DNA of 64,000 nucleotides, from contig NZ_JBBYXL010000010.1 in assembly GCF_039655865.1 (NCBI RefSeq), forward strand, positions 1 through 64,000, given 5' to 3'. The notes below the pieces were generated by a model. That model saw only the letters and a list, made by a program, of their open reading frames with translations. It was not told the DNA's origin and searched no databases. Source of the stretch: Prosthecobacter sp. SYSU 5D2. Its GTDB lineage: Bacteria > Verrucomicrobiota > Verrucomicrobiia > Verrucomicrobiales > Verrucomicrobiaceae. Every line of letters begins with the position of its first letter. Positions within the stretch are counted from its first letter, which is position 1. The translations under genes and the position numbers were made by a program. Of the stretch, positions 1 through 64,000 are shown piece by piece.

Positions 1-209
1 GCATCGCCAGACCAGGTTGGAACATGACCGGCAACGCCGCGTGCCAGCAGCACGGACGGCGCGGAAAATACGTGTCCAGCAACAGCCATGAGAGCCTTCC
101 GGAGGAACCCGGTTCACCACGCTCGAAGCCGCATAAAATCAAGGATCCAGGCATTTTCCGCTTGACGACTTTTTTTCAGAGAAGGGTGCGACAATTGACA
201 GATTTGTTT
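1..209. other. Left edge, no gene resolved
   Basis: No convincing coding region is visible here. On the minus strand an ATG at 89-87 opens a frame that stays open to the window edge (about 29 codons, beginning MAVAGHVFSA) and is preceded by a purine-rich GGAAGG. It could be the start of a leftward gene, but it is too short to identify. The stretch also carries the left inverted repeat of the RAYT element at 186-204. Confidence 0.3.
186..204. repeat. Left inverted repeat of the RAYT element
   Basis: The 19-mer GTGCGACAATTGACAGATT lies just beyond the 3' end of the RAYT gene. Its exact reverse complement is at 1294-1312, just upstream of the gene's start, so the transposase is bracketed by perfect 19-bp inverted repeats. 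RAYT transposases are known to be flanked by inverted REP sequences that they recognise as single strands; that this repeat is the substrate is inference. Confidence 0.75.
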
Positions 210-1268
210 TCAGGAGGGGTCATGGGATTTGATGAAGACTGTCAATGTTTCGGGCAGCCGGCCTTTCTTTCCGGCTTTCTCGAGACGCCGGATCTGCTGG
301 CTCACATTGGTGGCGCTGCTCATGTGCAGCTTCCTGGCGATCCATTCCTGGGTCGCTGTCGTCTTCTTCCACACCAGCCTCGCCAGCGCCACCTTCCGGA
401 TGTCTGAGCCTTTGAGGGTAGCGAGGTCTTTTTCATCGAGTCCGGAGGCGGCCAAGCCCTCTTTCACATAGACTTCCGCTTTCTCCAGGCCGTGTGCCCT
501 GGACTGTGGGCTATGCTTATAGGCGCGGGATTTGGGTGCTTTCTCTCCCTTGAGAACCCCGTCCACCCATTGCCGCAGTTTTTCGGCAAAGGCCTGGCTT
601 CCCCAATACCAGCCGCGCCGCAGGTGGCTGCACCGCGCATCCACCTCTTCGGGCAAGTGTGGCACGCCACAGTTTTTTAGCGATTCTTTGACCGCGCGTT
701 CGTCCAGCCTTTCCACCATCCGGCGGTGCCCGGAGGTGTTGTCGGGAAGCTCAAAGGCTTTCAGGGCCGCTTCAGTGTCCAGCCATTTGGGACGGCGCTT
801 CGGCGGCAGGGCATGACCGCCGGCGAGACTGCTCCACGGGTAGTCCAGCACACTCTGACCGCTGCCGGGCCGCACCAGGCGGGCGCGCACGGGATTGAGG
901 TGGATGTAGTCCATCAGCGTCTGGTAATGGTAACGGTCCTCGCCTTCCACCACCACAGCCTTGTAACGGTCGCCAAACAGGCGGCCCCACTGATGGTGGC
1001 GCACGTTGTAACGGCGGGTCAGGGTGTTTTGCAACCAGGACATGCCAGCGACGAGATTGGCCTCGGGCGTTTGGATGAAAAGGTGGTAATGATTGCCCAT
1101 GAGCACCCAGGCATGCACCCGCCAGCCCGTCATCTCACAAGCCTGGCCAAGGGTGTGGAGGAAGAAGCACCGGTCATCGTCATCATGGAAGATGGCTTCC
1201 CTGCGGTTGCCCCGCGCCATCACATGATAATAAGCACCGGGATACTGGATGCGGAGGCTGCGCGGCAT
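210..1268 (-). CDS. REP-associated tyrosine transposase (RAYT, Y1/IS200-like)
   Basis: This 352-residue protein is a single-strand DNA transposase/nuclease of the HUH superfamily, of the kind that domesticates and spreads REP palindromes. The N-terminal Y1_Tnp domain (about residues 5-140) has the typical opening YHVMARGNRR, the metal-binding HUH motif in GNHYHLF (about residues 58-64) and the catalytic-tyrosine helix in MDYIHLNPVRARL (about 119-131). The C-terminal third (about 275-350) is basic and looks like a DnaA/HTH-type DNA-binding segment, as in larger RAYTs. The start MPRSLRIQYPG is the usual one for the family. The ORF is intact. The gene sits between perfect 19-bp inverted repeats and is divergent from the second HUH gene. 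The family call is firm; activity is unproven. Confidence 0.93.
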   Translation of the reverse strand: MPRSLRIQYPGAYYHVMARGNRREAIFHDDDDRCFFLHTLGQACEMTGWRVHAWVLMGNHYHLFIQTPEANLVAGMSWLQNTLTRRYNVRHHQWGRLFGDRYKAVVVEGEDRYHYQTLMDYIHLNPVRARLVRPGSGQSVLDYPWSSLAGGHALPPKRRPKWLDTEAALKAFELPDNTSGHRRMVERLDERAVKESLKNCGVPHLPEEVDARCSHLRRGWYWGSQAFAEKLRQWVDGVLKGEKAPKSRAYKHSPQSRAHGLEKAEVYVKEGLAASGLDEKDLATLKGSDIRKVALARLVWKKTTATQEWIARKLHMSSATNVSQQIRRLEKAGKKGRLPETLTVFIKSHDPS

Positions 1269-1282
1269 GTCTTGTCAATATC

Positions 1283-1333
1283 ATAGAATGTCCAATCTGT
1301 CAATTGTCGCACACTGACCCCGTTTCTTGTTAT
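1283..1333 (+). repeat. Repeat copy A (RAYT right end / left end of Rep cassette)
   Basis: This segment of about 51 bp matches 2326-2376 at about 43 of 51 positions by eye; the strongest part, 1302-1333, matches 29 of 32. It contains the 19-bp inverted repeat of the RAYT element (1294-1312) and then CTGACCCCGTTTC, a core also found in the REP-like hairpin at 5627-5680. It therefore serves both as the right end of the RAYT unit and the left end of the Rep cassette. The first ATG of the next gene is three bases after it ends, so it may also supply the promoter or translation signals. Confidence 0.8.
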
Positions 1334-1336
1334 ACC

Positions 1337-1618
1337 ATGACTGCCAAATGTCTTTGCATCGAACAACGCGCCGATTCCTACACCGGCAAGCGAGGTGTCG
1401 TCCACCAGCAGGTCCTCACCCTCCTGGACATCAGCGCCGAACACCGCTTTCTGAACACCTTCGATTTTGTCCTCAGCCCCGAGGACATCGAGAAGCTCAA
1501 AGGAGCCTCCCTGCGTGACCAGCATGTGGAGCTGGGCATCACCGCCTTTGAACCCACCTTCGGCGGCAGGCTCCGTGCCCGCGGTGCCCTCATCAGCAAG
1601 CACCCAGCCAAGGCCTAA
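1337..1618 (+). CDS. Small protein paired with HUH Rep, possible ssDNA-binding protein
   Basis: A 93-residue protein starting MTAKCLCIEQRADSYTG. I chose the ATG at 1337 because the upstream in-frame TTG at 1304 lies inside the repeat. The protein has mixed beta-rich character, with conserved-looking segments GKRGVVHQQVLTLLD near residue 20 and FGGRLRARG near the end, and no signal peptide or membrane segment. It ends 12 bases before the Rep gene, so the two are probably co-transcribed. In filamentous phages and rolling-circle replicons a protein of about this size that coats single-stranded DNA often neighbours the replication initiator. That role is an inference from size and position; I do not recognise a named family. 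Confidence 0.6.
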   Translation: MTAKCLCIEQRADSYTGKRGVVHQQVLTLLDISAEHRFLNTFDFVLSPEDIEKLKGASLRDQHVELGITAFEPTFGGRLRARGALISKHPAKA

Positions 1619-1630
1619 ACCCTCACGACC

Positions 1631-2125
1631 ATGGAAGCACCGGAGATTCACGTCCTCAAAGAGATCCCCTGGCAGTTCTTCGGCACCCTCACCTTCAAAC
1701 AGGAGCGGCTGCCGGAGAGGATCCGGCTTTCCATGTTCTTCGCCCTGCTGCGCAAGTCTGCCAAGGCGCACAGGGTCCCCTTTAAAAAGCTCCTCTGGTG
1801 CCTCCGTCAGGAAGACGGTGAGGCCACCGGGAGACGGCATTTTCATTTCCTCCTCGCAGGACTGCCCCCAGAAGCCTGCTCCATACGCACCTGCTTTGCC
1901 CTTAAAAACGGCTGGGAAGCCCTCAAGGGCGGCATGGCGCGTGTGAGCCTCTTCGACCCCCGTCTGGATGCGGGGAGCTACCTGACCAAGCCGCCCGCTG
2001 GCCCCGCCGATCCCGGTGACGCCTACGAGTCGGCCAAGTTCGGCAGCAGCACCTGCAGCCTCATGATCGCTCAAGCCGCCTGGAAGTTTGCCGCTTCCAG
2101 GAGGGCGGCCCAGCTAATGCGATAA
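1631..2125 (+). CDS. HUH-endonuclease replication initiator (Rep-like)
   Basis: A 164-residue protein with the three motifs of rolling-circle Rep proteins in order: motif 1 FFGTLTF (about residues 16-22), motif 2 HFHFLLAG with the metal-binding His-hydrophobic-His (about 74-81), and motif 3 SYLTK with the candidate catalytic tyrosine and following lysine (about 118-122). There is no helicase domain, so it would rely on host enzymes. Rep proteins nick an origin and attach covalently to the 5' end. The gene lies with the 93-residue protein between direct repeats, next to an unrelated HUH protein (RAYT). It may be an integrated replicon or phage remnant, or a transposable cassette. The protein is short but shows no frameshift. 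Confidence 0.75.
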   Translation: MEAPEIHVLKEIPWQFFGTLTFKQERLPERIRLSMFFALLRKSAKAHRVPFKKLLWCLRQEDGEATGRRHFHFLLAGLPPEACSIRTCFALKNGWEALKGGMARVSLFDPRLDAGSYLTKPPAGPADPGDAYESAKFGSSTCSLMIAQAAWKFAASRRAAQLMR

Positions 2126-2186
2126 GGGCTTAACATCCGGCACAGACGGCTTGCTCGGGCCGCATGTGACCTTCCACAGCCTGGCT

Positions 2187-2241
2187 CCACCGCCCGGCAG
2201 AGGGGATGCGCGCGCAGCGCGCGCCCCTCGCTGGGCGGTGG
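2187..2241. other. Long GC-rich hairpin downstream of Rep
   Basis: Nested stems: CCACCGCCC (2187-2195) pairs with GGGCGGTGG (2233-2241), GAGGGG (2200-2205) with CCCCTC (2224-2229), and an alternating GC run (2208-2214) with 2217-2223, leaving a very small loop. No T run follows, so it is not an ordinary terminator. Inside a Rep cassette it could be a single- or double-strand origin or a structure needed for transposition. The structure is seen directly; the function is inferred. Confidence 0.6.
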
Positions 2242-2323
2242 ATGGCTTGAAGACCCACTATGCCCACGTCCCAAGACCCCTTCGCCGGGGAGGATCCCCT
2301 GGACTGCATGTGAGATGTACCTG

Positions 2324-2764
2324 CTATGGATTGTCCCATTTGTTAATTGTCGCACCCTGATCCCGTTTCCTGTTATTTCCTATCGGTACAGCAAACATTA
2401 CGAGGAGAACGAGTGATTGCCACAGGATGACCTCCAACGAATTTGGCCCGGACGCTAAGGCAACAAGAGCCTCTGATGACAATAAACAGGCCAGACCTAA
2501 TGTCAGATTAACTATTGAGTATGTGGCCCTATTTGACAATTTATTCACCCAGATGAAAAGAAGCAGGGGCAGTGCATAAACAACAAGGGATAACACCACC
2601 AAAGCGGGGTGCTCACAAGCAGGGTTGAATACAAAACCCAGCCAGAGCAGCGCTCTAACGATAGTCAAAAAAACCAAACAGCAAAGGCTGCCCAGCAAAA
2701 GAACTTTAAGAATGATCGCATTAGTTTCATCGCCACGGCATCGGTCCAACGGGGACCGTTTCAT
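2324..2764 (-). CDS. Small multi-pass membrane protein, possible RHS immunity protein
   Basis: A 146-residue protein with about four hydrophobic segments (roughly residues 18-45, 53-72, 82-104 and 112-128) separated by short polar loops. Its start MKRSPLDRCR overlaps the end of the RHS tip reading frame by 38 bases, so the two are probably translationally coupled. RHS tip toxins are normally followed at once by a small immunity gene, and membrane-embedded immunity proteins usually protect against membrane-acting toxins; the role here rests on position only. The last residues (about NRKRDQGATINKWDNP) are encoded by repeat copy B, so the original C-terminus appears to have been replaced when the repeat cassette arrived. 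I recognise no family. Confidence 0.55.
   Translation of the reverse strand: MKRSPLDRCRGDETNAIILKVLLLGSLCCLVFLTIVRALLWLGFVFNPACEHPALVVLSLVVYALPLLLFIWVNKLSNRATYSIVNLTLGLACLLSSEALVALASGPNSLEVILWQSLVLLVMFAVPIGNNRKRDQGATINKWDNP
2326..2376 (+). repeat. Repeat copy B (right end of Rep cassette)
   Basis: Direct, imperfect copy of 1283-1333 (about 43 of 51 by eye). It lies in the same orientation and closes the Rep cassette on the right. Its left part encodes, on the minus strand, the tail of the small membrane protein. Confidence 0.8.
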
Positions 2765-3356
2765 TAATTACCCGCCAAGCTTCTTTGGTGGTCCCACCAC
2801 ATTTTTCGCTGACCGTCTTTCCAACGGCGTTAAGATATGACTTCCACATTGTATCCGCCACACTATGCGCCTTGCTCTCTGCAAGCGCATTTAGGTTGTT
2901 GGTTACTTCATACGCCTCAGTCCAAATAGATATCGTCGAGCATTCGCTCTCATGTGTCATTAGTGGCTCTGACCCCCAACGGCGTCGCCCAATGAGTGGA
3001 TGCGATTCTTCCGTTGTAGCCTGGAGGTCATAAGGAGCGTTAGACGGCCCAGTGGTCGTCTCTACTCCAATATCATTTGCAATTAGCCCAGACAGAAAGC
3101 CATCTAAACCCTGAGGTTGAAACTGCGCATGACCATCGGAAACCTCAACCCAAGCCCCAGTTTTTGCACCGTTGAACAAGTCGAAAGTTCGCAAATGTTT
3201 ACGAACCATCTCTTGCATCTCTTTAATTGTGCAGCAACAACCTGTAACAACATTCTCATGCTTGGTATGATGCCAAGCAAATTGATCGTTTACTTGTGAA
3301 TTAATTGGAGGCTCTCCAGGTGCTGGAGTACGTGGGGGGTATAGTTTGGTATCCAT
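2727..3356 (-). CDS. Frameshifted RHS C-terminal tip (toxin-like) domain
   Basis: A 209-residue open frame that continues the truncated RHS core after a one-base slip. Its first residues, YPPRTPAPGEPPINSQ, form the proline-rich linker commonly seen between RHS core and tip. The rest is a variable domain with a Cys triplet (near residue 40) and a GRRRWG motif (near 123), and no signal peptide. If the G6 tract at 3334-3339 had one more base, the core would read straight through into this domain. The base composition is visibly less GC-rich than the core, as usual for exchangeable tips. I do not recognise the toxin family. It could also be expressed alone from the ATG at 3356. Confidence 0.6.
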   Translation of the reverse strand: MDTKLYPPRTPAPGEPPINSQVNDQFAWHHTKHENVVTGCCCTIKEMQEMVRKHLRTFDLFNGAKTGAWVEVSDGHAQFQPQGLDGFLSGLIANDIGVETTTGPSNAPYDLQATTEESHPLIGRRRWGSEPLMTHESECSTISIWTEAYEVTNNLNALAESKAHSVADTMWKSYLNAVGKTVSEKCGGTTKEAWRVINETVPVGPMPWR

Positions 3357-5617
3357 CCCTGTCGGCCTAGCACATCCACCCTGTTTACCGGATCATTGTG
3401 GACCATCCCGTAAAGGTTGATTCCCCCGCGTTCTCCAATCGGATCCCGTGAGATCCACCTGCCCATTTCCGGCGAGTAATACCGGTAGCCGTAATACAGC
3501 AGCCCCGTCTCCTCGTCCTCATACTTGGTGCTAAAGCCCAGCGGTGGTAGCTCGCCTGCGCGCCGTCTTTCCTCCCATACCTTCTCGCCGAAGGCTCCGT
3601 AGTCGTGCTTCGACACGACCACCCCGCTGACTCCTTCCACATAGGCGGTTACGTTCCCGTTGCCGTCATAGCACGGGGTCAGCGTCACTCCGCCCGCTTC
3701 CTCCACATAGACCAGCCCTCCCACGCCTCCGGCCTGCTGGCCGTCAGAACTGATGTCGTTGCCCCAGGCATAGGCCCTTAGCAGCGCGGGTGCTCCTCCT
3801 GATCCCATCTGGAATTCGGCGATCATGTTCCAGCCATCATACAGATATCGCAGTTCCTTTTCCAGCGTCATTGTTCCGCCGCTGCTCACAAATCCCAGCA
3901 CCCGCTTGGCCACCCGGCGGCCCACGGCGTCATAGGCAAACTCCAGGCGCTTGCCGGGGGCTCCCGCCGCCAGTGCGTCGGCGCGGGTTTCCATTGCCGC
4001 CAGGCGGTTCTCCGCCGTCCATTCATAGGTCCAGCGGCCGTCGCCGGTCAGGTTGCCGTCTGCATCATAAGTGAGGCTCTCCGGGCTGGCTGCGAACCAC
4101 AGGCTGCCTTCCTTCTCCGTGGTCACCGGCGGTGGCCCGGCCCGGCTGGCCGTGATTTCCAGTTCCTTCCACTCCGCCACCCCGGCGGCCTGCGCCTTGG
4201 CTGCCGGCACGGCAAACTCCCAGCCCTCACGCTGCGGCGATCCGCCATCGTGGCCGCTGACCTGCAGCGCAGCTTCCGGTGCCGCCACGCCCAGCACCCA
4301 CCGCTCCGGCAGGATCTCACGTTCCGTGATCTGGTTGCCCTCATTGGCCGTCCAGGCGGCCACCAGCGGCCCGTCGCTTCCTTGTTCCTCCAGAGTCTTC
4401 CGGTTGCCTGCCAGATCGTGGTCATAACCCGTCTGCATCCCTGGACGCAGCGGCGCGTCTTCGCCCCCATGGCGCGCCTTCACCGCGTGGATGACCTCTC
4501 CGCGCGAGTTGTAGCCATAACGCCACTGCTCCCCGGTTTCACGCGTGGCGCTGCGGCGGCGGTCCATTGAGTCAAACCCGTACACATGGCGCGTGAGGGG
4601 GAAGGTTCCGCGCTTCCACTTCACCGCCTTCAGGCGGTCCAGGCTGTCATATTCCCAGATGCCCTCCGGGCCGCCATTGCCGTAGGCCAGGGAGGTGCGG
4701 CGTCCGCTCACCGGATCATAACCGTAAAGGGCCTGGCGGCCAAAGGCGCTGACGCTCTCCAGGCGGCCTGCCGCATCAAAGCCGTGTTCCGTGCTGCGGT
4801 TTGCTCCCGCCCAGCTCCACGACACCTCATCACTACGGTGGTTGCTGGCATGGTAACCATAGCTGAGCACCGCCCCGTCCAGCAACCCGCCGCTGATGCT
4901 CTCGCCACTCAGGGCGCCGTTTGGCCCATCGTAATGATAGGTATGCAGGCCCGCTGCATCTGTGGTGGTGTGCAGCCGTCCGTCCGGATGATAGGCATGG
5001 CTGATGGCCGGCGTGCCGTCGTTGTAAGTGATGCCCTCCAGCCGCCCGGCGTCATCATAGCTGTAAACGGCCGTCACGGGAGCCCCTTGGGCATTGGTCC
5101 GGCTCCAGCTCCGGCTCGCCAGGCGGGCGGTGGCCGGATCATAAAGGTAATTGGCGGAGTTGCTCAATGCGTCCGTTTTGTCTCGCAGCAGGCCGCTGGC
5201 GGGATCATAATCCCAAAGGGTGGCATCCCCCTCGCTCTCCGTGCCTGCTGTGGGCGTGGTGCGGAAGGTGTCCAGCCGGGAGAGATGCCCGTAGGCATCA
5301 TACCCGTAGCGCAGCGGGGCCGTGCCGCTGCCGGAGACAAAGGTCACCCGGCCCAGGAGGTCATAGGCATAGTCCGTCCAGGTGCCGTCCGCGCGGATGT
5401 GACGGGACGGCCTGCCTGCCCCCAAGCTGCCCTGGGGATGGTAATGGTACATCTGCACCGGCAGAAACACCTCCCCACCCGCCGACCGGCGCTCCACCCG
5501 CAAAACACGGGAGCGCACGGTGCCATCCGGCAGGTCATCATAAACGGTGCGCAGGGCCACCCCGTTGGCTGAAGTTACCATGAACGGACGCTCCAGGGCA
5601 TCATAGTCATAGGTCAC
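3290..5617 (-). pseudogene. Truncated RHS-repeat core (YD repeats), lacking N-terminus
   Basis: 775 residues of RHS/YD repeats (YDYDALERP, YDLLGRV, YDDAGRLEG and many others) ending with the conserved core terminus SRDPIGERGGINLYG and NDPVNRVDVLG at about residues 725-752. RHS proteins form a closed beta-cage around a toxic C-terminal tip and normally have long N-terminal export or anchoring regions. Here the repeats begin at residue 1 (GTG start) and an in-frame TGA lies in the REP-like repeat just upstream, so the 5' part is missing. After the core the frame gives only about 20 unrelated residues before stopping, while the tip continues in another frame. It is most likely a displaced, decayed RHS module or a reserve cassette for recombination with the giant RHS gene upstream. 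Confidence 0.8.
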
Positions 5618-5626
5618 TGTCCCGGG

Positions 5627-5680
5627 GGAAACGGGGTCAGGGAAACGGGGTCAGGCGACATGAAGCCTGACCCCGTTTTC
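5627..5680. repeat. REP-like palindrome at the RHS junction
   Basis: Two tandem copies of GGAAACGGGGTCAG (5627-5640 and 5641-5654) are followed by an inverted copy. AAACGGGGTCAGGC (5643-5656) pairs perfectly over 14 bp with 5665-5678 around an 8-base loop. The core CTGACCCCGTTTC is shared with the RAYT-linked repeat at 1283-1333. It fits a REP/BIME-type element mobilised by the nearby RAYT. It lies exactly where the downstream RHS gene loses its 5' end. Confidence 0.75.
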
Positions 5681-5709
5681 CAGGCTATTGGTTGGCGCGT
5701 ACGTGCATT

Positions 5710-6243
5710 CTACTCCCTATGCAACCTTGCATAAATTCGTGGCATCGTGGCTTCCACCAGCCGCCAATCAGGTTCGAAATTAATACTTCCCACTTGTTTT
5801 TCTAACCTCTCCCATATCCCATCTAATGACTTAACACCACCACGGTTAAACATAACTTCAGCTACATTATGATCGTAGCGTCGGGCCAAAATATGCCAGG
5901 CAACGGAACTAACGTCGAGACCGCTGTCTTGATTGTACTGCTCCGTGTCTATCACATCCGCAAAGCTATCGGCATTTAACAATACGGCATTCACCAAAGG
6001 ACGCCCAGAAAGTATTAGATTTGAACAAAAGTCCGTTAAACCAGAGCCATTGGCCTCATCTGAGAAAACCGCGCAATATAAGTGATATGAACGAGGACTA
6101 AATAGTTTTGAAAATATGTTAGCTGCCTCGGCTTGAAATAAGACTAATTCATGATCAGAAAAATTTTCAAGATGCTGCCGCAGTTCCACGGCTCTGTGAT
6201 AAAGATCACTTTTTGTTAAAATGTGTATAGTTCTCCACAACAT
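5710..6243 (-). CDS. Probable immunity protein for the GIY-YIG RHS toxin (DUF4240-like)
   Basis: A 177-residue soluble, acidic protein starting seven bases after the stop of the giant RHS gene, the usual place for the cognate immunity gene. The N-terminal half has the layout of DUF4240-type proteins: a helix with LRQHLENFSDHELVLFQ (about residues 22-38), an aromatic-rich segment SYHLYCAVFSDEANGSG (about 52-68), then DFCSNLILSGRPLVNAVL (about 71-88). DUF4240 proteins are common in polymorphic-toxin loci. The family resemblance is by eye and moderate. The composition is AT-richer than the RHS core, matching the toxin tip, which suggests tip and immunity gene were acquired together. Confidence 0.6.
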   Translation of the reverse strand: MLWRTIHILTKSDLYHRAVELRQHLENFSDHELVLFQAEAANIFSKLFSPRSYHLYCAVFSDEANGSGLTDFCSNLILSGRPLVNAVLLNADSFADVIDTEQYNQDSGLDVSSVAWHILARRYDHNVAEVMFNRGGVKSLDGIWERLEKQVGSINFEPDWRLVEATMPRIYARLHRE

Positions 6244-6250
6244 ATAATTA

Positions 6251-9200
6251 TCAATTTACCGCTAGGGCTTCGGTTCTAGCCCTCACAAGTGCTTCTATCA
6301 CAACAGCCGCCGCCGGGCCACCATTTTGTTGAGTAAAGCCCTGAGCCATATATCCTTCACAAATTTGAGCTTCAGATTGATTACCAGATTCAACTGCCCA
6401 TTTCCAATTTTGGACATGGTTGGTCATGTCTTGCGCTGCTCCTTTTCCGTTAGCGAACATAATCGCCATACCCACAAGACCAGCAGCTCCCCCCACCTTT
6501 AGTCCAAGGGGTACTTTTCCACTGGCATTTCCGACTGATGTCATTGTTCTCTTACTGCTGAAAAAACTCTTTTTAGATTCATATTCCGTCGGGGCCTCTC
6601 CTGGTTTTAGCCGAGGATTTGTGGTATCTTTGGCAAGGTGGTATTTTTCATCACTAAGACGTTGGGTGCCAAGTGATTTATAATCGGGGTGTTCTTTAGC
6701 CAAATGGTCTTGAATTTCACGTTCCACGACCATCCGCTGGGCCTTCGCACTAGTCTGACTTGGATTATCTTCCGCAACGATTGTTCGGGAATAAGCAATT
6801 GTTCCCTCTTTATCCCTCAAGCTCTTCGCTTGATGGTTATGGTCATTCATCCGTTCGGCTGGCGGCCGTTCAGTTTCCCCGACATAGTACTCTTTCGTTT
6901 TGTGATTTATCTCAACATAAACACTGCCGACTTCTTTAGCTGCCAAACCTCTCGGATCGAACTTGCTCCAAGGATTCTGTTTCACATACGCATACAAGTT
7001 GGGGCCGTCCACGAACCCCGCAGGGTCGCGGCTCAGCCACACGCCGGTTTCCAGGTCGCGGTAGCGGAAGCCTTCGTTGAGCAGGCCGGTGGGGTCTTCC
7101 TCTTTGCTGTTGGCGCGCTGGCGGTCTTCGTTGACCCCGGTCTCCTGGGTGCGGCGGCCGTAGGCTTCGTAGCTGGCCTGCCAGGTGATCGCACGGCTAT
7201 GGTTGCTCTGCGCCACGATGTCGCCCCGGCCGTTGCTGAGGCTGTATTTCAGGGTGGTTCCGCGCTGGCTGTAGAGCATGCCGCCTACGCCGCCGCCCAT
7301 GTCCGGGCCGCGCAGGTAATGCACGGTGGGCTGCAGGCTCGGGGTGACGGTGACTGGCGTGCTGCCCTCATACTCGGCCAGGCTGACGCCGCCGGAGAAG
7401 ACCACTGCGCGGTTCTTCGCCGGACCTGTGGCGGGCGTCTCCTGCGTGGCGATGCGTCGTGTGCGGTAGTCATAGGCATAGTGGTGCTCGCCGCCGTCGG
7501 GAGTGTTCACCGTTACCAGCCGGTCCTGCGCGTCCCAGTGGTAGGTGGTCGTGCCGGTGGCCGCTTCCGCCGGTGCTAGCGCGATTGAGGCCGCCCCGCC
7601 GGTGATCGCCTGGCTGGCACGGTTGCCGGCATCGTCATAGATCAGTGTGGCCTGGCGCAGAATGGTCCCTGCTGGCATCTCGCGTTTTTCCCAGGCCGTG
7701 AGCTGGTTGGCGCTGTTGTAATGGTAATCCCAATGGCCCGCGCCGCTGCCGCCAGTCACTGTTTTGCTCGCCCGGTTGTTGGCGTCATCATAGGCATACA
7801 CCGTGTTGGTGTCGCTGCCGCTGCCGGTGGGCAGGTCAATGATTTCTCCGGTCAAGCGGCTGGCATCGTCATAACTGAGCGTCGTGGTCTTCACGCCGCT
7901 ACCGCCCAGCGCACCAGGCCAGCTTTCCTCCTGTGTCATCAAATTGCCCAGGGCGTTGTAAGTCCAGTCAAACTTGGCCAGGATGCCGGTGGGGGTGCGG
8001 TTTTCCAGGCTGCTGTACAGCGTGCGATGCTTCAACCTGCCGGCCAGGTCGTAATCGTTTTCCGTCACCTGGCCGTTGCCAAGCATCAGGATCACGGCTC
8101 GTCCGGCGCGGTCATAACCATAGGTGGTCAGGCGGCCGCCTTCGGCGATGGTCTCAGGCCTGTTCATCGCATCATAACTGGTCTCCACCGTCCGCCCCGT
8201 GCCATAAACGGCGCGGATGCGGTTGCCTGCCACGTCATAAGTGTATGTATGCGTAATACCCTGCGAGGTCTCCGTGAGCATGCGCCCGCCCAGGTCATAG
8301 GTGAAGCTGACGGCGGCCTCCGGGCGGCCCGCCTCCGTGACGGTCAGGACGCGGCCTTTGGCGTCATAAGTCATGGTACGCGACAGCGCAGCGGCTCCGT
8401 CACCGGCAGGGGCGCTGCTGGTCAGCACACGGTCACGCTCATCATAGGTGAAGGTGGTGGTGATATTACGCGGCGAAGTCTGCGTGAGCTTCTGCACCGC
8501 ATTGTAGGTGTGGGTGATCGTGTCGCCGTTGTCAAAGGTCTGCGTGAGCAGCCGGTTCAGCCCGTCATAGGTGAAATCCGTCTCCTGGTCCTTGCCATCC
8601 ACCACCTTCGTGCGGTTGCCTGCGGCATCGTATTCAAACCGGTTGAGGATGTTCTCCGGGTCCACGCTGGTCAGCAGGCGGCTGTGCGCATCGTAAGTGT
8701 TGGTCGTCGTATGGCCCAGGGCATTGGTCAGCGTCAGCACATTGCCGCGCGTGTCATGCGTGCTGCGGGTTTTGTTCTGCAGCGCATCCGTCACCGCATA
8801 CACGCGGCCCGCGCGGTCATAGGCCTTCGTGGTCACGCCGCCGCCTGTGTCCTCCACGCTCAGCACCTGGCCGGCAGCATCATAGACCGTCTTGCTCACC
8901 AGGCGCACAAACTCCGCCGCCTCCGCATCCCACACCGGTGGGCTCACCGTCTGGATGGGCCGGTTGCGGGCATCGTAAAAGGTGTACGTGATGCCTCCCA
9001 GCGGACCTTTTTGCGTGAGCTGGTTGCCCGCCGCATCATACGTGTATTCCAGCACCGGGGTCTCACCGCCCACAGCGGGAAGCTCCGTGCGGATCAGCCG
9101 CCCGGCGGCGTCATAATGCATCATCGTCGCCGCTTCCGCCTCATCCACGGTGCAGAACACCTTGCCGTCGTGGGTATAGTAATGCCGCACCGTGGTGTCA

Positions 9201-12200
9201 TCCGGATAGGTCGTTTCTATCACCTGGCCAAAGGCATCATAAACATGCTCCGTGGTCCGGTTCAGCGGATCCGTGATGGTCAGCGGATTGCCCACCGCGT
9301 CATAGGTCGTGTGGGTGCTGCCATAACCCGCCACCGTTTTCGTGACGGGCCGGTAAAGCTTGTCATACACAAACGTGGTCACCACGCCGCGCGGATCCGT
9401 CACCTTCGTCGGTTTAAAGCCGCTCACATCAAACACCCCGCCTCCGGAGTTGGCCCCATATTCATAAGAGGTCACCTGCCCCCCGTCATTGACCTCCTTC
9501 AGGCGGCCGATGCCGTCATAAGTATAAGTGGTCACCTTTCCGCCAGGGTCGGTCTGGGTTTGGATCTGGCCGCGGGAGGTGTAGGTCGTGCTTTGGACGA
9601 TATCACCGTTATAGACCATCTGGCCGGTCACCTCATTGTATGTCGCGGTGGTGTAGTTGGGATCGGCCGCCCAATCGCCGTCCAGATTGAGAGTGGTGGA
9701 GATCCTTCGGTTCAGGTCGTCGTAGCCATGGAAGGTATACACGCGGTTTTCATTACTTTCACGCCACAGATTGCCATGGTCATCATACTCGAAAGTTTTA
9801 TATTTGCCGTCGTCATAGACCACCGAAGTCAGGAGATTTCTAGCACCATAACCATATCCAAAATTGGTGAGCCTCCCCAGCCCATCAATCACTGTGCGTT
9901 TGTTTCCATTGAAATCGCAAATAGTAGTTGTGGAACTGATCTCGACAAAATCCTGGTCTTCATAGGTTCCTATCGTCTGAGTCTTTTCTGTCCACAAGCC
10001 GCCGTCCAGCGTCGTCAGAATCACCGTGGGCGGCATGTTTTCCTGGGCAGTGGATGAGATGGTTTCCTTGACCACCAGGCCTTTGAATGTCTCATGGTAT
10101 TCATAGGTGGTGATCTTTCCTGCACCGCCAGGAACCATGACCGTCTCAGACAGGCGTCTGCCGGTGACAGGTTCCACCTCATAACTGGTGAGAATTCCCC
10201 GCTCATCCTGGATGGATGACATCACCCGGGTATCAGGTGCATAGGTGAAGTGCTTTTCCCCAGCCATCGCATTGACCTCCTTGACCGGGTCATCATAATA
10301 AAAACCGGACATTCCAGAGAACTGGTTGCCCGCATGTTCGTATTCGAAAGTGGTGGTGTTACCGGAAGCATCCGTCGCGGATGCCAGGGCCATGCCGGCG
10401 GCGACATTAAATTCATAGGACTCTGTGACAGGTAAACCGGTGGTTCCCTGGCATTGAATGCTCATGTTCAGATAATTCACCAAAAAATGAGTGGATGTCA
10501 GGTCATCATCCGGCCCATTCCTGTTTTTACCCCAGGCAGGATCGAAGATGACGGGGTCGGTAAACTGGTACGTCGTGGTCTGGTCCGGCATGGTGACAAT
10601 GTTGACGACGCCTGGTGCAAACACCTGGCCGCCAATCGGTGCCGTGAGTCCCGGTCCGGCATCCCGGCTGCCTTGAAACGAGATTACGGATTCAGGGCTG
10701 TAGATCTTTTGCACCATGAAAGGCAGCCCCATCTGGATTCTCTCCATAGGAAGATTGTTGACCATTTCCTGAAAACGGACACTTTGGTCCGATATCCAAT
10801 TGAACAAATACTCTCTTCCCAGTTCATCTACGATGCGGAAAAGGTCAATATGATGGAAAGTCAGAACCTTGGTGGGGTCCGCTGGGGTGGGGTCCTGCAC
10901 CTGCCTATACTGGTAATCATAGTAAACGGTGGTCCAGTTCTTGGTCACAGAACGAAGCGCGGACAGCCCCCCGGGTGAGGGGAACGTATTGTCTTCGTGC
11001 GCCACATAGGAATAAGTAATGATGTGCCCCAGCGGATCACGGATCTCGGTGACTTTGCCATTGTGCTGCTTGATCTGGATCTCACGGCCGGTCCGATGAG
11101 GATCATAGATCCGGCTGGGTATCAGCGTGTCATTGCTGGCATAATGATAAACTAGCTCGTTTCCCCAGCGGTCCGTCACCTTTTTCAGCCTTGCATAAGT
11201 GATCTTGCTGCCGCGGCCTTCATCAGTGATGCGGTCACTGGGCATGATCTGTTCGATGCTGGTCAGTTCGTACTCGCAGACTGTGCCAAATTTTTTACGC
11301 AGGATTGCCTGGCTAAGGTCCTCACCCTCCGTGGTCAGGGTGTTAAAACTGGTCTTGGCATCATTCAATTCGTCACGAGAGTGCTGCCAGACCTCGTCCT
11401 GCAAAAGGAACTGCTGGCGAGCGCCCTGCTCATCCACCACCGTCGCCCGAAGGCTGGCGGTGCTGAATTTTCCCAGGGTTTCATAGCGGATGTAGGAACA
11501 GATGTTGGACGACCAGCCGGGACCAAAGGCGGCCTCCGGGCGCTCCCACGGCCGAAGACCTGAACGGTTGTTCCAAATCTCCGTCGCCAGATCTCTGCGG
11601 ACCATCAGGGGTAGAAGACTGTCTGCCGTTTCTGCATAAACATCACTGACGGAATGCCTGAGCTGACGGTTAAACGCATCCACATAGGTCTCCTCAGGAT
11701 TCTGCCCGGACTCGTCCTGCTGCTGGGGCTTGGCATCGGGAATGGGCAGCCCGTTGATGCCGATTTTCCGGTAGCGCGGGCCGCTGGAGTCACTGATAGA
11801 AACACCTCCAACCAAGGTAGGCGGATCCGGGGGGGCTTCCACAGGCACCACAGTGATCTCCTTCTCCTCCCCCGGCGCGGGAGCCAAGATGACTTCTGAG
11901 CGCGGATTTCCAGAATCCAGCATTTGAAAGAGCTCCCCATCCACCCTCACCGCCACGATCCCCCAGCTTTTATCGTCCTCCGGCGGGAGCAAATCTACCT
12001 GCGCCGTTTCTTTGTAACTCGTATCTGGGGTGATCGGGAGCCCTCCATCCTCGCATGTGCAGTCGTCTGAGCCACCCAGCAACGGATGTGTGCATGGAAT
12101 CCGGCCATCTTCACAATCTAGATTAGTGCAGGCTGGAGTGACAAAACCGCTCCCATCACAACTGAGGCACCCAGGTTGGGGGGGGGCACAATTTGGGCAG

Positions 12201-15001
12201 TCTCCGTTTTGGCATTCTGTACAAGCAATATCGGTTCTACCGGTGTCGTAGCAGGTTGCGCAGCCTGTCGGCCAGTCGATTTTACCTGTGCCACTACAGT
12301 TCGAACAGTCCTCACCCAGGTAAAGCCAGCCTTGTCCGCCGCACTCCGTGCAGTCCTCTTTAGGTGTGTGATATTGACAGTCCGTGCAATTGCCACGGAC
12401 AGACGCATCACCGCCACATGTAGCGCAATATCCAGACCCGCCGCAGGTATTACAATGGTTATTGCATTCAACACAGACTTGCTCTGCCGGACATTGAATG
12501 CATTGTGTGTAACCTTCGCCCGCACAGTCACCGCAGATATCGCCGTGGCAAAAAATGCAATCTCCAAGGTTAGGATCCTCCGGTGTGCCGCCCACGCTGG
12601 ATTTGATGGTATTGCTGGCGCTGATTGACTCGCTTGTTGAAGTTTTATACTCCCCGGTGGAGGAATCAGTGACGGTTCTGTAAACCGTAATTTTAGTATC
12701 ATAGGAGGGCAGTCCCTCTGGCGGATCTCCGCTCTCCCAGCCGCCGCCTTCATTGAAGGACTTGTTGACCGGTGTGCCGGCCTCCAGATCCGCCCGAATC
12801 TGAGCTTGATAACGCTGCAGCAGGCCTCCAGGCACGGTGGGTGCCGTGGGGGCGCTTTGCTGGTGGAAGGTGTCCGTGTCATGGGCACCGCTCTGTGAAT
12901 CTTGAAGCCGGGGATGTGTGCCGTAACGAAACTCCGTGAGATTGCTCAGCCGGTCATTGTCTTCATCCCGTCCCGCATCCACAGGGGAGCGGACATCCAG
13001 AAAGTACTTATGCTCCCACACATCAGGCATACCGTCTCCATCGGCATCTCCGGTGACCAGAGACTGATGCCATGATTTTCCCCATACTTGGTTAATCCAG
13101 GTCATGTCTGGCGTACTCCCGTTCGTTTCCGGATTGCCAGGGTCAAGCGCGTAAACCATCTCCTCAAAGTTCAGCACCCCATCGCCGTCCAAATCCTCCA
13201 CGGAATCCCCAAAAGTGTATTTGTCGAAATGCCCTGGATAAACCGTGTTCCAGTAGTCTTCCTGGATGTCGGTCATGCCGTCACGGTCATTATCATAGAC
13301 ATGCAAATTTCCATCCAGGCGCGTGCCCTGGAGGTACTCCTGCAAATTGCTGGTATGATCCGCATCCAGGTCGCCCTGAGCATCTTCAGGATTAATCGAA
13401 CTCATGGCCGGAGCATAAAAATTCTCAATGGCATCCGGGATCCCGTCATTGTCACTGTCCGTGACATCCACCATCAGGCTGTCCAGATAAAGTGAACTTA
13501 ATGAATGCGGATTGTTCGGGTCCGAAAAATAGACCGCGAGTTCATCCAGATCTGTCAGCCCGTCATCATCCGTGTCAATTTTCCAGGGATCAGTCCCATA
13601 CATGATTTCCTCCCCATCATAGAGACCGTCGCCATCTGAGTCAGCCAGCCAAGGATCCGTATAAAAAACGTACACTTCATCATCGTCTGTCAGACCATCA
13701 CCGTCAGAATCAAGCGGCTCATAAACTTCCTCGCTATCATTGGTACCATTGTAGTTCCAGTCTTCCCACAAGTTTGGGTCATCCGGGTGAGAATCATTTC
13801 CGTCATGATGTCCGTCTCCGTCCATGTCTGACGGTGGATCGTCTACTGGTGGATCGTCACCTTCATTGTATCCGTTGGCATCCCAGTCACTCCATAAATG
13901 CAGATCATAGGGATGGGAGTCATCCTGATTGAAAAAACCATCCCCATCTTCGTCCCCGTAGGGATCCAGTTCGACGGGGTCGTCATTGTTTCCATCATAA
14001 TCCCAGTCGCACCACAAATATGGATCGTAGGGGTGGGAGTCATCTTGATTTAGGACAGTGTCGCCATCTTCATCTCCATAAGGATCCAGCTCAAGTATTT
14101 CATCATTGTTGCCGTCGCCATCCCAGTCACTCCATAAGTTCGGGTCATAGGGGTGGGAGTCGTCCTGATTGATAACATTGTCCCCATCTTCGTCTGAATA
14201 AGGATCCAGTTCAACGGGTTCGTCGTTGCTGCCGTCATCATCCCAGTCGCACCACAAATTTAGATCATAGGGGTGGGAGTCGTCTTGATTGAGAACACTG
14301 TCGCCGTCTTCGTCCCCATAGGGATCCAGTTCGACGGGCTCGTCATTGTTTCCATCATAATCCCAGTCGCACCACAGATTTGGATCCTCAGGATGAGAGT
14401 CGTCCTGGTTGGCATAACTGTCCCCGTCATCGTCACCATATGGGTCTGACTCCTCAGCCATAAACGGATCTGGATCATCGATGTTTTTGATGCCATCTCC
14501 ATCCCAGTCAAAATAGCTGTGTCCTGGACCGTCCACGGAATAGTCCACGCCGTAGTATCCATAGGCTTCATCGTGATCGCTGTAACCGTTGTCATTGGTA
14601 TCCCAGTCCAGGGGGTCATAACCACTGTCTATTCCGCCCAATAAATCCACCTCATCACCATCCGTGATGCCGTCCGCATCGGTGTCCGGATTGAGCGGGT
14701 CGGTGCCCCACGCGATCTCCCTTTCATTGGACATCCCGTCACCATCGGAGTCCAAATTATCGGAATGATACCACCAAAGCTCCCCATCATCCCAGACGCC
14801 ATTGTCATTCCAATCTTCAAACTGGATGATGTCGGCTCCGTTGTCATAGGATCCAATGGTCACCCCAAAGGATGAAGGCAGCAGGGAGAACGGCAGGACG
14901 GCCAGCAGCAGACTGTGCACTAGCAGCCTGAAGCCTTCATGCCGCCGGATGAAACTGAGCAGCAAGGTGTCACGAAATCGGGAACTTCGGGAGTGCTTCA
15001 T
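6251..15001 (-). CDS. Giant secreted RHS toxin with Ca-type repeats, DnaJ-like Cys-rich block and GIY-YIG tip
   Basis: 2916 residues from the ATG at 15001, chosen because a signal-like hydrophobic stretch follows (about residues 25-48) and the upstream gene ends 13 bases before it. Domains in order: Asp-rich TSP3/calcium-type repeats (about 55-560) including 40-residue tandem copies; a Cys-rich block with at least five CxxCxGxG motifs as in DnaJ zinc fingers (about 809-984); RHS plug and YD repeats (about 1150-2600); and the core terminus SRDPAGFVDGPNLYAYV and FDPRGL (about 2650-2684). The tip (2685-2916) has a GIY-YIG nuclease pattern: VYVEIN, then YYVGETER, with candidate catalytic Glu in MVVEREIQ. 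A Gly-rich hydrophobic segment, GGAAGLVGMAIMF, follows near residue 2835. The likely role is a contact-delivered DNA-cutting toxin. Base composition drops sharply at the core-tip border. Confidence 0.88.
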   Translation of the reverse strand: MKHSRSSRFRDTLLLSFIRRHEGFRLLVHSLLLAVLPFSLLPSSFGVTIGSYDNGADIIQFEDWNDNGVWDDGELWWYHSDNLDSDGDGMSNEREIAWGTDPLNPDTDADGITDGDEVDLLGGIDSGYDPLDWDTNDNGYSDHDEAYGYYGVDYSVDGPGHSYFDWDGDGIKNIDDPDPFMAEESDPYGDDDGDSYANQDDSHPEDPNLWCDWDYDGNNDEPVELDPYGDEDGDSVLNQDDSHPYDLNLWCDWDDDGSNDEPVELDPYSDEDGDNVINQDDSHPYDPNLWSDWDGDGNNDEILELDPYGDEDGDTVLNQDDSHPYDPYLWCDWDYDGNNDDPVELDPYGDEDGDGFFNQDDSHPYDLHLWSDWDANGYNEGDDPPVDDPPSDMDGDGHHDGNDSHPDDPNLWEDWNYNGTNDSEEVYEPLDSDGDGLTDDDEVYVFYTDPWLADSDGDGLYDGEEIMYGTDPWKIDTDDDGLTDLDELAVYFSDPNNPHSLSSLYLDSLMVDVTDSDNDGIPDAIENFYAPAMSSINPEDAQGDLDADHTSNLQEYLQGTRLDGNLHVYDNDRDGMTDIQEDYWNTVYPGHFDKYTFGDSVEDLDGDGVLNFEEMVYALDPGNPETNGSTPDMTWINQVWGKSWHQSLVTGDADGDGMPDVWEHKYFLDVRSPVDAGRDEDNDRLSNLTEFRYGTHPRLQDSQSGAHDTDTFHQQSAPTAPTVPGGLLQRYQAQIRADLEAGTPVNKSFNEGGGWESGDPPEGLPSYDTKITVYRTVTDSSTGEYKTSTSESISASNTIKSSVGGTPEDPNLGDCIFCHGDICGDCAGEGYTQCIQCPAEQVCVECNNHCNTCGGSGYCATCGGDASVRGNCTDCQYHTPKEDCTECGGQGWLYLGEDCSNCSGTGKIDWPTGCATCYDTGRTDIACTECQNGDCPNCAPPQPGCLSCDGSGFVTPACTNLDCEDGRIPCTHPLLGGSDDCTCEDGGLPITPDTSYKETAQVDLLPPEDDKSWGIVAVRVDGELFQMLDSGNPRSEVILAPAPGEEKEITVVPVEAPPDPPTLVGGVSISDSSGPRYRKIGINGLPIPDAKPQQQDESGQNPEETYVDAFNRQLRHSVSDVYAETADSLLPLMVRRDLATEIWNNRSGLRPWERPEAAFGPGWSSNICSYIRYETLGKFSTASLRATVVDEQGARQQFLLQDEVWQHSRDELNDAKTSFNTLTTEGEDLSQAILRKKFGTVCEYELTSIEQIMPSDRITDEGRGSKITYARLKKVTDRWGNELVYHYASNDTLIPSRIYDPHRTGREIQIKQHNGKVTEIRDPLGHIITYSYVAHEDNTFPSPGGLSALRSVTKNWTTVYYDYQYRQVQDPTPADPTKVLTFHHIDLFRIVDELGREYLFNWISDQSVRFQEMVNNLPMERIQMGLPFMVQKIYSPESVISFQGSRDAGPGLTAPIGGQVFAPGVVNIVTMPDQTTTYQFTDPVIFDPAWGKNRNGPDDDLTSTHFLVNYLNMSIQCQGTTGLPVTESYEFNVAAGMALASATDASGNTTTFEYEHAGNQFSGMSGFYYDDPVKEVNAMAGEKHFTYAPDTRVMSSIQDERGILTSYEVEPVTGRRLSETVMVPGGAGKITTYEYHETFKGLVVKETISSTAQENMPPTVILTTLDGGLWTEKTQTIGTYEDQDFVEISSTTTICDFNGNKRTVIDGLGRLTNFGYGYGARNLLTSVVYDDGKYKTFEYDDHGNLWRESNENRVYTFHGYDDLNRRISTTLNLDGDWAADPNYTTATYNEVTGQMVYNGDIVQSTTYTSRGQIQTQTDPGGKVTTYTYDGIGRLKEVNDGGQVTSYEYGANSGGGVFDVSGFKPTKVTDPRGVVTTFVYDKLYRPVTKTVAGYGSTHTTYDAVGNPLTITDPLNRTTEHVYDAFGQVIETTYPDDTTVRHYYTHDGKVFCTVDEAEAATMMHYDAAGRLIRTELPAVGGETPVLEYTYDAAGNQLTQKGPLGGITYTFYDARNRPIQTVSPPVWDAEAAEFVRLVSKTVYDAAGQVLSVEDTGGGVTTKAYDRAGRVYAVTDALQNKTRSTHDTRGNVLTLTNALGHTTTNTYDAHSRLLTSVDPENILNRFEYDAAGNRTKVVDGKDQETDFTYDGLNRLLTQTFDNGDTITHTYNAVQKLTQTSPRNITTTFTYDERDRVLTSSAPAGDGAAALSRTMTYDAKGRVLTVTEAGRPEAAVSFTYDLGGRMLTETSQGITHTYTYDVAGNRIRAVYGTGRTVETSYDAMNRPETIAEGGRLTTYGYDRAGRAVILMLGNGQVTENDYDLAGRLKHRTLYSSLENRTPTGILAKFDWTYNALGNLMTQEESWPGALGGSGVKTTTLSYDDASRLTGEIIDLPTGSGSDTNTVYAYDDANNRASKTVTGGSGAGHWDYHYNSANQLTAWEKREMPAGTILRQATLIYDDAGNRASQAITGGAASIALAPAEAATGTTTYHWDAQDRLVTVNTPDGGEHHYAYDYRTRRIATQETPATGPAKNRAVVFSGGVSLAEYEGSTPVTVTPSLQPTVHYLRGPDMGGGVGGMLYSQRGTTLKYSLSNGRGDIVAQSNHSRAITWQASYEAYGRRTQETGVNEDRQRANSKEEDPTGLLNEGFRYRDLETGVWLSRDPAGFVDGPNLYAYVKQNPWSKFDPRGLAAKEVGSVYVEINHKTKEYYVGETERPPAERMNDHNHQAKSLRDKEGTIAYSRTIVAEDNPSQTSAKAQRMVVEREIQDHLAKEHPDYKSLGTQRLSDEKYHLAKDTTNPRLKPGEAPTEYESKKSFFSSKRTMTSVGNASGKVPLGLKVGGAAGLVGMAIMFANGKGAAQDMTNHVQNWKWAVESGNQSEAQICEGYMAQGFTQQNGGPAAAVVIEALVRARTEALAVN
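13730..14449 (-). repeat. Six tandem 120-bp repeats inside the RHS gene
   Basis: The 40-residue unit begins DPYGDEDGDSVLNQDDSHPY and continues through LWCDWD and NDEPVEL. It recurs every 120 bp: four clear copies, a fifth with a slightly longer end, and a more diverged sixth. The DxDGDxxxNxDD pattern is the calcium-binding TSP3/EF-loop type. High DNA identity between copies suggests recent expansion or contraction by recombination. Confidence 0.85.
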
Positions 15002-15014
15002 GGTTGGGAGGAGC

Positions 15015-15596
15015 TTAATTGCTTTTAGGAGCTGGGGCAGATTTTGGAGCGTGCTGTGCTGGGGACGCAGGCTGGGAGGGCCTGGCAGGAGCGATTCCGG
15101 TCTGTCCGCCAGGACCTGGGGGTGATGCAGGGCGCGGACGGGAAGTGAGGGGCCGCTGGGGGCTGCCGGGGCGTGGTGCTGTGCTGCTGCCGGACGTGGA
15201 ATGAAGCATTGGCCGCTGCCCCACGGGAGGAGATCCAGGGGCAGTATTCCGGGCAAGCGGTGAACTGGTCTGGCTGGCAGGAGGTCCGGGTAGCGGCAGT
15301 TTCCTAGCGGGTATTTGTACGGCTTTTGAAGGATCCAGCTTTGTTTGCGGGGCAGGCAGAACAAAGGCGGTGCAAACCGTTATAAAATAAAATGGCCATA
15401 CCGAAAGACTGAAAAATCGGCTGAACCCATGCATGGTCCTGGCTGACCATTCCTTGCCGGTATCCGCACCGATACCGGCATCCACAGTCGCTAGTAGCAA
15501 CAAGCAAACTAGTACATTCATTCCCGCAGGATCAGAATGAATGGAGGCAAGAAACAGGACTAAAACCGCCAGGCCTTTGATGATGGGTGATGGCAT
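15015..15596 (-). CDS. Small membrane protein with Pro-rich tail, operon partner of the RHS gene
   Basis: A 193-residue protein. The first part has three hydrophobic segments (about residues 5-20, 25-42 and 60-82) and the rest (about 85-193) is a low-complexity Pro/Ala/Ser-rich tail containing PGPPASQ and PGPGGQ. The start at 15596 is supported by GAGAGG a few bases upstream. It ends 13 bases before the RHS start on the same strand, so the two are probably one transcript and the protein may help RHS export, anchoring or folding. I recognise no family; the partner role is inferred from position only. Confidence 0.65.
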   Translation of the reverse strand: MPSPIIKGLAVLVLFLASIHSDPAGMNVLVCLLLLATVDAGIGADTGKEWSARTMHGFSRFFSLSVWPFYFITVCTAFVLPAPQTKLDPSKAVQIPARKLPLPGPPASQTSSPLARNTAPGSPPVGQRPMLHSTSGSSTAPRPGSPQRPLTSRPRPASPPGPGGQTGIAPARPSQPASPAQHAPKSAPAPKSN

Positions 15597-15944
15597 AAAT
15601 ACCTCTCAATAAAATTGTTTTTTCGCAGGTTTACTAAATTGGATGACCCAATAACAAGTAATTATTTTCATGATCGTAAAATAATGACATGAATGCATGA
15701 AGTCACTCTGCATAAGGTAAAGTAAAGCATTTACGTACCCATAAAGGTATTTCTTGGGGTGATCATTTCAGTGAAACTGTGATGAGACAAATTATTTCAC
15801 GAGCGATCAAGCAGGCTAATTTCGTAGAGCTGATTGAATAGAGGTGACGGACTGCTGGTTCTTCGCATCGCTTGGCTTTACAGTTCGTCCGGCAACTTGT
15901 TTCTTGTTTTTGGCATTATGTTTTTCCAAGCTGTATCTCCAACC
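15597..15944. other. AT-rich divergent intergenic region
   Basis: About 350 bases between the minus-strand membrane protein-RHS operon and the plus-strand DUF3472 gene. It is clearly AT-rich and should hold both promoters, but I cannot assign -35/-10 pairs with confidence. An in-frame ATG at 15834 upstream of the chosen 15945 start would add 37 residues that look less like a signal peptide. Confidence 0.4.
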
Positions 15945-17546
15945 ATGAAGCACCTCGTTTCTTCTTTTCTATTTTTGAGTTCGCTCATGGCCCAAGCCGT
16001 CGAAGCTGTTAAAATCGGTTCTGACAATGGCGTGGAGCAGGTTGTGCTGGCGCAGACGGCACAGGATGGAAAACTCACTTTGCTGCCCGCCCACTGCTTT
16101 TTCTCCGGGGCCGATGGGGCGAAGCTCGCGGGCGAATCACCTATGCAGGATGAACTCAATGACGGCAAACAGTGGTCGCGGATCGAAGGCCTGCGCTCGC
16201 CGGAGCAACGCATCGTCTTTCCGCTGTGGTTGCATGCCGATGGCGTGGTCTCTGGAAAGATCAACGGCAGCGGCCGTTTCAATGTGCAGATGGGCGAATC
16301 GAAAGCGGCGGCGGCAGGCGGATTTGAGATCAAGGGTGCCAAGGGAGGCCGCGTGGATCTTGTGCTGTCACCCGCAGGTCCGGCAACCATCGAGAGCATT
16401 GAATTGAGCGGCCCGGGTATGGCCGGGGCGCAGTTGCTGCGTGCCCGCTGGCGTCCGGCGGCGATTCACAGCGGCTTTAAAAGCTCATCGCTCGGGGCCG
16501 CTCAGAGCCGGTTGTGGATCATGGAGGTGCGCCCCATCTTCGGCGAAAAAGATTTCTACAGCCCGATCACGACGCCCTTTGGCTATTTCGGCTCCACGTT
16601 CAACCCGGACCAGACCTCCGGCGGCATCAATTTCTCCATGTGGTCATTTAAGCGGGGTGCGGCGGAACCGCCCATTGCCCAGCTCTCGCATCTGCTCGCC
16701 ATCGGCAGTCCGGAGGCAACCTTTGGGCACTTTGATCACGAAGGCACCGGGGTGAAACTGCGTGACTGGAATCCGTATGAGGGCCAGACCATCGCCTCGA
16801 CGGTGCTCGCACTGCGCATCGAGCCCGGCAAGCCCTACGACACCTACACCGGCTGGTTCCTGGACCAAAAGACGCGCCAGTGGCGCCTGTATGCCAGCGG
16901 CAGGAAGTGGTCGGAGAATCGAAGCGTGGAGAACCTGCTGCCGGGCTGCTTTGTGGAGGTACCGGGCCCGCCGCACATCCAGCGTACGGGGCACATCATG
17001 CGCGCGGCGGACTTCCGCGGCTGGTGCCTGGATGACCAGGGCACGTGGCATCAGTTCGATATCATGAATGGCAGCAAGGCGGATGCGAATCGCGAGCAGA
17101 CGAACTGCCTGTGGTCGCTGAGCAACGACGGCTGGTTCCGCATGGCCATGGGAGGCATCACCCACTACCGCTACCCGAAAGGCGTGGATGTCACCGCGCC
17201 GCCGATGAAGGTGATGCCCGACTACATGAGCGCTGCCGCACTCAAGGGGCTCGCTTTTCCCACGACCGTCACCGTCAAGCGCATCATCCGTCAGGGCGGC
17301 CAGGTACATGTCGAGCTGGACCTGCTAACGATCTCCAAAAGTCGCAGCAAGGCAAAGGTCTTCTTCGGTCCTGAAGATGCGCTTACCTTTGACCATCGCT
17401 GGGCGAAGTCTCAGGACCTCGGCGAGATTGCACCCGGCATCCAGCGCATCGTATTCGATGGCGCGCCTGCATCCGGCTTCTGCCGCATCCTTGTCACCAA
17501 CGAAACCGGCAGCTACTTCACGAACGAATCCACTGTTTGGGAATGA
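15945..17546 (+). CDS. Secreted DUF3472-type protein
   Basis: A 533-residue exported protein. I chose ATG 15945 because it gives a clean signal peptide (MKHLVSSFLFLSSLMAQAVEA, cleavage near residue 21). Residues of about 20-190 form a beta-rich N-terminal domain like those preceding DUF3472. Residues of about 195-400 match the DUF3472 layout, with FGYFGSTFNPDQ, INFSMWSF and RDWNPYEG, and WFLDQKTRQWRLYAS further on. The C-terminus is beta-rich, ending NETGSYFTNESTVWE. DUF3472 proteins are common in Planctomycetes and Verrucomicrobia and have no proven activity; carbohydrate-related roles have been guessed. The gene stands alone and is convergent with the PEP-CTERM gene. Confidence 0.72.
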   Translation: MKHLVSSFLFLSSLMAQAVEAVKIGSDNGVEQVVLAQTAQDGKLTLLPAHCFFSGADGAKLAGESPMQDELNDGKQWSRIEGLRSPEQRIVFPLWLHADGVVSGKINGSGRFNVQMGESKAAAAGGFEIKGAKGGRVDLVLSPAGPATIESIELSGPGMAGAQLLRARWRPAAIHSGFKSSSLGAAQSRLWIMEVRPIFGEKDFYSPITTPFGYFGSTFNPDQTSGGINFSMWSFKRGAAEPPIAQLSHLLAIGSPEATFGHFDHEGTGVKLRDWNPYEGQTIASTVLALRIEPGKPYDTYTGWFLDQKTRQWRLYASGRKWSENRSVENLLPGCFVEVPGPPHIQRTGHIMRAADFRGWCLDDQGTWHQFDIMNGSKADANREQTNCLWSLSNDGWFRMAMGGITHYRYPKGVDVTAPPMKVMPDYMSAAALKGLAFPTTVTVKRIIRQGGQVHVELDLLTISKSRSKAKVFFGPEDALTFDHRWAKSQDLGEIAPGIQRIVFDGAPASGFCRILVTNETGSYFTNESTVWE

Positions 17547-17618
17547 TTCCAAGATGCCAGGTCCCGAAGCAGGCAGGAAAAGAAAATGAGTGTGCCATTA
17601 TGGCCTCTCCATGCGCCG

Positions 17619-20600
17619 CTACTTGCGGCGACGGCGCAGACAGAGGGTGGTGAAGGCGAGGGCGAGGAGGCTCAGGCGGCCGGGCTCGGGAACGAGGGAG
17701 ATGGAGAGGACGCCGGTGGTGAGTAGGTCTTCCGTGTTCCAGATGAGGCCGTCGGGCAGGAGGGGGAGGTCGTAGGTGGAGATCTCGCCATAAACGCCGG
17801 TGAGGCCGGTCCAGTCGAAAAGCTGCCACTGGTCATTGGCGGCCCAGCCGGTCATGCCATTGGGATTGAGCACCCGCAGGGTGGTGCCGAAGCCGAAGCT
17901 GGCCTGGCCGCTGATGGCAAGGAGGTCGGCGGCGGATGCGCTGGCGGTGTTGTCACCGAGACCCGCGCCGGAGAAGAGGTCCAGCCAGAGGACGGAGCTG
18001 TTTTCCAGCGAGAGCATGCCGCTGCCCAGTGTGGCGAGGGTGAGCTTGCCGGCCTCGTTGCTGAGTCTGCCCAGGCCAGGATTCAGAGTGCCGCCGGTGA
18101 TGTAAATGGGCTTGTCTAATGCCGGGGCGATGCGGCCGGTGCCGCCCAGGGTGGCTGAAGTAACAACCACGGGTCCCAGGCCGGTGGCGGAGCCGGTGGC
18201 AGGGTCGTTATTGACCAGCAGGGTGCCGCTGTTGATGGCGGTGCCGCCGCTGTAGGTGCTGCTGCCGGTGATGGCCCAGGTGCCGACGCCGTCTTTTTCA
18301 ATCCGGGCGAGGATGGTGGCGCTGGCATCGCTGATGCCGACGACTTCATTGAGCCCGGTATTGGTACCGGTGAGACGGAGGACGCGGTTTACCACATTGC
18401 TGCCGCCTGTCAGGAAGGGACTGGTGAATTTCAGTGTGCCGGTGCCGGTGTTTTCCAGCACGGCCTCGACGGCGGCGATGTCCCTTTCAACATCACTGTT
18501 GGTGAGGTTGATGGGGCGGTTAGTGGTGGAATTGGTGCTGCCGACATAGCGGATGACGGAGATGGCGGTTGAACCGACGGCACTGGTGGTGGCATCGGAC
18601 AGAGTGAGGGTGGCGGCGGAGGGATTGATATCGCCGGTGCCGAGGGAGCTGGGGAGGCCGGCATCGGCCAGTTTTTCCACTTCGATGGTGCCGCGAGAAA
18701 GAATGGTGCGGCCGATGTAGGTGTTGTTAGCGCCGAGTTTGAGCAGGCTGTTGAGGGAGGCGAGGCGCAGTTCCAGGTTGTTTTCATTCGTGCCCGACCC
18801 GCCGATGTAACCTTTGCTGAAATCACTGGGCACGCTGACAGATCCGGTGAGGGTAAGACGCGAGAGGGCGGTGGAGCCGCCGACGATGCGGTTATCCGTA
18901 CCGATGCCCACAGTCTGGATGTAATCCACACTGCTGGCGGTGAAAGGGGTGTCTGGCAGGCCGAGGATGACCTTGGCACTGGTGGCTCCGGAGCCGATGA
19001 GAAACTCGATGCTGGTGCTCACGGTGCCGCCGAACTGGATGGAGCCTTCATAAACGCGGACATTGCCGGTGAAGGTATTGGCCCCGGAGAGGATGACCAG
19101 ACCCGGCCCGGCCTTGGCCAGGGAGACGGTGGCCGAGGCACCAGTGGAGCCCAGGGAGCTGGTGATCGCGGACGTGATAAGCAGGGGCGCGGCAGTATTG
19201 TTTTGAATGATCGTGAGGTCCGGGTTGGTGCTGGTAGTGGAGGGGGCGGCGCGGAGGATGTCGGTGGAGATGGTGCTGGTGTTTGCCCCGACGGTGCTGG
19301 AGACGAGGATGCCGCCGGTGGTCAGGGTGGTGACGGCGTCACCATCCGTGATGAGGGTGGCCTGAGGCTGGGCGAAGCGCAGGCTGCTGAGGGTCGTGTC
19401 GGTTCCCAGATTGGTCGTGGTGACGGTGGAGGCGATGTCGGCATTGCCGCTCAGGGAATCCAAAGTGGAGGCGGTATAACCGGCCGCACCGCTCAGCGTG
19501 GAGAGCTTGATGACCGGGCGGGTGCCGCCGGAGATCGCGCCCGTGGCGGCCCATTCATCGCCGTTCACACTGTCGCGGATGTAGGCGAAGGCACGGCCGT
19601 TGGCGGTAAGCAGGGCATTGTCCGTACCGCCTGCGACGCGGAGGCTGCTGCCTGCGGGAAGATCCAGGCCCAGCAGGCCGCCAAAGCTGCGGGTGATGCT
19701 GCCAAAGGAGAGAGACAGGCTTGCAGCACCGTTGGGAGCCAGGCTGATGTTGGCCAGATTGGTGACTGTCAGCGTGCCGAAGGTCTGGGCATTGGCCTCG
19801 CCCGCCCTGCCGGTGAGGCGGAGGAGGGTGCCATTCATGGTATAGGCCACCGGGGTGGCGATGCCATTGTATAAAATGTTGTTCGTGGGGGAGGTTGGGG
19901 CGGAAAAGTCCAGATGAATGGTCCCTGCGGTCTGAGTCATGGCGGCGGTGAAGACCTGGGTGCCTGCAAAGGTGAGCGTGCCCGCGCCGTCCTTCGTCAC
20001 CACGTTGGCGGCCGCGTTTAACTGGCCCTGGATGCGGAAATCCCCCGCCCCGCCAAAAAAGGTGGTGGCGCCAGAGGCACTGGCGGTGATGACGGCGGTG
20101 GTGCCGGTGGCCCCTTTGAAAACGAGGGTGCCGGATTCACTGGTGAAGCGGGAGGTCTGGGCGACGGTCACCACCTGGTTCAGTTCGTTCACGCCGGAGG
20201 TGTTGACCAGGGCGCCGATGCCATTGGCCCCCAGGCCGTTGAGGGTGATAGGTTTGGTCAGGCTGATGTCCCCGGCCAGGCGCAGGGTGCCATTGCTCTG
20301 GACAGTGGTGGCGGCGGTTCCAGAGCCCAGGGCGGTGGAGTGGGCGGCCTCCACCTCGCCACTGCTGATCTGGGTGGCACCGGTATAAGTATTGGCCCCG
20401 GCGAGGACGGTCTTGCCGGTGCCGTTGAAGTAAAGGGTGAGCGCGCTGCTGCCATTGTTTTCAATGACAGAATGGATGGTCAGGGTGCCCGTTTTGGACA
20501 GGTTGCTCAGCCACATCTGGGCCGTACCGGTGCCGGCACGAAGAGCGCCTGCGCTGCCGGGAATGCCAATGTCCAGGCTCAGGGCATCCTCCGTGAGCTG

Positions 20601-22163
20601 GATGCCCCCGGTGCTGCCGAGGCGCAGCACATTGCCGGTGCCAATGTCCACGGTGCGGGCGCTGGTGGCATCCGTCATGGAAAGGGTATTGACCTGATAC
20701 GTGCCGCTGCCGCCCAGCACGTTGCCGGTGGAACTGGCGCTGATGCCCACATCCGCAGCCGCTCCCAGGCTGCTCAGGGATTCCCCTGTGACGTATTCGG
20801 TGCTGCCGGTGAAGGCGGTCAGCAGGCCGCCCTGCACGTTCGCCCAGGTTCCATGTCCGGCTTTGTTGACCAGCGCAGCCCAGGGGCCGAGGAAGCCGTC
20901 CGGAGTGGTGGTGGAGATGGTCCCCGGTGTTTCAGATACAAAGGTGATGGAGGCCGGTGTTGTACGCGTGATATTGCCCAGGCCGACACTCATGCTGCCT
21001 CCATGGCCTGCGGCCAGGATGAGGTTGGAACGGTTGCCGGTCAGGGCCAGATCTCCAAAACGCTGGCTGTTGTCCGTGAGGTCCGCGCCCTGGAGGATCA
21101 AGGTGGCGGTGCCGCCGGTGCCGCCGATCATGTTCAGCGCCCCGGCCGTCTCCACGCCGTTGTACAGCATGTCGGACTGGGGGGCGTTTTCAGCGGCAAA
21201 GTTTACGACAGTGATGCCGGGTGCGGCGGCCCCGGTGCGGCCGATGGTGGTAGCCCCTTGGTAAGTGCTGGTGCCATTGAGGGTCAGGATGCTGTTGACG
21301 GAGGAGGCGAAGCGCTGCAACCCGCCGACACCCGTGATGGGACCTGCGATGACGGTGTTGACAATGTTGCGGTTGGTTTGGATGGCAGCATCTTCTGCCA
21401 GGGTGATTTCGCCACTGAAAACCATGTTGCTGCTGTCCACACGGAGGGCCCCGCTGCCCTGGCCGATACCGGCGAGGATGATGGGCATGGCGTAAGTGTT
21501 GCTTGTGCCGCCTGCCGCCAGGACGCTGCCATTCTGCACAATGATGCGCTCCAGGCTGCTGACGGTGTTGCTGCCGGCCAGCAGCATGAAGATGCCGTTG
21601 TCTGCCGCCCGTGCATTGATGTTGAGCACGCCTTTGAGGTCCGGGTTGGTCCCTGAGAAGCGCACGTATTGAAAGGCATTGATCCTGGTTTCATCCGCCC
21701 GTTGGATGGTCAGCCCATTACCGATGAGGACGGAATTCACGTTGATAAACAGCACGCCCGAGCTGCCGCTGGAGGTGTTGTTGGCAGCTTCGATGATGGC
21801 ATTGTCAGCAAACTGGAGGGTGCCTCCGGATAGGGTATAAGCGCTGGTCAGGGGTAGCTCGGCTGCGGCGGAGGCGCTCAGGGCATTGAAGCGCAGGCCT
21901 CCCACTTTGACGGTGCCGTCCACCGTCACCGTGCCGCCTGTGCGGCTGGCGCTGCTGCCGAAGGCGGCGATGGCGGATCCGCTGTTGTCCCACGTCGTGT
22001 TAGTCAGGCCGTTGTACCATAGATTGTTAACCAGGTTCCAGGTGCCTGTGCCGTTCTGGACGCCGTCTGTGACTGAATCAGCATCCCAGGTGAGCTGGGC
22101 GGACAGCGTACCGCTGGCAATAAGCAGTCCGAAGAAGACGCAGGCGATGGGGTGAGGAGTCAT
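17619..22163 (-). CDS. Autotransporter-associated beta-strand repeat protein with PEP-CTERM anchor
   Basis: 1514 residues with a signal peptide (PIACVFFGLLIASGTLSAQ), then repeated passenger-type beta-helix units rich in Gly, Thr, Ser and Asn. Typical autotransporter-associated repeat pieces are GAGTLTFAGTQVF, LSGANTFTGNVRVYEGS, NTYIGRTILSRGTIEV and GSSTYSGGTAINSGTLLV. The C-terminus is a PEP-CTERM sorting signal: VPEPG (about residue 1490), a hydrophobic helix LSLLALAFTTLCL and RRRRK. Such proteins are exported, cut at the PEP motif by an exosortase and released or attached to surface polymer. No exosortase gene lies in this window. There is no outer-membrane barrel domain, so it is not a classical autotransporter. 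Confidence 0.88.
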   Translation of the reverse strand: MTPHPIACVFFGLLIASGTLSAQLTWDADSVTDGVQNGTGTWNLVNNLWYNGLTNTTWDNSGSAIAAFGSSASRTGGTVTVDGTVKVGGLRFNALSASAAAELPLTSAYTLSGGTLQFADNAIIEAANNTSSGSSGVLFINVNSVLIGNGLTIQRADETRINAFQYVRFSGTNPDLKGVLNINARAADNGIFMLLAGSNTVSSLERIIVQNGSVLAAGGTSNTYAMPIILAGIGQGSGALRVDSSNMVFSGEITLAEDAAIQTNRNIVNTVIAGPITGVGGLQRFASSVNSILTLNGTSTYQGATTIGRTGAAAPGITVVNFAAENAPQSDMLYNGVETAGALNMIGGTGGTATLILQGADLTDNSQRFGDLALTGNRSNLILAAGHGGSMSVGLGNITRTTPASITFVSETPGTISTTTPDGFLGPWAALVNKAGHGTWANVQGGLLTAFTGSTEYVTGESLSSLGAAADVGISASSTGNVLGGSGTYQVNTLSMTDATSARTVDIGTGNVLRLGSTGGIQLTEDALSLDIGIPGSAGALRAGTGTAQMWLSNLSKTGTLTIHSVIENNGSSALTLYFNGTGKTVLAGANTYTGATQISSGEVEAAHSTALGSGTAATTVQSNGTLRLAGDISLTKPITLNGLGANGIGALVNTSGVNELNQVVTVAQTSRFTSESGTLVFKGATGTTAVITASASGATTFFGGAGDFRIQGQLNAAANVVTKDGAGTLTFAGTQVFTAAMTQTAGTIHLDFSAPTSPTNNILYNGIATPVAYTMNGTLLRLTGRAGEANAQTFGTLTVTNLANISLAPNGAASLSLSFGSITRSFGGLLGLDLPAGSSLRVAGGTDNALLTANGRAFAYIRDSVNGDEWAATGAISGGTRPVIKLSTLSGAAGYTASTLDSLSGNADIASTVTTTNLGTDTTLSSLRFAQPQATLITDGDAVTTLTTGGILVSSTVGANTSTISTDILRAAPSTTSTNPDLTIIQNNTAAPLLITSAITSSLGSTGASATVSLAKAGPGLVILSGANTFTGNVRVYEGSIQFGGTVSTSIEFLIGSGATSAKVILGLPDTPFTASSVDYIQTVGIGTDNRIVGGSTALSRLTLTGSVSVPSDFSKGYIGGSGTNENNLELRLASLNSLLKLGANNTYIGRTILSRGTIEVEKLADAGLPSSLGTGDINPSAATLTLSDATTSAVGSTAISVIRYVGSTNSTTNRPINLTNSDVERDIAAVEAVLENTGTGTLKFTSPFLTGGSNVVNRVLRLTGTNTGLNEVVGISDASATILARIEKDGVGTWAITGSSTYSGGTAINSGTLLVNNDPATGSATGLGPVVVTSATLGGTGRIAPALDKPIYITGGTLNPGLGRLSNEAGKLTLATLGSGMLSLENSSVLWLDLFSGAGLGDNTASASAADLLAISGQASFGFGTTLRVLNPNGMTGWAANDQWQLFDWTGLTGVYGEISTYDLPLLPDGLIWNTEDLLTTGVLSISLVPEPGRLSLLALAFTTLCLRRRRK

Positions 22164-22463
22164 GGTGCAGGAAGTTCAGGTCCCTGGACGGGGCCGTGGA
22201 CTCCCTGCACCATGAGGTGCTTGGGTTTAGATTCAGGCTCCGGGGGAGGGTAGGAGGAAATCAAGCATTGCATGTGCCAGAGAAGGACCGGACAACCGTT
22301 CTCCGCACAGAAGTATCAGACTTGGTCCGGTTTGCTTCGCAGGTGGTAAATTGCCCGATTCAACCTGCCCTGATTTTTGGGATTTACTCCTGCCAGTGAA
22401 CCTCGCTATAAACCGGGTTAATACAATTATATAACGGCATATCACTAGTCAGGATTCATTGTT
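22164..22463. other. Divergent intergenic region
   Basis: 300 bases separate the divergent PEP-CTERM and metalloprotease genes. The right third is AT-rich (for example TACAAT at 22422-22427 and TATATAAC just after), suitable as a -10 region for the metalloprotease gene, but I see no convincing -35 box. No small gene is apparent. Confidence 0.35.
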
Positions 22464-25400
22464 ATGGGCGCTAAGCGTTGGTTTTTTCTTATTTTCCTAA
22501 TGACGGTGGGACTGGCAGTCTTCTGGTGTTTCCAAGAGTGTGCGGATACTGCCCAAAATCCGCCTGTTTCTGCGGGGTTGCCGTTAGCAGGTGCGGAAGC
22601 AGCCATCCTGGTCAAGCCGCCGCTCCCAAAACAACAGCAGATGCCGGAAGGAACGGCCCTGGAGTCTTTTCAAGACTGGACGGAGCGGTATCTGACGGCG
22701 GCGGCTCACGAAAAGCCGGATCTGGAAGAGAAGGGGAGGATTTTGGCCCAGCAGCGCCGCCCTGTTTTCAAGGATCTCATCACAAGTGATCCGCAGCGTG
22801 CCTTGATGCAGGCTGTGCCCATGGTGGTGCGCCAGAAGCTGCCGCTCAGTGTCGTGGCGCTGCTGGAGGAGCGCATCGCCGTTCGCGGGGTGCTGCGCCA
22901 ATACTGGCGTGCGCCTGAGCCGGGCAATGAGGAGCCGCCTGTGGTGCGCTATGTCGAGGCTGAAGATGGCCGTACCCTGGAGGCCTTTGTTTATGGACGG
23001 CGTGCCCAGGAACCTGGCTGGGTGATGAATGCCTCCTTGAATGGCGTCGCCATGGATGGCCAGTTTGCCGTGAATGAAAGCCCCCTGCGGCGGCTGGAAC
23101 AGGGGGAGGTCGCGGACCCTCGCAAAAAGGCGGTCGAAGTCTGCCCTGTATCCGGAAACGTGACAGCAGCGGTGCCAAGTGGGGAGCCTGTCACCGAATG
23201 GACGCCCGTCGTGGAGGTGTATGACGAAATCATCTATCTCTGTGATGGTGCCCACATCGTTCCCTATGAGCAGTCGCTGATTCAGGGAGAGTCTTCCACG
23301 GGCGGTGCGCAGGGTTTCACCGGCATCCTGCCTTCAGCGCCAACGCCATCCGTGGGTGTGGTGAAGGTGCTTTGCATCCCCGCCGTCTTTGCTGACCAGG
23401 GCCAGGTCCCGGCCAGCGAGGCCACCATGCTGAACATGTTGAAGGAAACGGGAGACTTTTACCAGACGACCTCCTATGGCAGGCTGACGCTCCAGGCGAC
23501 AGTCATTCCTCCGGTGGTGCTACCGCGTAACCAAGCCTGGTACAAGGGCAAGGACACCACGGACGGCTACATCAAGGAGATAGATGGCCTGGGCCAGGAG
23601 ATGGCGCATGCGAAAGAGGAAGCGCGCAAGCTCGGATATGACTGGCAGGATTACCATGCCACCATTGTGCGTGCCAACGGAGGCGCGCGCTCACCTACCA
23701 GCTTTGGCAGCGTGGGCGGGGGCAATGTGTGGATGCGATCGGACAGCATCAGCACCTGCTCCCATGAGATCGGCCACGCCTTCGGCCTCACGCATGCCAA
23801 TTTCTGGCAGACCAACGGGTCCAGCATCATCGGTCCTGGCGGCAATGTGGAGTATGGCCACAGCTACGACAACATGGGCAGCACCAGCCCGCCAAACGGG
23901 CACTGGAATGTGCAGGCCAAAAACCAGGTCAAATGGCTGCCGGATGAATTTTCCCCCGCCATTTCCCGCAGCGGCCTGTACCGGATCCATGCCTTTGACA
24001 CCGCCCGTCTGGAGCCGGGGCTGCGCTATGGTCTGCGCATCACCAAGGATGCCAACCGCAGCTACTGGGGGGAGCATCGTACCTTGTTCTCCACCAACAA
24101 CTGGGCCTCAAACGGACTCCTGCTGGGCTGGAAGTGGGCGGCCAACAGCGGGGGCAACCTGCAGCTTCTGGACACCACACCTGGCTCCCCCAATGACCGG
24201 ACGGATGCGGCCATCAGTCTGGGCCGGACCTTTTCTGACAATGAAGCAGGCATTCACATCACCACCCTGGCGGTAAACCCGGAGACCACTCCGCGCAGTG
24301 TGGATGTGCAGGTGAACTTTGGCCTGTATCCGGGCAATCAGCCGCCCGCCGTTTCTCTGGCCGCATCCTCCACCGTGGTGCCCTTGAATACACCGGTGAC
24401 CTTCACCGCCACAGCGGAAGACCCAGACGGCGATGCCCTCAGCTACGGCTGGATCTGGCATGACAACACCATCTCCCCTAACCAGTCAGAAGTCATACGC
24501 ACTTTCAGCGTCAGCGGCATCTACACTCTTAATTGCGTGGTGTCCGACATGAAGGGCGGTAGCACCATCCGCAATGCGGTCATCACCGTTGGTACGGGAG
24601 GCGGGCGGTTTACCATCTCGGGCCGGATCACCAAGGAGGGATCGGGGTTGAAAGGCATCAATGTCAGCACCAGCGGTACCAATGGCACCCTGACGGACAG
24701 CGATGGTTTTTACACCATCTCCAACCTGAACGCAGGCACTTACACCATCACCCCGGCTCAGCATGGCAGTGTGTTCAACGAACTGTTTAACAATACGGTC
24801 ACGGTGGGCCCCAGCTTCAGTGGCGCGGACTTCACGGTGGATGAGTTGCCGGTCGTGAACATCACCGCGCCGGATGCCCTGGCCAGTGAAACGGGGGATC
24901 CGGGGGTGTTCCGCATCAGCCGCACCGGTTCTACGGCCTTGCCCATGACGGTCTATGTCTTTCCAGTTCAGGGAACGGCGGTGAAAACCACCGATTATAC
25001 CCTCAGTCCTGACTATGTGGCCGTGACCAACACCCCGTGGCAGACATTCACCGTTCCGGCGGACGCGGACTATCTGGATGTCACGCTCAGCCCCGTGAAT
25101 GACTCCACACAGGAAGGGTATGAAACAGTGACGTTGGTGCTCGGCCAGGATGCCAGCTTCTCTCCGGGCAGCTCCCTCGCAGCCACCATTGGTATTGAAG
25201 ATGATGATACTCCGCGCCCGCGCCTCTCCCTGAGTGCCAGCCGGGACCAGGTCAACGAGCAGGATGGTGAGCCCGTTGTTTGCACCGTTACCCGCACCGG
25301 AAGCACGGCGGCCAGTCTGGATGTCAGCATCACCGTGGCGGGCAGCAGCACGGCGACTGCCGGGGAGGATTATCATAGCCTGCCCGGGACCGTGACGATC

Positions 25401-28400
25401 CCTGCGGGTGCGGAGTCCGCCACCTTTGAATTCATTCCCCTGAACGACTCCCTGTCTGAAGTGACCGAGACCGTCCGGCTCACCATCGTTACCAATGCTG
25501 CGTTCATGGCGGATTCTGCGGCCAGTCAGGTGGTGCTGAGAATCGTGGATGATGACACCCAGGTGGTGACCCTGATCGCAACGGATGATGTGGCGACGGA
25601 GGTGGACCTGACACTGCCAGGAGCCGTGGCGGATCCGGGCACATTCCTGCTGACGAGAAGCGGTGACGTTTCTGCTCCGTTGACGGTTTATTACAGCGCG
25701 GCAGGCTCCGCCCTGCATGGCACGGACTATGAGGCGCTGGCCGGGCGGGTGGAATTTGCCGCCGGGGAAACGCGTGCCGCCATCACCATCCTGCCTCTCA
25801 TGGACGGCTTTGGCGAGGCGGCTGAAACGGTCGTGCTGAGCCTGGCGGCGGGCAATGGAAACTATTTGTTAGGCGATTCCTTCAGCGGCGCCGTGATCAT
25901 CCATGATCTGGGTGGAGCGCCGGTGCTGGAGGTGGCGGCCAGCTCCGGCATCGCCGCCGAGCCTTCCACCAACGGCACATTCCGCATCACGGCGAAAGGC
26001 ACCGGCACAGGCAGCCTGACCGTGCGCTACACCATCAGCGGCACGGCCACCGCCGGGACGGACTATACCATCAGCGGTCTCAACACCACCACGCTGGAAG
26101 GCAGCACGACGGTGACGCTGAACAATGCCACGGCCACGCGGGACATCACCGTGACAGTGCTGAATGATTCCGCTCTGGAGGAAATGGAGACGGTGGTGCT
26201 GACCCTGCTGCCCGATCCTGCCTACTCCCTCTGGGGCCCAAATAGCAGCACCACTCTTCTGCTGCGGGATGATGACCAGCCCACCGTTTTTGTGGATCCG
26301 CAGGTGGGAAATACCGGTGCTCATTTCGTCGCCGAAAGCGCCACGGGCACGGCTTGTGATTTCTGGATCTCCCGCACAGGTAGCACGGCTTCTGAGCTGA
26401 CGGTGAATTACAGCATGACCGGCACGGCTACGAATGGGGTGGACTATACACTGCTCTCCGGCGTGGCGGTCATCCCCGCCGGGGCACCCGGCATTGATGT
26501 GACCTTGAATACCATCAATGACAGCCTCTTTGAAGGAACGGAGACCGCCATCCTGCATCTGGAACCCGGCAGCTATGCGCGCGGGCCGGATGCCACGCTC
26601 TACATCACGGATAATGAAACCGGTGGTCCGGCGGTTTCCTTTGCCAGCTCCGGCGGCAGCGGGCTGGAAAGCTTAACGGAAGTGGGCATCCCGGTCAAAC
26701 TGAGCGCGGCGGCGGCAGAGCCGGTGACCGTGGAATATTCCCTGGAGGCGGGCGCACGCAGCACCACCATCATGTCCGGGCAGTGGCTGCGGATTGTGAA
26801 GACGGGCACCTCTTTTGAGACCTTCGTGTCGCCGGATGGCATCACTTTCACGAAGACTGGCCTGACGCGAAGCCTCAGCGGTTTTCCCAGCAACTATCTG
26901 GCGGGCCTGGTGGTTTCCTCCGGCTCCACCTCGGTCCAGGCGGCCGTGGAGTTTGACCAGGTCAGTGTCACCGGCCTGAGCGTGGGCGGCAGTGCCGGAG
27001 CGCGCATTTCTACAGATCTGGCCGGGGCCAGCCCGCCCGGGGTGACATCGGAATCCGACGGGATCTACCGCGTGGTGGCAGGCGGTCCAGATCTGACCAC
27101 CTCCGGCACGACTGATGGCGGCCACATGGTGTATTTCCCCGTCACCAACTCCGCCAACTGCACGGTCACCGCCCGGCTACTGAGCAGCACGTGTACCAGC
27201 AGCACGATCAAACCGGGCGTGATCATCCGGGAAACCACAAGCACCAGTTCACGGCGGATGGCATTTATCCAGGAGACCAATGGTTATACGCGGCAGATCT
27301 ACAGGGTAAGCAATGGAGGGACCTCAACGAGCTCTTTCATTCCCAAAACCTTTACAAAACCAGTCTGGCTGCGCCTGCAGCGGGAAGGCGAGGTCATCAG
27401 GACATTCACCTCCACCAACGGCAGCAGCTTTGTTCCCCATGGCGGCGGGCTGACGGTTCCTCTCGGCTCTAATGTGCTTGTTGGCTTGGCGGCTTCCGCC
27501 CGCAGCGATGGTCTGCTGGCCCAGGCTTTTTTTGACAATGTCAGCCTCACGCCTGCCCCGGCCCAACCTCTGGAGGGAAGGGCACTGGGCTATGTGAATG
27601 AACCCGGTGGTGTGAAGCAGAACGGCGGTGCCTATGTCATCACCGCCTCCGGCAACGGCATCATGCCGGCGCTGAGTTCCACGGAGGATGAAGGACACTT
27701 TCTCTCGGCACCGGTCAGCGGCGACTTTACTCTCACGGCCAAGCTGACAGGGATTGAAGGAGGAGGAACTACGCCCCAGGCGGGCCTCATGGTCAGGGAC
27801 AGCATCAACCGTCGCGGCAGGACGCTCTATTTCGGTCTGACAGGGAGTGGCACTTCAGCGATGGAATACCGCGCCCGCCTGTCCGCCACCACCTCGGGCG
27901 AAGGATCCGGGATTGACTACACCCTGCCTCCCGGAGTGCTGACCTTTGCCCCTGGGGAGACTGAAAAAACCATTCCGCTGCTGATCACCAACGACCAGGT
28001 GGCGGAGCCGGATGAGACGGTGAATGTCCTGCTTTCGTATCCGCACCGCGCCATGCTGGGCACGCCTGCCACCTATACCTATACGGTGATGGATGACGAC
28101 GGCCCCTTGACGTCGCTGCCGGTCATCGGCTTCGCCAGTGCCGTTTCCAGCGGAACGGAGGACCATTCTCCTGCCGACATTCCAGTCATCTTGAGCAGGG
28201 CTTCGGCGGAGGTTGTCACCATTGGTTATGCCACCACGGCTGGTGGCACGGCTTCTGCGACGACGGATTATACGCCCATCAGCGGCACGTTGACTTTTCA
28301 GCCAGGGGAAACGGTGAAAGTCATCTCCCTGCCTATCCTCAATGATGCCGTGGCCGAGCTTGTCGAGACCGTGAACCTGCTGCTGTCAGCGCCGGCAGGA

Positions 28401-31193
28401 GCGATCTTGAGCAGCACCTCCGCCCACACCCATACCATCCTGGATGACGACCTGCCGGTGGTGACCCTTCAGGCCACCGATGCCTCGGCCACAGAAGGCG
28501 GGGATACGGGTGCTTTTACCTTTTATCGTACCGGGTCCACGGCCAGCCCGCTGACGGTACAGTTCAGCCGTTCGGGCAGCGCCACTTCCGGGTCGGATTT
28601 TACCGCCTTTCCTTCTGCGTCTTCCTTCACCATTCCAGCGGGCAGTGCCTCTGCGGATCTGCTGGTGAATACGATCCAGAACTCAACGCCCGAGATTGAT
28701 GAGACGGTCATTGTGACCTTGGCCTCCGGCAGCGGTTATGTCGTTGGCACGCCGGCGAGCGCCTCGGTCATCATCCAGGATGATGATGTCAATACCATCA
28801 CTTTGGTGGCCACAGACGGTGTGGCATCGGAAGTGGGAAACGATGCAGGAGAGCTCGTGCTCACACGCACCGGTCCGCTCACGGCCGCCCGCCAGGTCAA
28901 TCTGAGCATCACCGGCACCGCTGCCTCAGGGGTGGATTACATCGCCATCGGCGGCTCCCGCACTTTTGCCATCGGGGAGAGCAGCATCAGCATCCCGGTG
29001 ACGGCCATCCAGGATGAGCTGACGGAAGGGGATGAGGTGGTGGTCGTTTCCATCACAGCTAACAGCAGCTACATCACGGGCTCGCCTTCGGTGGCCAATG
29101 TCGTGATTGTGGATGATGACCTGCCGCCCAGCGTCTTCATCAGCAGCCCTGCCAGCAAGGCCACCATCATTGCCGAGGGTAATGGACTCATGCTGGAGGC
29201 CGTCGGCATGGATGATGGCCTGCCCAGTCCGCTCACCTATACGTGGAGCCGCCTGTTCGGGCCCGGCACAGTGACCTTTGAAAACGCTTCCGCTGCCAGC
29301 ACCGGCGTCTCCTTTTCTGCACCTGGCGTACATGGACTCCGCATTACGGTGGATGACGGGCAGTTCACCGCCAGCGACGTTATCTTTGTGGAAGCGGGCG
29401 GCTTTGCCTATGCCAACTGGGTTTCCCAGGACCAGGGTCCGCCCTCGGTGCGCGGCGTGGCGGGGGAGTCGGATAATGGTTTTACCCTGGTCGGCAGCGG
29501 CACCGGTTATTCAGGGACCAATGACTCCGGTCACATGCTGTTCCGCCAGCTCAGCAGCGGCAGCGGAGATGCTGCAATGATTGTTAGGCTGAACAGCCTC
29601 AGTGGACCGGCCACCCGTCTGGCAGGCATTACCCTGAGAGATACTTCATGGAAGGGGGCCCGCCGCGTGAACCTGGTGGTGGATGGCAGCGGCACCGTCC
29701 AGTTCCGTTCCCGCAGCACGGCCAATACGGCGGATACGGCCAGCACCCAGGCCGGCTCTTCCCTCCCGCTCTGGCTGCGGCTGGAGCGTGTGGGCAGTAC
29801 CCTCACTGCGGCGACCGCCCCGGATGTGGATGGAACGCCTGGTTCCTGGACTGAGGCGGGCAGCACCTCGGCGGTCAGCATGGGGGCCAATGTCGTCGTG
29901 GGGATGGTGGTCAGCAGCGGTGCCAGCACCACGGCCACCAGCACGGCGATGTTTGATCATGTGAGCGTCACGCCACCCTTCAGCGGCCCGGCTTTGCATT
30001 CCGAAGACATCGGCAATTACTCCCTGCCTGGAAGTTCCAGCGTGAATGGCAGCATCACCACGGTGAACGGCATCGGCACCTATGACAATGGCGGCCACTT
30101 TCGCTACCAGCAGGTGTGGGGGGACTGCATGATCACGGCCCGCCTGCTGACCCAGACGGGGGCGACACGCGGATCCCAGGCCGGGGTGGGCCTGCGGGAT
30201 ACGACGGACAATGGGCCGCATGGCTTTTACGGGCGCACGAGCATTGACGGCTTTCAGGCGCACTGGCGCAGCGTGCCTGCGGGCACCGCCTCCACCCTGC
30301 AGACGGGCGGGGCGATCGGAAGCTGGGTGCGGCTGGTGCGCAAGGGCAACAGCATCAGCGCCTTCCGCGCCAGCGATGCGGGCGGTGCCCCTGGGGCCTG
30401 GGCGCAGGTCACTGGAAATCTTCCCGCCGCCCTCAGCGGCCCCTTGCTGGTGGGCCTGGTGGTGGACAGCAACAGCCCCTCCCTGACCGGCACCGGCACC
30501 TTCAGCGGCCTGACCATTGAGCCACTCAATACCGCTCCGGTCATTGTGGCAGGGACTGCGCCTTCCGGTCCGGATTATCTTCTCAGCGCCTCTGTCACAG
30601 ATGATGGCAAACCCAATCCGCCAGGAGCTTACAGCCTCGCCTGGTCCAACCTCGGCGTGCCGGACCAGGTCATCTTTTCACAGCCCACCGGGCCGGTTTC
30701 CCAGGCCACCCCGACCCGCAGCGGGGATTACGCCGTGCGTCTCACTGCGGATGATGGCGATGCACGCACCTATCTGGACATCGCCTTTGCGGCCACCATC
30801 CCGGCTTATCAAACCTGGCTTCATGAGCATCAGCTCTTCGCGCATCCGCTGGCGGGGGAGATGGACGATGCCGATTATGACGGTCTTTTGAACATCCTGG
30901 AATACGCGATGAACCTGCCCGGCAACATTCCAGGAACTAGCCCGGTCAGTTATGACTGGGCCGAGGTGGACGGGCTGCACTACCTGCGCATCTCCATCCC
31001 GAAAAACCCGGACGCCACCAACATGCGCTTCGAAGCCCAGGCCACGAGTGATCTGGGCAGCCCCTCCTCCTGGACAAGCGACGGTCTCGTCATTGAGTCC
31101 AATTCCCCCACCCTCCTGCGCGTGCGCGATTACGTGCCCCTTTCAGATGGCGGGCGGCGTTTTATGCGCGTACGCGTCTGGATGGAGCCGTAA
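22464..31193 (+). CDS. Giant secreted zinc metalloprotease with Calx-beta, PKD and LamG-like domains
   Basis: 2909 residues. An N-terminal hydrophobic segment (about 4-24) serves as signal or anchor and a propeptide-like region follows. The protease domain (about 300-600) contains the metzincin-type zinc motif HEIGHAFGLTH (about 433-443). Then come a PKD domain (about 625-710), a carboxypeptidase-regulatory-like domain (about 713-790), and a run of Calx-beta domains with repeated (V/I)NDS..E..ETV patterns (about 795-1385, 1800-2220). One Calx-beta appears split by an inserted LamG/DUF1349-like block (about 1430-1810). A further PKD-like domain, two LamG-like domains (about 2310-2690), another PKD-like stretch and a C-terminal domain with LNILEYAMNLPG complete the protein. 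It is probably a cell-surface or secreted protease with calcium-binding adhesive stalks. Confidence 0.87.
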   Translation: MGAKRWFFLIFLMTVGLAVFWCFQECADTAQNPPVSAGLPLAGAEAAILVKPPLPKQQQMPEGTALESFQDWTERYLTAAAHEKPDLEEKGRILAQQRRPVFKDLITSDPQRALMQAVPMVVRQKLPLSVVALLEERIAVRGVLRQYWRAPEPGNEEPPVVRYVEAEDGRTLEAFVYGRRAQEPGWVMNASLNGVAMDGQFAVNESPLRRLEQGEVADPRKKAVEVCPVSGNVTAAVPSGEPVTEWTPVVEVYDEIIYLCDGAHIVPYEQSLIQGESSTGGAQGFTGILPSAPTPSVGVVKVLCIPAVFADQGQVPASEATMLNMLKETGDFYQTTSYGRLTLQATVIPPVVLPRNQAWYKGKDTTDGYIKEIDGLGQEMAHAKEEARKLGYDWQDYHATIVRANGGARSPTSFGSVGGGNVWMRSDSISTCSHEIGHAFGLTHANFWQTNGSSIIGPGGNVEYGHSYDNMGSTSPPNGHWNVQAKNQVKWLPDEFSPAISRSGLYRIHAFDTARLEPGLRYGLRITKDANRSYWGEHRTLFSTNNWASNGLLLGWKWAANSGGNLQLLDTTPGSPNDRTDAAISLGRTFSDNEAGIHITTLAVNPETTPRSVDVQVNFGLYPGNQPPAVSLAASSTVVPLNTPVTFTATAEDPDGDALSYGWIWHDNTISPNQSEVIRTFSVSGIYTLNCVVSDMKGGSTIRNAVITVGTGGGRFTISGRITKEGSGLKGINVSTSGTNGTLTDSDGFYTISNLNAGTYTITPAQHGSVFNELFNNTVTVGPSFSGADFTVDELPVVNITAPDALASETGDPGVFRISRTGSTALPMTVYVFPVQGTAVKTTDYTLSPDYVAVTNTPWQTFTVPADADYLDVTLSPVNDSTQEGYETVTLVLGQDASFSPGSSLAATIGIEDDDTPRPRLSLSASRDQVNEQDGEPVVCTVTRTGSTAASLDVSITVAGSSTATAGEDYHSLPGTVTIPAGAESATFEFIPLNDSLSEVTETVRLTIVTNAAFMADSAASQVVLRIVDDDTQVVTLIATDDVATEVDLTLPGAVADPGTFLLTRSGDVSAPLTVYYSAAGSALHGTDYEALAGRVEFAAGETRAAITILPLMDGFGEAAETVVLSLAAGNGNYLLGDSFSGAVIIHDLGGAPVLEVAASSGIAAEPSTNGTFRITAKGTGTGSLTVRYTISGTATAGTDYTISGLNTTTLEGSTTVTLNNATATRDITVTVLNDSALEEMETVVLTLLPDPAYSLWGPNSSTTLLLRDDDQPTVFVDPQVGNTGAHFVAESATGTACDFWISRTGSTASELTVNYSMTGTATNGVDYTLLSGVAVIPAGAPGIDVTLNTINDSLFEGTETAILHLEPGSYARGPDATLYITDNETGGPAVSFASSGGSGLESLTEVGIPVKLSAAAAEPVTVEYSLEAGARSTTIMSGQWLRIVKTGTSFETFVSPDGITFTKTGLTRSLSGFPSNYLAGLVVSSGSTSVQAAVEFDQVSVTGLSVGGSAGARISTDLAGASPPGVTSESDGIYRVVAGGPDLTTSGTTDGGHMVYFPVTNSANCTVTARLLSSTCTSSTIKPGVIIRETTSTSSRRMAFIQETNGYTRQIYRVSNGGTSTSSFIPKTFTKPVWLRLQREGEVIRTFTSTNGSSFVPHGGGLTVPLGSNVLVGLAASARSDGLLAQAFFDNVSLTPAPAQPLEGRALGYVNEPGGVKQNGGAYVITASGNGIMPALSSTEDEGHFLSAPVSGDFTLTAKLTGIEGGGTTPQAGLMVRDSINRRGRTLYFGLTGSGTSAMEYRARLSATTSGEGSGIDYTLPPGVLTFAPGETEKTIPLLITNDQVAEPDETVNVLLSYPHRAMLGTPATYTYTVMDDDGPLTSLPVIGFASAVSSGTEDHSPADIPVILSRASAEVVTIGYATTAGGTASATTDYTPISGTLTFQPGETVKVISLPILNDAVAELVETVNLLLSAPAGAILSSTSAHTHTILDDDLPVVTLQATDASATEGGDTGAFTFYRTGSTASPLTVQFSRSGSATSGSDFTAFPSASSFTIPAGSASADLLVNTIQNSTPEIDETVIVTLASGSGYVVGTPASASVIIQDDDVNTITLVATDGVASEVGNDAGELVLTRTGPLTAARQVNLSITGTAASGVDYIAIGGSRTFAIGESSISIPVTAIQDELTEGDEVVVVSITANSSYITGSPSVANVVIVDDDLPPSVFISSPASKATIIAEGNGLMLEAVGMDDGLPSPLTYTWSRLFGPGTVTFENASAASTGVSFSAPGVHGLRITVDDGQFTASDVIFVEAGGFAYANWVSQDQGPPSVRGVAGESDNGFTLVGSGTGYSGTNDSGHMLFRQLSSGSGDAAMIVRLNSLSGPATRLAGITLRDTSWKGARRVNLVVDGSGTVQFRSRSTANTADTASTQAGSSLPLWLRLERVGSTLTAATAPDVDGTPGSWTEAGSTSAVSMGANVVVGMVVSSGASTTATSTAMFDHVSVTPPFSGPALHSEDIGNYSLPGSSSVNGSITTVNGIGTYDNGGHFRYQQVWGDCMITARLLTQTGATRGSQAGVGLRDTTDNGPHGFYGRTSIDGFQAHWRSVPAGTASTLQTGGAIGSWVRLVRKGNSISAFRASDAGGAPGAWAQVTGNLPAALSGPLLVGLVVDSNSPSLTGTGTFSGLTIEPLNTAPVIVAGTAPSGPDYLLSASVTDDGKPNPPGAYSLAWSNLGVPDQVIFSQPTGPVSQATPTRSGDYAVRLTADDGDARTYLDIAFAATIPAYQTWLHEHQLFAHPLAGEMDDADYDGLLNILEYAMNLPGNIPGTSPVSYDWAEVDGLHYLRISIPKNPDATNMRFEAQATSDLGSPSSWTSDGLVIESNSPTLLRVRDYVPLSDGGRRFMRVRVWMEP

Positions 31194-31251
31194 AGTAACT
31201 GTCACTCTCCGGGTGCTGAGGAGGGAGTTTGATGCTATCGCCCAAGCCGGT

Positions 31252-32331
31252 CTACAGCTTCACGCTGAACTCATCCTTGGCGGTCACACTTTCGGCAAAG
31301 GCCACCAGAAGCTCGATCACCTGCTCCACATCCCGCAGATCCGCCATCTCCACCACGCTGTGCATGTACCGCAGCGGCAGGGAGACGAGGGCGCTCGGGA
31401 TGCCATGCTGCTGGTTGAAAATGACATCCGTGTCCGTACCGGTGAAGCGGGAGGAGGACTCATGCTGGATCAGCATTTTCTTTTCTTCCGCCACGCTGAT
31501 CAGCCGCTTCACCACCTCCACGTGATTGGCTCCCCCATGGGTTAGCGTCGGCCCGTCGCCCAGCTTCACCTCGCCATGTTTTTTTACGTCCACGCTTGGT
31601 GTGTCCGTGGCGTGGGTGACATCCAGGACGATGGCCACATCCGGCATCAGCCGGTAGGCCGCCATCTTCGCTCCATGCCCGCCGATCTCCTCCTGCACGG
31701 CATTCAGTGCAATGACGGTGGAGGGCAGGCGCGTCTTGCGCTGGCTCAGCCGGGCAATGACCTCCGCAATGATGAAACCGCCCACACGGTTGTCCAGCGC
31801 ACGGCCCACCAGGCGATGCGCCCCCAGCTCCTCCACCGCATCCGCATACACGGCAGGGTGTCCCACGCGGATGCCCGCATCGCTCACTTCCCCGGCGCTG
31901 CTTGCGCCGATGTCAATCCACAGCTCATGCACCTTCGGGGCCTTTTCATTGTCGCGGTCCTCACGGATGTGGATGGCGATATTGCCGATGATGCCACGTA
32001 CCGTCCCCTTGTCCCCCAGGATGTCCACCCGGCGGCCACGGGCGGTGGCCACATCACTGCCGCCCACGCGATCCACACTGATGAAACCTTCTTTGGAAAT
32101 GTACTTCACCATGTAGCCGATCTCATCCGCATGGGCTTCAAACATGATTTTCTTCGGAGCCTTGCCTTTCCCCTCCAGAGTCGCCCAGGCCGTACCATAG
32201 GCATCGCTTTCCACCCGGTCGGCAAATTTGCCCGCATACGCCGCCCATTTGCGCTGGCCCCGCACTTCGAAACCCGTCGGGCTGGGGGTGGAGAGAAGGT
32301 CAAAGAGGAAGTTTTTGGATGTCGCGTTCAT
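31252..32331 (-). CDS. M42-family metallo-aminopeptidase
   Basis: A 359-residue cytosolic di-zinc peptidase of the FrvX/deblocking-aminopeptidase family. Metal and catalytic residues lie in the expected order: HADEIG (about residues 66-71), RALDNRVGG (about 176-184), the catalytic pair in NAVQEEIGGHG (about 208-218), LDVTHATD (about 233-240) and a final His in RYMHSVVEM. Length is normal for the family. The start ATG at 32331 gives the usual MNATSKNFLFDLLSTPSPTG. It faces the metalloprotease gene with a 58-base gap. Substrate is probably N-terminal residues of peptides; endoglucanase annotations of this family are considered misleading. Confidence 0.93.
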   Translation of the reverse strand: MNATSKNFLFDLLSTPSPTGFEVRGQRKWAAYAGKFADRVESDAYGTAWATLEGKGKAPKKIMFEAHADEIGYMVKYISKEGFISVDRVGGSDVATARGRRVDILGDKGTVRGIIGNIAIHIREDRDNEKAPKVHELWIDIGASSAGEVSDAGIRVGHPAVYADAVEELGAHRLVGRALDNRVGGFIIAEVIARLSQRKTRLPSTVIALNAVQEEIGGHGAKMAAYRLMPDVAIVLDVTHATDTPSVDVKKHGEVKLGDGPTLTHGGANHVEVVKRLISVAEEKKMLIQHESSSRFTGTDTDVIFNQQHGIPSALVSLPLRYMHSVVEMADLRDVEQVIELLVAFAESVTAKDEFSVKL

Positions 32332-32402
32332 GTCTTGTAAAGCTGCCTGTCCCTAGCTCACCCCTTACTTCAGGCAAGTTCAAGGTTGGGTGGTATGTCC
32401 GT

Positions 32403-33299
32403 TCACCTCGGCACCACGGCCAGGTAATTACGCACCGTGCTCCAGCCGGGTCGGCTGATTTCCTGGCCGCCTGCCGGTCTGGCATACAAGGCGGTGGAGC
32501 GGCCGCCGTCCAGGTTGAGCGCACGCTTCACTTGGATGTCTGGCAGCACTCCCGGGCTGGCGAGCAGCTCGCCTAAACCGGCCAGGGTGGTGGAACGCAC
32601 CGTGCCGATGGCCCACTGCCTTTTTCCATCCGTGGCGATGAAGGTGCGGGTGGCGTTTTTGCTGCGGTTCAGGGTGGGGAGCGGCTGGCCGGCATCCACC
32701 AGGCGGGGACCGGCTTGAACCATTTGCGTGACGCCCCTCTCACCTAGAAATTCATGATTCCACACAAGATACGGCTCCTGGCCGATCATGACGACCGAGC
32801 CGGAGACCAGGCTCGTTTTGGCAAACTGACCGGCTTTTCTCCCATCAGCAATCATTAGGCCTAGCGTGGAAAAGTCCGGGTGGAAAAAGCCGCCATTCAC
32901 CCCCGCAATGGCCCCGGCACCGCGCATGAGCGGCGTCAGCACTCCGCTTCCGGCTTGCGGGGAAGGCTGGTCCAGCACCCGCAGGGCACAGCGCTGGCTG
33001 TCGAAAACAATGACGCTGACTTCTGCAGATTCCGCCGCACTGCGCGTGGTGAATTCATGCAGAACCGCTCCACCCGCCAGATTTTGGCTGCGCACCGCGC
33101 TGGTCCGCTGCCAGGAAGAGGCCAAGGGGCCTGGGCTGGTGCCTGGCTGAGATGGCGGTGGTGGTGCAGCCTGGATCTGTGGTGGTGAGTAGGCGGCGGG
33201 AGGCGCAGCCTGCTGGGCCATCCCCTGGCTGTAGGGTGCCTGGGGGGCGCACTGTGTCAGTAACAGGAGAGCGAAGAAAGGGAGCAGACGGGCGTTCAT
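32403..33299 (-). CDS. Phosphodiester glycosidase-family (NAGPA/DUF2233) lipoprotein
   Basis: 298 residues from ATG 33299; an upstream TTG would add two residues. The N-terminus is a lipoprotein signal, LLPFFALLLLTQCAPQ, with Cys near residue 17, followed by a Pro/Gln-rich linker. The catalytic-type domain (about 85-298) has the NAGPA/DUF2233 hallmarks GVNGGFFHPDFSTLG and LNLDGGRSTALY. In animals this fold removes GlcNAc from phosphodiesters; bacterial members act in the envelope on unknown substrates, some probably on wall- or exopolysaccharide-linked phosphodiesters. It lies just downstream of rdgB on the same strand, with a 34-base gap. Confidence 0.85.
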   Translation of the reverse strand: MNARLLPFFALLLLTQCAPQAPYSQGMAQQAAPPAAYSPPQIQAAPPPPSQPGTSPGPLASSWQRTSAVRSQNLAGGAVLHEFTTRSAAESAEVSVIVFDSQRCALRVLDQPSPQAGSGVLTPLMRGAGAIAGVNGGFFHPDFSTLGLMIADGRKAGQFAKTSLVSGSVVMIGQEPYLVWNHEFLGERGVTQMVQAGPRLVDAGQPLPTLNRSKNATRTFIATDGKRQWAIGTVRSTTLAGLGELLASPGVLPDIQVKRALNLDGGRSTALYARPAGGQEISRPGWSTVRNYLAVVPR

Positions 33300-33333
33300 G
33301 GGCAAGACGGTTCAGTGGCCTTTTGGCCACCGG

Positions 33334-33957
33334 TTACGCCTTGGCCATTAGCGCTTCTGGATTTTTTTGCAGCCAGTTTTGCAGCGCTTCCAGGGCGCGG
33401 GCGCGATGACTGAACTGGTTTTTCGTCTCCGGGGGCAGTTCGGCAAAGGTCAGCCGGTGTTCTTTCGGGGTAAACATGGAATCATAGCCAAATCCGCCCC
33501 GGCCATGCTCAATCATCCCCACATGCCCTTCCACGCTGCCGGTGGCCACGTGAAGTACCTCACCATCCAGAACCAGGGCCAGACTGCAGCGGAACCGGGC
33601 CGGAAACACCTGGCCGGGATTCGTGCTCACCCGGCGCAGCCGGTCCTTCAGCAGGCGCCGGTTGTCCGCATCGGTCGCATTTTCACCGGCATAGCGGGCG
33701 GAGAGCACCCCCGGCTGCCGTTGTAGGACGTCCACTTCCAGGCCAGAGTCATCTGCCAGTACCAGCATGTCCGGCAAAGCCGCACTGGCTCCTTGAGCCT
33801 TGATGATGGCATTTTCTTCAAAAGTGGTTCCTGTTTCCTCCGGCAAGGTCAGGCCGGGGTGAGAACGCAGATCTTCGACTTTCCAGCCACTGCCAAGAAT
33901 GGCGGCAATTTCCTGAGTTTTGTGGGCGTTGGAAGTGGCAAGAAGAAGCTGTCTCAT
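33334..33957 (-). CDS. rdgB: XTP/dITP diphosphatase (RdgB/HAM1)
   Basis: A 207-residue house-cleaning nucleotide pyrophosphatase that hydrolyses XTP, dITP and ITP to the monophosphates, keeping deaminated purines out of DNA and RNA. Family motifs in order: LLATSNAHKTQEI (about residues 4-16), TFEENAIIKA (about 45-54), LADDSGLEVDVL with PGVLSARYAG (about 67-92), GFGYDSMF (about 155-162) and SHRARALE (about 183-190). Length is normal. The next gene on the strand is the phosphodiester glycosidase. Confidence 0.97.
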   Translation of the reverse strand: MRQLLLATSNAHKTQEIAAILGSGWKVEDLRSHPGLTLPEETGTTFEENAIIKAQGASAALPDMLVLADDSGLEVDVLQRQPGVLSARYAGENATDADNRRLLKDRLRRVSTNPGQVFPARFRCSLALVLDGEVLHVATGSVEGHVGMIEHGRGGFGYDSMFTPKEHRLTFAELPPETKNQFSHRARALEALQNWLQKNPEALMAKA

Positions 33958-34235
33958 AAAAGGGGGGAGTAGTTGTTAGTTCAGGATCAGCAGATTAGCA
34001 ACTCGGCAATCCTTTATTGCCGCACCTTCCATGCATGCAGAAAGTGTGCGGTAAAATCCATGGTTGGAGGCTGGGGGAAGCCGGTTGAAAACCTGCTGAA
34101 GGCTTTCTGAAGATGTCAGACACCTGTTCTTCAAAAAACATCCAAAAATAGATCGCATCTGGGCATGCCTCTGCGTCTGTCCAGGTTTTTCCTTTGACCC
34201 TCCCCCGCCGCACGGCTAAAACGACAGCCCTTTCC
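33958..34235. other. Divergent intergenic region upstream of lpxC-fabZ
   Basis: About 280 bases between rdgB (minus) and lpxC-fabZ (plus). It should hold both promoters, but no clear box pair or operator stands out. An in-frame TTG at 34194 could extend LpxC-FabZ by 14 residues, but ATG 34236 gives the conserved N-terminus. Confidence 0.35.
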
Positions 34236-35555
34236 ATGCCTGCCTCAGACCGTCAACACACGCTGGCCAAGCCGGCCTCCATCACCGGTACCTCACTCCA
34301 CACGGGTGAGCAAGTCACCCTGACCCTCCAGCCTGCGCCGGAGAACTTCGGGTTCAAGTTCCGCCGCATGGACCTGGAGGACAAGCCCTTCATCCCGGCG
34401 CTTGTCGAAAAAGTGCAAAAGGTGGAGCGTGCCACCACCATTGCTGAAGGTGGCGTCAATGTGCACACCGTGGAGCATGTCATCAGCGCCCTGGCTGGCA
34501 TGGGCGTGGACAATGCCATCATCGAGATGGATGCCAATGAGCCTCCCATTGTGGACGGCAGCGCCCAGCCCTTTGTGGAGTTGATCAAAAAAGCCGGTCT
34601 GCAGGAGCAGTCGGAGCCGCGCAAGATCTTTGAGATCCGTGAGCCTATTTACCAGGAGACCCGGGACGGTACCATCATTACCATCGTGCCGGATAAAAAG
34701 TTCCGCATCAGCTGCACCAATGTCGGGCCGGAAGGGCGCTTCACGCAGTATATTTCTCTGGAAATCAACCCCGAGACCTATGAGAAGGAAATCGCCCCGG
34801 CGCGTACCTTTGTTTATTATGAGGACATTGCCCCGCTCATGGAAAAAGGGCTGATCAAAGGCGGTACCCTCGAGGCCGCCGTAGTGGTGCGAGGGGAGAC
34901 GCTGCTTTCCAAGCAGCCGCTGCGGTTCACGAACGAGTTCGTCCGCCACAAGATCCTCGACATCATCGGGGATTTGATGCTTTCTGGCAAGCGCATCACT
35001 GGCCACGTCATCGCCGTGCGTCCCGGCCACGGACCGAACACCGAAATGGCACGGGCTATCGTTTCCCAGTACAACGCCATGCGTGCCATGGTGCCGCCAA
35101 CGGTTAACATCCCCAGCGGCGAGGCTGTGCTGGACATCAATGAGGTGATGAACATCCTCCCTCACCGGTATCCGTTCCTCCTGGTGGACCGCATCATCGG
35201 TTTCGAAGGGGAGACCAAGTGCCGTGGGATCAAGAACGTCACCATCAACGAGCAGTTTTTCCAGGGCCACTTCCCCGGTCATCCCATCATGCCTGGCGTG
35301 CTGCAGCTTGAGGCCATGGCCCAGGTGGCCAGCATCGTACTGCTGAGAATGCCCAGCCATCAGGGGAAAATCGGCTATTTCCTCAGCGCCAACAACGTCA
35401 AGTGGCGCAAGCCCGTTGTGCCGGGAGACACCCTCATCATCGAAACCGAGATCACCAAGGCCAAGCGCACCATCGCCCAGGCCGTGGGCCGCTGCCTGGT
35501 CAACGGGCAGGTCGTCTCTGAAGCGGAACTGATGTTCAACGTGGTGGACCGCTAG
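34236..35555 (+). CDS. lpxC/fabZ: Bifunctional LpxC-FabZ (UDP-acyl-GlcNAc deacetylase / hydroxyacyl-ACP dehydratase)
   Basis: 439 residues fusing two enzymes. Residues of about 5-295 are LpxC, the zinc deacetylase that commits UDP-3-O-acyl-GlcNAc to lipid A. Visible are TGTSLHTGEQV near the start, the zinc-site segment VHTVEHVISALAGMG (about 72-86), PPIVDGSAQPFVE and RFTNEFVRHKILDIIGD (about 231-247). Residues of about 300-439 are FabZ, with HRYPFLLVDRI (about 309-319) and the catalytic-helix region GHFPGHPIMPGVLQLEAMAQ (about 345-364). This fusion is characteristic of Bacteroidota and part of the PVC superphylum. lpxA follows after 18 bases, so this is a lipid A and fatty-acid operon. Confidence 0.97.
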   Translation: MPASDRQHTLAKPASITGTSLHTGEQVTLTLQPAPENFGFKFRRMDLEDKPFIPALVEKVQKVERATTIAEGGVNVHTVEHVISALAGMGVDNAIIEMDANEPPIVDGSAQPFVELIKKAGLQEQSEPRKIFEIREPIYQETRDGTIITIVPDKKFRISCTNVGPEGRFTQYISLEINPETYEKEIAPARTFVYYEDIAPLMEKGLIKGGTLEAAVVVRGETLLSKQPLRFTNEFVRHKILDIIGDLMLSGKRITGHVIAVRPGHGPNTEMARAIVSQYNAMRAMVPPTVNIPSGEAVLDINEVMNILPHRYPFLLVDRIIGFEGETKCRGIKNVTINEQFFQGHFPGHPIMPGVLQLEAMAQVASIVLLRMPSHQGKIGYFLSANNVKWRKPVVPGDTLIIETEITKAKRTIAQAVGRCLVNGQVVSEAELMFNVVDR

Positions 35556-35573
35556 CCTGACATTCTCCTCCAC

Positions 35574-36377
35574 ATGCCCATTCATCCCACCGCCATCATT
35601 GATCCGTCCGCCAGGCTTGGCGCTGACGTGACCGTCGGTCCGTACTGCATCATCGGTGCCGACGTGGAAATCGGCGACGGCTGCTGGCTGCAGCATCATG
35701 TGACGGTGATGGGGCCCACCAAGATGGGGAATAACAACCGCTTCTTTGCATACGGCTCCATTGGCCAGCAGACGCAGGACCTGAAGTATGCCGCCGAGCC
35801 GACTTATCTGGAAATCGGGGATAACAATACCTTCCGTGAGTTTTGCTCCGTGCACCGGGCCACCTCCGCCGGGGACAAAACCATCATCGGCAGCCACAAC
35901 CATTTTCTGTCCTACGTCCACATCGCCCATGACTGCATCGTTGGGGACCATGTGATTTTTTCCAATAATGGAACACTGGCCGGCCACGTGGTGGTGGAGG
36001 ATCATGTCATCCTCGGCGGCCTCAGTGCGGTGCACCAGTTCTGCCGCATCGGCACCCGCAGCATCATCGGCGGCTGCGCCAAAGTCGTCCAGGATGTCCC
36101 CCCCTACAGCACGGCGGACGGCAATCCTGCACGGGCTCGCGGACTGAACATCGTCGGTCTGCAGCGGGCGGGTTTCAGCCGGGATCAGATGCGCTCCATC
36201 CGGGCTGCCTTCCGCAAGGTTTACCGCTGCGGCCTGAACAACGCCCAGGCCGTAGCCGACCTGCGCGGCCAGGAGCTGACTCCTGAGGCCGCACGCTTCA
36301 CCGCCTTTGTGGCGGATTCCAAGCGCGGCATCATCCCCGGTAGCAAAGCCGGGGTGGATGATGGCGATGACGATTGA
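35574..36377 (+). CDS. lpxA: UDP-N-acetylglucosamine O-acyltransferase (LpxA)
   Basis: A 267-residue cytosolic enzyme that transfers a hydroxyacyl chain from ACP to UDP-GlcNAc, the first lipid A step. Residues 1-190 are left-handed beta-helix hexapeptide repeats (TAIIDPSARLGADVTVGPY and onward). The catalytic His lies in SYVHIAHDCIVGDHV (His near residue 121-124), with HQFCRIG and the NPAR nucleotide-binding region near 180. The C-terminal helical domain (about 190-250) has GLNIVGLQRAGFS. The tail ends in an acidic GVDDGDDD run. It is co-directional with lpxC-fabZ and ends 23 bases from the convergent response regulator. Confidence 0.97.
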   Translation: MPIHPTAIIDPSARLGADVTVGPYCIIGADVEIGDGCWLQHHVTVMGPTKMGNNNRFFAYGSIGQQTQDLKYAAEPTYLEIGDNNTFREFCSVHRATSAGDKTIIGSHNHFLSYVHIAHDCIVGDHVIFSNNGTLAGHVVVEDHVILGGLSAVHQFCRIGTRSIIGGCAKVVQDVPPYSTADGNPARARGLNIVGLQRAGFSRDQMRSIRAAFRKVYRCGLNNAQAVADLRGQELTPEAARFTAFVADSKRGIIPGSKAGVDDGDDD

Positions 36378-36400
36378 CCTGCGACAGGTGTCGGCCTGTT

Positions 36401-37039
36401 TCAGCCGGCTTTGTCCATCAGCCCATGCTGGATGCAATATTGCACCAATTCAGGCAGAGACTTGACCCGAAGTTTTTCCATCAGGCGCACCCGGTAGGTG
36501 CTGACGGTTTTGCTGCTTAGGCTGAGCTGAGCCGCGATTTCCTTGATCGGGTCACCATTGATGAGCTTGCGGAGCACCTGGAATTCACGCTCGGAAAGCG
36601 TCGTGTGAGGCTGTTCCTGAAAATCGGACCTGACAAAGGCCGCCAGATTTTGGGCCAGATTGGGGCTGATGTAATTCTGGCCGACCAGGATCTCTTTCAC
36701 CGCCTTGAGAAACTCCCCCGTGCCGGCAGTCTTGCAGACGTAACCTGCAGCGCCAGCTTTGAAGGCGCGGACGCCATACACGGATTCTTCGTGGCCGCTG
36801 CAGACCAGTACCGGAGGAGCTTTGGCCTGGGCCTTGATTTCGGCAAGAAAGTCCAGCCCGTTGCGGCCGGGAATGGTCACATCCAGGATCACGACATCCC
36901 AAACATGGGCATTCATCATGTCATGCGCTTCCTGATAGGTGCCAGCTTCACCGAATTCGAAACTGCCTAATGTCATCATGGAATGCTTGTAGGCATCCCG
37001 CATCAGCTGGTGGTCATCCACTATGAGAACTCTCTTCAT
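36401..37039 (-). CDS. NarL/FixJ-type response regulator
   Basis: 212 residues. The receiver domain (about 1-120) has the acidic pair in LIVDDHQL, the phospho-acceptor Asp in VVILDVTIPG (about residue 52) and the conserved Lys in GYVCKTAG (about 103). The C-terminal LuxR-type HTH (about 145-210) has LSEREFQVLRKLINGDPIKE and the recognition helix SSKTVSTYRVRLMEKL. It is an orphan: no histidine kinase gene is adjacent. Upstream on the same strand, 68 bases away, is a MacB-type permease, so a shared role or transcript is possible. Targets are unknown. Confidence 0.92.
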   Translation of the reverse strand: MKRVLIVDDHQLMRDAYKHSMMTLGSFEFGEAGTYQEAHDMMNAHVWDVVILDVTIPGRNGLDFLAEIKAQAKAPPVLVCSGHEESVYGVRAFKAGAAGYVCKTAGTGEFLKAVKEILVGQNYISPNLAQNLAAFVRSDFQEQPHTTLSEREFQVLRKLINGDPIKEIAAQLSLSSKTVSTYRVRLMEKLRVKSLPELVQYCIQHGLMDKAG

Positions 37040-37107
37040 CCGTGCGATTTATGCGGTTTATTGTGCAAAATACAGCATTAATCCACATTTTTGGATTGTT
37101 CGAGTCT

Positions 37108-38424
37108 TTATTCGTGCCGCAACGCCTCAACAGGATTCATTTGGGCGGCCCGCCGTGCCGGATATATGCCAAACGCAATGCCTGTAAACACGGAGATGAG
37201 GAAGGCCAGGGCAGGGGACCAGACTTTGACCACCGTGGTGACCCCTGCAAAGTGCTCCACGGCTATCGGGATGGAAACGCCGACGATGACGCCCATGACA
37301 CCGCCAGCACCCGAAAGCAGCACCGTCTCAATGAGAAACTGCACCACGATGTCCGCCTGTCGCGCTCCCATGGCCCGGCGGATGCCGATCTCGCGCGTGC
37401 GCTCAGTAACGCTGGCCAGCATGATGTTCATGATGCCGATGCCCCCGACGAGCAGGGAGATGGCGGCGATGCTGCCCAAAACGATGCTGAAAATTTGCTT
37501 GGTCCGCTCCGCCTGGCGCAGCAGTTCCACGGGGACAATGATGCGCCAGTCTTCCTTTTTATGATTCTTGGCCATCAGGTGGCGGATGGCGTTGGCCCGG
37601 CTCTCCACCATGTTGACATCATCAACACGGATGATGGCTTCATGAAACTCCACCTTTTCAGCCTCAAAACCGCCGCTGCGCATTCTGAAAAAGGTCTCCC
37701 CATACTGGTCCATCAATGTCGAAAAAGGGATCATCATTTGGGATGTGGCTGCATTGCTGGAGCCGCCTTCCCCTCCCACCCGCTGGCCTTCATCCTCCAT
37801 GATACCAAGGATCTTGTAATAATAGCCCTTCACGCGCACGGATTTGCCGGTGGGAGTTGAGAGGGGGAAGAGTTTGGCCGCCGCGCTCTGGTTCAGCACA
37901 CAGACCGGCAGCTTCTCGTTCATTTCCAAGTCTGAAAAAAAGCGTCCTTGAATGACACGGCGGTTGCGCATCTCCGGATAAACCGGCAGCACGCCCAGGA
38001 TCTGCCCGTCCACACTGCGGTCCAGATACCAGATGTTTTCACTGAGTATGCGGCTGGGCACCACGACACTGACGCCGGGGACGGTCTGGCGGATCTGCTG
38101 CATGTCCCGCGTGGTCAGGCCATATTCCAGGACCATGCTGCGCGCCTCGGCCGAGGAGCCCTGGCCATCTGGCGGCTTCACGCTCTCCAGAATGATGTTC
38201 TGGCTGCCCAGCCGGCGGATCTGCTCCTGTGCCTCATGGCTGGCTCCTTCACCGATGGCCAGCATGGCCACCACCGAGGCCACCCCAAAGATGACACCCA
38301 GAGCTGTGAGAAAAGAGCGCAGCTTGTTCAGCCAGATGCTTTTCATTCCCAGAGAAACAGTGCGCCACAGATGCTGGGGCGAGGCGACAAGGCGGAGAAT
38401 GGGATGACGGGCAAGCAGGGACAT
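37108..38424 (-). CDS. MacB/FtsX-type ABC transporter permease
   Basis: 438 residues from ATG 38424; an upstream in-frame TTG would add eight unlikely residues. One N-terminal transmembrane helix lies in RSFLTALGVIFGVASVVAML (about 36-55). A periplasmic MacB core domain follows (about 60-300), then three C-terminal helices including SIAAISLLVGGIGIMNIML (about 315-333). Next come RTREIGIRRAMGA, the FtsX/MacB signature, and an ending YPARRAAQMNPVEALRHE. Such permeases work with an ATPase and usually an HlyD-type adaptor in efflux or lipoprotein-type transport. Neither partner gene is adjacent, so they must be elsewhere or upstream of what can be seen. Confidence 0.9.
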   Translation of the reverse strand: MSLLARHPILRLVASPQHLWRTVSLGMKSIWLNKLRSFLTALGVIFGVASVVAMLAIGEGASHEAQEQIRRLGSQNIILESVKPPDGQGSSAEARSMVLEYGLTTRDMQQIRQTVPGVSVVVPSRILSENIWYLDRSVDGQILGVLPVYPEMRNRRVIQGRFFSDLEMNEKLPVCVLNQSAAAKLFPLSTPTGKSVRVKGYYYKILGIMEDEGQRVGGEGGSSNAATSQMMIPFSTLMDQYGETFFRMRSGGFEAEKVEFHEAIIRVDDVNMVESRANAIRHLMAKNHKKEDWRIIVPVELLRQAERTKQIFSIVLGSIAAISLLVGGIGIMNIMLASVTERTREIGIRRAMGARQADIVVQFLIETVLLSGAGGVMGVIVGVSIPIAVEHFAGVTTVVKVWSPALAFLISVFTGIAFGIYPARRAAQMNPVEALRHE

Positions 38425-38547
38425 CGAACAAAGGGGGGAGTATAACACGGAGTGAATGGGGTGTTTCCTTCAATCAGGTGTTGATGGGCTGCGTTTGACC
38501 GGTTTCCCGGTTGCCAGGCCGGGGGATTCCGGCCAGGGTTGCTGCAG

Positions 38548-39528
38548 ATGCGTTTCACCCCCCTTTTTTTACTGCTTCTTTTGTTAGCGGGCTGTTCGCA
38601 ACTGGCGGATCATGGGCCTGTTTCCGCCCGGACTCAGGCGCGAATGGAGGCCCTGGTGCTGACCAAGGAGGAGTTTTTAAAACGGGTCCAAAGCCCGAGG
38701 ATGAAGCCTGCCGGGCCGGTGACGGTCGCTTTCCAACTGAAGGCAGGAGTTCCGGTGATTGATGTGACAATCAACGGTGGCAAAAAGCTGCCCATGATGG
38801 TGGATACCGGAGCCTCCCGCACCATGATCCATGCAACGACGGCGGTGGCGAAACAGGTCAGCCTTTTGAGCGCTGTGGATGCCACGGTGGAGATGCAGGG
38901 CGTCATCGGGAGTGAAAAAGGCCGCATCGGCCTCCTGGATTCCCTGGAGGTGGGCGGCTGGACGTTGGGAGGCTATCCCTGCCTGGTGCGGACTTTTCAA
39001 AACCATACTGCCGACACCGGTTTTCCAGACTGCCTGATGGGTTTTGATGTCGCGCTGGAGCACTGCTCCTACCTGACCTTTGATTACAGGAACAAGAAAA
39101 TCACTTTTGGCTTCGGCGGCTCCTTCAGCAGTCCAGTCGGCAAACGGGCGGCCTTTGCTCCCTTCAAGGTGAAGCATGGCGTACCCTTCATCACGCTGGA
39201 AGCCGGGGGCAAAAGCTGGGAGGCCATTGTGGACACAGGCTCATTCAATGGCGTGGAAATCAGCGAAGAGGTGGCCAAAAAACTCGGAGTTCAAAACCAG
39301 GGGGTGGAGGTCAAAGGCCTGTATTTGATGGCGGTGGGAGGCACCGTTTCATCGGGCCAGGTTAAAATGAGAACCGTCCGTCTCCCTGAATTGAAATTCT
39401 TTGGCGACCGTTATCGGGACGTGGATATTGACATCGCCCCAGGGCCGCCGCGCGTGGGCAGCCACTTTCTGAAGGACTACCGCGTCACCTTTGACATTCG
39501 CCGCAAACGCCTCTGGCTGGAGTGGTGA
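38548..39528 (+). CDS. Retropepsin-like aspartic protease lipoprotein
   Basis: 326 residues starting at ATG 38548, giving MRFTPLFLLLLLLAGC with a lipobox (Cys at about residue 16). The mature protein has two aspartyl-protease-like halves: PMMVDTGASRTMIH near residue 88 and EAIVDTGSFNGVEIS near 228. Two DTG motifs in one chain suggest an internally duplicated, monomer-active enzyme rather than the usual retropepsin homodimer. A conserved GFDVALEHC and LTFDYRNKKI lie between them, and the end is TFDIRRKRLWLEW. It is probably a periplasmic or outer-membrane-anchored protease. It lies 130 bases upstream of the act operon but is separated from it by a promoter-like region. Confidence 0.82.
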   Translation: MRFTPLFLLLLLLAGCSQLADHGPVSARTQARMEALVLTKEEFLKRVQSPRMKPAGPVTVAFQLKAGVPVIDVTINGGKKLPMMVDTGASRTMIHATTAVAKQVSLLSAVDATVEMQGVIGSEKGRIGLLDSLEVGGWTLGGYPCLVRTFQNHTADTGFPDCLMGFDVALEHCSYLTFDYRNKKITFGFGGSFSSPVGKRAAFAPFKVKHGVPFITLEAGGKSWEAIVDTGSFNGVEISEEVAKKLGVQNQGVEVKGLYLMAVGGTVSSGQVKMRTVRLPELKFFGDRYRDVDIDIAPGPPRVGSHFLKDYRVTFDIRRKRLWLEW

Positions 39529-39584
39529 TGAAAGGTGAGTCTTTCCAAAGCCTGCCGAATCCGTTAAAAAATTCATTTCCAGAG

Positions 39585-39612
39585 TTGCAAACCCTTGCCG
39601 GACTTCTATTCT
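39585..39612 (+). promoter_or_regulatory. Putative promoter of the act operon
   Basis: TTGCAA (39585-39590, 4 of 6 to consensus) and TATTCT (39607-39612, 4 of 6) are separated by 16 bases. Transcription would start near 39619, just before the palindrome at 39622-39639. The match is modest; the position is good. Confidence 0.45.
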
Positions 39613-39621
39613 CCAACCTGC

Positions 39622-39639
39622 TTGTGAAATTTTTCACAA
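39622..39639. promoter_or_regulatory. Rex-type operator (alternatively CRP/FNR-family site) upstream of actA
   Basis: TTGTGAAATTTTTCACAA is a palindrome of the form TTGTGAA-N4-TTCACAA, which matches the Rex operator consensus. It lies 19 bases before the actA start and just downstream of the predicted transcription start, where a repressor would block elongation. Rex responds to the NADH/NAD ratio and commonly controls respiratory genes, which suits this operon. The same sequence also fits TGTGA-N6-TCACA of CRP-family regulators, so the identity is not proven. Confidence 0.6.
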
Positions 39640-39658
39640 GCGCATTCTCCGAGATTTT

Positions 39659-40462
39659 ATGGGTAATTTCTTTCCGCGTTGGACCAATTGGCTGCCTTTA
39701 AAGCTGGCCGTCGGGGTCGCATTCATCGCTTTAGGGGTGAGTGTTGGCGTCGCGTACTACTTCACTCCCAAATACACACGGGTGGGATATGAGCCGACAC
39801 AGCCTGTGCCGTTCTCACACAAGATTCACGCCGGCCAGCTCGGCTTGGACTGCCGTTATTGCCATTCGTTTGTGGAGAATTCCAGCCACGCTAACGTGCC
39901 CACCAACCAGACCTGCTTTAACTGCCATGGTCCCGGCAAGGGCAACATCAAGTCTGCCAGCCCCAAGCTGGAGATGGTGGTCAAAGCCCAGGAAACCAAG
40001 CAGCCCATCCCGTGGGTGAAGGTGCACAAGGCGCCTGACTATGTTTATTTCAATCACAGCGCCCACTTGAACCGCGGTATTTCCTGCCAGTCCTGCCACG
40101 GGCAGGTGAATGAGATGGAGGTGGTGAAGCACGCCGAGCCACAGTCCATGGGCTGGTGTCTGGACTGCCATCGCAATCCTGAGGACAAGCTCCGTCCTCT
40201 GGATCAGGTGACGAATTTGAACTACAAGCCTGAAGACCTGGACCGCTCCGCCTTCTACCAGAGTCTGCTCGCCAAGGGTGTGAAGGCCGATGAGATCGCT
40301 GAAACCATTGAGGAAGGCAAAAAAGCCACCACCGTGGAAGATCTTGTCGCCCTGGCCTCTGAATCTTACGGCAAGCAAGTGACCCAGCTCGAAGTGGGCA
40401 CCCAGCTCAAGAAGCACTGGCAGGTGCAACCACCTGAAAACTGCACCGCCTGCCACCGCTAA
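39659..40462 (+). CDS. actA: Alternative complex III subunit ActA, pentaheme cytochrome c
   Basis: 267 residues. One N-terminal transmembrane anchor (about 12-34) is followed by a periplasmic region with five CxxCH heme-c sites: CRYCH, CFNCH, CQSCH, CLDCH and a final CTACH at the C-terminus. Alternative complex III oxidises quinol and passes electrons to periplasmic carriers or directly to a terminal oxidase, replacing the bc1 complex; ActA is its multiheme electron-transfer subunit. The gene is first in the operon and is followed by actB after 27 bases. There is no strong ribosome-binding site. Confidence 0.95.
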   Translation: MGNFFPRWTNWLPLKLAVGVAFIALGVSVGVAYYFTPKYTRVGYEPTQPVPFSHKIHAGQLGLDCRYCHSFVENSSHANVPTNQTCFNCHGPGKGNIKSASPKLEMVVKAQETKQPIPWVKVHKAPDYVYFNHSAHLNRGISCQSCHGQVNEMEVVKHAEPQSMGWCLDCHRNPEDKLRPLDQVTNLNYKPEDLDRSAFYQSLLAKGVKADEIAETIEEGKKATTVEDLVALASESYGKQVTQLEVGTQLKKHWQVQPPENCTACHR

Positions 40463-40489
40463 CCCCTGCGCCCCACTTTACCGCCTCAC

Positions 40490-43400
40490 ATGAAACGCAT
40501 CTGGAATCACCCCGAAGAGCCTCAGGCTGGCAAGCGCTACTGGCGCAGCACTGGCGAGCTGGAGCAACGCTCGGAGTTTCTGAACAAGCTCGGTGTCGAA
40601 TTTCCCGCCGGGGACACTCTGAACGAAGAGGAGCGCGAGACTTCCCGTCGTGACTTTCTCAAGCTCATGGGCGCTTCCACGGCCATGATGGGCCTGGCCT
40701 CCTGCCGTCGTCCGCTGACCAATATCCTGCCATACACGGACCACGTGGAATGGGTGGTTCCTGGCAAGCCTCTGCTCTACGCAACGGTTAAACCGACCGC
40801 CACAGGTGCTACGCCGATCGTCGCAGTGACGCACGAAGGCCGCCCGACGCATCTTCAGGGAAATCCTCTCCATCCCCTCGGTGGCGGCTTGGACAGCTAT
40901 GCTCAGGCTTCCGTGCTGGATGTCTATGATCCCGAGCGCTCCGCCCAGCCGCTGGCCGCCGGTAAAAAAATCACCTGGGAAGCCGCCGGCGACAAATTTG
41001 CCGCCATTCTCGAAGCCTCCCAAAAAACCGCCGGTGCTGACCTCGCCGTGGTGGTAGGAAAAACAACTTCCCCAACCACTCACCGCCTCCTGACCGAGCT
41101 GAAAGCCGCTCTTCCGCAGGTCCGCCTCATCGGATATGAGGCCCTCGCCACTGAAGGCCAGGACCAGGTTCAGAAAGATATGCTGGGTGCAGGGGTGAAG
41201 ACATTCGCCCGTTACAGCAAGGCTCTCCGCATTCTCTCGCTGGATTGCGATTTCCTGGGTATTGACCCGGTTGCAGGTGAAAGCATCAAGCACTTCGCCA
41301 AACAGCGTTCCAAGGACGCTCCTGGCGGTGAAATGAACCGCCTCTACGCCCTGGAAAACCGTTATACGGTGACCGGTGGCATGGCCGACCATCGCAAGCC
41401 TCTGGCCGCAAGCCTCATCCCCGTCGCGGCAGCAGTGATCGCCGCAGAGCTGGGCGAAGTTTCCGCCCGTGCGCTCGCTGACACCGCCCCTGAAAGTCTG
41501 AAGCAGTGGCTGGCTCCGGCCATTGATGATCTCAATAAAAACAAAGGCAGCTCCATGGTGCTGGCAGGCTCCCGCTACGGCCCCGAGGTCCATGCGCTTG
41601 TTGCCTCCATCAACAACGCCCTGGGGGCCTATGGTTCCACTCTCGTGCTGCTCCAGTCCGAAGGGGAAGCCGAGCTGGGCCGTTTTGCCGATCTGTCTGC
41701 CGGTATCAATGACGGCTCCATCAAAACAGTGGTGTCCCTGACGCCTTCCAGCTTGCTGTTTGATGCCCCTGGCGCTGCTGCCCTGGCGGAGACCATCAAG
41801 GAAAAAGCCGTTCAGCTCGTCCACCTTGGCCATCTGGCGGATGTCACGGCCCGCAAAGCCGCCCTGCACCTGCCTCTGGCTCACTTCCTGGAATCCTGGG
41901 GCGATGCCCGTGCTGCTGACGGCACCTATTCCATCGTCCAGCCGATGATCCTGCCTCTTTACGACGGCATCAGCGAAAACGAAATGCTGCTGGCCTTGCT
42001 CGGTCGTAAAAAACTCGGTCCGGCTGAAGCGCCCGCCGCCGATGCCGCTGCTGCGGCACCGGCTCCCGAAGACCCTGCCTACCAGGCCGTTCGCGATACT
42101 TTTGCCGCCGTGGCTGGCAGCCTGGATGAAGTGAAATGGAATTTCACCCTGCGCGACGGTTTCCTCAAAGGCTCCGCCTATGTCAAATCCACCGGCGTGG
42201 TGAACACCTCCGCCGTGGCCGGTTTTGTCGGGAATGCCAAGGTACCGGTGGCTCCTTCTGCTGACGCTCTCGAGGTGGTCCTGACGCCTGATTCCGGCAT
42301 CTATGACGGCCGCTATGCCAATAACGCCTGGTTGCAGGAAGCACCCGATCCCGTCACCAAACTGACCTGGGACAACGCCGCCCTCATTGGCGCAGCCACC
42401 TTCCGCGCTATGGGGCTGAAAGAAGGCCAGATGGTGAAGATCACCGTCAACGGTGCGGAAATCAAAATCCCTGCGATCGAGGCCCCCGGCCACGTTTCCC
42501 ACTCCATAAGCATCCCGGTCGGTTACGGCCAGGAGAAGCTCGGTTTCATCGGCTCCGGCAGCTTTGAAAAGGAAAAAGGCGCCGTCCGCGGTTTCAATGT
42601 CTATCCTTTGCGCCAGGCCATCAGTGACTATGTCCTGACCGGTGCCAAGGTGGAAAAGCTGGGCGATGTCTATGAACTGGCCATCACCCAGGAGCACAAC
42701 ACCATGGAGGGCCGCGCCCTCTATCGTGAAGGCACCCTGGACACCTTTGCCAAGGACCCGCACTTTGCCCAGAAGACTGGCATGGACGGCCACATCCCGC
42801 AGAACATCTCCCTCTACAAAGGTCAGATCGGGGTGCGCAGCGAGTCGAACCCGGAAGGCTTCGACTACGAGAAGCAGCACCAGTGGGGTATGACGATTGA
42901 CCTCAGCAAGTGCCTCGGTTGCAATGCCTGCAACATCGCTTGTACTTCCGAGAACAACATCGCCGTGGTCGGCAAGGACCAGGTCCGCAAGGGCCGTCTC
43001 ATGCAGTGGATCCGTATGGACCGCTACTTCGCCAGCGCCACTTGGGGTGAGCAGAACGCCAAATCGGACGACGTGATGATCGAGCCGACCGTCGAGCAGC
43101 TTGAAAACGCTGAAATGGTGCAACAGCCGGTGGCCTGCCAGCAGTGCGAATCCGCCCCGTGTGAAACCGTCTGCCCCGTGAATGCCACGGTGCATACCAC
43201 AGATGGCCTGAATGCCATGGCCTATAACCGCTGCATCGGCACCCGTTATTGCGCCAACAACTGCCCTTACACGGCCCGCCGTTTCAACTGGTTCGACTAC
43301 AACAAGCGTCCTCTGGACGAGCTCTACTGGGGTCCGCTGTCCACCCAGGAGAAGACCGGTGTGCGCGAAGCCACCCAGCTGCAGAAAAACCCGAACGTCA

Positions 43401-43750
43401 CCGTCCGCATGCGCGGCGTCATCGAGAAGTGCACCTACTGTGTGCAGCGTCTTGAAGCCGCCAAGATCCAGCAGAAGCAGAAGCAGCGGGATTCCAAAAA
43501 CTTCCGCATCCCGACGGATTCTGTCAAAGTGGCCTGCCAGGCCGCCTGCTCCACGGATGCCATCGTCTTCGGCGACCTTGCCGATCCGAAGTCTGCCGTG
43601 GTGAAGTCCAAGGCTTCGCCTCGCAACTACCAGCTTTTGAAATACATCGGCACCCAGCCACGCACAAGCTATCTGGCCCGTCTTCGCAATCCCAATAAAG
43701 ACATGCCCGGTGCTGCCAACGTCGCCGCCTGGAGTGCTCACCAAATTTAA
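40490..43750 (+). CDS. actB: Alternative complex III subunit ActB (molybdopterin-enzyme-like plus ferredoxin domain)
   Basis: 1086 residues. A Tat-type motif, SRRDFLKLMGAS (about 52-63), is followed by CRRPLTN. Residues of about 80-760 resemble a molybdopterin oxidoreductase fold which, in this family, binds no cofactor. The C-terminal part (about 795-1030) is a HybA/NrfC-like iron-sulfur domain with Cys clusters CLGCNACNIAC (about 807), CQQCESAPCETVCP (about 883), CIGTRYCANNCP (about 915), CTYC (about 981) and CQAAC (about 1016). These are expected to hold three [4Fe-4S] clusters and one [3Fe-4S] cluster. It is the peripheral subunit that carries electrons between the membrane subunit and ActA. 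The 9-base gap to actC indicates co-translation. Confidence 0.95.
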   Translation: MKRIWNHPEEPQAGKRYWRSTGELEQRSEFLNKLGVEFPAGDTLNEEERETSRRDFLKLMGASTAMMGLASCRRPLTNILPYTDHVEWVVPGKPLLYATVKPTATGATPIVAVTHEGRPTHLQGNPLHPLGGGLDSYAQASVLDVYDPERSAQPLAAGKKITWEAAGDKFAAILEASQKTAGADLAVVVGKTTSPTTHRLLTELKAALPQVRLIGYEALATEGQDQVQKDMLGAGVKTFARYSKALRILSLDCDFLGIDPVAGESIKHFAKQRSKDAPGGEMNRLYALENRYTVTGGMADHRKPLAASLIPVAAAVIAAELGEVSARALADTAPESLKQWLAPAIDDLNKNKGSSMVLAGSRYGPEVHALVASINNALGAYGSTLVLLQSEGEAELGRFADLSAGINDGSIKTVVSLTPSSLLFDAPGAAALAETIKEKAVQLVHLGHLADVTARKAALHLPLAHFLESWGDARAADGTYSIVQPMILPLYDGISENEMLLALLGRKKLGPAEAPAADAAAAAPAPEDPAYQAVRDTFAAVAGSLDEVKWNFTLRDGFLKGSAYVKSTGVVNTSAVAGFVGNAKVPVAPSADALEVVLTPDSGIYDGRYANNAWLQEAPDPVTKLTWDNAALIGAATFRAMGLKEGQMVKITVNGAEIKIPAIEAPGHVSHSISIPVGYGQEKLGFIGSGSFEKEKGAVRGFNVYPLRQAISDYVLTGAKVEKLGDVYELAITQEHNTMEGRALYREGTLDTFAKDPHFAQKTGMDGHIPQNISLYKGQIGVRSESNPEGFDYEKQHQWGMTIDLSKCLGCNACNIACTSENNIAVVGKDQVRKGRLMQWIRMDRYFASATWGEQNAKSDDVMIEPTVEQLENAEMVQQPVACQQCESAPCETVCPVNATVHTTDGLNAMAYNRCIGTRYCANNCPYTARRFNWFDYNKRPLDELYWGPLSTQEKTGVREATQLQKNPNVTVRMRGVIEKCTYCVQRLEAAKIQQKQKQRDSKNFRIPTDSVKVACQAACSTDAIVFGDLADPKSAVVKSKASPRNYQLLKYIGTQPRTSYLARLRNPNKDMPGAANVAAWSAHQI

Positions 43751-43759
43751 GCCGGAACC

Positions 43760-45238
43760 ATGGAAGCCACCGCTACCACCCACTCAACGGAACCCCACAC
43801 GGGCGCACCTCGCATCCTGGATCGCGAGCCGCTTGTGCTGAACAACCGCTCCTACTCCTGGATCACCAACCGCATCTGCGGCATTGTGGAAAACAAGCAG
43901 CCCCTGCTCTGGTGGGTATTGTTTGTGCCTTCCGTGCTGCTGACACTGCTCACGGTGTTCTGCTTTGCCTACCTCATTTCCACCGGTGTCGGTGTGTGGG
44001 GCCAGAAGCAGCCAGTCGCCTGGGCCTGGGACATCACCAACTTCGTGTTCTGGATCGGTATCGGTCACGCCGGTACCCTCATCTCCGCCATTCTTTTCCT
44101 GACCCGCCAGAAGTGGCGTACGTCGGTGAACCGCGCTGCTGAGGCCATGACCATCTTCGCCGTGATGTGCGCCGGTCTCTTCCCGGCCTTCCACGTCGGT
44201 CGTGTCTGGATGGTCTGGTTCCTGGCTCCAATTCCAAACGCCAACGCTGTCTGGCAGAACTTCAAATCGCCCCTGCTTTGGGACGTGTTCGCCGTGTCCA
44301 CCTACTTCACGGTGTCGGCGGTGTTCTGGTTCCTCGGCCTGGTTCCTGACTTGGCCACCCTGCGTGACCGCTGCAAACCCGGCCTCCGGAAGGCGCTTTA
44401 CGGCATCTTCTCCCTGGGCTGGCGCGGTGCCAACCGCCATTGGAGCCATTATGAGACGGCCTACATGCTTCTGGCCGCCCTCTCCACCCCGCTGGTGCTT
44501 TCTGTGCACTCCGTGGTGTCCTTTGACTTCGCTACTTCCATCGTCCCCGGCTGGCACACCACCATCTTCCCGCCATACTTCGTGGCAGGTGCTATCTTCG
44601 GCGGTTTCGCCATGGTGCTTACCCTGATGATCCCGGTCTCCAAGATCTATGGCCTGGGCGACCTCATCACGCCGAAGCACATTGATAACATGGCCAAGAT
44701 CATCCTGCTCACAGGAACGATCGTCGGTTATGCCTACTGCATGGAGTTCTTCATCGCCTATTACAGCGCGAACAAGTATGAGCTTCAGACCTTCCAGCTT
44801 CGCGGCCTTTATGGTCCGTCCACCTGGGCTTATTACTTCATGTTCGGTTTCAACGTCTTTGCCCCGCAGCTCTTCTGGTTCCGCTGGTGCCGCCACAACC
44901 TTTGGGTCGTGATGTTCGTCTGCATGTGCGTGAACGCCGGCATGTGGTTCGAGCGTTACGTCATCATCGCCACCACGCTGGAGCGCCACCTCACCCCCGG
45001 CTCCTGGCGCGTCTATGAGGCCACCTGGGTGGATAAATACACCTTCCTGGGCACCTTCGGCCTGTTCATGATGCTGTTCCTTCTGTTCCTCCGCTTCCTG
45101 CCGGTCATCGCCATCGGTGAAGTCAAAGGCGTGCTTCCCCAGTCCAATGCCCATGCGGACGACCACGACGAAAAAGGCATCCAGGAGGAAGACCTCATGG
45201 ATTACCCCGACCGCCACGTGCCCAAGTCCATCGCCTGA
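43760..45238 (+). CDS. actC: Alternative complex III subunit ActC (NrfD/PsrC-like membrane protein)
   Basis: 492 residues with about ten hydrophobic transmembrane segments, typical of NrfD/PsrC quinol-binding subunits. Segments noted: [20 protein letters not shown] (about 48-67), [60 protein letters not shown] and the C-terminal [17 protein letters not shown]. The GHAGTLISA and HVGRVW stretches are conserved in ActC. The cytoplasmic tail is His/Asp-rich (HADDHDEKG). It is the membrane subunit that contacts the quinone pool. It is followed by actD after 32 bases. Confidence 0.94.
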
Positions 45239-45270
45239 GCCGCTGCATCCACTTTTAAACTTAGACCATC

Positions 45271-45870
45271 GTGAGCACCACCCTCAAACGAGTCCACGGC
45301 TTCCTCGCTGAATTTGACAGCGTCAAGGACCTTTATCATGCGGCCGAGCATGTCCGCGATGCTGGCTACCAGCGCTGGGACGTACATACCCCGTTCCCCA
45401 TCCACGGCATGGACCACGCCATGGGCGTGAAGCGTTCCAAGCTGCCTTACTTCGTTTTCTTCGGAGGTCTCACCGGCACCTGCGTGGCCTTCACCCTGCA
45501 GACCCTCACTCAGACCACCTTCTGGTCTGACATCGGCCTCGGTTTCCTCCAGACCCTGGCAGAAACCTACCCGACTGTCGTGCAGGCCAAGCCCACCCAC
45601 ATCTGGACTCTGCCGGCCTTCTTTCCGGTGATGTTCGAGCTCACCATTCTGTTCTCCGCGTTTACCGTGCTGTTCGGTCTCCTGGGCCTCATCGGCCTGC
45701 CACGACTGAACCACCCTCTGTTTGTCTCCAAACGGTTCGCCAAATTCTCCGATGACGGCTTCTTCGTCTGCATCGAAGCCCGTGACCCCAAGTTCTCCCA
45801 GGAAGGCACCAAGACTTTCCTTGAGAAGCTCGGCGGCAAGAACATCGAATTGGTGGAAGACGTGATCTGA
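45271..45870 (+). CDS. actD: Alternative complex III subunit ActD (DUF3341)
   Basis: 199 residues beginning at a GTG codon, the only start giving the conserved VHGFLAEFDSVKDLYHAAE. A soluble N-terminal domain (about 1-65) is followed by two transmembrane helices (about 68-90 and 125-155) and a soluble C-terminal segment ending GGKNIELVEDVI. DUF3341/ActD is a small membrane subunit of alternative complex III without cofactors. It is the last gene before a strong terminator, so the usual actE (monoheme cytochrome) and actF (second NrfD-like subunit) do not follow here. Confidence 0.93.
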   Translation: MSTTLKRVHGFLAEFDSVKDLYHAAEHVRDAGYQRWDVHTPFPIHGMDHAMGVKRSKLPYFVFFGGLTGTCVAFTLQTLTQTTFWSDIGLGFLQTLAETYPTVVQAKPTHIWTLPAFFPVMFELTILFSAFTVLFGLLGLIGLPRLNHPLFVSKRFAKFSDDGFFVCIEARDPKFSQEGTKTFLEKLGGKNIELVEDVI

Positions 45871-45900
45871 CCCCCGGATTCCAACCGCATCCCCTTTGAG

Positions 45901-45932
45901 CAGCCCGCCGTTTTGGCGGGCTGTTCTGTTTC
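45901..45932 (+). terminator. Rho-independent terminator of the act operon
   Basis: CAGCCCGCC (45901-45909) pairs perfectly with GGCGGGCTG (45915-45923) around a GTTTT loop and is followed by the T-rich TTCTGTTT. It begins 30 bases after the actD stop and cleanly ends the operon. Confidence 0.85.
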
Positions 45933-46087
45933 CAGGATGTCACCTTTCGCAGGTTCCCGGATGCCATAGCCTGAGCAGGGTGCAGCTTGGCCCACTTCAT
46001 GCGTGGATTCCATTTGCCGAATGTAAATCCCAGACGAAAGGGAGCCGTCTTTTTCCGAAACCCGATCCCCTCCATCGCTCCTGCACC

Positions 46088-46882
46088 ATGATTCTTGATG
46101 CCTCCTGCAAGCTTGAATATCATACCACGGAGGACGTGCCCGCCATCTTCATGTTGCGCCCTCGCAGCGGCTGGGCCCAGTGGGTCATGCGGGAGGAGTT
46201 CTTCATCCGCCCCCGCGTGCCGGTGATCGAGTTCACCGATTTTTACGGCAACCTCTGCCAGCGCACCGTCATGCCAGCCGGGCATTTTCATCTGTCGGTG
46301 CATTACCGCGTCCAGGTGCCTGACATTGCCGATGCCGATCCTCGCGCGCCTTTGTGGCTGGCTCAAAATTTGCCCACCGACGTCCTGCATTACCTCCTGC
46401 CCAGCCGCTATTGCCAGTCGGACCGCGTTTCAGACCTGGCCTGCTCCATCGTCGGCGACATGGAGCCGGACTACCGGATGGTGGCCGCCATCCGCACCTG
46501 GATCCATGAAAACATCCGCTATGAATCCGGCAGCAGCGACAGCTCCACCTCCGCCCTGGAGACGGCGGAGATGAAACGCGGCGTGTGCCGTGACTTCGCC
46601 CACCTCGGCATCTCCCTTTGCCGCGCCATCAATGTCCCCGCGCGCATGGTCGTGGGGTTTCTGTACGACCTGAAACCGATGGACCTCCACGCCTGGTTCG
46701 AGGCCTACATCGGCGGCCGCTGGTTCACCTTCGATGCCACCGAGCCCCTGACCCGCGGCGACCGCATCGTCCTCGCCTACGGTCGCGATGCCGCCGATGT
46801 CGCCCTGGCCAGCATGTTCGGAAACTTCACCTTGTTAAACATGAGAGTGGACGTGAACCCGGCGACGGATCAGCGGATGTAA
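46088..46882 (+). CDS. Transglutaminase-like domain protein
   Basis: 264 residues from ATG 46088; longer frames run back into the act terminator. The N-terminal half is a beta-rich domain found in bacterial transglutaminase-like proteins. The catalytic triad lies in the second half: Cys in KRGVCRDFAHLG (about residue 162), His in MDLHAWFEAY (about 200) and Asp in FTFDATEP (about 215). No signal peptide, so it is probably cytosolic. These proteins are cysteine peptidases or amidases with unknown substrates. It is convergent with the esterase gene, 18 bases apart. Confidence 0.88.
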   Translation: MILDASCKLEYHTTEDVPAIFMLRPRSGWAQWVMREEFFIRPRVPVIEFTDFYGNLCQRTVMPAGHFHLSVHYRVQVPDIADADPRAPLWLAQNLPTDVLHYLLPSRYCQSDRVSDLACSIVGDMEPDYRMVAAIRTWIHENIRYESGSSDSSTSALETAEMKRGVCRDFAHLGISLCRAINVPARMVVGFLYDLKPMDLHAWFEAYIGGRWFTFDATEPLTRGDRIVLAYGRDAADVALASMFGNFTLLNMRVDVNPATDQRM

Positions 46883-46900
46883 TTCCGAACGCTGCCCCCC

Positions 46901-48121
46901 TCACTTCACATCCCGCCACAGCCACGCCAGCGCCTCGGGCAGATGCGGGGCCATGCCCCGGCTGCCATGGAAGCACTCGGTCCAGTCCATGCGGTAATCA
47001 TAGTTCATGTACTTCAGGCTGGCCTCCATCATTCGGTTGGCCAGCGGCCAGTTGCCAAATTTGTTGTCCAGGTCATTCACCCCGTCCAGCAGGTACACGC
47101 GGATGGGTTTCCGCTCCGTGACCCGCAGCAGATAGGGGTACGCATTGCCGCCCCGGATGTCCACAAAGGTGCCCACCCAGCTCAGCACTTTATGAAACTT
47201 GTCCGGGCGCTCCCACGCGGCTGTGAAGGCGCAGATGCCGCCGGAAGAACCTCCCGCAATGCCCCAGGCCTCCGGGTCCTGGCGGAACTTTACCTCATAC
47301 TTTTTCTCCACCTCAGGCAGGATCTCGGTGAGCAGAAATTGGCTGTATGCGGGGCCCAGCCCGTCATACTCGGCGCTGCGGTTGGCCGCTTTTTCCCCGG
47401 GCTTCTGGCTGGATTTGCGGCCCGGATCAACGAAGACACCGATGGTCACCGGCATCTTCTTCTGGTGGATGAGGTTGTCAAAAACCGTGCTGGCCCGCAT
47501 GGAACCCTTCGGGTCCACATGCCGGGTCCCATCCTGCCAGACCATCAGGCAGGCCTCATCACCGGCCTTGTATTGTTGTGGAATGTAAACCGTCACTCCC
47601 CGGTGGGTGTCCGGGAAAACCTTGCTCTTGTTCCATTCGAAAGTCTCCAGCCGCCCTTCGGGTACACCGGGCTGTTTTTCACTGTCAGCGGTGTATTCAT
47701 AGTGCTCCAGATGGACCATGCCAGCCACCCGGGCCATGCCGTCCACTTCGATGCGGTAGTTAAACTCCTGAAAATTGGCCATGGTCTTGACCAGCACCTG
47801 CAGCCCGTCATCGCCCAGCCGCACCATCTCGCCGATCACCGTGTCATTGCCGCGCACCACCCGTGCCGCTCCCATGTCCATGATGGCCCAGGCCACCGTC
47901 GTTCCTTCGATTTTGGTGCCGGGCTTGCCCTTCAGCAGGTTTTGTTTTCCAAACAGCCGCGTCACTTTTTCATGAAGCTGCCCTAGCGTGGCGGCATCCG
48001 GGGCACCGGCCAGCGTCTTTTGGATCATGCCCGGCGTGATGGCCGGCTGCGCAGGAGCTTGCGCTTGAAGGATGGAGCAGAGGCTGAGACAAAGGAGGGA
48101 CTGAAGCAGACGCACAAACAT
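46901..48121 (-). CDS. Secreted esterase (enterochelin-esterase/EstD-like)
   Basis: 406 residues. It has a signal peptide (MFVRLLQSLLCLSLCSILQAQA), an N-terminal region of about 160 residues without a clear family, then an alpha/beta-hydrolase esterase domain (about 170-400). The domain has VTVYIPQQYK, the nucleophile elbow GIAGGSSGGICAF (Ser near residue 296) and a candidate catalytic His in FHGSRGMAPHLPEAL near the end. Related Verrucomicrobia/Planctomycetes proteins are annotated as esterases, sometimes acting on acylated carbohydrates; the substrate here cannot be told. It lies 55 bases downstream of the minus-strand solute-binding protein gene. Confidence 0.82.
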   Translation of the reverse strand: MFVRLLQSLLCLSLCSILQAQAPAQPAITPGMIQKTLAGAPDAATLGQLHEKVTRLFGKQNLLKGKPGTKIEGTTVAWAIMDMGAARVVRGNDTVIGEMVRLGDDGLQVLVKTMANFQEFNYRIEVDGMARVAGMVHLEHYEYTADSEKQPGVPEGRLETFEWNKSKVFPDTHRGVTVYIPQQYKAGDEACLMVWQDGTRHVDPKGSMRASTVFDNLIHQKKMPVTIGVFVDPGRKSSQKPGEKAANRSAEYDGLGPAYSQFLLTEILPEVEKKYEVKFRQDPEAWGIAGGSSGGICAFTAAWERPDKFHKVLSWVGTFVDIRGGNAYPYLLRVTERKPIRVYLLDGVNDLDNKFGNWPLANRMMEASLKYMNYDYRMDWTECFHGSRGMAPHLPEALAWLWRDVK

Positions 48122-48176
48122 GGAGGGAGGAAACGACGGCTGCGGGCCAGCCTTTCGCTGAACATGAGGGATCCGA

Positions 48177-49808
48177 TTATGGCTGCTCCAGATACACCGC
48201 CTTGTAGCACCGGTGCTCCAGCAGGGAAGATTTCATCCCCTTCACCTCCGGGCGTCTCAAGAACGGGCGCACATACCAGTACAGCGGGATCATCGGCAGC
48301 TCATCCAGCAGGAGCGTCTCCGCCTCCGTCAGGATGGCCATGCGGCGGGTGCTGTCGCCTTCACGCAGGGAGGCCTGCATCAGCTCATCATAGCGGGGGC
48401 TGCTCCAGCCGGTGTTGTTATTGCCATCCCCTGTCTGCCAGATGCTGAGAAAAGTGTAGGGGTCCAGATAATCTCCGATCCATCCCGCCCGGCAGATCTG
48501 AAAGTCCAGCGTCCGCTGGCTGTCCAGGTACACGCCCCAGTCCTGGTTGAGCACCCCTGCCGGGATGTTGAGGTTCTTTTTCCACATCTCCATGATGGCC
48601 TCCCCGATGGTGCGGTGGGATTCCATTGTGTTGATCAGGATGTCAAATTTGGGAAAGCCTTTCCCATTGGGATAGCCGGCCTCGGCCAGCAGGCGACGTG
48701 CTTCTTCAGGATCATACTTCAGAAGACCGGGGGTTTCATAGCCTTCTCCCGCACCTGGCGGGGTAAAGCCGATGGCAGGCTTTTGCCCTCCGCGCAGCAC
48801 ATTGCGGATCAGCGTGTCCTGGTCCACGCTCAGCGTCAGCGCCTTGCGTACGCGCTTGTCATTGAAGGGCGGCTTGGTGACATTGATGCGGTAAAAATAG
48901 GTGCCCAGCATCGGTTCCAGGCGAAACAGGTCCGGTTCTTTTTCCCGGTAGTAGTCCATCTTGGGCAGAGGCACGGTATTGGTGACGTGAACCTGGCCAT
49001 CGCGGAAAGCGCGCTCCTCTGTCGCATCGCTGACGATGGGAATAAACTGGATCTCATTCAGCCGCACCAAGCCCGCATCCCAATAAAGCGGGTTGCGCTC
49101 CACGGTCAGGGAGTGCGTGTAGCGCCATTCCTTCAGCTTAAAAGGGCCGTTGCCCACGATGTTACCCGCCCGCGTCCATTTTGTATCGCGATCCGATATT
49201 TTCCCAAACCGCTCGATGACATGCCTTGGCACCGGATGCCAGGAGTAATGCTTCAGCATGGACGGCAGATAAGGGGCCGGCCCTTTGAGGATGATCTGCA
49301 ACGTGTAGTCATCCAGCGCCTTCGCGCCCACCTGGGAAAAGTCCTTCACCTCCCCTTTGTTAAACTCTTCTGCATTCAGCATGGGATACAGCATCGGCGC
49401 ATAGGGCCCTGCCAGCTCCGGGGTCAGAATGCGCCGAAAGGAGAATAAAAAATCGTGGGCTGTCAGGGGCGTGCCATCACTCCACTTGCCATCCTTGCGC
49501 AGGTGAAACGTCCAGGTAATAAAATCCTCCGTCTCCCAGTGCGTAGCTGCGCCCGGACCATTGTCATCCGGATCCTCCGGCGTCGTCGCCACCAGCCCTT
49601 CGAACAGCGCATCAAAGATGTGATGCTCCGGCGACCCCGTCGCCAGTTGCGGATCCAGCGTCTCCGGCTCCGATCCGTTGGCCAGGATGAGGATGCCCTG
49701 GGCCGTGGCCTCCGCGATGCGGGTAGGGCGGTGCGTGCGTGACTGGTGAAAATGCACGATTCCCATCAGCAGCGCAGCCAGGACGACGATTCGGATGATC
49801 CAGCTCAT
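48177..49808 (-). CDS. Peptide ABC transporter solute-binding protein (OppA/SBP_bac_5)
   Basis: 543 residues from ATG 49808, chosen for the hydrophobic signal/anchor MSWIIRIVVLAALLMGIVHF. The family-5 binding-protein pattern is clear: NGSEPETLDPQLATGSPEHHIFDALFEGL (split here as seen at about residues 46-74), WTFHLRKDGKWSDGTPLTAHDFLFSF (about 104-129) and VRKALTLSVDQDTLI (about 312-326). It captures oligopeptides in the periplasm for a membrane permease. It is divergent from the permease operon starting 88 bases away and is probably controlled from the same intergenic region. A second binding protein lies within that operon. Confidence 0.9.
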   Translation of the reverse strand: MSWIIRIVVLAALLMGIVHFHQSRTHRPTRIAEATAQGILILANGSEPETLDPQLATGSPEHHIFDALFEGLVATTPEDPDDNGPGAATHWETEDFITWTFHLRKDGKWSDGTPLTAHDFLFSFRRILTPELAGPYAPMLYPMLNAEEFNKGEVKDFSQVGAKALDDYTLQIILKGPAPYLPSMLKHYSWHPVPRHVIERFGKISDRDTKWTRAGNIVGNGPFKLKEWRYTHSLTVERNPLYWDAGLVRLNEIQFIPIVSDATEERAFRDGQVHVTNTVPLPKMDYYREKEPDLFRLEPMLGTYFYRINVTKPPFNDKRVRKALTLSVDQDTLIRNVLRGGQKPAIGFTPPGAGEGYETPGLLKYDPEEARRLLAEAGYPNGKGFPKFDILINTMESHRTIGEAIMEMWKKNLNIPAGVLNQDWGVYLDSQRTLDFQICRAGWIGDYLDPYTFLSIWQTGDGNNNTGWSSPRYDELMQASLREGDSTRRMAILTEAETLLLDELPMIPLYWYVRPFLRRPEVKGMKSSLLEHRCYKAVYLEQP

Positions 49809-49896
49809 GACAGGATGAACATGAAGGCAATGAAATGAAAAACCACACAATTCCTTGTCTCCGGCGCACGTATGTCTGAGACTGGCCGTTCCCCTC

Positions 49897-51150
49897 ATGC
49901 GCGATTATTTCATCCGACGCTTCCTGCTCATCCTCCCGACCCTGATCGGTGCGACCATGGTGGTGTATTTCATCACGCGCATCACTCCTGGTGGCCCGCT
50001 GGAGGCGGCCATGCGGCAGGCCGCCATGCACGGGGAAGGGGGCATGAAGGATGGCGGAGCCTCCATGAGCGAGGAGCAGAAGCAGGAAATGGCCGCTTAT
50101 TACGGATTCGACCGCCCCTTTCTGCCAGGTTACCTTGCGTGGCTGGGACTCATGCCCAAGGAGCAGGACAAGCAGTTCATCAAATTCGAAAATGACGAAA
50201 GCGAGCAGCCCGTGACCCTGCAGACGCTGCTGCCGCGTGAGGAGTGGCAGCCCAATAACGCTTACCGCATCACCCAGGCCAAAGTCACTCCCGATGGCAA
50301 ACTGACTGCCGGGAATAAAGATGAACTCAAGCCCTGGAAGACCCGCGTCGTGGCGGATAAAAACCGCGTGGAGGTTTTCCGTCCGGCCTATGATGGTCTG
50401 GCCCAGGGGAATCTGGGCGTCTCCACCCGCTACAATGAGCCTGTGTGGGGCATGATCCGGGAGCGGATGCCCATTTCCATCTTTTACGGACTCACCACTT
50501 TCCTCCTGAGCTACATCGTCTGCATCCCCCTGGGCATTTTAAAGGCCATCAAGCACCGCACGGTGCTGGACAATGTCACCTCCATCCTCATCTTTGTCGG
50601 CTACGCCATCCCCGGCTTTGTGCTGGCCAGCATTCTGGTGGTGTATCTGGCCGCCCGTTTGAACTGGTTTCCCACTGGCGGCTTCGTCAGCGAGGGCTTT
50701 GATACCCTGAGCCTAGGGGGCAAGGTGTGGGACGTCATCCACCATGCCATCCTCCCGCTGGTCTGCTACATGATCGGCAGCTTTGCCTTCATGACCTTGC
50801 TGGTCAAAAACAGTCTCATGGACAATCTCGCCGCCGACTATGTCCGCACCGCCGTGGCCAAAGGAGCCGGCTTCAAGCGTGCCGTGCTGGGCCATGCTTT
50901 GGGCAATTCCCTCATCCCGCTAGCTACCACTCTGGGTCATGTCGTTTCCATTTTTTTGACCGGGTCCCTGCTCATTGAACTGATCTTCGAAATCAACGGC
51001 TTTGGCCTCCTGAGCTACTACAGCATCCTGGATCGTGACTATCCGCTGGTCATGGGCATTCTCGTGCTCAATGTGCTGCTTTTGATGGTCGGCAACATCC
51101 TCTCCGACATCTTTGTCGCCCTGACCGATCCGCGAATCCGTTTTGACTGA
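49897..51150 (+). CDS. oppB: Peptide ABC transporter permease, OppB/YejB type
   Basis: 417 residues from ATG 49897 (MRDYFIRRFLLILPTLIGATMVVYFI, the normal OppB/DppB start with the first helix). It has an enlarged periplasmic insert of about 150 residues after the first helix, containing MHGEGGMKDGG, as in YejB-type permeases. The transmembrane core (about 200-417) has the conserved IPLGILKAIKH, the EAA-type cytoplasmic loop YVRTAVAKGAGFKRAVLGHAL (about 325-345) and the end LSDIFVALTDPRIRFD. It is the first gene of a tightly packed operon; the next starts 13 bases on. Confidence 0.9.
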   Translation: MRDYFIRRFLLILPTLIGATMVVYFITRITPGGPLEAAMRQAAMHGEGGMKDGGASMSEEQKQEMAAYYGFDRPFLPGYLAWLGLMPKEQDKQFIKFENDESEQPVTLQTLLPREEWQPNNAYRITQAKVTPDGKLTAGNKDELKPWKTRVVADKNRVEVFRPAYDGLAQGNLGVSTRYNEPVWGMIRERMPISIFYGLTTFLLSYIVCIPLGILKAIKHRTVLDNVTSILIFVGYAIPGFVLASILVVYLAARLNWFPTGGFVSEGFDTLSLGGKVWDVIHHAILPLVCYMIGSFAFMTLLVKNSLMDNLAADYVRTAVAKGAGFKRAVLGHALGNSLIPLATTLGHVVSIFLTGSLLIELIFEINGFGLLSYYSILDRDYPLVMGILVLNVLLLMVGNILSDIFVALTDPRIRFD

Positions 51151-51163
51151 TTGACTGACTGAC

Positions 51164-52675
51164 ATGTCTCCGCGCACCACAGGCATTCTTGCCATCCTTT
51201 ATTCTGCCATCAGCGGCCTTTTTTATGGGCTGGGGCTTTCCGTGCCGCTGTTCAAGGTGCCATTCCTGGGCAGCGCCTGGGTGGGCTGGGCCTTGCTGGC
51301 ACTGCTCACATTGACAGGCGTTCGCCTGCTTTTGAAAAACCAGCAGAGCTGGCAGTGGAGCCCGCTGACCCTCAAGCAGATGAAGCGCTTTCGCGACATC
51401 CGCCGCGGTCACTGGTCATTTCTCATCCTCCTTTTCCTGGTCGGTGTCGCCTCGCTGGACAGCCTCCTGGTGGGTAAGCGTGCCTTGATCGTGCATTACG
51501 AAGGCCAGTACTATTTTCCCTTCGTCACCCAGGTCGTGCCTGCCACCACTTTTGGCCTCAAGGAGGATTCCGAGACGGATTACCGCGAGCTTCAGCGCAC
51601 TTTTCGCGAAGAAAAATCCTCCAACTGGGTCCTCCTGCCGCCTGTCCCCTATGATGCTAAACTGGACACCCCCGAGGTCATCGAAAAACTCATCGAACGC
51701 GATGGGAAAATTTACCGCCTGACCAGTAATGAACCCTTCAATGGTCGCGGTTATACCGTCTTCAAAGACAAGCCCGGCCAGAAGCGCCAGGAGTGGGTCT
51801 TCCGTCGCGGCCTGCGCCAGGGGGAGATGCGGGGCTGGGACCTTACGGGTGAGCAGGTGGAAAGAGGAACTTATGAAAAGGGACAACGCGTCGCCTACAC
51901 TGACTATTCCGATGGCAAAGCCGCCGCTCTTGAGTCTCAAGCGGCTGAAGGCATGCTGACCGTCGTTTACCCCCCGTCGCCGCCTTCCTGGGAGCACCGC
52001 CATTTCCTCGGCACCACCTCCATGGGCGGGGATGTGCTGGCCATCCTCTTTGGTGGCTGGCAGCAGGCCATCATAGCCTCCGTTATTTTTGTCTCCTTCG
52101 TGTTCATCACTGGCGTGGCAGTGGGCGGTGCGCTCGGCTACTTCGGCGGCGCGGCGGACATCATCGGGGGCCGCCTCATCGAGATCTGGTCCGTGCTGCC
52201 CTTCCTCTTCATCGTGATGATCGTCAGCTCCATCATCAGCCCCAATCTTTTCCTCCTCGTCGTCATCATTTCCCTGTTCAGCTGGATGGGGCCCACCCTT
52301 TACATCCGTACCTCCGCCCTACGGGAAAAATCGCGGGATTACGTGGCTTCTGCACGTCTTCTGGGGGCAGGCACCGGTCGCATCATCCTGAAGCACATCC
52401 TGCCAAACAGCATCGCCATCCTCGTCACCCTCGCCCCCTTTGAGGTGACCGCCATCATCACCTCCCTGGCCGCCCTGGATTATCTCGGCTTTGGCCTTCC
52501 ACCGGAGGAACCCAGCTGGGGCCGCCTCCTGCGTGAGGGTACGGAAGATTTTAACTACCCCTGGATTGTCAGCTCCGCCTTCGTCGCCATGACCACTGTC
52601 CTCATCCTCGTCACCTTCGTTGGCGAGGCCATCCGCGAAGCCTTCGATCCGAAGAAATTCACGACCTACCGATGA
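51164..52675 (+). CDS. oppC: Peptide ABC transporter permease, OppC/YejE type
   Basis: 503 residues, longer than OppC because of an N-terminal extension with extra hydrophobic segments (about 8-48) and a large periplasmic insert (about 100-275). The conserved core has FLGTTSMGGDVLAILFGGW (about 284-302), matching the GTDxxGRD region of the family, then FVSFVFITGVAVGGALGYFGG and the EAA loop SRDYVASARLLGAGTGRIILKHILPN. The end is [16 protein letters not shown]. Its stop overlaps the next start (ATGA), so translation is coupled. Confidence 0.9.
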   Translation: MSPRTTGILAILYSAISGLFYGLGLSVPLFKVPFLGSAWVGWALLALLTLTGVRLLLKNQQSWQWSPLTLKQMKRFRDIRRGHWSFLILLFLVGVASLDSLLVGKRALIVHYEGQYYFPFVTQVVPATTFGLKEDSETDYRELQRTFREEKSSNWVLLPPVPYDAKLDTPEVIEKLIERDGKIYRLTSNEPFNGRGYTVFKDKPGQKRQEWVFRRGLRQGEMRGWDLTGEQVERGTYEKGQRVAYTDYSDGKAAALESQAAEGMLTVVYPPSPPSWEHRHFLGTTSMGGDVLAILFGGWQQAIIASVIFVSFVFITGVAVGGALGYFGGAADIIGGRLIEIWSVLPFLFIVMIVSSIISPNLFLLVVIISLFSWMGPTLYIRTSALREKSRDYVASARLLGAGTGRIILKHILPNSIAILVTLAPFEVTAIITSLAALDYLGFGLPPEEPSWGRLLREGTEDFNYPWIVSSAFVAMTTVLILVTFVGEAIREAFDPKKFTTYR

Positions 52676-54639
52676 CCTCTCCTCAAACAGTCGGCACACG
52701 GATGCCCGGAGCCGCCCTTTCACGCCTGGCAGGTGCTTTGTTGATGCTGCTTGCGGCGACTTTACTGCCCTCCTGCGCAGACTCCGATGACACCCGCTTC
52801 CCACCCTATGACAACACCCAGGAAGTGCAGGACTTTTGGAAGTCCAAACCTGAATTCTTCCAGTGGAAAACCCCTGCTGATCTGCCCGGGGGCCTGGCCT
52901 GGGAAAATGGTGCCGATGTGCCGGAATTCGGTGATCCCGATGCCAAAAAAGGCGGCACATTTCACGACTACCACCCTACCTATCCGCCGACCTTCCGGTT
53001 CATCGGACCGGATGCCGGCAATACCTTTCGCGGCCAGCATCGGGACAACATCGAAATCAGCCTCGTCACCCGCCATCCAGATGAGGATGTGTGGATTCCC
53101 GGCATGGCCAAAGAGTGGGCCGTTTCTGAAGACAAGAAGACCGTCTTTTATCGGCTTCAGGACAAGCTGACGTATTCAGACGGCACCCCCATTGTAGTGG
53201 AGGACTTCTTCATGACCTTTTTCATCATGACCAGTCCGCACATCAAGGACCCCTGGTATAACGACTGGTATACCAAAGAATACGCCGCCATCACCAAGTA
53301 TGATGAACGCACCTTTTCCGTCACCATTCCGGAGCCTAAGCCCGATCCCCTTTGGTACGCCACCGTTCCGGCCACTCCGCAGCACTTTTTCCGCGAATTC
53401 GGACCTGACTTTCCCGCCCGTTATCAATGGCGCATCACCCCCTCCACTGGTGCTTACGCCATTGATGCGGATTTGCTGAAACGCGGACGCTCCATTACCC
53501 TGGTTCGGGTCAAAGACTGGTGGGCAGGGGACCTGAAACACTACCGCTACCTCTTCAATCCAGACTTCCTGGAATACAAAATCATCGCCAGCCAGGACAA
53601 GGCTTTCGAGATGTTCCGTCAGGGCCAGTTTGATTACTTTCTCGCCGGTCTCCCCCGCTACTGGTATGACAAAACGGAGATCCCGGGGCTTTATAATGGC
53701 TACGTGGAGCGTCACGTTTTTTACAACGTCTTTCCCCAGGTCACTTGGGGCATTCGCATCAATGAAAGCAAACCGCCGCTGGACAGCCTGGATGTGCGCC
53801 TGGGCCTTCATTATGCCATGAACTTCAAGAAGGTCATTGAGGTGGATTTCCGCAGCGACAAGACCCGCATGCAGAGCACCTTCGCCGGATTCGGCAAGTT
53901 CACCAACCCGGACCTGCGTGCGCTGCCTTTTGATCCCGTGAAAGCGCGCGAGCACTTTGCCAAAGCCGGTTTCACCCGGCCCGGCCCGGATGGCATCCTC
54001 CAGAATGACCAGGGCAAACGCCTCTCCTTTACCCTCACCACTTTCAATTCCGGCACCGTCATGCCCATCATGCTGCGCTTAAAAGAGGAAGCCAGGAAGG
54101 CCGGTCTGGAAATTAATGTCGAGGGCCTGGATGTCACCCAGATGTATAAAAAGCTGGACCAGAAAAATCATGAGCTCGGTTTCGCCGGGTTCGGAGCCAC
54201 CCCGCCGTATCCGCGCTTTTGGGAAGGCTTTCATTCCGACAATGCCTTCAAGACCGGCCCCGATGGCAAGCGCGAGGTCGTCACCGATACCAACAACATC
54301 ACGCAGACTGCCGATTTAGAACTGGACAAGCTCATCATCCAGCACCGCAAGGCCCAGACTGAGGAGGAGGTACAAAAGCTGTCTTGGCAGCTCGCCAAGC
54401 TCATTGAGGAACGCGCCTGCGTCATCCCCGCCTGGGAGTCACCCTTCTACCGGTATCTCTCCTGGCGCTACCTCCGCTGGCCCAAGAATGGCAATGCCCG
54501 CAAAAGCCGCGAGCCTCTGGATGCCTACATGTTCTGGATTGACGAAGACATGAAAAAAGAAACCAAGGACGCCATGCGGGAGGGCCGCAGCTTTGGCGAA
54601 GTTTTGCGCATCTTTGACGCCTACCGCACTGACTCATGA
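52672..54639 (+). CDS. YejA-like peptide-binding lipoprotein of the ABC operon
   Basis: 655 residues. Lipoprotein signal [13 protein letters not shown] (Cys near residue 35). The mature protein is a large family-5 solute-binding protein of the YejA type: [13 protein letters not shown] (about 94-106), [18 protein letters not shown] (about 162-179), [31 protein letters not shown]. YejA proteins bind peptides, including peptide antibiotics such as microcin C, and need their own permease. It overlaps both neighbours by four bases, so this is the operon's dedicated receptor, while the divergent binding protein may give a second specificity. Confidence 0.9.
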
Positions 54640-55622
54640 CCGACGCACCCTCCATTCTTGAAGTCAGGGATCTCGTCACCGCCTTCGATACCGATGCGGG
54701 CCGCATGACGGCCGTGGACGGCATCAGCTTTGATGTTCCGAAGGGTAAAACCCTCGGCATTGTGGGGGAGTCCGGCTGCGGCAAAAGTGTGACGGCTTTT
54801 TCCATCACCCGACTGCTGCCACAGCCGCATGGCAAGGTACTCGGCGGCAGCATCCGTTTCGAAGGAAAAGACCTGCTCAACCTGCCACTGGAAGAGATGC
54901 AGAAGGTCCGAGGCAATGAAATCAGCATGATTTTCCAGGAGCCGATGACGGCACTGAATCCCGTGCAGACCGTGGGCCGCCAGCTTGCCGAGGCCATCCT
55001 GCTGCATACCGATTGCAGCAAATCCGAGGTTCTCAGCCGCAGTGTGGACATGATGAAAAAGGTCCGCATTCCCGCGCCTGAAGCCCGGCTGGGGGAATAC
55101 CCGCACCAGCTCAGCGGCGGCATGCGTCAGCGCATCATGATCGCCATGGCGCTCATCAATAAACCCAAGCTGCTCATCGCGGATGAACCCACCACCGCTC
55201 TGGATGTGACCGTGCAGGCGCAGATCCTGGAACTCATCGCGGACCTGCAAAAGGAGATGGGCATGAGCGTCGTACTCATCACCCATGACCTGGGCGTCAT
55301 CGCCGAGGTATGTGATGAAGTGGCCGTCATGTATGCAGGCCGCATTGTAGAGCGGGCGAACGTCTTCGACCTCTTTGCCCATCCCCGCCATGCCTATACC
55401 CAGGGCCTGCTCCAAAGTATCCCCCGCTTGGACAGCCAGCCCAAGACCCTGCTCAAAGCCATCCCAGGGAATGTGCCCGGCATCGCGGACTTTAAACCCG
55501 GCTGCCGCTTCGCCGAACGCTCCGGCCGCGACCACAGCCCCGAGCACCTTAACACCCGCCCCCCCTACGTTGAAATCTCCCCTAACCACTGGGTGGAAAA
55601 CTGCCCCATCTGCGTCGCATGA
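54636..55622 (+). CDS. oppD: Peptide ABC transporter ATPase, OppD type
   Basis: 328 residues. Walker A GESGCGKS (about 46-53), Q-loop in [14 protein letters not shown] (about 99-112), signature LSGGMRQR (about 158-165), Walker [14 protein letters not shown] (about 178-190) and H-loop [20 protein letters not shown]. It carries the oligopeptide-transporter C-terminal domain ([26 protein letters not shown]). It powers the permease pair. A toxin-antitoxin pair separates it from its partner ATPase. Confidence 0.95.
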
Positions 55623-55639
55623 GCCTGGTGCCGCTAGCC

Positions 55640-55667
55640 TTGAAACCGGCCATAAATCGCTTATACT
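55640..55667 (+). promoter_or_regulatory. Promoter of the hicBA module
   Basis: TTGAAA (55640-55645, 5 of 6) and TATACT (55662-55667, 5 of 6) with a 16-base spacer. The predicted start of transcription falls at or next to the hicB ATG (55674), which would make a leaderless mRNA. The module thus has its own promoter inside the transporter operon and probably also drives the downstream ATPase gene. Confidence 0.65.
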
Positions 55668-55673
55668 ATCTCC

Positions 55674-55877
55674 ATGACCGTTAAAGCCATTGTTCATCCT
55701 GCTGAAGAAGGCGGCTATTGGGCCGAAGTGCCTTCATTGCCTGGTTGCTTCACCCAGGCAGAAACGCTGGAGGAACTTCAGTCCAGGTTGGCTGAGGCCA
55801 TCGAAGGCTGGTTCCAAGCTGATGCCGAGCAGGAAATAGACGATGCCAACGCCCAACCCATGCTGGTTACCGTGTGA
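55674..55877 (+). CDS. hicB: HicB-family antitoxin
   Basis: 67 residues forming a short HicB fold: MTVKAIVHPAEEGGYWAEVP, SLPGCFTQAETLEELQSRLAEA and a helix EAIEGWFQADAEQ. The PGCF(T/S)xAxTxEEL pattern is the HicB hallmark. No extra C-terminal DNA-binding domain is visible, so autoregulation would need another means. Order is antitoxin first, the reverse of classical hicAB. Its stop overlaps the hicA GTG start by four bases. Confidence 0.88.
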   Translation: MTVKAIVHPAEEGGYWAEVPSLPGCFTQAETLEELQSRLAEAIEGWFQADAEQEIDDANAQPMLVTV

Positions 55878-56080
55878 AACTCATCAGCGGCAAACAGCTT
55901 GTGAAAATTGTTCAAGCTCATGGCTGGTCCCTGGCCCGAGTGAATGGAAGCCATCACATCTTCAAGCATCCGGCACGGCCAGGCAATCTGGTGATTCCTG
56001 TCCATGGCAACGAAACTTTAAAGACCGGCATTCTGCGCGCCTTAATGAAAACCGCCGGTCTCAACGAAAGCGACCTTTAA
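55874..56080 (+). CDS. hicA: HicA-family mRNA interferase toxin
   Basis: 68 residues starting at GTG within the hicB stop overlap. It has the HicA dsRBD-like fold with [19 protein letters not shown], the catalytic-His segment [10 protein letters not shown] (about 25-34) and [19 protein letters not shown]. HicA cleaves mRNA when free of HicB. The ATPase gene begins only three bases after its stop, so toxin and transporter expression may be coupled. Confidence 0.9.
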
Positions 56081-56083
56081 AGC

Positions 56084-57052
<969 letters not shown>

Positions 57053-57054
57053 CT

Positions 57055-59322
57055 TCACTCGGGATGCACAATGACATAAGTGCTTTGCACCTCCTGCGTG
57101 GCCGGATTGGTCGCCCGCAGCTCATGCCGTCCTGGAATTAGCTCCACATACGTTGCCGCTCCGTCCGTCTGCACTGTCAGAGTTTCACAAGTCCATTGGA
57201 CCTGCATCGCCGGGCTGGTCTCCAAGATCAGCCGGCTGCCTCCCTGCGGCAGATCCGGGTCCAAATGCACCACCGTTCCGGGGATAGGATGGCTGATGCG
57301 CCAGGGCTTGTGTTTCCCGGCCTCCTCCACCGCCACCAGATCGCCCATCCAGTTGTCCGCGCTGCGTATCCAGGCCGAATATTCAGGCCGCAGCAGCGCC
57401 CTTCCCCGGCTGTCGTAGTCGGCCTCACTGGCTCCGGGCGGCTGATGTTTGACCGCAAAGATCTCCTCCCGGCTCACCCTGGCGGGTGGTGACTGCGGCG
57501 TCAGGCGCTTGCCGGTCCGGGGGTCGATACGCGCATGCACCAGACCCTCCGGTTCCGCATACCAAGTTATGCCAAATCGCCGTTGAAGCTCAATGAAGAT
57601 ATCCCTCCAGATGGGGGCAGCACCGGTCACTCCGGACACCTCGCGCATCGGCGTATTGTCAAAGTTACCCGCCCATACCGCCACGGTATATTCGGGGGTA
57701 AAGCCCACGCACCAGTTGTCCCGATAACCGGTACTTGTGCCCGTCTTGACGGCGGCGGGAAAGGGCAGCCGCAGCGGCGAATGCTGGCCAAAGGTGAGCT
57801 GGCGTGCCTGGTTATCCGAAAGAATATCCGCGATGATGTAACACGATATTTTCTCAAAACGCCGTGTGCGTTCGATACTTTTTGTTTGCGGCACCAGGCT
57901 CCACGGCCCGTCCAGGCCCAGGCGTGCCAGGCAGGCATAGGCATTGGCCAGCTCCACCAAGCGCACGGGTGAATTGCCAATCGTCAGGCCCAGCCCGTAG
58001 TGCTCAGCGGGTTCCGTCAATGTGGTTAGGCTAAGGGCCTTGAGTTGCGCCAGCAGCATTTCCGCACCGCCAATGCTGCCCAGCACTTTGACGGCGGAGA
58101 TGTTCAGGCTGTTGCCCAGGGCATTGCGATAGGTCATCGGGCCATACAGCTTGTGCGCATAGTTTTCCGGCCGGTAGGTCCCGGTGGGAGTGTTGTATTC
58201 CACTGGCAGATCCGCGACGATGCTCGCTGCAGTGGCTCCGCGTTCCAGCGCCATCAGATACGTAAACGGCTTGATGGCCGAGCCGGGCGAATGCGGCACC
58301 CAGGCCCCATTGATCTGGCCTCCGTCCGGGGCAAAGAAATCACGCGATCCGGCCAAGGCCAGCACATGCCCGGTGGCATTCTCAATGACCACTGCCGCTG
58401 CCTGGGTGACATGCCGCGCCTTCAGCGCGCTCAGCCGCTGCGTGATGATCGTCTCCACCTGCTGTTGCAGGCCGGAGTTCAGCGTGGTGACGGTACTTTC
58501 ACGCGGCTCCACCCGCAGCATCTCCACCGCATGCGGGGCCTCGAACCCGCCATGGAAGCGCTGCAACTGGATGCTCTCCTTTTGGGCCACCCGCAGCTGC
58601 TCCTCCGTCAGCCAGCCAAGCGCTTGCATCTTCTCCAGGATGCGCTGCTGCCGAGGCTGGATTTTCTCTAAATATCTGAAGGGATTGTAGCGTGTGGGGG
58701 ATTGCGGGATGGCCGCCAGCAAGGCGCATTCGGCCGGGCTCAGGTCGGCCAGAGGCTTGTCAAAGTAACCCTGGGCGGCACTGGCGCAGCCGGTCAGCAG
58801 ATTGCCATAGCTGATGCGGTTCAGGTATTCGGCCATCACCTGTTCCTTGCTCCATTGCATGGCCAGGCGGCGGGCTTGCAGGGCCTCGGTGGCCTTCACC
58901 CACAGGCCCCTCTTGCCAGTCCGTGCTGAGGTCACTTTGACAAGCTGCTGATGAATGGTCGAAGCTCCCGAGACGACCCGCCCGCTGCGGGCATTGTCCC
59001 ACGCTGCACGCGCCACGGCCAGCAGGTCCACGCCACCATGATCAAAGAAACGTTTGTCCTCCGCTGCCAGCGTCGCCTGCACCAGCCGTGTGGGGATGTC
59101 CTCAAAGCGCAGCACCTGTGCCACACGGTCACCTTCCGGCGTCAAAAGCATCCTCAGCGGCTTCCCATCGCTGCTGAGAAAGCGTGGGGAAGGTTTCAGC
59201 GGAGTCTCCAGTGCCTCCGGTAATGGCACCAGCCACGGCAGCCCAAACCACACGCCCGCACCGGCTGCGAGGGCGGTCAGCAGCAGCTTGAAAAGACGTT
59301 TAGACCCGCGACGCATGGCCAT
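57055..59322 (-). CDS. pbpC: Penicillin-binding protein 1C
   Basis: 755 residues. An N-terminal membrane anchor (about 9-30) precedes a glycosyltransferase-51 domain (about 55-230) with the catalytic Glu in AAEDKRFFDHGGVD and GASTIHQQLVK. The transpeptidase domain (about 300-560) has the nucleophile motif SPGSAIKPFTY, an SxN-type motif in NSLNISAVK and KTGTSTGYRDNWCVGF. A C-terminal BiPBP domain (about 665-755) has LILETSPAMQVQW. PbpC polymerises and cross-links peptidoglycan but is often poorly active. The alpha-2-macroglobulin gene that accompanies pbpC in many proteobacteria is not adjacent. An alternative start two codons later is equally possible. Confidence 0.95.
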   Translation of the reverse strand: MAMRRGSKRLFKLLLTALAAGAGVWFGLPWLVPLPEALETPLKPSPRFLSSDGKPLRMLLTPEGDRVAQVLRFEDIPTRLVQATLAAEDKRFFDHGGVDLLAVARAAWDNARSGRVVSGASTIHQQLVKVTSARTGKRGLWVKATEALQARRLAMQWSKEQVMAEYLNRISYGNLLTGCASAAQGYFDKPLADLSPAECALLAAIPQSPTRYNPFRYLEKIQPRQQRILEKMQALGWLTEEQLRVAQKESIQLQRFHGGFEAPHAVEMLRVEPRESTVTTLNSGLQQQVETIITQRLSALKARHVTQAAAVVIENATGHVLALAGSRDFFAPDGGQINGAWVPHSPGSAIKPFTYLMALERGATAASIVADLPVEYNTPTGTYRPENYAHKLYGPMTYRNALGNSLNISAVKVLGSIGGAEMLLAQLKALSLTTLTEPAEHYGLGLTIGNSPVRLVELANAYACLARLGLDGPWSLVPQTKSIERTRRFEKISCYIIADILSDNQARQLTFGQHSPLRLPFPAAVKTGTSTGYRDNWCVGFTPEYTVAVWAGNFDNTPMREVSGVTGAAPIWRDIFIELQRRFGITWYAEPEGLVHARIDPRTGKRLTPQSPPARVSREEIFAVKHQPPGASEADYDSRGRALLRPEYSAWIRSADNWMGDLVAVEEAGKHKPWRISHPIPGTVVHLDPDLPQGGSRLILETSPAMQVQWTCETLTVQTDGAATYVELIPGRHELRATNPATQEVQSTYVIVHPE

Positions 59323-59405
59323 GAATAGGCCAGTTTTTGGTTTTCAGCAGTCAGTTTTCAGAGCTGCAAACCGAAAACTGAAGACTGTAAACTGAACACC
59401 TCCCT

Positions 59406-60752
59406 TCACTCCAGGATCTCCTCCAGCACCCGCCCATCCGGCTCTGGCAACTGGATGTCCAAAAGGCGCGCAATGGTCGGTGCGATGTCCAGGTTGGCCA
59501 TGCGGGGGAGCACCACGCCCTTTTTGATGCCTTTGCCGGAGGCGATGAAAATGCCGTCCAGTTCGGGGTCGGTGTTGGGGTAGCCGTGCGTGCCGCCGTA
59601 GTCCACACTGGGGGCGGCGACGGCATCGCCTGCGGCACCGTTGTTAAAGGCGTAACCGGCTTTGGCATAGAGTATCAAGTCGCCCATGCCCTGGTTTTCC
59701 GCCGGAGTCGGCATGCCCAGGGTGGGGCCATCGTTGCCATCAATGACCTGACCCACACCTTCCGTGGCGGCGAACAGTTCCTTCAGCTTGGGCAGCAGCT
59801 CCGCCTTGCGGGCCGGGTCCAGCACATAGATGAAGCACAGCCCGCCCTGGGTCATCGCGGCCACCTCACACTGCGTGATGGCATTGCCAAAGGCCTTGGA
59901 ATAACCGGCTTTTTTCAAGGCGACATTGGGATAGACAAACTTGCTCACCTTTTTAAAGCCGTGGTCGGTGGCGATAACGAAGGTGGTCTTCTCCGTCAGC
60001 CCGGCGTCCTTCACCGACTGCACCAGATCCCCCACCAGGCGGTCGGTATAGGCAAGGGCCGTGTAGCTGGCCATGTTCGCGGGGCCATAGCGGTGATGGG
60101 TGCCGTCCGTGTTCAGCGTGTGGTACAACATCAGGTTAGGCTTATGCGTCTTGATGATGTGGCTGGCCGCCCGCGTCCAGGTCAGGTCATGCCAGGCCAT
60201 GTTCTTGCGCTGGGGGCCGGGATTCATCCAGGAGATCTGCTCCTCCGTCAGCAGCCCGGCGGCGATCATCTCCTTCTCGATGGGGCGGTCTGCGCTCGGC
60301 AGTTCGGCGAAGCTCCAGTTGATGGTCTCCGCATCCTTGATGGCCACCCAGTCCACCTCCGCCGTGGTCAGTCCGGCCTCGTGGGCCACATCATAAAGCG
60401 TGGGCACATGCACCAGGCGGTTCTTGTGCACCCAGGGCTCGATCTTGGGCGGTTTGTTCCCCTCGCCACGCACCAGCAGTCCGTTGAAAAGCACCCCATG
60501 CTTTTGGGGGTTCACCCCCGTCACCATCGTGGTGTGATTGATCCAGGTGATGGACGGATTGGAAACCGTCATCGCCTCCGTCTGCGCCCCATCGGCAGCC
60601 AGCTTGCGCAGGTTCGGGATCGCCAGGGAAGGGTCCTTCCACATCCACGCCGGAAAGCCGTCCAGGCTGATGAGGACGACGTGCTGGTTCTTGTCGGCTG
60701 CGGTTAGGGTAGCGGTGAAGACAAGGGAGAGGAGCAGGGAGCGGAGAAGCAT
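59406..60752 (-). CDS. Secreted type I phosphodiesterase / nucleotide pyrophosphatase (alkaline-phosphatase fold)
   Basis: 448 residues from ATG 60752, chosen for the signal peptide MLLRSLLLSLVFTATLTAA. The active site fits the nucleotide pyrophosphatase/phosphodiesterase family: LISLDGFPAWM (metal Asp), nucleophile Thr in PSITWINHTTMVTGVNP, NTDGTHHRYGP (metal Asp and His), IATDHGFKKV and GGTHGYPN (metal His). It should hydrolyse phosphodiester or phosphomonoester bonds in the periplasm or outside the cell. Monocistronic, 83 bases upstream of pbpC on the same strand, and divergent from the second toxin-antitoxin pair. Confidence 0.9.
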   Translation of the reverse strand: MLLRSLLLSLVFTATLTAADKNQHVVLISLDGFPAWMWKDPSLAIPNLRKLAADGAQTEAMTVSNPSITWINHTTMVTGVNPQKHGVLFNGLLVRGEGNKPPKIEPWVHKNRLVHVPTLYDVAHEAGLTTAEVDWVAIKDAETINWSFAELPSADRPIEKEMIAAGLLTEEQISWMNPGPQRKNMAWHDLTWTRAASHIIKTHKPNLMLYHTLNTDGTHHRYGPANMASYTALAYTDRLVGDLVQSVKDAGLTEKTTFVIATDHGFKKVSKFVYPNVALKKAGYSKAFGNAITQCEVAAMTQGGLCFIYVLDPARKAELLPKLKELFAATEGVGQVIDGNDGPTLGMPTPAENQGMGDLILYAKAGYAFNNGAAGDAVAAPSVDYGGTHGYPNTDPELDGIFIASGKGIKKGVVLPRMANLDIAPTIARLLDIQLPEPDGRVLEEILE

Positions 60753-60856
60753 GAGCTGTGAGTACGGTGAACAACCGCCCATTCTTTTTCCGGCATCCGA
60801 AGTTGAGTGCGTCCTTGCAGGCCCATCATATCCATTGGTGTGAACTGGAAAGAGAC

Positions 60857-60884
60857 TTGAATATTGCTGCATGGAGACGATAAT
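60857..60884 (+). promoter_or_regulatory. Promoter of the second toxin-antitoxin pair
   Basis: TTGAAT (60857-60862) and GATAAT (60879-60884) with a 16-base spacer. Transcription would start close to the antitoxin ATG at 60891, giving another nearly leaderless mRNA, like the hicBA promoter. Confidence 0.5.
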
Positions 60885-60890
60885 GTACCT

Positions 60891-61085
60891 ATGAGCGCCA
60901 CTGCACTCCTCCATCTAAAGCAGCAGCTTTCGAAGCTGAGTGAGAAGGAACGTGTGGAGATTTCGGCATTTCTTCTTCGCATGAAACAGGAATCTCCCTC
61001 CTGGCAAAAAGAGATGAGTCGGCGCATGGCGGAAATGGATGCAGGTAAAAAGATCCGGCTTCCGAAACCTGCGGTGCGGGCGTGA
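60891..61085 (+). CDS. Putative antitoxin (addiction module)
   Basis: A 64-residue, mostly helical, charged protein: MSATALLHLKQQLSKLSEKE, VEISAFLLRMKQESPSW and a basic tail ending KPAVRA. I chose ATG 60891 over an upstream in-frame start because it fits the promoter and gives the helical N-terminus. It is one base upstream of a RelE/ParE-like gene, the standard antitoxin-toxin order. I cannot name its family; the role is inferred from size and position. Confidence 0.65.
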   Translation: MSATALLHLKQQLSKLSEKERVEISAFLLRMKQESPSWQKEMSRRMAEMDAGKKIRLPKPAVRA

Positions 61086-61086
61086 C

Positions 61087-61344
61087 ATGGCCATCCCCGA
61101 TCACGAGCCAGTGCTTTCACCCAAAGCCTGGGAGTTTTTAAGCTCACTGTCACGCAAGCGACAGGCGTGTCTTGTCAATTTAATCCATCAATTGGCGGAA
61201 TCACCCCTTCAATTAGGGGATTACCAGACACGGGACAGCACAGGCCGCCGATTGGAGAACCTGCGTTTTGAAGGTTACGTTTTTACCTATTGGGCAGATG
61301 GCGCGGTGAATGAGCTTCGAATTTTGGATATTGTGGAATTGTGA
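61087..61344 (+). CDS. RelE/ParE-superfamily toxin
   Basis: 85 residues. The N-terminal helices have LSPKAWEFLSSLSRKRQACLVNLIHQLAESP. The beta-sheet end has TGRRLENLRFEGYVFTYWAD and VNELRILDIVEL, the typical RelE/ParE layout in which Arg residues on the sheet act on mRNA or where the surface binds gyrase. It is one base after the putative antitoxin. I cannot tell RelE-like ribonuclease from ParE-like gyrase poison by eye. Confidence 0.75.
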   Translation: MAIPDHEPVLSPKAWEFLSSLSRKRQACLVNLIHQLAESPLQLGDYQTRDSTGRRLENLRFEGYVFTYWADGAVNELRILDIVEL

Positions 61345-61732
61345 CGAAAGATGGGGTCCACCTCATTCTTCGGCATCAGGCAGCGCGTGGGCAAGCTGGG
61401 CGCGGACTTGCACCAGCAGTGGGCGGAGGTTTTCAGGAGCCGCTGCAATATAGACGTCGTGATCAGCAAACATGTTCAGAGTGTCTTGGTTTTGTCCGTT
61501 TCGGATGGGTGCTCCGTGCATGAAGCCATGATGGCCAGGACGAGGATGCAAGGGGCTGATTGTCATGACAAATGAATACTGGGGGATCCAAAAGCGCAAT
61601 CCTTCGAGAAGTGCTCAATGCGTATCCGACGGTCGAGGATTGATGGACAAAGGTTGTCCGCATTGCCATTGCGCCTGATGAAAGCTGTGGCCAAGTTTGT
61701 CCATGTCCGGCCTGCCACGTATGCTTTCGACC
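61345..61732. other. Intergenic region with possible gene remnant
   Basis: About 390 bases without a firm gene. On the minus strand 61599-61363 encodes up to 78 residues whose C-terminal part (MFADHDVYIAAAPENLRPLL and on to AHALPDAEE) reads like real protein. It has no clear start signal and may be the tail of a decayed gene. The right part holds the upstream region of the YdjY-like gene. Confidence 0.35.
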
Positions 61733-62464
61733 ATGCTCCGTCCTTTTGCCACCCTCCTGCTGCTCTGCGTGAGCCTGGTGGAGCTTCATGCCCAGGAGGA
61801 AAAAGTGGATGGCACGCAGCAACTGGCGGCGGCGCAGCAGAGGCTCAAAAAGCTCTCCGCCACGGAATATGACCTGGATGGCATCCGCATCAATGCAGCC
61901 ACGCGGGAGGTACGCATCCCCACCCAGGTGGAACTGAAACAGGCCCCGCTGGAGTACATGCTGGTGCATGAGACCGGCAAGACGCATGAGAGCGTACTGA
62001 CCACGGCGGTGAGCCCGACGGCGGTGCAGGTTGCGCTCCTGCTGGCCAATTACCAGGCGGCAACGGAAGGACTGCTGACGAAAGTACCGGAAGAGGAGAG
62101 GCCAAAGATCTGGAAAGAGGAGCCACCCGCCAAGCCGGGGGCCAATCGCGTGAAGATTGAGGTGGAATGGAAGGTGGGCGAGGAGACGAAAAAGACCCCG
62201 CTGTCCCAGTGGGTGCAGAATTCCGATACGCGGAAGCCGCCGCCGGATCTGGAAACCTGGGTATTCAATGGATCGTATATGGATGAGCGGGGTTTCATCG
62301 GAGAGCACGAAGGCTCCATTATCGCCGTATGGCTGGACCGGGGTGCGCTGATGAATTCCCCGGCCGAAGGCGCCTGGGACGACAGCCTGTGGATCTCCCT
62401 GCCAGCCAATATTCCTGACGAAGGCACCCCTGTCACCGTGATCATTACCCCAGCCCAACCATGA
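61733..62464 (+). CDS. Exported YdjY-domain protein
   Basis: 243 residues from ATG 61733, giving the signal peptide MLRPFATLLLLCVSLVELHAQ. The mature protein resembles YdjY-type proteins known from Planctomycetes and Verrucomicrobia: DGIRINAATREVRIPTQVEL (about 47-66), LEYMLVHETGKTHESVL (about 70-86) and a C-terminal half with WVFNGSYMDERGFIGEHEGS. The function of the family is unknown. It overlaps the next gene by four bases (ATGA), so the two proteins are co-translated and probably work together. Confidence 0.75.
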   Translation: MLRPFATLLLLCVSLVELHAQEEKVDGTQQLAAAQQRLKKLSATEYDLDGIRINAATREVRIPTQVELKQAPLEYMLVHETGKTHESVLTTAVSPTAVQVALLLANYQAATEGLLTKVPEEERPKIWKEEPPAKPGANRVKIEVEWKVGEETKKTPLSQWVQNSDTRKPPPDLETWVFNGSYMDERGFIGEHEGSIIAVWLDRGALMNSPAEGAWDDSLWISLPANIPDEGTPVTVIITPAQP

Positions 62465-63633
62465 AACTCATTGCCGCATTGTCCGTGTCCCTGATGCTAC
62501 CCTCTATGCTCCTGGCCCAGAGCGGCACTCAGGCCGCCCGGCACGAGTCTTTAAAACAGGAGATCCGCCTGGCGTATGACCGGGGGCTGGCCTTTCTGAA
62601 AGGGAAGCAGAATGCGGAGACGGGGCAGTGGGGAGATGCGGAGCCAGTGGCCTTCACCGCGCTGGCCATCACCAGCCATCTGCTGGCCCCGGAGCGCCAA
62701 CCGGGGGATGCGCTGACGCCGGAGATTGAGAAGGCCTATGATTTCCTTTTGAAAAATGTGCAGCCGGACGGCGGCATTTATGTGAAAGCCCGCGCCAATT
62801 ACAACACTTCTCTGGCGCTGACAGCGCTGATGCTTAGTCCCAAGCCACAGAATGAACAGACGCTGCTGGCGGCCCGGCGTTTCATCATCGGCCAGCAGAA
62901 TGACTTTGATGAAAAGGGCAAGGCGGACAATCCCTTCGACGGCGGAGTCGGCTACGGCACACCCAAGCCGGACAAACCCGCCCACGCAGACCTTTCCAAC
63001 ACCCACTTCGCCCTGGAGGCGCTGTATTATTCCGAAGCCCTGCTGGCGGACAAAGGGGATGCCGGAAAGGATGAGCCGAAGCTCAATTACGCAGCGGCCA
63101 TCCAGTTCATCCAAAACTGCCAGAACCGCCCGGAAACGAACAAGGCCTCCTGGGTAAGCACCGACAAGGCGGATGCAGGCGGCTTCGTGTACAGCCCAGG
63201 AGAGACCCGTGGCAAGGTGACGACCACGCCCGATGGCCGCACCGCCCTGCGCAGCTACGGCAGCATCAGCTATGCAGGCATGCTGAGCTTCATCTATGCC
63301 GGGCTGGACAAGAGCGATCCCCGGGTGAAGGCGGTCATGCAGTGGCTGAGCGAGAACTACACGCTGGAGGAAAACCCAGGGGTAGGACCTGAGGGACTGT
63401 ATTATTATTACCACACCATGGCCAAAGCCCTGGCCATCGCCGAGGTGGATTTCCTGAAAACCAAGGATGGCAAGACGGTGGACTGGCGGGCAGACCTCGC
63501 GGAAAAGCTGCTGAACATCCAGCAGGGAGACGGCTCATGGGCCAACAGCACCGGCCGCTGGATGGAAAGCGACCAGGTGCTGGCCACCTCCTACATGCTG
63601 ATGGCGCTGGCGCGGGTGCATGAGAGCCTGTGA
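62461..63633 (+). CDS. Exported prenyltransferase/squalene-oxidase-repeat protein
   Basis: 390 residues with signal peptide MKLIAALSVSLMLPSMLLAQ. The mature part is an alpha/alpha-toroid built of terpene-cyclase-type repeats with QW-like motifs: LKGKQNAETGQWGDAE (about 43-58), FLLKNVQPDGGIYVKA (about 95-110) and LNIQQGDGSWANSTGRWME (about 353-371). There is no DxDD cyclase motif and it is exported, so it is probably not a cyclase. Such secreted toroid proteins are widespread in Planctomycetes/Verrucomicrobia with unknown roles. It is coupled to the YdjY-like gene upstream. Confidence 0.82.
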   Translation: MKLIAALSVSLMLPSMLLAQSGTQAARHESLKQEIRLAYDRGLAFLKGKQNAETGQWGDAEPVAFTALAITSHLLAPERQPGDALTPEIEKAYDFLLKNVQPDGGIYVKARANYNTSLALTALMLSPKPQNEQTLLAARRFIIGQQNDFDEKGKADNPFDGGVGYGTPKPDKPAHADLSNTHFALEALYYSEALLADKGDAGKDEPKLNYAAAIQFIQNCQNRPETNKASWVSTDKADAGGFVYSPGETRGKVTTTPDGRTALRSYGSISYAGMLSFIYAGLDKSDPRVKAVMQWLSENYTLEENPGVGPEGLYYYYHTMAKALAIAEVDFLKTKDGKTVDWRADLAEKLLNIQQGDGSWANSTGRWMESDQVLATSYMLMALARVHESL

Positions 63634-63726
63634 CAGGATTCAGTCGGACGGTACCGCTCTTTCGGGATGGCTTTTTTATGATTTAGAAGGTTGACGTTTT
63701 TGACGGTTCCCTACTAAAAAAGAGGA

Positions 63727-64000
63727 ATGTACCTGAGAGCCAATACCTTTTCATTGTGGCTGTTCAGCCTGGGGATGGCGTCGTGCCTGTCCCTGGCGGC
63801 TGCACCGGTAAAAATGGATCTGGATACGGTGATCAACTGGGATTCACCGGAGATTGTCTCCATCAGTGCGGTGGAAGATTTGATGCTTCCATTACGCGAG
63901 TATCGGAAGGAGTACAAAGGTGACGCGGAAGCGCCGGGGGATAGTTGTACCTGGCAAAGTTTTTCTCCAAAAGACTTTCAGTTCAGCTTTTTCGGAGAGG
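63727..64000 (+). CDS. Partial exported protein at right edge
   Basis: An open frame from ATG 63727 runs off the window (91 codons visible). It starts with a signal peptide (MYLRANTFSLWLFSLGMASCLSLAAAPV shortened here to its hydrophobic core FSLWLFSLGMAS) and continues with MDLDTVINWDSPEIVS and LMLPLREYRKEYKG. AGAGG precedes the ATG closely. A possible promoter is TTGACG (63691-63696) with TACTAA (63712-63717). The family cannot be told from this fragment. Confidence 0.65.
   Translation, partial: MYLRANTFSLWLFSLGMASCLSLAAAPVKMDLDTVINWDSPEIVSISAVEDLMLPLREYRKEYKGDAEAPGDSCTWQSFSPKDFQFSFFGE

What the first reader, a model, noticed from the sequence alone, without database searches (positions are those of the whole stretch)
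186..2376. Two unrelated HUH nucleases share one family of end repeats
The RAYT gene lies between perfect 19-bp inverted repeats. The right-hand repeat is part of a 51-bp element whose direct copy closes the neighbouring Rep cassette (2326-2376). A Y1-type and a Rep-type HUH nuclease therefore appear to use, or have been moved by, the same repeat. This could be a composite element in which RAYT repeats mobilise a small rolling-circle replicon, or a Rep cassette captured by REP sequences. I know of no named element with this layout.
Basis: partly seen in the sequence, partly recalled or inferred. Interest (0 to 1): 0.75.

Follow-up and report, generated by a model that had tools for sequence, protein, structure and literature searches.

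The report
Toxin cassettes ending at phage-type origins
In this group of bacteria, swappable toxin-and-antidote gene cassettes often end at DNA sites used by enzymes that cut single strands (a filamentous-phage-type replication origin or a transposase repeat), and the reported two-enzyme oddity is one such cassette boundary, which may show how these weapons are exchanged.

Summary
In detail: a RAYT gene lies between perfect 19-bp inverted repeats, and a third copy lies beyond a small HUH Rep gene. The reading "the repeat is the end of the Rep cassette" fails. The Rep, with a small upstream ORF, is an inovirus-type replication module with its own 3' signal, a hairpin plus GGCTTGAAGACCCACTATGCCC (2186-2265). 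A comparable signal follows Rep in 11 of 12 other loci, none of which showed the repeat. The pairing is still not chance. The origin-like sequence, alone or behind remnants of two Rep families, recurs in the genus beside RHS toxin-immunity modules: 15 of 20 strong copies have an RHS core end 0.64-1.63 kb away, pointing at them. RAYT repeats lie within 2 kb of RHS cores at 12 of 106 places (0.24 expected), all 12 in one arrangement. One array has ~0.69-kb direct repeats (RHS end + Rep tail + RAYT repeat) between modules. So both HUH signals mark the 3' boundary of exchangeable RHS cassettes. That Rep or RAYT drives exchange is inferred, not shown; a passive hotspot remains a serious rival.

The parts
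183..204 (-). left RAYT-associated repeat (REP-like)
   Evidence: inverted repeat with 1294-1315, 22 nt 95%, 19 bp perfect
210..1268 (-). RAYT / TnpA_REP-type Y1 HUH transposase, 352 aa
   Evidence: Y1_Tnp 43.5 bits over cut-off 23; NF047646 E 2.4e-17, under its cut-off; only full-length match in own genome
1283..1333 (+). right RAYT repeat with flank (first copy of the 51-mer)
1337..1618 (+). ORF1, 93 aa, small protein paired with Rep; gV-like ssDNA-binding role inferred from position only
   Evidence: 52% identical homologue directly before Rep in G004, also before Rep in L087 and L088; no family match; low-confidence fold
1631..2125 (+). Rep1: HUH rolling-circle Rep of inovirus (G2P) type, 164 aa
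   Evidence: PF23343 E 1.2e-5, just under cut-off; HxH and YxxK in a 12-sequence alignment; relatives in prophages with Zot
2186..2242 (+). large two-tier hairpin 3' of Rep (origin hairpin)
   Evidence: inverted repeat; predicted fold of 2166-2270; stem of 6-17 bp before CTTGAA behind Rep in 11 of 12 loci
2244..2265 (+). origin core GGCTTGAAGACCCACTATGCCC; nick proposed at CTTG^AA
   Evidence: CTTGAA(G/T) behind Rep in 11 of 12 loci, TATGCC further on in 7 of those 11; 20 strong copies in 48 genus genomes
2326..2376 (+). second RAYT repeat copy (51-mer), at the 3' end of the RHS module
   Evidence: 84% to 1283-1333; same arrangement at RHS modules of other genomes
2324..2764 (-). immunity-position ORF of the RHS module, 146 aa (role by position only)
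   Evidence: no Pfam match
2727..3356 (-). C-terminal (CT) toxin-position ORF, 209 aa (role by position only)
   Evidence: lies between RHS core end and immunity-position ORF; no Pfam or NCBIfam match
3290..5617 (-). RHS gene; Rhs_assc_core at 3365-3601
   Evidence: RHS_repeat E 3.4e-21; TIGR03696 94 bits over cut-off

Best explanation
Window 183-2376 is the 3' boundary of an exchangeable RHS toxin-immunity cassette. Shown: on its far side lies an HUH Rep of inovirus type with its own origin-like hairpin and nick-like sequence (2186-2265), plus RAYT repeats and a RAYT; in this genus RHS modules repeatedly end at the origin, at the repeat or at both, with the RHS gene pointing at it; between loci, sequence is shared up to about the end of the origin and again from the RHS core end, while what lies between differs. 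Inferred: Rep, acting in cis or in trans from a related phage, nicks at CTTG^AA; the strand displaced from that nick starts with the immunity gene and runs into the toxin tip, so the cassette is the first DNA mobilised (or is released as a circle where two origins are direct repeats); it re-enters by rejoining at a resident origin and by homologous recombination in the RHS core. RAYT cutting at its repeat would be an alternative route at the same boundary. The 51-bp repeat at 2326 is therefore a RAYT repeat at an RHS cassette end, not the end of a Rep cassette.
For: Origin identity: a stem and CTTGAA(G/T) follow Rep within 64-282 nt in 11 of 12 Rep loci, including inovirus-like prophages with Zot/protein I (L088, L091) and a coat-like protein under Pfam's cut-off (L091). 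RHS link: 15 of 20 strong origin copies have an RHS core end 0.64-1.63 kb off, pointing at them (own profile); by the curated model 12 of 20 within 2 kb, 0.048 expected, against 0 of 40 weak hits. RAYT repeat: 12 of 106 places within 2 kb of an RHS core, 0.24 expected, all 12 in one of four arrangements. A second Rep family, intact in L069 (451 aa, PF23343 45.2 bits over a cut-off of 27.8), is followed directly by the origin, a small ORF and an orphan RHS-type gene. Rep sequence directly 5' of the origin at E <= 0.01 in 9 of 20 copies; Rep2 tails stop 11-14 nt before the RAYT repeat at four repeats of L092-L094. Shared sequence stops at +19 to +23 of the origin in 71 of 120 pairs of 16 copies and resumes near the RHS core end. 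L094: 85.8% direct repeats of ~0.69 kb from RHS end to RAYT repeat, also in L093. Same order in a Verrucomicrobia MAG record, without RAYT repeat (L082).
Against: No nick, circle or transfer was observed. 5 of 20 strong copies lack an RHS core nearby: one has a SUKH-3 immunity gene, one ends 1.16 kb from the contig end, one looks like a chance match. Of the 6 strong copies first found by the model search and not used to build it, 3 have RHS and 3 do not. 129 of 150 RHS cores have neither signal within 2 kb, and 94 of 106 RAYT repeats are not near RHS. In a subgroup (window, L054, L056, L062, L066, L067) sharing runs on to +44 to +102, past the origin. Intact Rep1 modules in G004 and G107 sit beside restriction-modification genes, not RHS. 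Of the 10 genomes with strong origin copies, 8 had no intact Rep1 match, so a helper Rep would be needed; Rep2 was not searched genome-wide. Only 1 of 19 small ORFs tested beyond the origin matches a family named as immunity. Hairpin covariation is modest: changes on both sides in 2 of 7 pairs, reached by 34 of 500 shuffles.
Confidence: 0.5

Rival explanations
1. Passive hotspot. RHS arrays recombine by ordinary homologous recombination; the origin, Rep tails, RAYT genes and repeats are debris of phages and RAYT elements that landed in a dispensable region and were copied along because they lie in the repeated linker. No HUH enzyme takes part now.
For: Of the Rep sequences found at these boundaries, only the window's Rep1 and L069's Rep2 are full length; the rest are fragments. 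L094 linkers are long enough (0.69 kb, 85.8%) for homologous recombination. RAYT fragments of several kinds lie nearby. Recombination of an orphan toxin with the main rhs gene is described in Salmonella (PMC3967940, passages seen).
Against: One fixed arrangement in all 12 RAYT-repeat cases and in 15 origin cases; abrupt end of shared sequence at the origin end in most pairs; a hairpin that keeps pairing in 98.6% of cells over 10 copies; an intact Rep2 in L069. A general tendency of RAYT repeats to lie 3' of genes could explain part of the orientation (control loci L101-L111).
Confidence: 0.36
2. One reading: RAYT repeats are the mobile ends of a unit holding RAYT and a small rolling-circle replicon (183-2376 or 1283-2376).
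For: Repeat copies flank ORF1-Rep-hairpin as direct repeats in the window.
Against: The repeat was found at 0 of 12 other Rep1-like loci and not in L082; the relic in G042 keeps a RAYT fragment and Rep tail side by side with no repeat found; no second copy of the composite in the own genome.
Confidence: 0.07
3. A free-standing inovirus-derived satellite or plasmid replication module integrated by chance beside an RHS gene.
For: Rep1 and ORF1 homologues form the replication pair in an inovirus-like prophage (L088); stand-alone pairs exist in G004 and G107.
Against: Origin copies at 15 RHS modules in a constant arrangement and a second Rep family at the same position.
Confidence: 0.05
4. Assembly artefact at a contig end (the window begins at base 1 of its contig).
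For: Several repeat places lie near contig starts (C6, C8, C10).
Against: The Rep-hairpin-repeat-RHS stretch runs uninterrupted; similar order in other genomes.
Confidence: 0.02

Closest known systems
REPtron (TnpA_REP/RAYT with REP sequences; IS200/IS605-like)
   Same: Y1 HUH gene between inverted copies of a dispersed short repeat; the repeats also pair into ~100-nt REPIN-like units in the own genome
   Different: Repeat is not the GTAG-tagged palindrome described in PMC8266576 (passages seen; no GTAG in the 51-mers); over-represented at RHS module ends
Inovirus replication module (gII/G2P-type Rep, SSB, origin)
   Same: HUH Rep of the PF23343 type, small partner ORF, hairpin and nick-like sequence; relatives lie in Zot-bearing prophages
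   Different: In the window no coat or Zot gene was found; copies of the origin without an intact Rep sit beside toxin-immunity modules
RHS orphan toxin-immunity arrays (Salmonella, PMC3967940; polymorphic toxin cassettes, PMC3482391; passages seen)
   Same: RHS core end, variable CT, small downstream ORF, displaced orphan modules in tandem
   Different: 3' boundary made of an HUH origin or RAYT repeat with Rep tails; not mentioned in the passages seen, which speak of recombination of cassettes
IS91/ISCR and Helitron-type rolling-circle transposons (recalled, no call)
   Same: HUH Rep, terminal hairpin, adjacent genes could be carried along
   Different: No defined second end and no duplicated whole element found; Rep family is phage type

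Membership tests
REPtron / RAYT | Y1 HUH transposase of RAYT type | tested here: met
   Y1_Tnp over cut-off; NF047646 E 2.4e-17, but 63.2 bits under its cut-off of 80
REPtron / RAYT | gene flanked by inverted copies of a repeat that is dispersed in the genome | tested here: met
   16 places in own genome over, one of them (C3) dropped as likely chance; related repeat at 106 places in 30 of 48 genus genomes
REPtron / RAYT | GTAG-type tetranucleotide next to a short palindrome | tested here: not met
   no GTAG in either 51-mer on either strand; feature as in PMC8266576 (passages)
Inovirus-type replication module | HUH Rep of G2P type with HxH and YxxK | tested here: met
   PF23343 E 1.2e-5, just under cut-off; motifs aligned; homologues in Zot prophages
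Inovirus-type replication module | origin hairpin with conserved nick-like site | tested here: met
   sequence feature only
Inovirus-type replication module | Rep nicks this origin | not testable with these tools
   needs a cutting assay
Inovirus (complete phage) | coat and Zot genes | tested here: not met
   none among the six window proteins scanned, which cover the larger ORFs of 210-5617
RHS orphan/CT-immunity cassette | RHS core end followed by variable CT and small downstream ORF | tested here: met
RHS orphan/CT-immunity cassette | CT is toxic and the small ORF protects | not testable with these tools
   1 of 19 small ORFs matches a named immunity family
IS91/ISCR/Helitron | unit with two defined ends moving by rolling circle | tested here: inconclusive
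   3' end fairly sharp, 5' end not defined; no clean unit in L069 or L037

The most novel reading that the evidence does not exclude
Toxin-immunity cassettes of RHS systems are cargo of a rolling-circle system: units of Rep, origin, immunity gene and toxin tip (intact in L069, worn down elsewhere) whose displaced strand begins at the immunity gene, so that a Rep, their own or a filamentous phage's, can peel a cassette off the chromosome, circularise it where two origins are direct repeats (L070), perhaps pack it into phage particles, and re-insert it between a resident origin and the RHS core.
Probability: 0.25. Interest if true: 0.92.

Novelty: new variant of a known kind. Interest (0 to 1): 0.7.

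Why it matters
How bacteria acquire and swap polymorphic toxin tips together with the matching immunity gene is usually put down to homologous recombination alone. A defined single-strand nuclease site at the free end of the cassette would give a concrete, testable route, link filamentous phages and domesticated transposases to the spread of contact weapons, and give a sequence handle for finding cassette boundaries in genomes.

Tried and rejected
Chance for the repeats: rejected. Repeat as Rep end: rejected. Integron attC reading of the TAAC...GTTA stretch near some origin copies: dropped, since I saw no partner for the conserved 22-mer to pair with (by eye; attC recalled). Extension to the phylum with the bare pattern GCTTGAAGN{5,7}TATGCC: 38 places in 33 of 387 genomes, against 29 matches of the reversed control; of the 30 loci fetched, 0 had a stem of 8 bp or more within 45 nt upstream and 0 an RHS hit, so these are mostly chance and I have no phylum-wide evidence beyond L082. 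Rep1 in IMG/VR (close relatives only), phage and plasmid collections: none. Rep2: none in IMG/VR and phages, three weak plasmid matches. Single-sequence folds of Rep1 and ORF1 were too poor to use (mean pLDDT 47 and 59), so no fold search was run. A search for element ends in L069 and L037 found no convincing flanking repeat. G068 copy (L040/L068): chance match, by eye inside a coding gene, dropped. My RHS profile was built from 4 seeds (window, L062, L056, L067), all origin-bearing loci; the curated TIGR03696 count is given beside it, and 5 of its 150 places are under the family's cut-off. L027's origin was not resolved. The genus-wide RAYT-repeat pattern has a 6-nt spacer and misses the own genome's 5-nt variant, which was searched only in the own genome. 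L070b was left out of the pair count because its origin core did not align. Three further repeat pairs at 0.9-1.2 kb are direct, not inverted, and are not counted as RAYT pairs.
Full report
Observation. The RAYT gene (210-1268, minus) lies between inverted repeats 183-204 and 1294-1315 (19 bp perfect), and a 51-nt direct copy of the right-hand repeat region lies at 2326-2376 (43 of 51 identical). Thirty shuffles gave at most 31 of 51. Between the two direct copies lie ORF1 (1337-1618), a small Rep (1631-2125) and a large hairpin (2186-2242).

What the Rep is. Rep1 matches Pfam PF23343 (REP_ORF2-G2P) just under its cut-off and has HxH and YxxK in an alignment with 11 relatives. 10 of 96 genomes searched, the own genome included, have a Rep1 match; a phylum draw of 387 genomes had 6, three of them the same. 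Some relatives lie in inovirus-like prophages: L088 and L091 carry a Zot/protein I homologue, and L091 a coat-like protein that is under Pfam's cut-off but matches a PHROG of major coat proteins. Between 64 and 282 nt 3' of the Rep stop, 11 of 12 loci scanned have a stem of 6-17 bp followed by CTTGAA(G/T), 7 of the 11 with TATGCC further on; the twelfth locus, L027, was not resolved. In the window this is 2186-2265. I read it as the replication origin; nicking at CTTG^AA is inferred. The RAYT repeat was found at none of these 12 loci and not in L082, so it is not part of the Rep module.

The origin as a repeat of the genus. At up to 3 mismatches the 22-mer was found at 14 places in 8 of 56 genomes; its reversed control gave 7 scattered matches, so the pattern alone is weak evidence, and one of the 14 (G068) is by eye a chance coding match. 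A covariance model from 9 short-hairpin copies is more specific: 20 places with E <= 3.1e-5 in 48 genomes, 40 weak ones (E 3.9e-4 to 0.05), and the Rep-borne origin of G004 at E 0.0098, left out of both lists. Around the 20 strong places, 15 have an RHS core end on the 3' side, 0.64-1.63 kb away, reading toward the origin. The five without are L059, L060, L071, L072 and L073: L060 has a SUKH-3 immunity gene there, L071 is 1.16 kb from a contig end, and L073 looks like a chance match. Six of the 20 were first found by the model search and not used to build it; 3 of the 6 (G047, G018 twice) have RHS and 3 (G001:C95, G034:C14, G012:C66) do not. With the curated TIGR03696 model alone (150 places in 40 of 48 genomes, 5 of them under its cut-off), 12 of 20 lie within 2 kb, with 0.048 expected; 11 are in the one arrangement, and the twelfth (G017:C35) has its nearest core on the other side but also one on the usual side. 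0 of 40 weak places are near RHS. The own genome has five RHS cores and two origin copies, both beside one.

RAYT repeats do the same. A related repeat pattern occurs at 106 places in 30 of 48 genomes, with 1 reversed-control match. Twelve lie within 2 kb of an RHS core (0.24 expected), all twelve in the arrangement seen in the window; three of the twelve belong to one RHS gene (G009:C57). In the own genome, whose variant that pattern misses, 1 of 15 places is near RHS, the window's (a sixteenth place, on C3, was dropped as likely chance). Inverted repeat pairs 1.1-1.5 kb apart occur eight times in seven genomes, two of the eight sharing one repeat; one (L095) was checked and holds a RAYT homologue. 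So the RAYT unit itself is ordinary. In all, 21 of 150 RHS cores have one or both signals within 2 kb. Control repeats away from RHS (L101-L111) in several cases also lie 3' of a gene reading toward them, so part of the orientation rule may be general.

Rep remnants of two families. Immediately 5' of the origin lies Rep sequence at E <= 0.01 in 9 of the 20 strong copies: Rep1 in the window (full length), L063, L066 and L067; a second family, Rep2, in L069 (451 aa; PF23343 45.2 bits over a cut-off of 27.8; rolling-circle initiation PHROG), L057, L058, L060 and L070b. L056 is a further case by nucleotide similarity to L057. Rep2 tails also end 11-14 nt before the RAYT repeat at L092, L093 and two repeats of L094. 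RAYT or a RAYT fragment lies beyond in the window, L058, L062 and L066 and in L092, L095, L097 and L100.

Boundaries. Among 120 pairs of 16 origin copies, shared sequence ends at offsets +19 to +23 in 71 pairs; pairwise identity per column is high to +21 and near background by about +35. In a subgroup that includes the window it runs on to between +44 and +102. On the other side sharing extends from about 40 to about 960 nt in different groups. Between about +105 and +710 no nucleotide match of 40 nt or more was seen between loci, and matching resumes at the RHS core end. In L070b and L071 the match to the origin ends at the proposed nick (by eye). In L094 two ~0.69-kb direct repeats (85.8%) run from the RHS end to the RAYT repeat and separate successive orphan modules; L093 carries the same block. 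L070 holds two origins as direct repeats 3.1 kb apart with one module between them. A Verrucomicrobia MAG record (L082; its kinship to the genus was not tested) shows a Rep1 fragment, hairpin, origin-like sequence, small ORF and RHS gene (RHS_repeat 217 bits) in the same order, with no RAYT repeat found.

Mechanism. In rolling-circle initiation of the filamentous-phage kind (established knowledge, recalled) the strand displaced begins 3' of the nick. Here that strand begins with the immunity-position gene and runs into the toxin tip, and a second direct origin would end the circle. This is inferred. The rival, ordinary recombination through a debris-filled linker, fits many of the same facts, and I give the two 0.50 and 0.36.

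Literature. Searches for RAYT/REPIN (9 papers), Rhs with polymorphic toxin, cassette and related terms (20 of 237 listed), inovirus with Rhs, polymorphic toxin with rolling circle, filamentous phage with polymorphic toxin, Rhs with REP sequences and Prosthecobacter with Rhs listed no title or abstract start that describes this link; only open-licence full texts are held and I did not open most of the papers. Passages were seen of PMC3967940, PMC8266576 and PMC3482391; other papers were seen as listings only. The organism's name is not known to me; the genome looks like a member of Verrucomicrobiota, perhaps Prosthecobacter (inference from relatives' genome sizes and L082's title).

Noticed in passing
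L021 (own genome C8) 95-201, 2469-2573, 2625-2732: Three ~100-nt REPIN-like units (GTGCGACTTTTGACA ... TGTCAATTGTCGCAC), with a 480-aa DDE transposase (950-2392; DDE_Tnp_1 97.7 bits) between the first two.
   Followed up: partly
window 110-200 and L021 24-114: 91 nt of 94.5% identity covering the left flank and repeat of the RAYT also precedes a REPIN-like unit at another contig start.
   Followed up: no
L065 (G004), L087 (G107), L090 (G225): Stand-alone Rep/small-ORF pairs followed by HsdM, an Eco57I-type methylase, or Vsr plus a C5 methylase rather than RHS; perhaps other cargo of the same module.
   Followed up: partly
L097 1140-2405 (minus): The first 26 residues of a RAYT run in frame into RHS-repeat-like sequence.
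   Followed up: no
L063 and L064 (G017): Two RHS-type modules converge on one origin from both sides.
   Followed up: no
L070b (8079-8147) and L071 (5092-5158): Match to the origin ends at the proposed nick position, as if a half-site had been joined to other DNA (by eye).
   Followed up: partly
L059 and L061 (G001): RAYT-like repeat 7 and 12 nt beyond the end of the modelled origin stretch, same orientation as in the window.
   Followed up: partly
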